From: Candidatus Vogelbacteria bacterium
GTDB taxonomy: Bacteria > Patescibacteriota > Minisyncoccia > Phycocordibacterales > JACOZG01
Assembly (NCBI GenBank): GCA_016181465.1
Contig: JACOZG010000003.1
Coordinates: forward strand, 1 to 38,827
Reading direction: 5' to 3'
DNA length: 38,827 bases
Positions within the stretch are counted from its first letter, which is position 1; every line of letters starts with the position of its first letter. Under the pieces are notes generated by a model, which saw only the letters and a list, made by a program, of their open reading frames with translations, did no database searches and was not told where the DNA came from. The translations under genes and the position numbers were made by a program. Below, one piece after another: positions 1-38,827 of this stretch.

Positions 1-1
1 C

Positions 2-97
2 TCCTGCAAATTCTTTGAACCCAAGACGGCCGAGGCCTTCTGTAAAAAATTCCTCGCGGCCAAATCCGCCACCACCCGCCACTACTTTCGAACTTAA
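2..97 (+). CDS. C-terminal end of a protein truncated by the window edge (...SCKFFEPKTAEAFCKKFLAAKSATTRHYFRT)
   Basis: Open frame 2 from the window start to TAA at ~95-97, followed by a hairpin; no family recognised. Confidence 0.4.
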   Translation, partial: SCKFFEPKTAEAFCKKFLAAKSATTRHYFRT

Positions 98-101
98 AAC
101 A

Positions 102-127
102 AAAGCCCCGACATGGGATCGGGGCCA
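102..127 (-). terminator. Rho-independent-like terminator for the minus-strand clpN/79-aa operon
   Basis: On the minus strand: GGCCCCGA-tcccatg-TCGGGGC followed by TTTTGTTTT. Confidence 0.7.
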
Positions 128-145
128 CCAGCCAAGCAAAGAACG

Positions 146-385
146 CTACTTGCTCCGTTTCTTCTGTTCAACAAGCTGACGAAGCGAATCAGCAATTGTC
201 TCCAACACCTTGACGATCTTCTCTAAGGAAACGAGCTGGACGGCATCGGGAGTAGCGTTGGCCATCCTTTGATCTCTATCGCCAATCATCTGCTTCGCCA
301 CAGCCAACGCACTTTCTGGAGTCCCTAGAATCTCCAGCACCTTGGCTCGCACATCCTTGAGCCGGAAGTTCAAATTCATTAACAC
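146..385 (-). CDS. Hypothetical protein (79 aa)
   Basis: ORF directly downstream of the Clp-N gene on the same strand and before a terminator hairpin. Confidence 0.6.
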   Translation of the reverse strand: MLMNLNFRLKDVRAKVLEILGTPESALAVAKQMIGDRDQRMANATPDAVQLVSLEKIVKVLETIADSLRQLVEQKKRSK

Positions 386-393
386 TTGGGCAG

Positions 394-588
394 CTACCCC
401 CCTCTTTGACGCACCTTGCGCAGGTCTACACCGAGGTTCTTGAGCACGTTGGCCCCGACCCCCGACCCTTCTTTCGCCAACCCCAGGAGGATGTGTTCGG
501 CTCCGAGGTATTCGTGGTTGAAACGCTGGGCTTCTTGGACGGCGAACGCCATCACTTTCCGGGCCCCATCGGTAAAATGCTCAAACAT
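394..588 (-). CDS. Standalone Clp N-terminal (Clp_N) domain protein
   Basis: [56 protein letters not shown] resembles the ClpC N-domain; AAAGGAG SD just upstream of ATG at 588; the ORF-track start at 690 (TTG) is probably too early; no AAA+ domain follows. Confidence 0.8.
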
Positions 589-708
589 GACTAAACTCCT
601 TTCTGGTTGAAACCAAAGACCATGACCATCAACACTGGTGGCCTTGCTATTTCCATCTCCACATCTATCATCCCAAGAGTAGTTTGGCAACTACTGATGA
701 TCCTTTAA

Positions 709-738
709 ATCTTACCACAATCGGACGATCGTCTGATT
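709..738 (-). promoter_or_regulatory. Putative clpN promoter: palindromic operator (719-738) abutting extended -10 TGGTAAGAT (709-717)
   Basis: AATCGGACGATCGTCTGATT near-perfect palindrome; same operator is upstream of the PaaX-like gene at 1336-1351. Confidence 0.55.
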
Positions 739-748
739 TTGGTTAGAT

Positions 749-1318
749 TTAAATTTTTTTGTGGAGACCGAATTTAAGCAAGAGCTCGGCTTCATTGGTG
801 ATTTTTTCCGCCGTTACCAATCGGACACATGGTCTAACCTCGAAAAATTCAACGACAAAATCAATCTCCCGTTGGCAGTCGTAGGGGTGGATAAATACTG
901 ACCGCTGTAATTCTCTAAAACCCAGTTCCACTAATTTTTGCCGCAGAGCATTGCGGGCCCGACGTTTTCTTTCTGGCACATCAAAAATTACTAAGCGCCA
1001 TTTCTTATCCCAAAATGCTGGCTCTGGTATCTCCAATTTATCAAAATCAAAATTCAGAATGAGCGTCTTGCCTCTCTTATTAAGCGTTATCATGATCTCC
1101 CCGTTATCTTTCTCGCGAAAATCAACCAGCCGTTCATTCTTAAACTCGCGAACGAGACGCCATAAATATCGCCGATTAATAAATTTCCACTCGCGGGCGG
1201 CGGCCTTCACCATTTTATAGTACTGTTTGGGAGAACGCGTTAAACTCAAAACTACTCCCGTCGCCAAAAGTAAGAGAACTTTCTGTTTTAGGGGACTGGT
1301 GAAATGTTTTTCCTTCAT
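749..1318 (-). CDS. PaaX-like transcriptional regulator (N-terminal HTH, C-terminal Cas2-like/PaaX-C fold)
   Basis: WDKKWRLVIFDVPERKRRARNALRQKLVELGFRELQRSVFIHPYDCQREIDFVVEFF motif typical of PaaX-family C-terminal domains. Confidence 0.75.
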   Translation of the reverse strand: MKEKHFTSPLKQKVLLLLATGVVLSLTRSPKQYYKMVKAAAREWKFINRRYLWRLVREFKNERLVDFREKDNGEIMITLNKRGKTLILNFDFDKLEIPEPAFWDKKWRLVIFDVPERKRRARNALRQKLVELGFRELQRSVFIHPYDCQREIDFVVEFFEVRPCVRLVTAEKITNEAELLLKFGLHKKI

Positions 1319-1325
1319 TTAATAA

Positions 1326-1351
1326 ATGATACCATAATCGGACGATCGTCT
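1326..1351 (-). promoter_or_regulatory. Putative paaX-like promoter/operator: AATCGGACGATCGTCT (1336-1351) plus extended -10 TGGTATCAT (1326-1334)
   Basis: Repeat of the operator at 719-734; -10 ends 7 nt before the ATG at 1318. Confidence 0.55.
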
Positions 1352-1394
1352 AAAAGTGTCTCAATTTTAACCTTGAATCGAACTCCGAACTTCT

Positions 1395-1785
1395 TCAAAA
1401 CAGAGAATCCGAACGGCTAACTGGCGCGTCCATTGCTTGATTGGCCAAGCGATCGGCGCGGCGATTTTTCTCCCGCGGGATGTGGACAAAAGTTAAATGC
1501 GGAAAGTGGACGACCCGTTTGTTCCTGGCGCGCCACCAGTTCGCTGTCTAGACGCACCTCCACTTCAGCTTGTTTGACCGCCGCGGCGCCCTTCAACCGT
1601 TTCAAGACATCCAAACCCAAAATCACGGCTTCATATTCGGCCTCGTTGTTCGTCATCGCCCCGAGATGTTTGTGGGCCTTTTTAAGCTCGCGGCCGGCCG
1701 CGTCAGTGATAATCGCTCCCGCGCCGGCTAGACCAGGATTGCCTCGCGCTCCGCCATCAGTGTAAATAATAAATTTTTGCACCAA
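1395..1785 (-). pseudogene. rnhA: Ribonuclease HI (RnhA-like), interrupted by out-of-frame internal deletion
   Basis: N-terminal IIYTDGGARGNPG...MTNNEAEYEAVILGL...VRLDSELVARQ in one frame; C-terminal VHFPHLTFVHIPREKNRRADRLANQAMDAPVS in another frame ending TGA at 1395. Confidence 0.8.
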
Positions 1786-1794
1786 TTGATTAAA

Positions 1795-3528
1795 TCAGAG
1801 AGACATCCGCCAATCAACAATCCGCAAACGCAATTCAGACCGGTCTCGGAAATAGGATTTTTCCAAGTTGGCCAGAAGGTCAATCCGGTCGCCGCCGGCC
1901 GGCGGTGACCCAAGAGCGAAAAATTTGACGGCTTTGATTCCCGGCGCGAGATTCAATTCCAGATGGCTCGGACCGCGGCCGAATAAACGACTGCCTCGAA
2001 CGGCCAGATTTTTGAATAAAAATACCGGTTTATGATTCTCCACGCCGAACGGCGCCAAGCGCGCCAGCGAATCATAGGTCGCGGATGAAAATGATTCAAC
2101 CGACAGTTCGACATCAAAAAATAACTCGTCCCTCCTAACTAACGGTTCTTTAGCCACCGCGGCGTAAGCCGCCACGAGCGCCAGCGTCAAATCCGGGAGC
2201 CGCTTGGGCAGAAGCGAAAATCCGCCGGCCGCGGCATGACCGCCGTAATTTAAAAAAAGCTCGCCGCCGGCGGCATCACTGGCCGCCTTCATCAACTCAA
2301 CAATATTAACCGCGCCAGCGGACCGGCAAGAACCCCTAACCTCGCCGCGGCCGTTCTGCCCCCACAAGAATACCGGCCGGCGATGCTCCTCCGCCAGACG
2401 GCTAGCGGCCAAACCCAAAACGCCGAGAGGCCAATTCGGCTCGCCGGCGATGAGCACGGTCCGGCCGGCCGCGACGGCAGAATCGGAGCGAACAGCTGCC
2501 AAAATTACCGCCACTGAAGCGCGCCGCTCGTCATTCTTTTCTTCCAAATGCCGCGCCAGCCGGTCGGCTTCCCCTTCGTCGTCGGCGGTCAAGAGCGCGT
2601 AGGCCGCCTGGCCGTGCGACATTCGGCTGGCCGAGTTCAAACGCGGTCCGATCAAAAAGCTGATGTCGTCTTCGGTAAGAAATTCCGGCATCAGGTTGAG
2701 TCTAACGAATAACCGCTGCAAGCCAAGCCGCGGCGTCCGCCGCAAAACTTTAAGGCCAAAATAAACCAGAGCCCGATTCTCGCCGGTCAAAGGCACCAGA
2801 TCCGAGACCGTGGCAATGGCGACGAGATCCAAGAGCCATTTTTCCCAGCCAGGCTCTACTTGGTGGAAATCAGATATCCACGGCTCGTGGATATCTGATT
2901 TCCACCAAAATTGCACCAACCCCTGCGCCAACTTGAAAACCACCCCGGCGCCGCAGAGCATTTTATAAGGATACGGGTCAGCCGGCTGTTTCGGATTGAG
3001 AATGGCGTAAGCCGCTGGCAATACCTCGGGCACCAAATGATGATCCGTGATAATCACCGTCATCCCCAGACGCGCCGCTTCCGCCACCGCTGCCACATCA
3101 GTGATGCCGCAATCAACCGTGATCAGTAATTTGACGCCGGCCGCGGCGAGCGCGGCGAGCGCCTGATTATTCAAGCCGTAAGATTCCTCATGCCGATCAG
3201 GAATATAGACGGTAAAATTAGGAAAATTTATCTGACGAAAGAAAGCGGCGAGGATCGCCGCGCCCGGCACACCATCAGCATCATAATCGGCAAAAACGGC
3301 GATTTTTTCACCAGCCGTAATCGCGTGAAGAATCCGTTCGCAAGCCCGTTCCATACCCAGCAACAAAAAAGGGTCGTGGAGATCGCGCTCGTAATCCGGC
3401 GTGAGAAATCTCTCGGCCGCTGGCTGTTCCGTGATACCGCGGCCAACCAAGAGTTGACGCAATAAATCAGAATTAACCGGCAAATTATTTTCTGCCGAAA
3501 CAGACCGCGGCCGCCAGATCTTTGGCAT
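1795..3528 (-). CDS. recJ: Single-stranded-DNA-specific exonuclease RecJ
   Basis: DHH/DHHA1 motifs ([42 protein letters not shown]); 577 aa. Confidence 0.95.
2860..2908. repeat. 49-bp perfect palindromic element (23-bp arms, 3-nt spacer) in-frame inside recJ
   Basis: TTGGTGGAAATCAGATATCCACG-GCT-CGTGGATATCTGATTTCCACCAA. Confidence 0.95.
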
Positions 3529-3534
3529 CCGGCT

Positions 3535-3549
3535 ATTTTAGCATATACT
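3535..3549. promoter_or_regulatory. Back-to-back divergent -10 elements for recJ (TGCTAAAAT, minus) and the HIT gene (TATACT, plus)
   Basis: Only 27 bp between start codons 3528 (minus) and 3556 (plus). Confidence 0.5.
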
Positions 3550-3555
3550 GAAGAA

Positions 3556-3948
3556 ATGCCTGACTGTATCTTCTGTCAAATTGTGAAAAAAGAAATACCG
3601 GCCGAAACGGTATATGAGGACGAAAATTTTTTGGCGTTTTTAGACATCCAGCCGCAAGCCCCCGGGCACTGCCAAGTGATCCCGAAAAAACACTACCGCT
3701 GGGTCTGGCAAGTGCCGGGCGTTGGCGCCTATTTCGAGATCGTGAGAAAAATTGCCATGGCCCAGCAAAAGGCCTTTAAACAAAACGGCGTCTGGTCAAG
3801 AATCACCGGTGAAGAAATAGAACACGCTCACATCTGGATTTTTCCGGACCCGCGACCGGGCAAAACTGCTGGCGACAAAAACGACTTGGCCGGCAACGCC
3901 GATAAAAAGCGCCCCGCCGAAGACGGAGCGCGTCGAAACTGGTGTTAA
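3556..3948 (+). CDS. HIT (histidine triad) family protein
   Basis: [19 protein letters not shown]...[11 protein letters not shown]...[12 protein letters not shown]. Confidence 0.85.
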
Positions 3949-4400
3949 CCGAGAGCAATGGAACCGAAAGAACCGAGACCGGTGGAACCAAAACCGCCGA
4001 CATCTCGATTCACGGAAATCTTTCGAGCGATGTAGTTCACCAGGTAGCTAACTGTAAAAAGATCGTTGATCAAATGAACCTGAGGATCTTTCACAAATTG
4101 TGAAAAGTCCAAGTCAGGAAACAATCTTTTCAAAATCAGCAACCCATGATCGGTTAACCGACCATGCTCGTTATTAGCCGAATCATCGAAAAACCCTTCG
4201 GGAAACGATGGGAACAATTCACATTTTGGAATAGAGACCTTAAACTCTCTTTCCAACTTGAGCACGATGTCTGAAAAATCAATAGACTCGGCTGCCAGAT
4301 CTTTTACCAGCTTAGAATCTGCCGTGATTTCATCCTCGTCAACGCCAAGTGCCTCCCATAGGACTCTTTTGACCCTGGTCATAATTTCTTCCTGTTTCAT
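3945..4400 (-). CDS. Acyl carrier protein-like protein with C-terminal extension
   Basis: [42 protein letters not shown] matches the ACP/PP-binding pattern; GGAAAGGAAA SD upstream of ATG 4400. Confidence 0.7.
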
Positions 4401-4513
4401 CGCCGCGTTTCCTTTCCAGTTAGCGATCCTCGAAGGACTATTAAAGACCTGATTCACTTTCACAAACCACGCTACTCCACCATCTCTCAAACTACCTGAC
4501 CCTGAATAAAAAA

Positions 4514-5660
4514 TCAACTCCGGCGGAGCGCCTCAATCCCGGGCAGGGTGCCGTTGGCCAAAAACTCAAGCATCGCCCCGCCGGCGGTGGAAACGAAATC
4601 AAATTGGTTCAACAGATCCAGAGACCGAATCGCCCGCCACGGTGTCGCCGCCGCCGACGATGCTCTCGGCATTACTGCCGGCAATGAATTTAGCCGCCGC
4701 CTCGGTGGAGCCCCGGAAGCCGCGCTCAAAATTGCCCAAGGGTCCGTTCCATAAAATAAACCGCGACTGGCCGATTACCGGCAGGAGTTTTTCCACCGAC
4801 AGCAAACCAACATCCAAGATATTATCGCTGGTCGTTAATTCATCCGGCCGCTTAATGAACACCCGACCGCTATTTTGCACCCGCACATCCGCCGGCAAAA
4901 CAATCTTGGGATGGCCGAGAAAGGGACGGGCTAAACTGGCGTCTTTATCCACCAGTGATTCACCAAGTTCGTAACCGAGTTCACGGAAAAAAGCGTGGGC
5001 CAGCGCGCCATAGATAAAAATCTGGTCGGCGGCGTCAATAAATTTTCGCACCACCGGCAACTTGGTCTCAAATTTCGCCCCGCCCAAAATCACCGTGAAC
5101 GGGTGTCCGGGTTTGAACACGCGGCTTAAATTACGTACCTCTTCCGCAAACCAAAAACCGACGTAAGCCGGCAGGCGACGGGGCAAACCGACGATGGAAG
5201 CGTGTTCGCGATGGGAGGCGGCAAAGGCTTCGTTGATATAAATTTCCCCGACTGACGCCAATTGCTCGACCAAGTCCTGATCATTGACGGCCTCACCCGG
5301 GTAGCGCCGCAGATTTTCCAGCAAGAGAATCCCGCCGGCCGAGAGGGAGGCGGCTTGCGATTTTAACTGATCCAATTCAGGCACGAAACCGAGCGGAAAA
5401 AAATTTTGAAGATATCGAGCGACTGGCCGCAAACTCCCGGCCGTTCGACCAAGATGGCTCAAAATTATCACCCGCGCTTTGGCCTTAACCAAATACGCAA
5501 CGGTCGGTCGAATGCGCTGCAGACGAAAATCATCGGCGACTTGGCCATTCTCAATCGGAACATTAAGATCAAGCCGCACCAACACCTGGCGGCCGGCCAG
5601 ATCGGCGGCTGGAATCTCGGCCAGAAGCGGCAATTTACTCTCTCGGTCCATGCTTGTCAA
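4514..5660 (-). pseudogene. pgk: Phosphoglycerate kinase, split by a 1-nt frameshift near 4632-4638
   Basis: ORF 4599-5660 contains VRLDLNVPIENGQV...GGGDTVA; C-terminal LDLLNQFDFVSTAGGAMLEFLANGTLPGIEAL is in ORF 4514-4729. Confidence 0.9.
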
Positions 5661-6412
5661 GCCGATCCGTCAGCTAAACGCAAAATAACGTTGAAGCGGT
5701 CGGCGCGGAGCGACTCATGACCGACGAGGAGCCCGGCGGCTTCGCCGCGACCGAGGAAATCAGCCGCGTTCTCGGGTGTGACCGAACCGCCGTAAAGAAT
5801 CGGGATCGACAGCGCTAAATTCTGACCGAAACCAGCCGCCAAAACTTTTTTGAGAAACAGCGCGTGTTCCAAAAAATCTTCCGGGGTGTCGGCGGACGAC
5901 GCCGAACCGCCAATCGCCCAAACCGGCTCGTAGACGATGATTAAGTCCTTCGCTTCGGCCCGGCTGACGCGATCCAGATCGCGCTCCAGCATCCCGCGGA
6001 GCGCTCGGAGATAATCACTGCGTTCGTCGCGCGCCGTCTCGCCGAGACACAAGATAACCTTGAGTCCGGTTTTTAAGGCCAAGCGGACTTTTTTGTTGAC
6101 CAATTCATCTGTCTCGCCCAGACGGCGCCGTTCGGAGTGGCCGATGATGATGTGGCCAGCGCCGGCGTACTTGATTTGCGCCGCGGAAATCGAACCGGTA
6201 AAGGCGCCGCGCGGTTCATTAAAAATATCCTGCCCGCCAAGAACTAAATTCTTACCCGGGCGCAAGAGCGATAAAAACACGGCCGGCGGGCAAACTACGA
6301 TCGCGATCCGGCGCAGACGATCAGCCGTCCGCTTGACCTTGGCGAATAGCCGCCGCGCCTCGCGCGGCGTCTCGGGATTCATCTTCCAATTGGCAACGAC
6401 GATTTTCTTCAT
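5657..6412 (-). CDS. tpiA: Triosephosphate isomerase
   Basis: VVANWKMNP...IIGHSERR...VYEPVWAIG...ILYGGSVTPENA. Confidence 0.95.
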   Translation of the reverse strand: MKKIVVANWKMNPETPREARRLFAKVKRTADRLRRIAIVVCPPAVFLSLLRPGKNLVLGGQDIFNEPRGAFTGSISAAQIKYAGAGHIIIGHSERRRLGETDELVNKKVRLALKTGLKVILCLGETARDERSDYLRALRGMLERDLDRVSRAEAKDLIIVYEPVWAIGGSASSADTPEDFLEHALFLKKVLAAGFGQNLALSIPILYGGSVTPENAADFLGRGEAAGLLVGHESLRADRFNVILRLADGSA

Positions 6413-8181
6413 TCTACTTCCTGCCATTTAGTAATCTCGAATGCCCCGCCCGGGCCGGAGGAAAAATTAAGATTAGCCAAACCGCTCTCGTAAGTTACCG
6501 TGGAATTATTCTCCATTGTTATTCCGTAACCAGCCACTTCTTTCGCCGCCGCGTTCTGGCTGAAATTAATCAAACCCTTGCCCGCATAATAAATAATGCC
6601 TTCGGAATTATTATTCACGGTCAGCACCGTATTAACCGGGTCATCTTTGGCGGAAAGCACCATAATATAACTGTCGGGATTGCCCGAGCCGAAAAAATTA
6701 CAATTATTACCGACGGTCGCGGTGCCATCCGTCACCATTACCCCAGAATTAGGGCCGTAAGCGGGATCAAGCATAATTTGAGAACCGTTAGCGCAACTGA
6801 AAACCAGATCGCCCGTAACCCAGATCGTGCCAGTGATAGTCAGAGTGGTATCATTCGGGATATTGATTGTCAGATCGCCGGCAACTTTCTTCGGGCCGAA
6901 ACTGCCGGAGTCGTCAATAAGATGGTCGCCGTTAATCGTGCCGCCGAGAACGGCGTCATCGCGCCAGTCCTGAATCACGCCGTCGGAAAACGGCAACTCC
7001 GCCCGCGCCGGATTGCTGACGATGCAATATTGATTGGGGCAATCACTGCCATGAATCTCGGTGTCCACAAATAAATTAGCCCGGCCAGTGCCGGCATTAA
7101 TATCACCGATCGTCATATCTTCAATTCTGGTCGTCGTGCCGCCAACCCAAACTTTAAATAAGAGGTCGCCGCCGACATTGGTCCAGGAGGCGTTAGACTG
7201 ACTCCAATTTTTAGTCGTCTTGCCGACATGGGAAATGAAGGCGTGAGCCTCCGGAATTAACCAGGCCAGGCCGATGTTATCCTTCCGCCAATTCCAATAA
7301 TTGACGCCGGAATTAGAATTAGAGTCAAGGATAATCCAATAGGTGGTGTTGGCTCCTAGATTCGGCGGCGAGGCAAAAGCGACATCAATCCAAGACGGAG
7401 TGAGACCGACCGACGAAACCGGAATAACCGCCGAGGCCAAACTTGAGGTGTCTGGCTTATTACCGTTATCGGCTGTAATCCTCAAAATCAAATTTGAACC
7501 GGGATTGCCCACCCGCGCCAAGTAAACTGAAACCTTATTAAGCGCGCCGGCGCTGGTGGAACCGAATGATTGAGCAATATCTTCATTATTGGCAGTGGTG
7601 GCGAAAAATTGATCGTTATTGTCTTCGGTCCAAAAATCGCTCGGGTCGGCATTCAAGCCGCCGGCGACAATAACGTCGCCAGTTACCGTGCACTCGCCGC
7701 TTTCACAAATGATATTGCCATTGGAATAAACACTGCCTTCCACTCGCGATCCATTCCGCATAAACAAACCGCCGTCGCTGACTTGGATGCCGTAGAAAAG
7801 TTCGGCGCCAACCTCGGACAGGTCGAGCTTGGTGGAAATTTTGCGAAGATGATTATCGGCATTGCCGACGGCTTCAATCTGCCGATCGTTCACGATCTCG
7901 GTGACACTGACGGCGGCTTGAGCCGTCGCGACCGGCAAAATGTACGAGGACGAATAAGCTAGTTTATTCTTCAGCCGATAGGTCGCGTCTTCCACGCCGG
8001 ACTCGGCGGCGGCGTAACTCTGGCGCGAAACGAGCGCCGCGCGCGCTGATTTGAGCTGGCGCGTCAAGGGCGCGGCAAAGCCGGCAATGATGACCACGGA
8101 TAAAAGGACGAGAAAAATAACCGAGGCCAAAACAGCTTGACCTGATTCTTTACTTTGCGTTTTACACTGTATGTTTTTCAT
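6409..8181 (-). CDS. PilX-like pilus assembly/secreted protein with additional beta-rich domain
   Basis: N-terminal ESGQAVLASVIFLVLLSVVIIAGFAAPLTRQLKSAR... AAAESGVEDATYRLKNK; position in pilus cluster. Confidence 0.6.
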   Translation of the reverse strand: MKNIQCKTQSKESGQAVLASVIFLVLLSVVIIAGFAAPLTRQLKSARAALVSRQSYAAAESGVEDATYRLKNKLAYSSSYILPVATAQAAVSVTEIVNDRQIEAVGNADNHLRKISTKLDLSEVGAELFYGIQVSDGGLFMRNGSRVEGSVYSNGNIICESGECTVTGDVIVAGGLNADPSDFWTEDNNDQFFATTANNEDIAQSFGSTSAGALNKVSVYLARVGNPGSNLILRITADNGNKPDTSSLASAVIPVSSVGLTPSWIDVAFASPPNLGANTTYWIILDSNSNSGVNYWNWRKDNIGLAWLIPEAHAFISHVGKTTKNWSQSNASWTNVGGDLLFKVWVGGTTTRIEDMTIGDINAGTGRANLFVDTEIHGSDCPNQYCIVSNPARAELPFSDGVIQDWRDDAVLGGTINGDHLIDDSGSFGPKKVAGDLTINIPNDTTLTITGTIWVTGDLVFSCANGSQIMLDPAYGPNSGVMVTDGTATVGNNCNFFGSGNPDSYIMVLSAKDDPVNTVLTVNNNSEGIIYYAGKGLINFSQNAAAKEVAGYGITMENNSTVTYESGLANLNFSSGPGGAFEITKWQEVE

Positions 8182-8209
8182 TTTTCGTTTTTAGTTTTGC
8201 GTTTGCATT

Positions 8210-8710
8210 TCAGTAGGAGCCGCGGAGAACGGCGGTGGAATAAAATTTCCCGGTCCGCGCGGTCGCTCCGCGATGCGCGGTTAGGGTCATCTCTATCTTA
8301 ATCGCCGACGAATTAACTGTACTAATTTGACGGAAAATCAAATTATCCACGTTGACGTTTTTGGCGGTAGTCGAAGCCGCCTGACCACTACCCGCTTTCA
8401 CCATCAACGTCGAACCCGTTAGGAAAAATTCCACCGTCGTCGGCAAGCCACCGCTATCAACTGTATTCAAAACCAGCTTACCCGGATTGGTGTTGAAAGT
8501 GCTCGCGAGCGAATTCGCGCTCGTGGCTTGCCTCGTCTCTCGCACCAACCGCTCAAGACCCAAAGCCGCTGAACTAGTCAAATTGCGTTCGAGTTGAAAT
8601 TGGGTATAGGCTCGAACCATGGTAAATAGAAGATTGATAAAGAGCACCGACAATCCCGCCAAAATCGCAATGTAGATAATCGCCTCGAGTAAAGTGTAGC
8701 CAGACTTCAT
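8210..8710 (-). CDS. Type IV pilin-like protein (prepilin N-terminal methylation motif)
   Basis: MKSGYTLLEAIIYIAILAGLSVLFINLL; start reassigned from 8842 to 8710. Confidence 0.75.
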   Translation of the reverse strand: MKSGYTLLEAIIYIAILAGLSVLFINLLFTMVRAYTQFQLERNLTSSAALGLERLVRETRQATSANSLASTFNTNPGKLVLNTVDSGGLPTTVEFFLTGSTLMVKAGSGQAASTTAKNVNVDNLIFRQISTVNSSAIKIEMTLTAHRGATARTGKFYSTAVLRGSY

Positions 8711-8711
8711 G

Positions 8712-9218
8712 TCAATTAAAAAGATTGGTGAAATAGGCCGACACCGTCTGCGTCGTGGTGGCGTCAGATCCAGCAGAACGCCAAGCCACCGAAACCGTTG
8801 CCAGTTTGGTATTCGGATCAACCGTGCCACCGCTCGGAACAATGTCTTTCGTAGTGTCGTCGCGTGACACCGCGGTCAGACCGATTTTCCGCTCAAACTT
8901 GCCGTCTAAAAACACCTTGGCGGTGGAAGTCGCAAAGCGGCTGCCGTTCCAAATCAGATAGTAATCAGTGCCGACCGGCCAGTCGGCTAAATTGGCCCAG
9001 CCCGAGTCGCGCCAGGTTCGGACGGCTTCCAGTGATTCTTCTAACAGAAAACCGGCTTGCGAGAGTTCAACCATCGCCCGGCTGGATTTGGCCAAGCGGT
9101 CAAACACTGTCAGCACCCCGAGAAACGAGGCGGTGATGATGCTCGCGCCGATCAGAATTTCCAGCAGGGTGAACCCCGATTTTACTTTTCGCTTTTCGTT
9201 TTTAGCTTTTCGTTTCAT
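8712..9218 (-). CDS. Type IV pilin-like protein
   Basis: KVKSGFTLLEILIGASIITASFLGVLTVF prepilin motif. Confidence 0.8.
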   Translation of the reverse strand: MKRKAKNEKRKVKSGFTLLEILIGASIITASFLGVLTVFDRLAKSSRAMVELSQAGFLLEESLEAVRTWRDSGWANLADWPVGTDYYLIWNGSRFATSTAKVFLDGKFERKIGLTAVSRDDTTKDIVPSGGTVDPNTKLATVSVAWRSAGSDATTTQTVSAYFTNLFN

Positions 9219-9703
9219 CTTAATCCGATACTGCCGGCGGCGCTGACCGCGACTACGCGCTGTTGGCTATTATCCCCCGCCAGACTAACCGTCACCGTGC
9301 CGTTCTCGTCGGTCGCGCCGGTTAAACGTTTAAACATGATCGTCGTGCCGCCGCCGGTTAAAGAAATATCGGAAATCGTTAAACGATTATGCAGCGCCAC
9401 TTCTTTATTATCCGGCACTAAAGTTATTTTATCACTTTCAAACAAAACGCCGTAGGCGGCGGCGCCGTCTGAAGATAGGGTCCGCGTCCTGGCCTCATGG
9501 AGCAACGACAAGATATCTTCGGCCGCGCCGTCAAGCAATTTCCCGTTACGGAAAGCGGCGAAGGGCCAGATGATTAATGCCAGTAGAATCATCATGATCG
9601 CCAAAACAATGAGCGATTCCAACAGACCAAATCCAAACTTTTGACTTTTGAATTGCACTTTTGATTTTTGCACTTTGACTTTTAAGTTTTTACAAATTCT
9701 CAC
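9215..9703 (-). CDS. GspH/type IV pilin-like protein
   Basis: KFGFGLLESLIVLAIMMILLALIIWPF prepilin-like motif. Confidence 0.75.
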   Translation of the reverse strand: MRICKNLKVKVQKSKVQFKSQKFGFGLLESLIVLAIMMILLALIIWPFAAFRNGKLLDGAAEDILSLLHEARTRTLSSDGAAAYGVLFESDKITLVPDNKEVALHNRLTISDISLTGGGTTIMFKRLTGATDENGTVTVSLAGDNSQQRVVAVSAAGSIGLR

Positions 9704-10907
9704 TCAAAGAATAAATCGGGCCGATCATCGAGACGGCGAAAAAACCCACCGCCAACCCGATCATGATCATCAGCACCGGCTCGATCACGGTGGAAAGATT
9801 CTTCGTCGCCTGATTCACTTCTTCCTCGTAGAAGACGGCGCCGCGGAGAAGCATGTCCGCCAATTTCCCGGTTTCTTCCCCGACTTCGGTCATCTCGCCG
9901 ACCAACACCGGGTAGAGACGCTCGTGATCCTTAAAGACCGAGGAGAGGGTCTGACCTTTCTCCACCTTGGCGCCGGCGGCCTCAATCACCATTTGATAAT
10001 AATGATTCTGGACCACCCGACGGGTGATGGCCAGGGCCTCGACCATGCCCACCCCGGAGGAAATTAATGAGGACAGAGTCCGCATCGTGGCGGCGCTATT
10101 GACCTCTTTGGCGAGCGGCGCGATGAGCGGCAGATGGAGCACCAGCCAAGCCGAGGTGCGCCGGCCGCGGCCGGTGCGGAAATAAGCGACGACCGCGCTC
10201 ACGAACGCCAAGAGCGAGAGAAAGAAAAGCAAAGTGTGTCCCGACAGAAAATTGCTCGTCGCGATGACCAGACGCGTCGAGAGCGGCAATTCCGCGTTCA
10301 GCTCTTCAAACACCGCCGTCAGATTAGGCACAAGAAAAATCATCATCAGGATCCCGATCAGAATAATGACGATGACGATGATCGCGGGATAGATCATCGC
10401 CCCGCGGACCTTGCGCCGCAGATCATAATTTTTCATCAGCTGCTCGGCCACCACTTCAAGCGACTGCGGCAGTTTGCCGGATTCTTCGCCGGCTGCGACC
10501 ATGGCCACGAACACCGGCGGAAAAACAGCCGGGAAAGCGGCCAGGGCGGCGCTCAACCCGGCGCCAGCGCCAATCTTGGCCGCGATCTGGGAGATCACTT
10601 GGCGGAACCGCTTGGAACCGGACTGCCGCTCCATCACGGCGAGCGCCCGCGCGAGCGACAGGCCGGCGCCGATCATCGCGCTCAAATTGCTCGCAAACAC
10701 GATTTTGTCTTTAATTTTGACGCCGCCGAAATTCAGCCAACGTTGCAATCTGGCCCGATTGACCGAAGAACTCTCCGGTTTAGCCGAAACGACCGTCAAG
10801 CCCTCTGCCCGCAACTCTCGAGCCAGGGCAAAACGGTCTTTGGCTTCCCGCTCGCCTGCCAGCTCTTTGCCCTCCTTGTCCCGCGCTTTGTATTTAAATT
10901 TCATCAT
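9690..10907 (-). CDS. pilC: Type IV pilus inner-membrane platform protein PilC/GspF
   Basis: KYKARDKEGKELAGEREA...LSAMIGAGLSLARAL...GAGLSAAL...IEPVLMIMIGLAVGFFAVSMIGPIYSL. Confidence 0.95.
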   Translation of the reverse strand: MMKFKYKARDKEGKELAGEREAKDRFALARELRAEGLTVVSAKPESSSVNRARLQRWLNFGGVKIKDKIVFASNLSAMIGAGLSLARALAVMERQSGSKRFRQVISQIAAKIGAGAGLSAALAAFPAVFPPVFVAMVAAGEESGKLPQSLEVVAEQLMKNYDLRRKVRGAMIYPAIIVIVIILIGILMMIFLVPNLTAVFEELNAELPLSTRLVIATSNFLSGHTLLFFLSLLAFVSAVVAYFRTGRGRRTSAWLVLHLPLIAPLAKEVNSAATMRTLSSLISSGVGMVEALAITRRVVQNHYYQMVIEAAGAKVEKGQTLSSVFKDHERLYPVLVGEMTEVGEETGKLADMLLRGAVFYEEEVNQATKNLSTVIEPVLMIMIGLAVGFFAVSMIGPIYSLSENL

Positions 10908-12658
10908 TCAGAAACTACCCGAAACACTTCTTCCAAGCTGGTGATGCCCTGCGCCGCTTTATAAATTCCGTCTTCAAGCATCGTCAGCATGCCCTCGGCC
11001 TTGGCTTGTTCTTCAAGACGCGCGGCGGTCTCGCCCTTCATCATCAGCTCTTTGATCGCCGGCGACATGATCATCACTTCATGAATGCCGATCCGCCGAG
11101 TATAGCCGTCCGGGCACTCGACTGACGGCTTCGGATGGTAAAAAGGGATCTTTGACCAACCCTCGTCCGGCGGCACCGCCTTGTCCTCCTTGAGCGCCGC
11201 CAATACCCGATCTAGTTCAACGCGGCTTTTGAGTTTTTTCAATTCGGCGTCGGTCAAAAAATAACTTTCCCGAACGGCACAAAACTGGCGCACCAGACGC
11301 TGGCTGACGACGAGCCGGACGGTGGAGACCACCAAAAACGGCTCCACCCCCATATCCAGGAGGCGCGGGATGGTCGCGGCCGCCGAGTTGGTGTGAAGGG
11401 TGGAAAGCACGAGGTGGCCGGTCAAGGCCGCGTTAACGGCCAAACTGGCCGTCTCCTGGTCGCGGATTTCGCCGACCATCACGATGTCCGGGTCCTGACG
11501 GACCAGCGCGCGGAGACCATTGGCAAAAGTGAAACCGATCTCCGGTTTAACCTGCGTTTGATTGATCCGCGGAATCTGATACTCAATCGGATCTTCAATC
11601 GTGGAGATGTTCACATCCGGCTGATTCAACAGATCAAGAATGGTGTACAAGGTAGTAGTCTTGCCCGAACCGGTCGGCCCGGTAACGAGGATGATGCCGG
11701 TTTTGCCGCGGATGCCGCTGTGGATCCGTTCCAGCCCGACAGAATGGAAACCGAGCTGCTCTAAGGTGAACCCCTTGACTGTGTCCGGCAAGAGACGCAT
11801 CACCACTTTCTCGCCGTAGAAAGTCGGGAGGAGCGAGACGCGCAAAGACACTTTTTGCCCGGCTGTTTCAATTTTGAACCGGCCGTCCTGGGGCAGACGT
11901 TTCTCATCCAGTCGGAGATTGGCCAAAATTTTAATTCTGGCGATGATGCCGGCGGCCGCGGTTTTGGGCAAAATCATCGCGTCGTGGAGCACGCCGTCAA
12001 TGCGGTAACGGATCACCAGCTCTTTCTCATAGGGCTCGATGTGGACATCCGAGGCCTGCTGGAGAATGGCGTGGAGGAGCAGAGTGTCCACGATTTTGAC
12101 CACCGGCAGACCCTCGGCCAATTTCTTCAGCTCGCCGGCGGCCGCTTCTTCTCCGCCCGCGGGCAGACCGGCTTTCTCCAGCCGCTCTGATTCCGCCTGG
12201 ATGATGTCGCCAAACTCGGCCTTCAAACTTTTCTGGTACTGGAGCAGGATCTGCCGGATAGAATCGTTGTCCGTCAGCCGCGGCAAAATTTTAAGCCCGA
12301 CGCCCTTTTTGATAAACTCAATCGCTTCCAGATCCTCCGGGTCAAGCATTGCCACTTCGAGCTCCTGGCCCGTCTGCCGAAAAGCCACAATGTTGTGTTT
12401 CCGGGCGATCGGTTCGGGAATCATAAAGAGCGTGGCGCGTTCAATCTTCTCCTTTTTTAGATTGACGAACGGGATGCCGAGAAGATAAGCTTTGATCCGC
12501 CGGAAATCATCCTCCTTGATCCGTCCGCTCCCGAGAAAAATCTCTTCGATGGATTTACCGCTCGCTTTGGCCTCGGCGTAGAGCTTGGCCACCTCGCTCT
12601 CCGGCATCAGTTCAGACTCGAGGACGAACGCTTTCAATTTCTCCGGATCCAACCACAT
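10904..12658 (-). CDS. pilB: Type IV pilus assembly ATPase PilB/GspE
   Basis: Walker A GPTGSGKTTTLY, Asp box, DPDIVMVGEIRDQETA, TGHLVLSTLHTNSAA. Confidence 0.97.
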   Translation of the reverse strand: MWLDPEKLKAFVLESELMPESEVAKLYAEAKASGKSIEEIFLGSGRIKEDDFRRIKAYLLGIPFVNLKKEKIERATLFMIPEPIARKHNIVAFRQTGQELEVAMLDPEDLEAIEFIKKGVGLKILPRLTDNDSIRQILLQYQKSLKAEFGDIIQAESERLEKAGLPAGGEEAAAGELKKLAEGLPVVKIVDTLLLHAILQQASDVHIEPYEKELVIRYRIDGVLHDAMILPKTAAAGIIARIKILANLRLDEKRLPQDGRFKIETAGQKVSLRVSLLPTFYGEKVVMRLLPDTVKGFTLEQLGFHSVGLERIHSGIRGKTGIILVTGPTGSGKTTTLYTILDLLNQPDVNISTIEDPIEYQIPRINQTQVKPEIGFTFANGLRALVRQDPDIVMVGEIRDQETASLAVNAALTGHLVLSTLHTNSAAATIPRLLDMGVEPFLVVSTVRLVVSQRLVRQFCAVRESYFLTDAELKKLKSRVELDRVLAALKEDKAVPPDEGWSKIPFYHPKPSVECPDGYTRRIGIHEVMIMSPAIKELMMKGETAARLEEQAKAEGMLTMLEDGIYKAAQGITSLEEVFRVVSE

Positions 12659-12664
12659 TCATTT

Positions 12665-12673
12665 ATTATACCA
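12665..12673 (-). promoter_or_regulatory. Putative extended -10 (TGGTATAAT) for pilB
   Basis: TGGTATAAT with 6 nt to the ATG at 12658. Confidence 0.45.
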
Positions 12674-12680
12674 TCAATTG

Positions 12681-13646
12681 TCAATTACACTTAAAGCAGG
12701 TGCGGACATTGTTGAGGTAATTACTATCGCCGGACGCGTATTCCGTAGTTTGTGTCCCCGTCGTCAACCAACCTGAAGGACAAGACGGCGGCGAGGTTGG
12801 GCTGGCGCTTTTTAGATACATAGTCTGGCAAATCGGTTTGATCGCCGGCGCGCTCTTAACGCAAGTGCGCACGTTGTGTTTGACGCTTACGGTAGCGCTA
12901 ACAAATTCCGCTGTCACCCCCAAATCAGTCCAGAGACCAGTGTCAAAGACCGTATCCGGACAAGCTGGCGGGTCTCCGGGAGATCGTGCCTTCAAGTACA
13001 TGACTGACTCTCCGGGCGGCCGGTTAACGAGCACCGGACCGCCACAAGACCAACCAGTTGTCGTATCGTATTTCCAGTAGACGTTGTTTCCGGTGCAGCC
13101 GGCAGAACTAAATTTCAAAAAATTGCCGGAAACGGTCAAGCCGAAGTCGGCGGCCGGCGGATTAATGACCAATTTGTTGCCGTTTATCGTCAGCCCGCTG
13201 CCGGCATTGACGCCGAGAGACACTGCGCCCTGACCGCCGCCGGTGAGACCGCCCGCGGCCGAGGCCGTGATACTGCTAACTAAAGCCAAACAACTGGTCG
13301 TCCCGGTGGTGCCAGAAATCGCCGTAATGGCGCTGTAATTGTTCCCGGTGCAGGTGCCGGTGATGCGCGCTTGGACACCTTGAAATGCTATTTGAGAAAT
13401 AGAACCTGACTGATTGATGATAACGGCAAAACCAGGCGAGAGGCCAGAAAGCGGCGGAGGCAAATCCGCCCAACCGGCCGTACCATTGGCGTCAGCCGTC
13501 AAAACCTTATTGGTGCAATCAACCCCGCTCGGCAAACAGCCCTTGCGGATTCTCATCGCGCCAGCCACATCCAGCGCAGCCGCGGGGTCAAGTTGCGTGA
13601 TGTCAAGACTATTGCCAAAACCAACGCCCAGTTGATTGAAAGCCAT
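12681..13646 (-). CDS. Secreted adhesin/tail-fibre-like protein, paralog 1 (main frame)
   Basis: MAFNQLGVGFGNSLDITQLDPAAALDVAGAMRI..., repeated C-terminal NNVRTC modules; paralog of 13821-14903. Confidence 0.6.
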   Translation of the reverse strand: MAFNQLGVGFGNSLDITQLDPAAALDVAGAMRIRKGCLPSGVDCTNKVLTADANGTAGWADLPPPLSGLSPGFAVIINQSGSISQIAFQGVQARITGTCTGNNYSAITAISGTTGTTSCLALVSSITASAAGGLTGGGQGAVSLGVNAGSGLTINGNKLVINPPAADFGLTVSGNFLKFSSAGCTGNNVYWKYDTTTGWSCGGPVLVNRPPGESVMYLKARSPGDPPACPDTVFDTGLWTDLGVTAEFVSATVSVKHNVRTCVKSAPAIKPICQTMYLKSASPTSPPSCPSGWLTTGTQTTEYASGDSNYLNNVRTCFKCN

Positions 13647-13647
13647 G
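13549..13647. repeat. 99-bp exact direct repeat, copy 1
   Basis: Identical to 14806-14904 by direct comparison. Confidence 0.95.
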
Positions 13648-13839
13648 GCTGTCCGAGACATTGAGCGGCAACCAACAACCCGGTGGCCGCGGCGTGGTCT
13701 GGTTCCCGGCGCAAGTTGGTGCCGACCAGACCGGCTCCTGCCAGGCCGCTTGGGCTGGAAAAGCTAACAAGCTAATGAAGCTGATGAAGCTACTAATGAA
13801 ACTAACGAAGCGGTTACCCCTCAACTGCATACGAAACAA
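13609..13839 (-). CDS. N-terminal signal-peptide ORF of paralog 1, in a different frame from the main ORF
   Basis: FISLLAFPAQAAWQEPVWSAPTCAGNQTTPRPPGCWLPLNVSD resembles the secreted N-terminal region; overlaps the main ORF and stops at a TAG. Confidence 0.5.
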   Translation of the reverse strand: MFRMQLRGNRFVSFISSFISFISLLAFPAQAAWQEPVWSAPTCAGNQTTPRPPGCWLPLNVSDSHGFQSTGRWFWQ

Positions 13840-14903
13840 GTCCTGACGTAGTTCGTGAAAGTGCCGCCAGGCGCATATTCATTAGAATTAGCCGCTTCGG
13901 TCCAAACACCAGTGCAAGACGGCGGCGGGCTATTCGTCGAGCGCAAGTAAATAACTTGGCAGGGGCGATCGGTGCGGTAGCAAATTCGAACATTATTCAA
14001 CGCACCGCCGCCGGCATTCTCACCACTTGTGGGGCCGCTGGTCCAGCCAGCGGCGGTCGGACAAGCTGGGGCTACGGTTGAACTCTTCGCCCGCAAATAC
14101 ATCACCGATTCCCCAGGCATGCCAGTGGAAGGAGAAGGGAAGGTAGCGCAGACCCATTTGTTGGGCACAACCGTGGTATCGTATTTCCAGGTCTCGCCGT
14201 TGTTGGCGCAGGGCTCAAACTGCACCCGACCGGTCGCGCTGATCGTCAAGCCGTCGCCAGCACTAGGACTCACGGCGGTATCCACATTTAGCGCCACCTG
14301 ATTGCTCGCGTTTATTCTCAAACCAGTATTATCACTCGGGACGCCGGTATAAATTTTCAAAGTTACCGGACCGGACACTGCCGCGGTCGTGGTCGCCAAC
14401 GGACTACCAGTTAACAAAGTCAAACCAGAACCGGTCGGGGCTTGAACAGTGGTGACAAAATTCTGACAGGTCACGCCGCCGGCAAGCGTCACTCCGGTCA
14501 TCGCGTTGATGCCGCTGTTGCACTGGCCAGAAATAAACTGCTGCACCGTGGCCGGCGCCACCTGACCGTCTGGAATCGTAGTGTGCGTCTGACCGGCCGC
14601 CGCCGCCACAATGCCCTCACCGCCGATAATTTCAGTCGCAGAATAATCCCAGCCGCCCTGGTCATTGGGTACCCCTAGATCAATTCCATACCCTTCAGTA
14701 ATTTTAGTCAGCCCGGCCACATTAGTCTGCCAGCTGGCTAGACCATAGCTGTTTGATGACTTCAACACCTTATCTTGACAACCGCCAGTGGTACAACCAG
14801 CTCTAATTCTCATCGCGCCAGCCACATCCAGCGCAGCCGCGGGGTCAAGTTGCGTGATGTCAAGACTATTGCCAAAACCAACGCCCAGTTGATTGAAAGC
14901 CAT
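13821..14903 (-). CDS. Secreted adhesin/tail-fibre-like protein, paralog 2 (main frame)
   Basis: Same first 33 residues as paralog 1; similar Cys-containing C-terminal repeats. Confidence 0.6.
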   Translation of the reverse strand: MAFNQLGVGFGNSLDITQLDPAAALDVAGAMRIRAGCTTGGCQDKVLKSSNSYGLASWQTNVAGLTKITEGYGIDLGVPNDQGGWDYSATEIIGGEGIVAAAAGQTHTTIPDGQVAPATVQQFISGQCNSGINAMTGVTLAGGVTCQNFVTTVQAPTGSGLTLLTGSPLATTTAAVSGPVTLKIYTGVPSDNTGLRINASNQVALNVDTAVSPSAGDGLTISATGRVQFEPCANNGETWKYDTTVVPNKWVCATFPSPSTGMPGESVMYLRAKSSTVAPACPTAAGWTSGPTSGENAGGGALNNVRICYRTDRPCQVIYLRSTNSPPPSCTGVWTEAANSNEYAPGGTFTNYVRTCFVCS

Positions 14904-14904
14904 G
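14806..14904. repeat. 99-bp exact direct repeat, copy 2
   Basis: Identical to 13549-13647 by direct comparison. Confidence 0.95.
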
Positions 14905-15033
14905 AAGGGTGTTGGTGCCGGCTAAATCAGACGGCCCGCCAGTTGGTGGATTCCACGCCGCGAGCGCGTACCCCATGCCCAAACCGATAACCAAAGCGAT
15001 CAATCCCAAACGCAAAAATTCTTTCACTTTCAT
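14866..15033 (-). CDS. N-terminal membrane/signal ORF of paralog 2 (55 aa), in a different frame from the main ORF
   Basis: MKVKEFLRLGLIALVIGLGMGYALAAWNPPTGGPSDLAGTNTLHGFQSTGRWFWQ* read from the minus strand. Confidence 0.5.
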   Translation of the reverse strand: MKVKEFLRLGLIALVIGLGMGYALAAWNPPTGGPSDLAGTNTLHGFQSTGRWFWQ

Positions 15034-15063
15034 ACGGGTTTTATTTTACCACACCCGCCAGCC

Positions 15064-15094
15064 CGAGCACCGCTCCCACCAGTGGATAATTCAA
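15064..15094. repeat. 31-bp direct repeat, copy 1
   Basis: cgagcaccgctcccaccagtggataattcaa; 30/31 with 15305-15335. Confidence 0.9.
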
Positions 15095-15095
15095 T

Positions 15096-15114
15096 GGCAA
15101 GTGGAACCCTTGCC
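15096..15114. repeat. Degenerate family-1 palindrome GGCAAG-tggaacc-CTTGCC
   Basis: Same length and arms as GGCAAGGTTAAACCTTGCC. Confidence 0.5.
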
Positions 15115-15120
15115 GGGTGG

Positions 15121-15290
15121 CTAAGATACCACTGCTGATATCGGCATCGGCATAGCAGACAACTTTGACGCGTTTCTAAAATTTTGAAAAACTGGTTTAA
15201 AGCGTCTGGAAGCGTTAAGTATTTCAAAACCTAAAACTTTTCCGCGCTCGTCAAACTCAATACTGACACCGTGTAATGTCAAGGTTAAAC
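15121..15290 (-). pseudogene. Possible DUF2283-like remnant
   Basis: HGVSIEFDERGKVLGFEILNASRRF resembles the DUF2283 C-terminal half; upstream part runs into repeats. Confidence 0.35.
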
Positions 15291-15296
15291 CTTGCC
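15272..15296. repeat. 25-bp repeat with family-1 palindrome (tgtaatgtcAAGGTTAAACCTTgcc)
   Basis: Exact match to 16899-16923. Confidence 0.9.
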
Positions 15297-15304
15297 AGAA
15301 CCCG

Positions 15305-15335
15305 CGAGCGCCGCTCCCACCAGTGGATAATTCAA
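15305..15335. repeat. 31-bp direct repeat, copy 2
   Basis: cgagcgccgctcccaccagtggataattcaa. Confidence 0.9.
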
Positions 15336-15347
15336 CTGTTAGTTCAA

Positions 15348-15372
15348 CTGTTAGACACTCGGTGTTTAACAG
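15348..15372. repeat. Family-2 palindrome upstream of the transposase
   Basis: CTGTTAGACAC-TCG-GTGTTTAACAG (one G:T wobble). Confidence 0.9.
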
Positions 15373-15414
15373 TTCACAACATGGTATACTAAAATATACT
15401 AAAATTAAAATATC

Positions 15415-16077
15415 ATGCGCAATATCAATATCAGCCCCGGAGAACATTACCATATTTATAATCGCGGCAATGATAAGCAAAAGATTTTTCTTGACGAACG
15501 GGATTGGATCAGATTTCTTTTCTGCATTCTGCATTTTCAATCACCTCTAACTTTCACCAATCTCTCGCGCCCGGTAACCAATTTTGTTAAACACCGAGTG
15601 TTTAACATTGAGCCGAGAGTAGTCAAGGATATACAGCGACAAAGAATTGTCCGGCTTAATTGTTTCTGCTTAATGCCCAATCACTTTCATCTGTTGGTTT
15701 ACCAAAAAACAGAAGCCGGGATCGCTCAATATCTGCAACGGGTGTTAAACAGTTACACCAAATATTTCAACACCAAATATAAGAGGGATGGCCACCTATT
15801 CCAAGGTCCCTACCGGGCAGTACACATTAACGACAATGACCAACTTCTTTACACCTCGGCTTACATTCACAGAAATCCAAATGAACTTAAACCGTGGCGA
15901 GATCACGAAAACAATTATCCATGGTCAAGCTACCGAGATTACATTGGTACGAATCAATGGGGGATGTTACTCGATCAAAAAATCATTAAGGAACAATTTA
16001 CGGACGGCCAAGATTACGATCGCTGGGTCAAATCAAGCGGGGCCAAAGACCCCGAACACATTGATAGTTTAGTCTAA
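15415..16077 (+). mobile_element. IS200/RAYT-type Y1 (HUH) transposase
   Basis: HYHIYNRGNDKQKIF, MPNHFHLL (HUH), YLQRVLNSYTKYFNTKY, GHLFQGPYRAVHI, YIHRNP, YPWSSYRDY. Confidence 0.93.
15585..15607. repeat. Family-2 palindrome inside the transposase coding sequence (reverse orientation)
   Basis: TGTTAAACAC-CGA-GTGTTTAACA, perfect 10-bp arms; encodes VKHRVFN. Confidence 0.9.
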
Positions 16078-16086
16078 TTGTTAGAT

Positions 16087-16110
16087 TGTTAGACACTCGG
16101 TGTTTAACAG
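16087..16110. repeat. Family-2 palindrome 9 bp downstream of the transposase stop
   Basis: TGTTAGACACTCGGTGTTTAACAG. Confidence 0.9.
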
Positions 16111-16226
16111 AGCTAAACACCGCAAAGTCGAACCTTGCGAGAGCCGAGAGCAAAGCGTCGCCTTGCCGAAGGAGTACTTGCCGGAGGCTAATATTTTGAC
16201 AAGAGGTCTTGCCAGTGGCTAGACGG

Positions 16227-16532
16227 CTAAGAACCGTAAAGTTCGTGATGGGTACCGATTGCGGCCAAGGTGATCAAATCTGCGGCTTCGTGAGTAAAGA
16301 TCACCACCAGATCGCCGCCGACACTAAAACTGCGGTAACCATCGTAGCGGCCGCGAAGCGGGTGGTTTTTTAACAACGGATGAAATGGGTTTCGGATGAA
16401 CAGATCGCGCCGTTCCCGGAATCGTCTGATTTCGGCCGGCGTCAGTTTCTCGTCAGTTTCTTTAATTGTCTCTGAAAATTCCGGTGGAGCCGAAAATGAA
16501 TCATAACTTAAGCCATTGGTCCATTTCTCCAC
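16227..16532 (-). CDS. RelE/YafQ-like toxin
   Basis: LTPAEIRRFRERRDLFIRNPFHPLLKNHPLRGRYDGYRSFSVGGDLVVIFTHEA; overlaps an antitoxin-like ORF. Confidence 0.7.
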   Translation of the reverse strand: MEKWTNGLSYDSFSAPPEFSETIKETDEKLTPAEIRRFRERRDLFIRNPFHPLLKNHPLRGRYDGYRSFSVGGDLVVIFTHEAADLITLAAIGTHHELYGS

Positions 16533-16776
16533 TGGCGGTAAAGACGGGGGAGAAATTCAGACCAGTTTGACGGTCGGCTTCCACTTCTCTAAGCATCACC
16601 TCCAATTGAGCAGACATACGCGGCGCCGCCTCCAAACGGAGCGCTCTTTCACGCACAAACTGCCGCAGTTGGGCGTTCACAACGGTTGAAAGAGGCAACC
16701 CAAGTTCACGGGCCAGTTTTTTGGCTCGGTCCCGGACCGCCCGATCCACTTTAATATTCATTACTGTTTTAATCAC
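16501..16776 (-). CDS. RelB/DinJ-like antitoxin
   Basis: NIKVDRAVRDRAKKLARELGLPLSTVVNAQLRQFVRER ribbon-helix-helix pattern; overlaps toxin. Confidence 0.7.
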   Translation of the reverse strand: MIKTVMNIKVDRAVRDRAKKLARELGLPLSTVVNAQLRQFVRERALRLEAAPRMSAQLEVMLREVEADRQTGLNFSPVFTASGEMDQWLKL

Positions 16777-16828
16777 CCAACCATAGTGTAGCTAAAGGTA
16801 GAGTAAAAATCAAAACCGTGCCCCTAAA

Positions 16829-16871
16829 GCAACGCTTCTGGCTGTTAGACACTCGGTGTTTAACAGATTCA
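16829..16871. repeat. 43-bp repeat unit containing family-2 palindrome, copy 1
   Basis: gcaacgcttctggCTGTTAGACACTCGGTGTTTAACAGattca; exact copy at 16939-16981 (110-bp period). Confidence 0.9.
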
Positions 16872-16898
16872 CGCTTCTCAAAGTTTGAAAAACCCCCT

Positions 16899-16923
16899 TG
16901 TAATGTCAAGGTTAAACCTTGCC
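16899..16923. repeat. 25-bp repeat with family-1 palindrome, copy 2
   Basis: tgtaatgtcaaggttaaaccttgcc. Confidence 0.9.
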
Positions 16924-16938
16924 CGAGGGCTCAGTAAG

Positions 16939-16981
16939 GCAACGCTTCTGGCTGTTAGACACTCGGTGTTTAACAGATTCA
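16939..16981. repeat. 43-bp repeat unit containing family-2 palindrome, copy 2
   Basis: Exact copy of 16829-16871. Confidence 0.9.
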
Positions 16982-16994
16982 AAAACAGATTCAA

Positions 16995-17015
16995 ACTCGG
17001 TGTTTAACAGATTCA
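16995..17015. repeat. Partial (3' half) copy of the family-2 unit
   Basis: ACTCGGTGTTTAACAGATTCA. Confidence 0.85.
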
Positions 17016-17019
17016 AAAT

Positions 17020-19587
17020 CTATTGGATTTTGCAACAGCGAGCGTAGACGGAACCTCTAACGATAGTCGCCCCACCGACGCCAGCAACTGCTGTCCAACC
17101 ATTACCGTCAGGATAATCAAATATAGTATTGGCCGTGGATAAGAAATTATCGTAATTGGTTATTTTCAAGCCACCACCAGTTACAGTATAACCAGAAGCG
17201 CAGACGGCGGTAGCAGATTTTTTCCCAGAACCAAGGTCTGGATTGATGTCAACAGAGGAATTCGTACAAGACAAGCCAAGTGATGGGAGACTTTTCCACT
17301 CCGCCTGCCCAGTAGAATCTTTAGCTGTTAAAACATAACCAGAAACAGGATTTGTATTTGTAAGGATTTTAAGCAAGTTAGAATTGATAGTTACCGGCGC
17401 GCCGGCGCCCTCGTTGCCGATAGTAATTATACTGTTCGAACCATCTGCTTGAGAGCCACTAATCTTAATTCCTCTACCTAATGTAGTATTAGAACCGTAA
17501 GAGAGCCAGTTACCATTTAAATTGATATTTTTCGTCGCTGTATGATCCCCCAGATTGTCGCCGCCGGTGGCCGAGCCGGTATCGTCATTGGCGCACATCC
17601 ATTGCGAGTTACCGGATTGCCCGCCAACATTTGCCATCCACTTAAGGACCTGCCCGAAGGCACAATTTCGTTTCAAACTAAGCGTGCCGCTGGTTGTGAT
17701 AGAACCTCCGCTCTCGCCGGGCATAACCGCCAAACCGCTACCGGCAGCAACCGAGGTAACAGTGCCGCCGGTTGTGCTGGTGTTAGCAATGTCATCGGCG
17801 CAATCCCAGATGCCGTTAGCGTTGAATTTGAGAATCTTGCCGGCCGCGCAATCAGTGCGAATGTGAATGCTACTATTTGAATCGTTAATAAGGTGGCCAC
17901 CCATGTTACTCTCTAAACCGTTTTCCACTCTAATCTGCGTAATCCCACCGCCCGTGGCCTCTGGCCAGTCGGTTCGGCAGTCAGTGCCGATGCACACCTG
18001 ACCGTCGCCGAGCACGCTGAAACGACTGATGCCTCGTGCCGGGCCGCTCGCGGCCTCAAAAATTTTCGTCTCCGCTGATCCGTTCTGCGTTTTGACCTTG
18101 AAACCAGAGCTCGGAGACGCAGAGGAACTCACGACTAGGGCCGCCGGCACCTGCACATTAGCCCGTCCGTCAACCACCAGCAATTTGCTGTCTGTGTTTG
18201 CAATAGTATCGTAGCCAATCCCCACATTGCCTGTCACCGCCGAGTACTGGTTGAGACCGTCCCTGGTTACGGTCCAAGACGAACCGTCGTTAGCGCTCGG
18301 CGTGGCCAAGATCACTTTGCCGGCAGAATTAGTGGTCAAGAATTCACCAGCGGCGGCGCGCAGACCGAGCAGTTTCAAAAAACCAGTGGGCGAGATACTA
18401 AGCGCTCTCACCCCAAATCCTCCGCCCTTGACTTGATCCGCATCGCTAATATTGACCGGCGGGTGGCAACCGGGGACGCTGGAATCAGTGCACTCTGTCG
18501 GCGCATTCGGCGGCTCTTTCCAACCAGGCACGACACCCGGCACAATATCATCGTCACCATCATCACCACCGCCGTCATCGCCGCCGGCATCGCAACCACT
18601 CGCGGCGCAAATCTCGAAGGTATTACTTTGGTCAGACACTGTGCCGGCCTGATTGCTCAAGGTATAATAATACGAGGTGTCGATAGTGAAATTAGGAGAA
18701 CCAACTGCAAGGATATAAACATCACCGAGGGTATTATCTACATCGGCCGAGGCAACTTGCTGATTGGTTGAGGCGTTGAAACGTCTGAGTTTCAAAGTAG
18801 GATCAGTCAGATTATCGGTCCAGCTTATTCTAATGGTCTCGCCGATGGCGTAGCTCGTTTTATTCGTGGCTAAGTCAGTGATGAAGGGAGTGGTCGGCGG
18901 CGGCGCGGAAGCAATAATACTAAAATTACCGCTATTGGCCGTATCACTGCCCCACACCAACTTATAATAATAAAGGGTTCCGACGACGAATGTGCCGTCG
19001 TTTCTCACCTCGTCGTCGTAACTGCCGATATTGGGAACGGGAACATTTTGAGATCCGACAGGGATACCGCCTGAATTATAACGAGTAAGATACATAATGG
19101 CGCCGACTGGAATATACGATGGCGCCCGCCAAGTGATATGAATGGTATCACCGATTCTAAATTGCGCGCCGTTAATCGGCGTGTCAATGATGAGTTCGGC
19201 GGTCTGCGCGGCGGCGGTGATTTGAAACGGATTACTGACACTGAAAACTGGTGTATTGTTGACGGACTCAATAAAACCCTGGAGTTTAATTCGGTAATTG
19301 CCGGGCGCTACTTCAGGTATGGTGACAATCTGAATTCCGTCGTTGCCGGGGTTGCTGCAATTAAGATTAAGATTGAGCATTCGATCCTCTTCATCCAAAA
19401 ATATACAAACAACGGTGCCGGAAATGCCGTCCGTGGACCAAGTCACGGTTTGGCTAGAACCTACGGGCCAGATTTCACCGCCAACTGGAGAGGTGAGACC
19501 GAAGGCGGCGGCGGGCCGGGCCGAGACCAAAAACAAAACAAACAAAACCGGGATGATAAAAAGAAGCGCCAGCAGATATTTTTTCAT
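17020..19587 (-). CDS. Large secreted protein with signal peptide, Ig-like (GGxxW-type) domains and adhesin-like C-terminal region
   Basis: MKKYLLALLFIIPVLFVLFLVSARPAAA signal; LTSPVGGEIWPVGSSQTVTWST and IDTPINGAQFRIGDTIHITW domains; PGCHPPVNISD shared with adhesin leader PPGCWLPLNVSD. Confidence 0.65.
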   Translation of the reverse strand: MKKYLLALLFIIPVLFVLFLVSARPAAAFGLTSPVGGEIWPVGSSQTVTWSTDGISGTVVCIFLDEEDRMLNLNLNCSNPGNDGIQIVTIPEVAPGNYRIKLQGFIESVNNTPVFSVSNPFQITAAAQTAELIIDTPINGAQFRIGDTIHITWRAPSYIPVGAIMYLTRYNSGGIPVGSQNVPVPNIGSYDDEVRNDGTFVVGTLYYYKLVWGSDTANSGNFSIIASAPPPTTPFITDLATNKTSYAIGETIRISWTDNLTDPTLKLRRFNASTNQQVASADVDNTLGDVYILAVGSPNFTIDTSYYYTLSNQAGTVSDQSNTFEICAASGCDAGGDDGGGDDGDDDIVPGVVPGWKEPPNAPTECTDSSVPGCHPPVNISDADQVKGGGFGVRALSISPTGFLKLLGLRAAAGEFLTTNSAGKVILATPSANDGSSWTVTRDGLNQYSAVTGNVGIGYDTIANTDSKLLVVDGRANVQVPAALVVSSSASPSSGFKVKTQNGSAETKIFEAASGPARGISRFSVLGDGQVCIGTDCRTDWPEATGGGITQIRVENGLESNMGGHLINDSNSSIHIRTDCAAGKILKFNANGIWDCADDIANTSTTGGTVTSVAAGSGLAVMPGESGGSITTSGTLSLKRNCAFGQVLKWMANVGGQSGNSQWMCANDDTGSATGGDNLGDHTATKNINLNGNWLSYGSNTTLGRGIKISGSQADGSNSIITIGNEGAGAPVTINSNLLKILTNTNPVSGYVLTAKDSTGQAEWKSLPSLGLSCTNSSVDINPDLGSGKKSATAVCASGYTVTGGGLKITNYDNFLSTANTIFDYPDGNGWTAVAGVGGATIVRGSVYARCCKIQ

Positions 19588-19609
19588 AATCTTTGATTTA
19601 ACGATTGTT

Positions 19610-19933
19610 TTAATGTCGGAAACGAGCTTCGATTAAATGGACTCGTTTCTCTAATTTTGAAAACTCCTCGTAATCAACCTTGCGCTTGACATCGGTTTTG
19701 ATAATTTGGATATCTGATTTTATTATTTCTATATCCAGCATGATTTTGCCAATCATTTCAGTATGAGAGTCAAGTTTTGCGTCAACCTGCTCAAACTTTC
19801 GGTCCATTTTTTCACTAAGAAAATCCACCTTCTCGCCGATCGCTTTTACCCCGTCAGTAAAATGTTCCTTGAGCGAACCGAGGTAACGTTTCATTTCATC
19901 TCCAGAATATTGTTTCCCCGCCGTTTTGGTCAT
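19610..19933 (-). CDS. Hypothetical coiled-coil protein
   Basis: 107 aa with heptad-like pattern IGEKVDFLSEKMDRKFEQVDAKLDSHTEMIGKIMLDIEIIKSDIQIIK. Confidence 0.6.
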   Translation of the reverse strand: MTKTAGKQYSGDEMKRYLGSLKEHFTDGVKAIGEKVDFLSEKMDRKFEQVDAKLDSHTEMIGKIMLDIEIIKSDIQIIKTDVKRKVDYEEFSKLEKRVHLIEARFRH

Positions 19934-19976
19934 AATCTATTTTCAATATTTTCCACTTGGCGTTTTTAATTTTACG

Positions 19977-20321
19977 CTATTTCAACGACTTTAAAATTTC
20001 GGCTTTTTCGGCCTCGGTCAAGGGCGGGGTATTGGGCGGCAGTTGGAGCGATTTCAGAATCTCGTTCTTTTCGGCTTGAGTCAGCGGCTTAGCGCCGGGC
20101 GGAAGCGCGAGCGACTTCAGGATTTCGGCTTTTTCGGCCTCGGTCAAACCGCCAGCCGCCGGCGCCTCGGGCGCGGGCGGCGCGCCGTACTTCCGGCCGA
20201 GGTAAATCAGACCGGCGGCCAGCAAAATCAGCCCGATGACTAAAATTACGACCAGCGGATTTTTATGATTAACCTTAACCGGCGGCGGCTGATTCTGATT
20301 TTCTATAACCTCTGGCGGCAT
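19977..20321 (-). CDS. Single-TM protein with three tandem LTEAEKAEILKSL repeats
   Basis: TM NPLVVILVIGLILLAAGLIYLG; three ~20-aa repeats; start reassigned to 20321. Confidence 0.65.
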   Translation of the reverse strand: MPPEVIENQNQPPPVKVNHKNPLVVILVIGLILLAAGLIYLGRKYGAPPAPEAPAAGGLTEAEKAEILKSLALPPGAKPLTQAEKNEILKSLQLPPNTPPLTEAEKAEILKSLK

Positions 20322-20331
20322 ATTGTTATTT

Positions 20332-20340
20332 ATGATACCA
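20332..20340 (-). promoter_or_regulatory. Putative extended -10 TGGTATCAT
   Basis: Same 9-mer as upstream of the PaaX-like gene; 10 nt before ATG 20321. Confidence 0.4.
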
Positions 20341-20388
20341 TACTTCTCGACCGCGTCTGTTTTACAAAAGCCCAAGTGTGGATAAATT

Positions 20389-20802
20389 ATGGAATTAAAC
20401 GAAAAACAAAGGGGGGAAATGGGGAAACTGGCCGACGAATTCGGCCTGTGTTTTGTCGTGCTGTTCGGCTCGCGGGCGACCGGACAGACGCATCCGGAAA
20501 GCGATTTTGACATCGCCTACTCGGCCGACCGGAAAGTTGATTTTGACGAGGAGATAAAAATTAACACCCGATTGACCGAGATTTTAGGAAACATCAATGT
20601 TCAACTGGTGAACATGAAAACGGCTCCCCCCCTGCTACTTAAAAGAATCACTGGCCAGGCCGTTGTCCTCTACGAAAGTCGGCCGCATCTGTTGGACGAG
20701 TTGTATATCTACGCCCGAAGGGTATATGAAGAAGCCCAACCCTTATTTGAACTCCGAGAGCACTATGTCAACCACCGAATCAAAAACTACCACCATGCTT
20801 GA
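20389..20802 (+). CDS. MNT-type nucleotidyltransferase antitoxin (MntA-like)
   Basis: VVLFGSRATGQTHPESDFDIAY (GSx10DxD). Confidence 0.85.
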   Translation: MELNEKQRGEMGKLADEFGLCFVVLFGSRATGQTHPESDFDIAYSADRKVDFDEEIKINTRLTEILGNINVQLVNMKTAPPLLLKRITGQAVVLYESRPHLLDELYIYARRVYEEAQPLFELREHYVNHRIKNYHHA

Positions 20803-21229
20803 CAGACAATTTATCTACAAAAAACTAGAGATGCTCTCCGGGTACACCGACACCCTAGAACGCTTCTTAGCCAATAAAGACATCGAGACCATTAAAAAGG
20901 ACGAGGTGCTCCTGCCAGCGATAGAACGTTATTTCCAGATGACAGTAGATTCAATGCTCGACATAAACATCCATATCATTAGAGAAAATAACCTGGGAGC
21001 GCCCGATGAACTGCAAAGCACCTTTAAGCAACTGGGCGAATTCAAGGTGCTGGACAAAAATTTTGCCGAGAAAATCGCGCCAATCGTGGGGGCAAGAAAT
21101 ATGCTGGTTCACCGCTACGACAAACTGGACAAAAACTTATTTCTGCGAAACTTGCAAAATAACTTCCCCGATTTTCAAACCTACTTGAAAGCCATCCAAT
21201 CCTTTATAAACCTAGAAACTAAAACCTAA
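20795..21229 (+). CDS. HEPN-domain toxin (HepT-like/DUF86)
   Basis: VGARNMLVHRYDKLD carries Rx4H; overlaps mntA by 8 nt; start ATG 20795. Confidence 0.85.
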   Translation: MLDRQFIYKKLEMLSGYTDTLERFLANKDIETIKKDEVLLPAIERYFQMTVDSMLDINIHIIRENNLGAPDELQSTFKQLGEFKVLDKNFAEKIAPIVGARNMLVHRYDKLDKNLFLRNLQNNFPDFQTYLKAIQSFINLETKT

Positions 21230-21242
21230 AACCTGCACCCAA

Positions 21243-22451
21243 ATGATGGACTTAAAGAATCTGCGCTCGGCCTTGGAACAATTGGAGGAGGAGCGCGGCA
21301 TCCCCCAAGATAAAATTCTCGGCGCCATCGAGGACGCTTTAGTCGCCGCCTACAAAAAGGATTACGGCAAAAAAACCCAGATCGTGCGGGCAAAATTTGA
21401 CCTGAACACCGGCAAAACTGATTTTTACCAGGTAAAAATCGCCGTGGATGATTCCATGCTGGCCGAGGAGGCAACTGGCATAACTGGCAAGGTTAAACCT
21501 TCCACGGAAGGTTTAACCTTGCCCTTGCCGGCTGAAGGCGAGGCCTTAAAATTGAAATTCAACGAGGATCAACATCTCTTGCTAGCTGACGCCCGCAAAA
21601 TCAAAAAAGATGTCCAGCCAGGCGAAGAACTCGTTTTCCCGCTGGAAACCAAAGATGATTACGGCCGGATCGCCGCCCAGACCGCCAAGCAAGTGATCAT
21701 CCAGCGCCTGCGAGAGGCGGAAAAACTCTCGGTGCTCGCCGAATACGCCGACAAGGTCGGCGCAATCTTAAACGGCAAGGTGCAAAAGATCGAGCGCGGC
21801 AATGTTTTCGTTGATCTCGGCCGGACCACCGGTCTTCTGCCTTACGAAGAACAAATCCCCGGCGAGCACTATCATCAGGGCGAACGGGTCCGGGCCTATC
21901 TCGCGGCGGTGGAAGAGACGCCGCGCGGCGTCAACCTGCGATTGTCGCGAGCCCATCCCAAGTTCATTGAGAAATTGTTTGAACTAGAGACGCCGGAAAT
22001 CGCCAACAAACTGGTGGAGATCAAGACCATCGCCCGTGAAGCCGGATCCCGAGCCAAAATCGCCGTCGCTTCGGCTCACCCGAACATTGATCCGGTCGGC
22101 GCCTGTGTCGGTCAGCGCGGCATCCGCGTCAACACGGTCATTAATGAACTGGGCGGAGAAAAAATTGACATCATCAAGTGGGCCGAGGATCCCAATGAAT
22201 TCATCATCAACGCTCTAGCGCCAGCCAAGATCAACCAGCTAATCTTAAACGAGGAAAACCGCGAAGCCGCGGCCCTAGTGGCGCCGGACCAATTTTCGCT
22301 GGCGGTCGGCAAAAAAGGCCAGAATGTGCGCTTGGCGGCTAAACTCACCGGCTGGCGAATTGACATTAAATCGCCGGAGGGGGAAACCACGGACGGAGCG
22401 GCAGAATTTAAGGTTGAACCTTCCACGGAAGGTTCAACCTTGATACAATAA
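21243..22451 (+). CDS. nusA: Transcription termination/antitermination factor NusA
   Basis: DYGRIAAQTAKQVIIQRLREAEK, S1 region GNVFVDLGRTTGLLPYEEQIPGE, KH region DPVGACVGQRGIRVNTVINELGGEKIDIIKW. Confidence 0.97.
   Translation: MMDLKNLRSALEQLEEERGIPQDKILGAIEDALVAAYKKDYGKKTQIVRAKFDLNTGKTDFYQVKIAVDDSMLAEEATGITGKVKPSTEGLTLPLPAEGEALKLKFNEDQHLLLADARKIKKDVQPGEELVFPLETKDDYGRIAAQTAKQVIIQRLREAEKLSVLAEYADKVGAILNGKVQKIERGNVFVDLGRTTGLLPYEEQIPGEHYHQGERVRAYLAAVEETPRGVNLRLSRAHPKFIEKLFELETPEIANKLVEIKTIAREAGSRAKIAVASAHPNIDPVGACVGQRGIRVNTVINELGGEKIDIIKWAEDPNEFIINALAPAKINQLILNEENREAAALVAPDQFSLAVGKKGQNVRLAAKLTGWRIDIKSPEGETTDGAAEFKVEPSTEGSTLIQ
21486..21523. repeat. 38-bp perfect palindrome (family 1) in-frame within nusA
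   Basis: GGCAAGGTTAAACCTTCC-AC-GGAAGGTTTAACCTTGCC; encodes KVKPSTEGLTL. Confidence 0.97.
22410..22441. repeat. 32-bp perfect palindrome (family 1) at the 3' end of nusA
   Basis: AAGGTTGAACCTTCC-AC-GGAAGGTTCAACCTT; encodes KVEPSTEGSTL. Confidence 0.97.
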
Positions 22452-22456
22452 AAACT

Positions 22457-22987
22457 ATGAATCTCTGGCACGACCTCGAGCCCGGCGATAGCCATCAGAT
22501 CAACGTCATTATCGAATTGCCCGCGGGCTCAAAGAACAAATACGAGATTGACAAAGCCACCGGTCTCATCGCTCTTGACCGCACCACTCACACCACCCAG
22601 GCCTTTCCGTTTGATTATGGTTTTATCCCCCAGACGCTCTGGGACGACAACGACCCGGTGGATGTGATTCTTCTCGCCACCTTCCCGTTTCTGCCGGGCG
22701 TGCTGGTGCGCGGCCGGCCAGTGGCGGTAATGCATATGACCGACGACGGCGAATCAGACGACAAAGTGATCGCCGTGCCCGTCGGCGACCCGCGCTGGGA
22801 AAAAACAACGGATCTCAAAGACATCAACCCCCATACCCTCAAAGAAATGGAGCATTTCTATTCGACTTATAAAAAACTGCAAAATAAGGAGGTGAGGATT
22901 ACTGGTTTTGATGGCCGGGCCGCGGCCGATCTGATGTTTGAACGCGGCAAAAAACTTTACGTTGATAAGTACTTGCCAAAAAAATAA
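22457..22987 (+). CDS. ppa: Inorganic pyrophosphatase
   Basis: VIIELPAGSKNKYEIDKATGLIALDR...FPFDYGFIPQTLWDDNDPVDVILL. Confidence 0.95.
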   Translation: MNLWHDLEPGDSHQINVIIELPAGSKNKYEIDKATGLIALDRTTHTTQAFPFDYGFIPQTLWDDNDPVDVILLATFPFLPGVLVRGRPVAVMHMTDDGESDDKVIAVPVGDPRWEKTTDLKDINPHTLKEMEHFYSTYKKLQNKEVRITGFDGRAAADLMFERGKKLYVDKYLPKK

Positions 22988-23037
22988 GGCCGGGATTATA
23001 ATAATCATTATTAGCAGTTTAAAAAGCACATGATAAT

Positions 23038-23565
23038 ATGACTAAATCAAAATGCCTTCTGTTCATCGGACTCGCGGCCTGGTTAATGCTTGCGGCTGTG
23101 TCGCAAGCGACAGCCCAAACGCCGAGCGCCGACACCCGCCAGAACATCCGCGACCAGCAAGCCGGAACAATCGAGCTGCGAATTCAAAATTACGGCGACC
23201 GGCTGGAACTTCGGCTGACGGCGGCGCTCCAGCGCGCGGACAACCTCCGAGCGCGCGTGGCTGACCGCATCGGCCAATTCCGGGATCCGAAATTTGATAA
23301 GGCGCTCGTGGAACAGAAATTGACCGAGGCGGCGACGGCGATCGCCGCCGGCCGAGCCAAGGTGACCACGATTGACGCTGAAGTGACGAAGGCCTTGGCC
23401 GTAACCAATAAGACCACGGCCTTTGCCAATTTGCGCACCGCGGTGCGTGAGATTATCGGGAGCGTCCGCCTGGCCCATCAAAAAGTGGTGGAAGCCATTC
23501 GGCTGATCAAGAGCGCCTATCCGATAACGCCGCCAGTTCCGCCGCCGGCATCTACTAATCAATAA
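23038..23565 (+). CDS. Hypothetical secreted/helical protein
   Basis: Signal-like N-terminus CLLFIGLAAWLMLAAVSQATAQ. Confidence 0.65.
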   Translation: MTKSKCLLFIGLAAWLMLAAVSQATAQTPSADTRQNIRDQQAGTIELRIQNYGDRLELRLTAALQRADNLRARVADRIGQFRDPKFDKALVEQKLTEAATAIAAGRAKVTTIDAEVTKALAVTNKTTAFANLRTAVREIIGSVRLAHQKVVEAIRLIKSAYPITPPVPPPASTNQ

Positions 23566-23597
23566 CCGACAAAATTAGCCACTAATAAAATAAAACT

Positions 23598-23900
23598 ATG
23601 AACGGAGACAACCAAATGAACCAATTCCCGATTGCCGACAAACCCTCGCGGGGTCCGATGCTCGGCATTGTGATTATCGTCCTGTTAATCATTCTCGGCG
23701 GCATCTACATTCTGTCGTCGCGGAGCGGCGCGCCGGCGCCGACCGATCTGACTACCCCGACTGATAGTCCGGCCGGGCGAAACGGCGATGTCAACACGCC
23801 TCTTGGCGCCGGACAAACACCAGACCTGTCGGACCTCGAAACTGAAGCCAGCGGTCTGGGCACTGATCTCCAGAATCTCGACCAGGAATCCGGCCAGTAA
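23598..23900 (+). CDS. Hypothetical single-TM protein
   Basis: GPMLGIVIIVLLIILGGIYIL TM; followed by terminator. Confidence 0.65.
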   Translation: MNGDNQMNQFPIADKPSRGPMLGIVIIVLLIILGGIYILSSRSGAPAPTDLTTPTDSPAGRNGDVNTPLGAGQTPDLSDLETEASGLGTDLQNLDQESGQ

Positions 23901-23906
23901 ATAAGC

Positions 23907-23950
23907 AGAAAGCCCCGACTCACACTAAAGATGAGAATTCGGGGCTTTTT
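23907..23950 (+). terminator. Rho-independent terminator
   Basis: AAAGCCCCGA...TTCGGGGCTTTTT. Confidence 0.85.
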
Positions 23951-24272
23951 AGATCAATCGCGGCGTCGGCAGATCACTCGTGAAAAGCAATGGGACGACA
24001 AAATCAAATTTCCCCGCTCCCCTTTCTTTATCTCTCGTCTGCACCAGAAACAGGCAGTCCCGAAATTTGCTCGGCCAATCACGGAATCTAAGAAATTGAC
24101 CGTAGGAGAATTTCACCGGCACTCCGGTGTTCGGCACGCCCTTAATCAATCGCTCCAGGGGGACGGCCCGGATCGCTGGTTTAAAACGATAAACATCGCC
24201 GACAACCAATTGAGAGGCAATTCCTAAATGATGCTCTTGTTCCTCGAGACTTAAATCGCTGAACAATTTCAT
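23949..24272 (-). CDS. Hypothetical protein (107 aa)
   Basis: ORF with upstream purine-rich stretch (AGAAGGGAGG) before ATG 24272. Confidence 0.55.
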   Translation of the reverse strand: MKLFSDLSLEEQEHHLGIASQLVVGDVYRFKPAIRAVPLERLIKGVPNTGVPVKFSYGQFLRFRDWPSKFRDCLFLVQTRDKERGAGKFDFVVPLLFTSDLPTPRLI

Positions 24273-24302
24273 TGAGCACCTCCCTTCTGGGAAAAGATAT
24301 TA

Positions 24303-24332
24303 TTGACAAATGGGGTCAGCGTCAAGTAACAT
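24303..24332 (+). promoter_or_regulatory. Putative clpP promoter (TTGACA, 18 nt, TAACAT)
   Basis: -10 ends 9 nt before ATG 24342. Confidence 0.5.
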
Positions 24333-24341
24333 TATCAGATC

Positions 24342-24923
24342 ATGCTGATCCCAACCGTGATTGAAAAATCGCCTTTCGGCGAACGGGCCTATGATATTTA
24401 TTCCCGTCTGTTAAAAGACCGGATTATTTTTCTCGGCGGAGTTATTGACGACCATGTGGCCAACATTATTATTGCCCAACTCCTGTTTTTGGACTCGGAA
24501 AACCAGAAGAAAGACATCACTCTCTACATCAATTCCCCCGGCGGTCAGGTAGCTTCCAGTATGGCGATCCTCGACACAATGAATTATGTGAAGTCTGATG
24601 TGGCGACAATCTGCGTTGGGCTCGCCGCCTCCGGCGGCGCCATCATCCTCTCGGCCGGCAAAAAGGGCAAGCGCTTCGCCCTGCCGAACGCCGAGATGAT
24701 GATCCATCAACCCCTGGGCGGCACCGAGGGTCAAGCCACGGATATCGCCATCACGGCCCGACAAATTTTGAAAATCAAGGAGAAACTCAACAAACTGCTG
24801 GCGAAAAATACCGGCAAGCCCCTATCGCAAATCGAGCAGGATTCGGACCGTGACTATTATATGTCCGCCGAAGAAGCCGCTAAATACGGCCTGATTGACG
24901 AGATCATCAAGACCAAAACTTAA
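24342..24923 (+). CDS. clpP: ATP-dependent Clp protease proteolytic subunit
   Basis: [22 protein letters not shown]-like, [43 protein letters not shown]. Confidence 0.97.
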
Positions 24924-25000
24924 GCCGCTAAAATTTGCCAAACCGACCGGCGCTTGCTAGTATAGGATGTTCTTTTACCAAATTTAAATGATTAACACCT

Positions 25001-26530
25001 GTGCCAATCAAAACTTTACTGTTCTTAATTGCCACGAGCGGACTCGGGGGTGTGGTCTTGGGTTACTTCCTGCGGTGGCTGATTACTCTCGGCCAGAAAG
25101 GGTCAGTTGAAATTGCGGTCAAAAGGACGATTCTTGAGGCCAAAGACCAAGCCCAAAAAATCACCGACCGAGCCGAGAAACAATCCGAAGAACTACTCAA
25201 AGAAATCAAGGAGCGGGAACGAGTTAAAGAGGATGAACTGAAGAAAAAAGAAGAACGATTGCTCAAAAAAGACGAGCTCCTCGACAAGCGTCAGCTCGAC
25301 ATTGACCGCGAGCTGACGACGATCAAAAACCGGCTGGAGGAAATTAAAAAACTGAAAGACAAACTGCAGGAAGAAGAGGCGATGCGGACCGCGGAGCTGG
25401 AGCGCGTGGCCAAACTGACCGCCGAGGAAGCGCGCACGGAAATCATCCAAACGATCACCAAAAATTACGAGGAGGACTTCCTCCTTCGCCTGCGCCAGCT
25501 CGAAACCGGCGGCGGCGCGAAGCTGGAAACGCGCGCCCGAGAAATCTTGGCCGCCACCATTCAGCGGCTGGCCAACTCCACGGTCGCCGAGATCAGTTCT
25601 TCGGTCGTCGCCCTGCCGTCGGATGATGTCAAGGGCAAAATCATCGGCAAGGAAGGCCGGAATATCCGAGCCTTTGAAAAGGCGACCGGCGTCGAAGTGA
25701 TCATTGACGATACGCCCGGCGCCATTACCCTTTCTTCTTTTGATCCGGTGCGCCGCCAGATCGCCAAGGTCGCCCTCGAAAACTTAATTCTCGACGGTCG
25801 AATCCATCCGGCCAAAATCGAAGAAATGATGGAGAAAGCCAAAGAAAATATCGCCCAAATTATCAAGGACAAGGGCGAGCAAGCGGCCTATGAAGCCAAT
25901 GTCTTTAATCTCGACCCGCGGATCATTTTGATCTTGGGACGGCTTCATTTCCGCACCAGTTACGGCCAGAATGTGCTCCAGCACTCGGTGGAAATGGCGC
26001 ACATCGCCGGGATGCTCGCCGAGGAACTCGGCGCGGATCCGCAAGTGTCCCGAGCCGGCGCCCTGCTCCATGACCTCGGCAAGGCCGTGGACCACGAGGT
26101 CTCGGGGACGCATGTGGAGATCGGCAAACGGATTCTGGAAAAATTCGGCGCCGAGCCGGCGGTGATCAAAGCCATGCAGTCTCATCACGGCGAATACCCC
26201 TACGAAACTTTGGAAGCTGTCATCGTCCAAACCGCTGACGCCATCTCCGGCGGCCGGCCGGGCGCGCGGCGCGACAGCATTGAGAATTATCTGCGCCGGC
26301 TGAAAGATCTCGAGGATTTGGCCAATTCCTTTCCGGGAATCGAAAAAACCTACGCCATCCAGGCCGGGCGCGAAATCCGGGTTTTCGTCAAACCGCCGGA
26401 GGTCGGCGACCTGGAAGCCAAGCAATTAGCCCGCAATATCGCCCTGCGGATCGAGCAGGAACTCAAATACCCGGGCGAAATCAAGGTAACGGTCATCCGC
26501 GAATCCCGCGTTATCGAATACGCGCGGTAA
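25001..26530 (+). CDS. rny: Ribonuclease Y
   Basis: N-terminal TM and coiled coil; KH domain GKIIGKEGRNIRAFEKATGVEVIIDDTP; HD domain LLHDLGKAVDHE; GTG start. Confidence 0.97.
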   Translation: MPIKTLLFLIATSGLGGVVLGYFLRWLITLGQKGSVEIAVKRTILEAKDQAQKITDRAEKQSEELLKEIKERERVKEDELKKKEERLLKKDELLDKRQLDIDRELTTIKNRLEEIKKLKDKLQEEEAMRTAELERVAKLTAEEARTEIIQTITKNYEEDFLLRLRQLETGGGAKLETRAREILAATIQRLANSTVAEISSSVVALPSDDVKGKIIGKEGRNIRAFEKATGVEVIIDDTPGAITLSSFDPVRRQIAKVALENLILDGRIHPAKIEEMMEKAKENIAQIIKDKGEQAAYEANVFNLDPRIILILGRLHFRTSYGQNVLQHSVEMAHIAGMLAEELGADPQVSRAGALLHDLGKAVDHEVSGTHVEIGKRILEKFGAEPAVIKAMQSHHGEYPYETLEAVIVQTADAISGGRPGARRDSIENYLRRLKDLEDLANSFPGIEKTYAIQAGREIRVFVKPPEVGDLEAKQLARNIALRIEQELKYPGEIKVTVIRESRVIEYAR

Positions 26531-26541
26531 AAATTTACTCA

Positions 26542-26772
26542 ATGAGCGTAATCTATGATAAATTGAAAAATATGACTACGAAACTTCAGGAGAGAAAAAT
26601 TGAAGCGATGGTTGAAAAAACTGTCTACCGCGTTTTACGCGGCGTTTTTATTGACCCGGAAACAATCATGGAACTAAAGCCAAGCTTTGAAAAAAAACTC
26701 AAACAATCTATCAAAGAGAAACGGCTCGGTAAATTGAAGGATCTCCGAACCGTCCTCGCCTCACTACATTGA
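26542..26772 (+). CDS. Putative antitoxin partner of a RelE-like toxin
   Basis: Small ORF immediately upstream of a RelE-like ORF. Confidence 0.55.
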   Translation: MSVIYDKLKNMTTKLQERKIEAMVEKTVYRVLRGVFIDPETIMELKPSFEKKLKQSIKEKRLGKLKDLRTVLASLH

Positions 26773-26776
26773 CAGA

Positions 26777-27049
26777 TTGATGTCTAATGACTGGCAGATC
26801 AAACTTACGCTCCAGGCCGAAAAGGACCTAGAAAGTTTGGACGCATCAATTCGTCAACGGATAGTCGAGAAACTACACTGGTTGGTCGCTAATTTTTCGT
26901 CAGTCGTGTCCATACCGTTAAACAATACCTGGAAAGATTATTGCAAACTGCGCGTTGGTGACTGGCGAGTGGTGTATCAACCGGATCATAAATTAAAAAC
27001 AATCATCGTCTACAATGTCGGCCGACGAGACAAGGTTTATAAACCTTAA
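26777..27049 (+). CDS. RelE/ParE-like toxin
   Basis: LTLQAEKDLESLDASIRQRIVEKLHWL...KLRVGDWRVVYQPDHKLKTIIVYNVGRRDKVYK. Confidence 0.85.
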   Translation: MMSNDWQIKLTLQAEKDLESLDASIRQRIVEKLHWLVANFSSVVSIPLNNTWKDYCKLRVGDWRVVYQPDHKLKTIIVYNVGRRDKVYKP

Positions 27050-27173
27050 AGCCCATATCGTGAAATACACACGGTAAGTGGTAGCCTTGTTAAATTTCAG
27101 CGATTTGCTAAACTGCATGGAAAGGAGATCGGGTATTTTATTAACAACGGATAATCCCTAAGAATAAACAAAC

Positions 27174-27296
27174 ATGAAGAAAATAATTTGGATTATTGTA
27201 GTGGTATTCATTTTGGGAGGATTGGCGTTCTATTTTTTGAATTCAAATGGTTATCTAGGGGAAACCATTCCGCGACCACCCTCATTACCAAAATAG
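27174..27296 (+). CDS. Small membrane protein (40 aa)
   Basis: MKKIIWIIVVVFILGGLAFYFLNSNGYLGETIPRPPSLPK*; shorter than the ORF-track cut-off. Confidence 0.45.
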   Translation: MKKIIWIIVVVFILGGLAFYFLNSNGYLGETIPRPPSLPK

Positions 27297-27308
27297 TTGA
27301 TCAAAAAA

Positions 27309-27968
27309 ATGATTAAATTGAAAAACATGAAAAATATAATTTTGCCAGTTACTTTGTTGGTTCTTGTTGCCATTTCATCCGTTGTTGTTTACGCTTCAAA
27401 TGTAAAATCCTATTATAATTTTGAGAAGGGCTGGAATTTAGTTTTAGGTTTTACCTTTCCGGATAAATTAAATGGCGGTGAAGTTATCCCAGAAGATATA
27501 AAAGCGGTCTATATCTTAAAGCAACCTACTCAAGAATTTGTGCGTCTCTATCCTGATCCTGAAACAAAAAAACTCGAAGGGATGGATGATGATTATTATG
27601 AAAAAACTGCTCAATTTGTATATTCGGACAAAGCGGGAAGATCAGGGTATACATTTGAAGAGCCCTTGCCACCAAAATACTGGAACGAACACCAGATATA
27701 CAGGGGTTGGAATTTGGTTGGTCTGTCAAATTATATGATTGAAGGATCAAGTAATCCTGATTTGACTCTTGACGATATAAAAGGGACATGCAATATCAAA
27801 AGGGCGTATTATTTCTTTGGTGGACAATGGGTAAAATTTGATATGCCTGAGATGGACTCGACCTTACTTCTGAAAGGATTACTAATGAAAGTGTCTGATA
27901 ATTGCGTTATGGGCATGACTACGAAGGGAAATGGAAACATTCCTCCCCCTCCGCAAATACCAAATTAG
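27309..27968 (+). CDS. Hypothetical secreted protein
   Basis: N-terminal hydrophobic MKNIILPVTLLVLVAISSVVVYA; repeated GWNLV motifs. Confidence 0.6.
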   Translation: MIKLKNMKNIILPVTLLVLVAISSVVVYASNVKSYYNFEKGWNLVLGFTFPDKLNGGEVIPEDIKAVYILKQPTQEFVRLYPDPETKKLEGMDDDYYEKTAQFVYSDKAGRSGYTFEEPLPPKYWNEHQIYRGWNLVGLSNYMIEGSSNPDLTLDDIKGTCNIKRAYYFFGGQWVKFDMPEMDSTLLLKGLLMKVSDNCVMGMTTKGNGNIPPPPQIPN

Positions 27969-27996
27969 GACGCTGTCTTCGTGCTTGTGTGTTTAA

Positions 27997-29043
27997 TCAA
28001 AACGACAACAAGTAATTCCTGGCGGCGAAGTCGTACTGTTCAACAAAGATTTTTTTGATCGGTGACAGGGCGTTCAGTTCATAAAAGACAATGATGGCTT
28101 CGCGATAACTTTTTTCTTCCACGCTGCGGTAAGACAATGGCGCGAGATCATGAGCTAAGAGAACCGCATTCGTCATGAGCCGCGCCGTCCTTTTATTACC
28201 GTCTTCAAACGGCTGAAGATAACTTAAACCAAGGAGAGCGAAGAAGGCTTTGGCATAGCCATTGCGGAAACGCGAGATCGCGGCGGATAATTTCTCCAGC
28301 GCTTCCCGAATTTGATATTCGTTGTCGAGGGGGCGATATAAAGATCCGATGACACCGACGGCCTGGGAGCGAAGATTGTGTCTAACGCCAAGATCTTGGA
28401 CTAATAGTTTATGCACGTCTTCAACATTTGACCGGGTCAAGGTCTTAAATTTTTCCTGATGCTCGTAGATGAAAGTGAAAGCTTTTTTATGATTAAGGAT
28501 CATCGTCGCTTCGGCTTGACTGTGGCCGGTCGCCTCGACGTCTCGCAGAATTAGCGCCTCGGTATCTAAAAGCGTATAAGTGTTTCCTTCAATTCTTGAC
28601 GATTTCCACGACAGTTCAATGATGAATCGTTCCAGTTCTCGTTTGCGGATCGGCTCCGACGCGCCGGCGGCGCGAGATTGATAGAAATTAGTGGCCTGCT
28701 TTAATCGATCCTGTTCACTCTCGGAAAATGGATTGAAATTAAGCGCGTCGAAAAGGTTGAAATTGTAGCCACTCGAGCCGTATCGTTCATCAGGTGGGAT
28801 AGAACAGTATAAAGCCGCATCGACATCGCTGGTCAATTTGCCATACTCGCTAAGCGCATAAGTGGTTGCTCTGCCCTTCCCAGACACCGACAAAACTCCC
28901 TCATGATCTAATTGCGACAGGACACGTTTGACCGTTATCAATGACGTCTTCTCTCCGCTTTTAACGATATGATCGTGGATTTCTGAAGACGCCGCGCGGC
29001 CACATTTTCTGATGAAATTTAATAGGAGTTCTCTTCGTATCAT
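27997..29043 (-). CDS. Fic family protein with N-terminal HTH
   Basis: SSRIEGNTY (inhibitory-helix-like motif), LSYLQPFEDGNKRTARL (Fic-like motif with Q in place of H). Confidence 0.85.
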   Translation of the reverse strand: MIRRELLLNFIRKCGRAASSEIHDHIVKSGEKTSLITVKRVLSQLDHEGVLSVSGKGRATTYALSEYGKLTSDVDAALYCSIPPDERYGSSGYNFNLFDALNFNPFSESEQDRLKQATNFYQSRAAGASEPIRKRELERFIIELSWKSSRIEGNTYTLLDTEALILRDVEATGHSQAEATMILNHKKAFTFIYEHQEKFKTLTRSNVEDVHKLLVQDLGVRHNLRSQAVGVIGSLYRPLDNEYQIREALEKLSAAISRFRNGYAKAFFALLGLSYLQPFEDGNKRTARLMTNAVLLAHDLAPLSYRSVEEKSYREAIIVFYELNALSPIKKIFVEQYDFAARNYLLSF

Positions 29044-29054
29044 TTTATCTCAAT

Positions 29055-29077
29055 AATCGTATCATTTTGATACGATT
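29055..29077. promoter_or_regulatory. Palindromic operator upstream of the Fic gene
   Basis: AATCGTATCA-TTT-TGATACGATT perfect inverted repeat 12 bp upstream of the start codon. Confidence 0.6.
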
Positions 29078-29140
29078 CAATCAATAGGATATAGGGTGTT
29101 GACAATCATCTTGACCCCATAAGATTGATGTACGAGGTAG

Positions 29141-29169
29141 TTGCACGAAAAATGGCTTAACGATATAAT
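29141..29169 (+). promoter_or_regulatory. sigma70-like promoter for the HU gene
   Basis: TTGCAC-17 nt-TATAAT. Confidence 0.65.
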
Positions 29170-29226
29170 CACCCTAGTCGGTATAAACAATGGTCGACGA
29201 TTAAAAGCCACGGTCAGCAATATTTT

Positions 29227-29499
29227 ATGAATAAACAATCACTTATTGACGCCGTCCACGACAAGATTGGCGGAACCAAGGTCCAAGCCGAACAAGCCGT
29301 CGACACCATAATCGAGGCCATCGTCAACAGCTTAAAGAAGGGTGAGGAGGTCTCGATCGCTGGTTTGGGCATTTTCTCCACCAAACAGCGCGCCGCCCGC
29401 ACCGCCAGGAATCCCCGCACCGGCGAGGCCATCCAGGTCGCGGCCATGAAGGTGCCGAAATTCCGCGCCGCCAAGGCCCTGAAAGACGCGGTGAAATAA
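29227..29499 (+). CDS. HU family DNA-binding protein
   Basis: MNKQSLIDAVHDKIGGTKVQAEQAVDTIIEAIVNSLKKGEEVSIAGLGIFSTKQRAARTARNPRTGEAIQVAAMKVPKFRAAKALKDAV. Confidence 0.95.
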   Translation: MNKQSLIDAVHDKIGGTKVQAEQAVDTIIEAIVNSLKKGEEVSIAGLGIFSTKQRAARTARNPRTGEAIQVAAMKVPKFRAAKALKDAVK

Positions 29500-29519
29500 T
29501 TCGTACTCGGCCCACTACT

Positions 29520-29556
29520 AGAAAAACCCTCACCGCGTTGCGGCCGAGGGTTTTTC
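29520..29556 (+). terminator. Rho-independent terminator of the HU gene
   Basis: GAAAAACCCTC...GAGGGTTTTTC. Confidence 0.85.
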
Positions 29557-29598
29557 TGTTTTGTATTTCTTAATAAAAGGATGGTAGAAAAACAAGTA

Positions 29599-29706
29599 TC
29601 ATCCTGTAACATATTTCACATACTCAAGTTGAATACGAGCAATTTCGTCTTCACTAAGATGACCTATCTTCTCCTGTAAAATGTCTCTATGTTTTATTTT
29701 TTGCAT
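29599..29706 (-). CDS. Possible small ORF (35 aa)
   Basis: MQKIKHRDILQEKIGHLSEDEIARIQLEYVKYVTG*; overlaps the preceding small ORF. Confidence 0.35.
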   Translation of the reverse strand: MQKIKHRDILQEKIGHLSEDEIARIQLEYVKYVTG

Positions 29707-29833
29707 GAAGAATCACCTGTTGTTGCAGGGCGATTTTCCTCCAAAATTCAGATTCGTTCATGGTTCGATACGATTCACCATAAATAGATTTCTGAATTGA
29801 AGCGCGAAATTTGCTAATCTCTGTATTCTTCAT
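29687..29833 (-). CDS. Possible small ORF (48 aa)
   Basis: MKNTEISKFRASIQKSIYGESYRTMNESEFWRKIALQQQVILHAKNKT*. Confidence 0.35.
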   Translation of the reverse strand: MKNTEISKFRASIQKSIYGESYRTMNESEFWRKIALQQQVILHAKNKT

Positions 29834-29889
29834 AATAATAGATTGCCACAGTATACTACTAAAGAGTCACAGAATACAAGAAGGGGGGG

Positions 29890-30996
29890 TTAGCAATAAA
29901 ACCTCTCGATCAAGGGATTAAGCCGAGTAATGATTTCATAATTACTGGTTTGGGCTAGTCTGGCCAAATCCTCGGCTGGCGGCCCGGAGCGGCCGCCTAA
30001 TAAAGTAACTTCCTCTCCGACCTGCAGATTCTTAACTTTTGTTACATCAATCACTATCATATCCATCGAGACGCGGCCGATGACTTTGGCCCATTGATTT
30101 TTAATCAGCACCCGCCCGGAGCCGGAAAGCGCGCGCGGGTAGCCGTGCCAGTAACCAACCGGGCAAACAGCGAGTTTGGTTCCGGGTTTGACGCGCTCGG
30201 TCAAATCATAACCAACGCGGCCGCCGGCGGGCAAAATTTTAATTTCACTGATGACCGTCCGCCAAGTAAGCGCCGGCCGCAAATTGATCTTTGACCCAAA
30301 CCGGCGGCGCAAACTCTTGTTCGGCCATAAACCATAGAGCCCGAGCCCGATCCTGACCAGGTCAAAACGGGCTTCCGGGCAAGCGATCGCGCCGCCGGTG
30401 GCGGCCAGATGCTTGATTAAATGCTGTTTGGAAATAAGCACTAAAAATTTTCCAAATTCCTTAATTTGCGCTTGAGTCGCGGCGCGCGATTTCCCGTCAG
30501 AGGCCGCCAAATGGCTATAGATTCCCTGTAATTTCAGAAGTTTAAATTTCGGCAAAAGTTTTTTGAAATCGGCAAACAAAAAGCCCTGGCGATGCATACC
30601 CGTGTCTACTTTTAGATGAATGAGAGGTTGGAAATTAGAAGTGAGAAGTTGGATCAGGGATTCGCCGGAAGAAATAGTCAGAGCAACACCCAATCTGGCG
30701 GCCTCGCGGTAAAACGCCGGCCGGGTGTAACCTAACACCAGAATCGGCAGTTTAATTCCCTCCTCCCGCAATCTTCTAGCCTCAACCATTGAATCCACGC
30801 CGAGCCAGTCCGTGCCGAGCGCTGAAAGCAATTTGGCAAACGGCACCAAACCGTGGCCGTAACCGTTAGATTTGACCACCGCCATCAACTTCACCCGCGA
30901 CCCCAAGAATTGCCGGAAGCGCCGATAATTGTGCGCCACCGCGGGCGTGTCAACTTCAATCCAGGTCCGCAGATGACTGTTTTCAATTCTGGTCAT
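29890..30996 (-). CDS. alr: Alanine racemase
   Basis: WIEVDTPAVAHNYRRF, AVVKSNGYGHG, LKVDTGMHRQGF, IGRVSMDMIVIDVT. Confidence 0.95.
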   Translation of the reverse strand: MTRIENSHLRTWIEVDTPAVAHNYRRFRQFLGSRVKLMAVVKSNGYGHGLVPFAKLLSALGTDWLGVDSMVEARRLREEGIKLPILVLGYTRPAFYREAARLGVALTISSGESLIQLLTSNFQPLIHLKVDTGMHRQGFLFADFKKLLPKFKLLKLQGIYSHLAASDGKSRAATQAQIKEFGKFLVLISKQHLIKHLAATGGAIACPEARFDLVRIGLGLYGLWPNKSLRRRFGSKINLRPALTWRTVISEIKILPAGGRVGYDLTERVKPGTKLAVCPVGYWHGYPRALSGSGRVLIKNQWAKVIGRVSMDMIVIDVTKVKNLQVGEEVTLLGGRSGPPAEDLARLAQTSNYEIITRLNPLIERFYC

Positions 30997-31015
30997 CGGG
31001 GCTTATAGTAACAGA

Positions 31016-32278
31016 TTAGAGTCGTCTCACAAGCTCTTGGAATTTATCGCCGCGGGCGAGGTAATCGCGGAATTGATCGAAACTCGCCGCGCCGGGGGAT
31101 AACAAAACGACGGCCGGTTTAAAAAATTTAGTGAGACCGAGAAGTTTCTTGACGGCTTGCTCCAGAGTTTCAACCAAAATGATTTCAGCGCCGGGCCGAC
31201 CAATCGTCCGCGCGATGGCTCGCCGGTCTTGGCCGAATAGTAAAACGGCCTTGGTCTGGGAATGTTTGATCGCCGCCGTAAGCGGCGCGTAATCCAGCCC
31301 CTTGCCCCGGCCGCCGGCGATGAGGACTAGTGATTGCCCGGGGAACGATCGCAACGCCGCGGCGGCGGCCAGAGGATTAGTGGCGGCCGAGTCATCATAA
31401 AAACTCGTCTGCCCGATCCGGCGCACGAATTGCAGACGATGCGGCAAACCCCGGAATCGTTTCACGACTTTAGTAATTACTGACGAGGAGACGCCGCATG
31501 ACGCGGCCACGGTCGCCGCCATCACGGCATTACGGAAATTATGCGCGCCCGGCAAATAGAGATCAGCTGAAGAAAACAGCTTGAAAAGTTTCGGCCCAAC
31601 CGGAATTTTCCGGCCGCGGCTCCGGCGTGCGGCACGCCGGGCGCGGGGCGAATCTGAAAAAAAGAAAACCGCATCAGCGGGTTTTTGATAACGGACGATA
31701 TTGCCCTTGGCCGCGTAATACTCGCCGAGACTTCGGTGACTGTCTTGATGATCCGGAAACAAATCAAGAATTACCGCCACCGGCGGTGAAACAGCCAAAT
31801 CCTGCAATTGGAAACTGGATAATTCAAAAATCACCAGCGAATTCTTTTTTAATTTCGGCAGCACCGCGAGCGCCGGGCGGCCGATGTTGCCGACCAAATG
31901 CGGCGCTCGGCCAGCGGCGCGCAAAATTTTATCAAGCAAGGTGACCACTGTGCTCTTGCCTTTGGTGCCGGTAACACCGATGATTTTCGCCGGGCACTGT
32001 TCAAAGAAAAGTTTGGTGGCGCTGGAGAACTTAACGCCACTTTTTCTGGCGGCGGCGAGCGCCGGCAGATGATACGGTACCCCGGGCGAACGAAAAATAA
32101 GATCAAAACGTGCCAAATCTTTTAAATAATTTTTATCCAATTTCTGATCGAGAATAAAAATTTTAGCGCCTCGATACGGCGGTGCTCGCCTCAAAAATTT
32201 GAGCACTGACTTTCCCTCACGGCCGAATCCTAAAATTGCGAGGCGCATTTGCGAATGGTGGTCCGGTGAAACTTTCAT
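31016..32278 (-). CDS. murD: UDP-N-acetylmuramoylalanine-D-glutamate ligase
   Basis: IGVTGTKGKSTVVTLL, VIFELSSFQLQDL, FRGLPHRLQFV, LLSPGAASFDQFRDYLARGDKFQELV. Confidence 0.95.
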   Translation of the reverse strand: MKVSPDHHSQMRLAILGFGREGKSVLKFLRRAPPYRGAKIFILDQKLDKNYLKDLARFDLIFRSPGVPYHLPALAAARKSGVKFSSATKLFFEQCPAKIIGVTGTKGKSTVVTLLDKILRAAGRAPHLVGNIGRPALAVLPKLKKNSLVIFELSSFQLQDLAVSPPVAVILDLFPDHQDSHRSLGEYYAAKGNIVRYQKPADAVFFFSDSPRARRAARRSRGRKIPVGPKLFKLFSSADLYLPGAHNFRNAVMAATVAASCGVSSSVITKVVKRFRGLPHRLQFVRRIGQTSFYDDSAATNPLAAAAALRSFPGQSLVLIAGGRGKGLDYAPLTAAIKHSQTKAVLLFGQDRRAIARTIGRPGAEIILVETLEQAVKKLLGLTKFFKPAVVLLSPGAASFDQFRDYLARGDKFQELVRRL

Positions 32279-33390
32279 GGCGAAAATCCGAAGGCAATTT
32301 TTAAATTCAGAATTCTGGCCACGGACTCGTTTATTCTTTCTTCAGTTATGCCACCATTCAATACTGAATTCTTCAAGGAATTAAAAATCCTAATTTGTTT
32401 TTCTGGCGTGTATGTACTAATGATAATATCCGCGCCGGCTTCGACGGCATCCACTGCCGATTGCTCAATTGTTTTGCCAACCGAGATCATTTCTAGATCA
32501 TCAGTAATAATGACCCCATTGAAACCGAGCCGTTTTCTAAGAATTTCGTTAAGAAATTCGGAGGAAAGTGTCGCTACTTTTGTCGCTATTTTTGGTATTA
32601 AAATGTGGGCAGTCATAATTGCGGTTGCAGAATTATCATCAATGACTTTCCGAAATGGTGTTAGATTGGAATTTAATTCTTCACGATCAATATCCAATCT
32701 TGCTGAATTTTTATGTGGATCAGAGAAAATATTTCCATATCCTGGAAAATGTTTGGCAACCGGGATTATGCCACCCTTTTTATAACCTCTAATCATAGCA
32801 CTTCCCAATTCCCCGATAGCAGTTGGGTTGGTGTCGAATGTCCGATTGTAAAGATAGGATTTGCTATCAGAAACATAATCTAACACTGGAGAAAAATTCA
32901 TATTGACGCCGAGTTCTCGAAGTTCTTTGGCTCTGTTAATAGCAACCTGTTCTGCTTGCCGACTGTCTTTAATTGCGATTTGAGGTGTTAGTTCGTCTAA
33001 AAAATTAAAACGAATAACCTTTGCCCCCTCTTGGTCCGTGGCAACAAAAAGTGGAATGGCTGCTATTCTTTGTAAATCAACGATAAGCTGTTTAACTTGA
33101 TTTTTGTTTTTAACATTTCTGCCGAGAAGATTGATTCCGCCAATATGATACTGTTTGATCATTTTGTTAATGTGATCATCGAGATACTGGTGTTCAAAAC
33201 CAACGATCAACATTTGTCCAATTTTCTCGTCAAGCGACATTTGTTTCACCCGTGGAATAACTGGACTTACGGCGGCTAGATTTTCTTGTTTGCTAATTTG
33301 ATAACCGCCGCGAGAAAAAAAAGTCGCTATCCCAGCAACAGCAAATATGGTTAAGAAAATTATTATGCGACACTGACTTTTTGGTCCCAT
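32275..33390 (-). CDS. Glycoside hydrolase family 3 / beta-N-acetylhexosaminidase (NagZ-like)
   Basis: SLDEKIGQMLIVGF, ATDQEGAKVIRF, AKHFPGYGN, VIITDDLEMISVGK; N-terminal TM segment. Confidence 0.88.
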   Translation of the reverse strand: MGPKSQCRIIIFLTIFAVAGIATFFSRGGYQISKQENLAAVSPVIPRVKQMSLDEKIGQMLIVGFEHQYLDDHINKMIKQYHIGGINLLGRNVKNKNQVKQLIVDLQRIAAIPLFVATDQEGAKVIRFNFLDELTPQIAIKDSRQAEQVAINRAKELRELGVNMNFSPVLDYVSDSKSYLYNRTFDTNPTAIGELGSAMIRGYKKGGIIPVAKHFPGYGNIFSDPHKNSARLDIDREELNSNLTPFRKVIDDNSATAIMTAHILIPKIATKVATLSSEFLNEILRKRLGFNGVIITDDLEMISVGKTIEQSAVDAVEAGADIIISTYTPEKQIRIFNSLKNSVLNGGITEERINESVARILNLKIAFGFSP

Positions 33391-33392
33391 TT

Positions 33393-33463
33393 TGCGGACA
33401 GCGAGAATCGAACTCGCATCTGCTGCTTGGAAGGCAGCCGTATTGCCACTATACTATGTCCGC
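33393..33463 (-). tRNA. tRNA-Gly(TCC)
   Basis: Minus strand GCGGACATAGTATAGTGGCAATACGGCTGCCTTCCAAGCAGCAGATGCGAGTTCGATTCTCGCTGTCCGC; anticodon loop CTTCCAA; CCA not encoded. Confidence 0.9.
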
Positions 33464-33466
33464 CGA

Positions 33467-33883
33467 CTACTGATAAATCGCCAGCGAAGTCAAAAAGATT
33501 ATGGAGCAGAAAAGAGCCGAGATCAAACACCAGGTGCACCACTCGCGGAGTTTAACGGCTTGAATATAAGTCAGATAAAGAGAGAAAAGAAAGGCCAAAA
33601 CGCTTAGCCACGAGATAAGATGCATCAGATTGAGCGCCCGGGCCGCGGGCGCCAGAATAAAGGACAGATAAGTCAAAGCCACCAGCGCGTAATAACCCAT
33701 CCCCCAGAGTTCAAGCGGCAGACCAAGAAAGGTGGAATATTGACTGTGAATGACGGCGGCGCAATTGGAATGGAGCGGGCAAACGAGTCCTTCGGCGCGC
33801 CGCTTCTGGCGCCAAATGTAAAAGGCGACGGCAAAGCCGGCGAGTGCCACGACAACAATCAGCAAACGCAACAGATTATCCAT
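33467..33883 (-). CDS. Vitamin K epoxide reductase (VKOR) family protein
   Basis: LVCPLHSNCAAVIHSQYSTFLGLPLELWGMGYYALVAL...WCTWCLISA. Confidence 0.85.
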   Translation of the reverse strand: MDNLLRLLIVVVALAGFAVAFYIWRQKRRAEGLVCPLHSNCAAVIHSQYSTFLGLPLELWGMGYYALVALTYLSFILAPAARALNLMHLISWLSVLAFLFSLYLTYIQAVKLREWCTWCLISALFCSIIFLTSLAIYQ

Positions 33884-33922
33884 CGGTTTATTCTAACAGA
33901 CTCGTTTCGCTAGACAAAATGA

Positions 33923-33941
33923 GCCCCGCCGAAGGCGGGGC
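33923..33941 (-). terminator. Hairpin downstream of pyrFE, probable terminator
   Basis: GCCCCGCC-GAA-GGCGGGGC followed on minus strand by CATTTTG. Confidence 0.5.
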
Positions 33942-33956
33942 GAGTAGCGAGGACGA

Positions 33957-34061
33957 TTACGGTCGGTCCTCTCTTCTAAAAAAGAAAACTGCTAACAGGG
34001 CGAACAGGAAAAACGCGGCGCTGAACAACACATCGACGATGCCATATCGTCTATGATCCAT
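33957..34061 (-). CDS. Possible small membrane protein (34 aa) overlapping the pyrE 3' end
   Basis: MDHRRYGIVDVLFSAAFFLFALLAVFFFRREDRP*. Confidence 0.4.
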   Translation of the reverse strand: MDHRRYGIVDVLFSAAFFLFALLAVFFFRREDRP

Positions 34062-34725
34062 CCCTTTTTCTCCGTTCTAGAAATTCACGCCCCTTGCCAA
34101 CATCTGTGTTAATGGGTACACCGCGAGAGCACGGGCCGATACGCGAGCACTCCTCTTCATCCCACGAGTCGAGCGGCAGGTTGACGAGGGCTTCGAGCCG
34201 TCCGGTCCCCAGACCAATGGCCGCGGCCGTAACCCCGCCGCGATTCACGAGAGCGCCGAGACCGATGACGTCACCGCCGATCGCTCGCGTGGCCTCAACC
34301 ACTTTCTTGACCGAGCCACCGGTAGTGAGAACATCATCAACCACTAGAATCCTCTTCCTGTGCAGAAAACCGTGGAAGGGTGGACGAATAGTAATGATGT
34401 TGTTGAACTCGTCGTCTATAGCGGCACGGGTTTTATCAGCGTAGACGCTGATCACTTCTCGTCCCAACATCGTCGAGAGATGACTAGCTGTCCATTGGGA
34501 CAGAATGACTCCACCGACTGTTGGTCCAATCACTACTTGTATGTCTTCAACTGCGAACCGCTCGGCGATTGCGCGACAAAGGCGGGAAGTTGCCGCGGTG
34601 TGCGGATAGATAGCATCTTTGTTGACATACGCCTGGCCATGCCTGCCGGAAGTATAGACGATATGGCTGTCAGTGATAACTGCCCCGACTCTAGCCAGAA
34701 TATCGAGAACCTCTTGCTCGTTCAT
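34051..34725 (-). CDS. pyrE: Orotate phosphoribosyltransferase
   Basis: SGRHGQAYVNKDAIYP, RKRILVVDDVLTTGGSVKKVVEA PRPP motif; AAAGGAG SD. Confidence 0.95.
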   Translation of the reverse strand: MNEQEVLDILARVGAVITDSHIVYTSGRHGQAYVNKDAIYPHTAATSRLCRAIAERFAVEDIQVVIGPTVGGVILSQWTASHLSTMLGREVISVYADKTRAAIDDEFNNIITIRPPFHGFLHRKRILVVDDVLTTGGSVKKVVEATRAIGGDVIGLGALVNRGGVTAAAIGLGTGRLEALVNLPLDSWDEEECSRIGPCSRGVPINTDVGKGREFLERRKRDGS

Positions 34726-34742
34726 GAGCTCTCTTCTCCTTT

Positions 34743-35606
34743 CTACTTTGAACCCAAGATGTCAGTGATGGCGTTGTGGAGCTTCAACGTCTCGCGCCGG
34801 GCGGCTTCAGCGAAGTCCGCACCCTTCGAGGCGAAGATAATGCCGCGCGAGGAATTGATGATTATCCCCTGTCCGTGGCTGTCTTGCCCGGCCTTGATCG
34901 TGGCTTCCAAATCGCCACCCTGCGCGCCGATGCCCGGAATGAGAATCGGCATAACGCCGACAGTCGCTCGAACAGTTTTAAGCTCATGCGGGTATGTTGC
35001 ACCAACAACGAGACCGCAGTTGCCGTTCTTGTTCCAGTCCTTCGCGACTTTCGTGGCGACATAATGATAGAGCGGCATCGAACCATCGGGTGCCCAATCG
35101 GTTTCTACCTGCATATTCTGAAACTCGCCCGCGCCAGGATTGGAGGTGCGGCAGAGCACGAAGATGCCATTTTCCGATCGCGCGAGGAACGGCTCGAGCG
35201 CTTCGGCTCCGAGATACGGATGCACGGTGATCGCATCCACGCCAAGAAAATCAAAGGCCATTTCGACATAACCGTTGTTGGTGTTACCGATGTCCCCGCG
35301 TTTGGCGTCAAGAATCACCGGAACATCTGGCGCAACTTGATGAATCTAGAAGACCGTAATGCGAAGTGCTTGCAAGCCAGCCAAGCCCTGCGCCTCATAG
35401 AAAGCGCTGTTTGGCTTGAAAGCGCAAACAATGTCTTTAGTGACATCCACAATGTCCCGATTGAAATTAAAGATCGTTTGCTCGGGACTCTTGGATACTT
35501 GCGCCGCTTCCGGAATCTTTGACAACTCGCTGTCGAGTCCGACGCAGACAAATCGTCCCTGATCCCACTTGGCTTGAAGTAACTCTTGGAAATTTCGCTT
35601 GCTCAT
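34743..35606 (-). pseudogene. pyrF: Orotidine 5'-phosphate decarboxylase interrupted by in-frame TAG (35346-35348)
   Basis: FVCVGLDSELSKIP...LQALRITVF*IHQVAPDVPVILDAKRGDIGNTN...GVGAQGG-like GIGAQGGDLEA continues in the same frame after the stop. Confidence 0.9.
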
Positions 35607-35705
35607 TTCGACCTATCCTCTCTTCACAAAGACCAATGACAGCCAGACAATCCGGCTGATTTCGAAATCACTCTAGCAGAAAGCGTTAGAAAAAGCAAGC
35701 AAAAT

Positions 35706-35873
35706 CTACAACTTTGATTTAATTTTGTCCAAGAGCCAGAAACGAACTCCAAGAAATTCTAAGCCAACAAAAATCAGCCACGAACCCGGCGTGAAAGGCG
35801 TAATAAGAATCAATAGGCCGATGATGATGAAGAGAACCCCGATTGTTTTTTTGACCCTGATTTTTATATTCAT
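35706..35873 (-). CDS. Small membrane protein, PGPGW-like
   Basis: MNIKIRVKKTIGVLFIIIGLLILITPFTPGSWLIFVGLEFLGVRFWLLDKIKSKL; start reassigned to 35873. Confidence 0.6.
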   Translation of the reverse strand: MNIKIRVKKTIGVLFIIIGLLILITPFTPGSWLIFVGLEFLGVRFWLLDKIKSKL

Positions 35874-36005
35874 ATTGCCATTTTCCTCCGGTAAAAGAAT
35901 TTTCTTATTTCTTCGACAAGAACAATAGAAGCGGCAATCGGGATAATAATAAGCCATTCCGAAAACTCAAGCGGCACGGTGCGCAAAAATTTCTGCATGA
36001 GCGGA
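35870..36005 (-). pseudogene. Frameshifted C-terminal fragment of the P-type ATPase
   Basis: Other frame reads LAYNPLMQKFLRTVPLEFSEWLIIIPIAASIVLVEEIRKFFYRRKMAI*, typical of the C-terminus of Ca2+-type P-ATPases. Confidence 0.75.
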
Positions 36006-38411
36006 TTATAAGCCAAGATCATTTTCAAAATATTCTTTGAAAAGAAACAGCGTTCCGAGCATCATGGGGATAGCCATGACAAACATTCTCTGCGCCATCA
36101 GTTTGTCAACGAGGTATTTTTTAGGCCGCTCGAAGTTGCCGCGCAATAATCCTTCTTCTTTCGGCTCCATAGCCAGAGCCACATCAAGGAAGCCATCGGT
36201 AACAAAGTTCAGCCAAATAATCTGCGCCGGCGAAAGCGGGAGAGGATACCCTAAAAGAAGCGCGCCAGTGATGGTCAATGCTTCTCCCCAGCTTGTGGAA
36301 AAGAGATAGAGAATAACTTTTTTGATTGTTTTGTAAATGCTTCTGCCTTCTTCCACGGCTGACACAATGCTCCCGAAATTATCATCAAGAAGCACAATAT
36401 CCGAGGCCTCTTTTGCCACCTCGGTGCCAATCTTCCCCATTGCCACGCCAAGATCAGCGGCAACGAGTGAGGGAGCGTCGTTGACGCCGTCTCCGGTCAT
36501 GGCCACAATTTCCCCGCGCGCCTTATACGTCTTGATAATTCTCAATTTGTGTTCCGGCGTCACTCGCGCGAATACCGATGTTCCGGCTAATTTTTCGGAA
36601 AGCTCGCTGTCGGAAAAAGCGTCAATGTCTTGTCCTGTAAGAACAGTATCCCCATCTTGATAAATGCCGGCTTCTTTAGCGATGGCTTGGGCTGTAACTT
36701 TGTGATCTCCGGTGATCATTACCACTCGAATGCCGGCCGAAACCGCTTTTTGCATGGCGTCCGCTACTTCCGGCCGAAGCGCGTCTTTCAGGCCGAAAAA
36801 TCCCACAAAAGTAAGCGAGTTAATTTCTTCGGGTGCGAGTACTTCCGGCCCGTCGGTGGTTTCCGCTAATGCGACAACCCGCAATCCCTCTTGCGACATA
36901 GAAAGAAAAACTGATTCCAATCTTTGTTTCTCCTCTTTCGGCAAATGATGGCTTTTCTCGCCGCGCCATATTTCCTGCGAAAGACTCAAGATCATCTCCG
37001 GCGCGCCGACAACCGTCAGAAATTTTTGACCATCAGTTTTGTGAACCGTCGCGTGATACTTATGTTTGTAATCAAACGGGATTTCGCCGACCAACGGCGA
37101 CTCTCGTTCCAAATCGCCCTTGTGAAAACCGAGCTTCTGGGCAAACACCAACATTGCCGCTTCAGTCGGATCGCCGGTAACGCGCCAGACTTGCTCTTCT
37201 TCGCTAAACATAACGCGGGCGTTGGCGCAAAAAGCGGCAATCTTCCCCGCGAAAAGAAGTTCCGGGTGATTAACTGAATCAATCACATTCCCGTTTAATT
37301 GAATTTCTCCTTTTGGTTCATAGCCGACGCCTCCGATCTCAAAAAACTTTTCAGCTACGCCCGCCTCGCCGGCCGGCAGGTACACTTTCTGGATTACCAT
37401 CTCGTTTTTTGTAATAGTGCCTGTTTTATCCACGGCAATTACTCGGGCCTGGCCCAACGCTTCCACCGCCTGAAGCTTTTTGACCAAGGCGTTCCGCTTC
37501 GACATTCTCCAGACGCCAGTCGCGAGCACCAACGTCATCACGATCGGAAGCCCTTCGGGGATAATTGAGACGGAAAGCGAAACTACGGTCGCGAACATCT
37601 CCGACACCGATTTCCCCGAAACAATACCGAGCAGGAACAACAACGTACTGATACTGGCAACGGTAATAACGATAAGCCGTGAAAGATAACGGGTATTTGC
37701 CTTAAGAGGAATTTCGGTATCAATCGCCGCGATCTCCTTGGAAATTTTTCCGATCATTGTCTTGAGCCCAGTCGCAACTACGATGGCCTTGCCGTTTCCG
37801 GCAAGAATATGCGTGCCCTTGAAAACTATATTTTTCTGCTCTGCGGTTGGCAGATTATTCACTTCCAAAGTATCGGCAATTTTGTGCGTCGGCTCTGATT
37901 CGCCCGTAAGAGCCGCCTCGTCAACTTTAAGATTCGTAGCTACAATAAGGCGCGCGTCAGCCGGCGCTTTTTCGCCCTCCTGCAGAATAATGATGTCGCC
38001 GGGCACCACTTCGTTGTCAGGCACAATCAGCTCTTTTCCTTCGCGGAGAATGGTCGCTTTCGTCTCGGCGAATTTCTTGAGCGCCCGAAGCGTATTTTGC
38101 GCCCGACCCTCCTGAATGGTCCCGACAACGGCGTTAAAAAGAAGCACGGCAAGAATGATCGAGCCGTCGACAGTTTCTCCCATCGCCAAGACAATCATGC
38201 TTGCCGCAATAAGAATGTAAATCAGCGGACCTTGGAATTGACGCAGGAAAATAACCGGGAGGCTGTCCACCTTTCCTTCGGGAAGTTTATTGAGGCCGTA
38301 TTCTTTGAGACGTTCCTTTGCTTCTTCTCTCGTTAAGCCATGCTCACGCGAATGAAGTGCATCAAGAATTTCAGGAATTGCTTTGGTATGCCATAAAAGT
38401 TGTGGGGTCAT
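36006..38411 (-). CDS. Cation-transporting P-type ATPase (Ca2+-type), C-terminally disrupted
   Basis: DEAALTGESEP, VIAVDKTGTITKNEM, AMTGDGVNDAPSL; ORF ends prematurely at FENDLGL*. Confidence 0.93.
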   Translation of the reverse strand: MTPQLLWHTKAIPEILDALHSREHGLTREEAKERLKEYGLNKLPEGKVDSLPVIFLRQFQGPLIYILIAASMIVLAMGETVDGSIILAVLLFNAVVGTIQEGRAQNTLRALKKFAETKATILREGKELIVPDNEVVPGDIIILQEGEKAPADARLIVATNLKVDEAALTGESEPTHKIADTLEVNNLPTAEQKNIVFKGTHILAGNGKAIVVATGLKTMIGKISKEIAAIDTEIPLKANTRYLSRLIVITVASISTLLFLLGIVSGKSVSEMFATVVSLSVSIIPEGLPIVMTLVLATGVWRMSKRNALVKKLQAVEALGQARVIAVDKTGTITKNEMVIQKVYLPAGEAGVAEKFFEIGGVGYEPKGEIQLNGNVIDSVNHPELLFAGKIAAFCANARVMFSEEEQVWRVTGDPTEAAMLVFAQKLGFHKGDLERESPLVGEIPFDYKHKYHATVHKTDGQKFLTVVGAPEMILSLSQEIWRGEKSHHLPKEEKQRLESVFLSMSQEGLRVVALAETTDGPEVLAPEEINSLTFVGFFGLKDALRPEVADAMQKAVSAGIRVVMITGDHKVTAQAIAKEAGIYQDGDTVLTGQDIDAFSDSELSEKLAGTSVFARVTPEHKLRIIKTYKARGEIVAMTGDGVNDAPSLVAADLGVAMGKIGTEVAKEASDIVLLDDNFGSIVSAVEEGRSIYKTIKKVILYLFSTSWGEALTITGALLLGYPLPLSPAQIIWLNFVTDGFLDVALAMEPKEEGLLRGNFERPKKYLVDKLMAQRMFVMAIPMMLGTLFLFKEYFENDLGL

Positions 38412-38419
38412 AAAATTAT

Positions 38420-38493
38420 TGGTCGGGCTGCCGAGAATCGAACTCGGTCTGCATGCACCCCATGCATGCGTACTGCCGGTATACTACAGCCCG
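38420..38493 (-). tRNA. tRNA-Pro(GGG) with encoded CCA
   Basis: CGGGCTG/CAGCCCG acceptor, T-arm CCGAGTTCGATTCTCGG, anticodon loop ATGGGGT, 3' ACCA. Confidence 0.88.
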
Positions 38494-38512
38494 TTAGAAT
38501 GACATCATAAAG

Positions 38513-38547
38513 AAAAAAGCTCTCGGCGTAAATCAACCGAGAGCTTT
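38513..38547 (-). terminator. Rho-independent terminator for the edge gene
   Basis: Minus strand AAAGCTCTCGG-ttgatttacg-CCGAGAGCTTTTTT. Confidence 0.85.
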
Positions 38548-38575
38548 GGCTGGAAAAAGACCTGCTGTGTCCGTC

Positions 38576-38827
38576 TTAGTGGTAGAAATGAACACGGCGA
38601 TAGTGCTCGTGTCTGCCGTGGACATGAACCACCCGCGCGGCCGGATAGTAGCGGTGGTAAGAGCGATACACCACTGGCCGATAACCGTACACTACCGGAT
38701 TTACCACTTCCACCACCGGGTAGATGTAACTCGTCGGGACGACCGCAACCGGCAGAGCGATCGGCTCGTACCTGGTTTCGCGCTCCACCACTTGATCCTC
38801 TTGTCCGGATGCTCCGGCCGCGAACCG
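38576..38827 (-). CDS. His/Tyr/Arg-rich secreted protein, 5' end beyond the window
   Basis: Frame remains open to the window edge (RFAAGASGQEDQVVERETRYEP...RYYPAARVVHVHGRHEHYRRVHFYH*). Confidence 0.5.
   Translation of the reverse strand, partial: RFAAGASGQEDQVVERETRYEPIALPVAVVPTSYIYPVVEVVNPVVYGYRPVVYRSYHRYYPAARVVHVHGRHEHYRRVHFYH

Follow-up and report, generated by a model that had tools for sequence, protein, structure and literature searches.

A perfect palindrome within recJ

The recJ gene of a Candidatus Vogelbacteria genome carries a long perfect palindrome within its reading frame, which raises the question of what this DNA is and how it came to be part of a conserved protein. The gene lies in a stretch of 38,827 nucleotides (the window), which is contig C11 of a 48-contig draft genome of 643,941 bp (G000). 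The features concerned are the following.

1795–3528, minus strand: recJ, host gene of the element; 577 residues; Pfam DHH (3e-24), DHHA1 (3e-12) and RecJ_OB (6e-17)
2860–2908, no strand assigned: G-type doublet, very probably a REPIN; palindrome of 49 bp, perfect, with 23-bp arms around GCT and a 45-bp core at 2862–2906; read in frame on the minus strand; copies elsewhere in the genome and in other genomes
2863–2881, plus strand: first G-type unit GTGGAAATCAGATATCCAC, itself a quasi-palindrome
2887–2905, minus strand: second G-type unit, inverted; the plus strand reads GTGGATATCTGATTTCCAC

The repeat search placed the arms at 2860–2882 and 2886–2908. They are 23 nt long, 100% complementary and three nucleotides (GCT) apart, exactly as in the preliminary description of this DNA, which had reported a 49-bp perfect palindrome in frame in recJ. 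The element is the longest perfect palindrome of both the window and the genome. We estimate the probability of such an inverted repeat, perfect over 23 bp, at about 4^-23 for a given centre, so that chance alone should yield none. Folded as RNA, the 91-nt region of recJ has −48.4 kcal/mol, compared to −24.4 ± 2.9 kcal/mol for shuffled sequences (z = −8.3).

The window protein is homologous to RecJ proteins of solved structure (8y30, 5f54, 2zxo and 1ir6). The in-frame peptide at the palindrome has 19 residues; it had been given with 18, one V before EPGWEK having been omitted. The block had also been thought to be inserted, which is supported by the comparison with 29 orthologs from the same order. 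In these, the FKLxQALL helix leads to GWEKWLLD through a usually shorter or unrelated linker, and the segment from GAG to LLD counts 42 residues in the window protein against most often 30 in the orthologs. No strong palindrome is present at this loop in any of the 29 genes, the best being a 9-bp arm in one ortholog, and the segment was not found conserved without its palindrome. The longer loops of genomes G002, G029 and G017 were searched for palindromes and contain none. The inserted appearance is also backed by the presence of identical DNA in an unrelated gene on contig C17, described below. The closest ortholog is 56% identical, and neither a strain-level empty site for recJ nor an excision or transposition event was seen.

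From the alignment to the solved structures, the insertion site would be a connector joining two helices. The net excess of the loop is about 12 residues (36 bp). As this is less than the 45–49 bp of the element, either the loop DNA was partly lost or the ancestral loop differed. Since the length of the loop is naturally variable among orthologs without palindromes, some of the 12-residue excess could be older than the element.

Copies and anatomy of the G-type family

The genome-wide search that had been proposed for the recJ palindrome returned further copies. By BLAST, 47 bp identical to the recJ element were found at C17:14409–14455, within a cobalamin adenosyltransferase gene (Cob_adeno_trans, E = 4.6e-47). 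Variants are present at C36:8256–8304, at C43:7707–7741 and on contigs C7 and C9; their locations include uvrB (on C7), a membrane-protein gene and intergenic DNA. There are about seven G-type loci in the genome, four of which are doublets, each with exactly complementary units.

The unit of the recJ element is GTGGAWATCNGATWTCCAC, a nearly palindromic sequence of 19 bp. The doublet consists of two inverted units, so that one long hairpin or two small ones are possible. The canonical G-type doublet measures 45 bp, that is 15 codons, and reads GGTGG..CCACC in G000 and TGTGG..CCACA in Taylorbacteria. The units start with GTGG, but this motif pairs with CCAC and is not an unpaired foot as in classic GTAG REPs. 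A CGTC end or tag, as in the Rickettsia palindromic elements (RPEs) of the RPE-4/RPE-6 type, was not seen on the units.

The element is read in different frames in recJ and in the adenosyltransferase gene, yielding different peptides. It is therefore the DNA that spread, and the idea of the peptide as the selected unit was rejected. Two paralogous membrane proteins, encoded at C43:7174–7878 and C9:6724–7023, differ at one and the same position, where the former has a G-type doublet and the latter only one unit; they represent the gain or loss of a unit within the genome.

Transposases adjoining their units

Four Y1 transposases (PF01797) of 220–234 residues are encoded in G000. All four match the NCBIfam model of REP-associated tyrosine transposases (RAYT; NF047646, REP_Tyr_transpos), but under its curated cut-off of 80 bits. 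These enzymes, one of which is encoded inside the window, were absent from the preliminary description. The transposase gene at C36:7540–8241 (PF01797, E = 2.6e-8) is preceded by a G-type doublet, 15 bp before the ATG, and followed by a degenerate unit, about 31 bp after the stop codon; two exact G-type units were seen within 300 bp of this gene, for 0.02 expected. Each of the four genes adjoins its own unit family: G-type on both sides on C36, B-type on C11 (the window), three A-type units on C44, and TGTTAGACATCWGATGTYTAACA on both sides on C45, where the unit sequences were taken straight from the flanking DNA. The C45 and C11 transposases are 57% identical and their units are alike. The window gene is not the match of the recJ family. 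It is accompanied by the following units.

15349–15371, plus strand: B-type unit TGTTAGACACTCGGTGTTTAACA, upstream of the RAYT-like gene
15415–16077, plus strand: RAYT-like Y1 transposase with its own B-type units; PF01797 E = 1e-8; NF047646 E = 6.5e-11, below the curated cut-off
15585–15607, plus strand: B-type unit within the coding sequence of the RAYT-like gene, in frame
16087–16109, plus strand: B-type unit immediately downstream of the RAYT-like gene; more copies at 16843–16865 and 16953–16975

The window gene combines an in-frame unit within its own coding sequence with flanking units on both sides. A type II toxin-antitoxin gene, coding for a YafQ-like toxin (PF15738, E = 6.9e-9), lies in the window at 16227–16532.

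The arrangement found on C36 recurs in genome G150, a member of the Taylorbacteria from another family, which contains 18 exact G-type units, or 26 if one mismatch is allowed. Its RAYT (C12:19412–20089) is 61% identical to that of C36 and is flanked by G-type units at 19360–19374 and 20174–20188, both within 90 bp. The proteins most closely related to the C36 transposase come from G150 (61%), G006 (59%) and G130 (48%), all three genomes having G-type units, as doublets in G130 and as one single exact unit in G006. G243 also encodes a relative (48%), yet has few G-type units.

This adjacency of unit and transposase, present in two genomes of different families, is the arrangement of REPtrons, in which REPINs or BIMEs are associated with a RAYT (TnpA-REP) (PMC3116915, PMC6006769, PMC8266576). 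Since units of the same family flank a RAYT on both sides in G000 and in G150, a REPIN, in which two REPs are paired in inverted order, is the best explanation of the palindrome. We hold with good confidence that the recJ element is such a REPIN, in frame, and that its RAYT is encoded by this genome. An inverted doublet of the 19-bp palindromic unit would have entered recJ in frame, having most likely been moved in the form of a single-stranded hairpin by the genome's own RAYT-type HUH transposase, encoded at C36:7540–8241 between units of this family. An insertion that preserves the frame and falls in a tolerant loop would survive, and the inserted DNA would be translated as an extra loop of about 12 residues net in a working RecJ. 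It is our inference that the element is moved by the RAYT, that ribosomes translate the insert instead of bypassing it, and that RecJ with the insert is still functional.

Other palindromes of the genome

Throughout G000, 32 doublets were found, comprising 27 of A-type (AAGG-N5-CCTT), 4 of G-type and 1 of B-type (AACACTCGGTGTT), together with 51 single units. The halves of nearly all doublets are exact reverse complements although the cores vary between copies. All families considered, 25 of the 32 doublets are inside ORFs, which departs from the extragenic location that is usual for REPINs but does not define them, intragenic REPs being documented elsewhere. The recJ element belongs to a set of presumably mobile hairpins that would have entered dozens of housekeeping genes of this Parcubacteria-group bacterium in frame. 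Two A-type doublets are present in the nusA gene of the window.

21486–21523, plus strand: A-type REPIN-like doublet in nusA, AAGGTTAAACCTT-ccacgg-AAGGTTTAACCTT, in frame as GKVKPSTEGLTLP; net gain of 9 residues compared to the ortholog of G001
22410–22441, plus strand: second A-type REPIN-like doublet in nusA, at the C-terminus directly before the stop codon

The nusA and recJ elements had rightly been assigned to separate families, as their units are AAGG-N5-CCTT and GTGG...CCAC, respectively. With such units, a common origin of the two elements through the TCCACGG motif that they share was rejected. It had been overlooked that both are of the same kind, namely REPIN-like inverted doublets of a palindromic unit.

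Other repeats were encountered. Imperfect palindromes of the form AAATCTAACCA..TCGTC/TTCCGA..TGGTTAGATTT, apparently of a separate kind, occur in the window at 704–753 and 1323–1370, and also at C19:8532, C2:21750 and C44:36860. Hairpins ACCCCGTTAGAAA..TTTCTAACGGGGT recur at C45:7973–8003, C48:5521–5550 and C39:2892–2922. A perfect direct repeat of 99 bp (13549–13647 and 14806–14904) lies at the starts of two neighbouring genes of the window without Pfam match.

Distribution across the order

G-type units were found in 13 of 397 genomes of the order. Exact G-type doublets are present in Taylorbacteria RIFCSPLOWO2_02_FULL_44_35, Parcubacteria Greene0416_79 and GWC2_48_17, whose families differ from that of the window genome. 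A search of the viral sequence collection returned no exact doublet. In the genus of G130, where an empty site was sought at the DNA level, no ortholog could be aligned across the element.

Doublets of the A-type (AAGG) are present in 84 of the 297 genomes examined for them in this order, a control pattern being near zero. A Y1 transposase is encoded in 81 of the 84 genomes with doublets and in 101 of the 213 without (Fisher P = 9e-18, for related genomes and with no correction for phylogeny); some of the Y1 genes counted are probably IS200 transposases rather than RAYTs. G001, from the same family as G000, has neither a Y1 gene nor doublets. In G242, a genome of 1.4 Mb from the same order, there are 163 AAGG-type doublets, many of which share a GGGGATTGATTCTT-like linker and have covarying cores.

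Protein insertions and turnover of the palindromes

G001, devoid of doublets and of Y1 transposases, was used as the empty comparator. Compared to their orthologs in G001, the proteins with coding doublets in G000 have on average 9.75 extra residues at the element (n = 16), versus 1.3 in control windows of the same proteins. The maximum of 10,000 control draws was 6.3 residues, and at least 4 extra residues were counted in 14 of the 16 cases. The replicate with G002 gave 8.9 extra residues (n = 17 doublets) for 2.0 in the control. In-frame insertion in unrelated conserved genes, as in RPEs, is found for the doublets of G000 and G002. Not all doublets are clean insertions, as those at C45:2448 and C12:5630 come with no net gain.

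Among the 20 coding doublets of G000 with an ortholog in G002, 12 are matched by a doublet at the corresponding site of the ortholog. At these shared sites, 26 of 55 core pairs are changed on both sides and still complementary, and 6 are broken. Peptide identity is 52% in the element versus 74% in the flanks. At the adenosyltransferase site, the doublet is even of another family, A-type in G002 and G-type in G000. From the changes on both sides of the cores and the lower peptide identity, it is the palindrome that persists, not the peptide. The AAGG-type doublets of G002 (L192–L229) and G000, for example at C45:2448 and C41:2623, have different, internally complementary cores, and the peptide is altered.

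The palindromes may persist because they are inserted anew, because the transposase converts them, through template-switch repair, or because the hairpin itself is under selection. It is conceivable, though we would rather bet against it, that RAYT-driven hairpin pairs are here mainly intragenic and homing-like at fixed sites in protein loops, an old REPIN being rewritten or giving way to a different variant, or even to a different family as at the adenosyltransferase site, with the palindrome kept and the peptide changing.

The covarying stems and poorly conserved peptides at the shared sites would also fit a hairpin kept for its function as a regulatory element in RNA or DNA or as an mRNA structure, rather than for its mobility, and some copies are indeed intergenic. 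Covariation is equally expected from the copying of single-stranded DNA hairpins, template-switch repair or re-insertion, and compensatory changes in REPINs were reported by Bertels and Rainey (PMC3116915). The sites have neither gene, protein loop nor frame in common, the presence of the elements tracks that of the transposase, and the U-tract of a terminator is absent at recJ. Selection for such a function is therefore an improbable origin of the recJ element.

Relation to known elements

Like REPtrons, the system described here has inverted doublets of short palindromic units that fold as a hairpin, several families per genome, one unit-flanked Y1 HUH transposase per unit family, and compensatory changes between the arms. 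It differs in that the recJ element is intragenic and presumably translated, that the GTGG end is paired instead of forming an unpaired GTAG foot, that the transposases fall below the cut-off of the curated RAYT model, and that the host belongs to the Patescibacteria. Classes without the GTAG or GT[AG]G consensus have been reported (PMC6006769).

The in-frame palindromic inserts in insertion-tolerant regions of unrelated conserved genes are also reminiscent of RPEs, the textbook case of this phenomenon. Intragenic RPEs overlap with CGTC-tagged REPs, and no transposase dedicated to them is known (PMC3733652, PMC10969869). The recJ element might accordingly be an RPE- or MITE-like mobile palindrome spread by some other enzyme, the proximity of RAYTs being incidental. 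This is quite unlikely, as all four RAYTs of G000 adjoin units and as, in two families, the RAYT cognate to the G-type has G-type units on either side. Moreover, there is no CGTC tag, and the element, with 45–49 bp and two frames in use, is far shorter than the approximately 150 bp stated for RPEs, which encode conserved peptides. PARCELs (PMC2996958) are likewise palindromic coding repeats that spread horizontally, but they form tandem amphipathic domains, largely in membrane or surface proteins, unlike the isolated loop inserts described here.

A very stable hairpin within a coding sequence could also be a byp-like insert that is skipped by the ribosome and left untranslated. The inserts keep the frame open, whereas bypass would tolerate stops and frameshifts, and no gene split by a palindrome was found among the doublets and single units tested outside ORFs, which makes bypass very improbable. 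That the element is an assembly artefact, to which palindromes in a 48-contig draft are prone, or a product of chance can be discarded with near certainty, given its occurrence at independent loci, the very similar doublets of public MAGs that were assembled independently, and a perfect 23-bp arm far beyond random expectation.

The basic kind of the recJ element, taken as an in-frame REPIN, is not new. Intragenic GTAG/CGTC REP dimers were found in frame, often in DNA repair genes (uvrA, uvrB, DNA ligase and recB), where they encode 20–30 residues, and different REPs occupy about the same site in recB of two Xanthomonas species (Di Nocera et al. 2013, PMC3733652). Most REPs in that study are intergenic, in contrast to the predominance of coding doublets in G000, and CGTC REPs, including those of Rickettsia, have no dedicated transposase, whereas a cognate RAYT is present here. 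Neither recJ nor candidate phyla are mentioned there, and no paper on RAYTs or REPINs in Patescibacteria was found among the open-access papers searched. What is new is the setting in Patescibacteria, the mostly coding location and the turnover of palindromes at fixed protein sites.

In-frame palindromic inserts in conserved proteins, such as the RPEs of Rickettsia, had no matching enzyme. With hairpins inside genes and, in the same small genome, a transposase between matching units, the question becomes directly testable. If the homing-like reading were true, these systems would be a transposase-driven source of turnover of protein loops in conserved genes. The findings extend RAYT/REPIN systems to the Patescibacteria and suggest that REPINs reshape there the loops of RecJ, UvrB, NusA and other conserved proteins.
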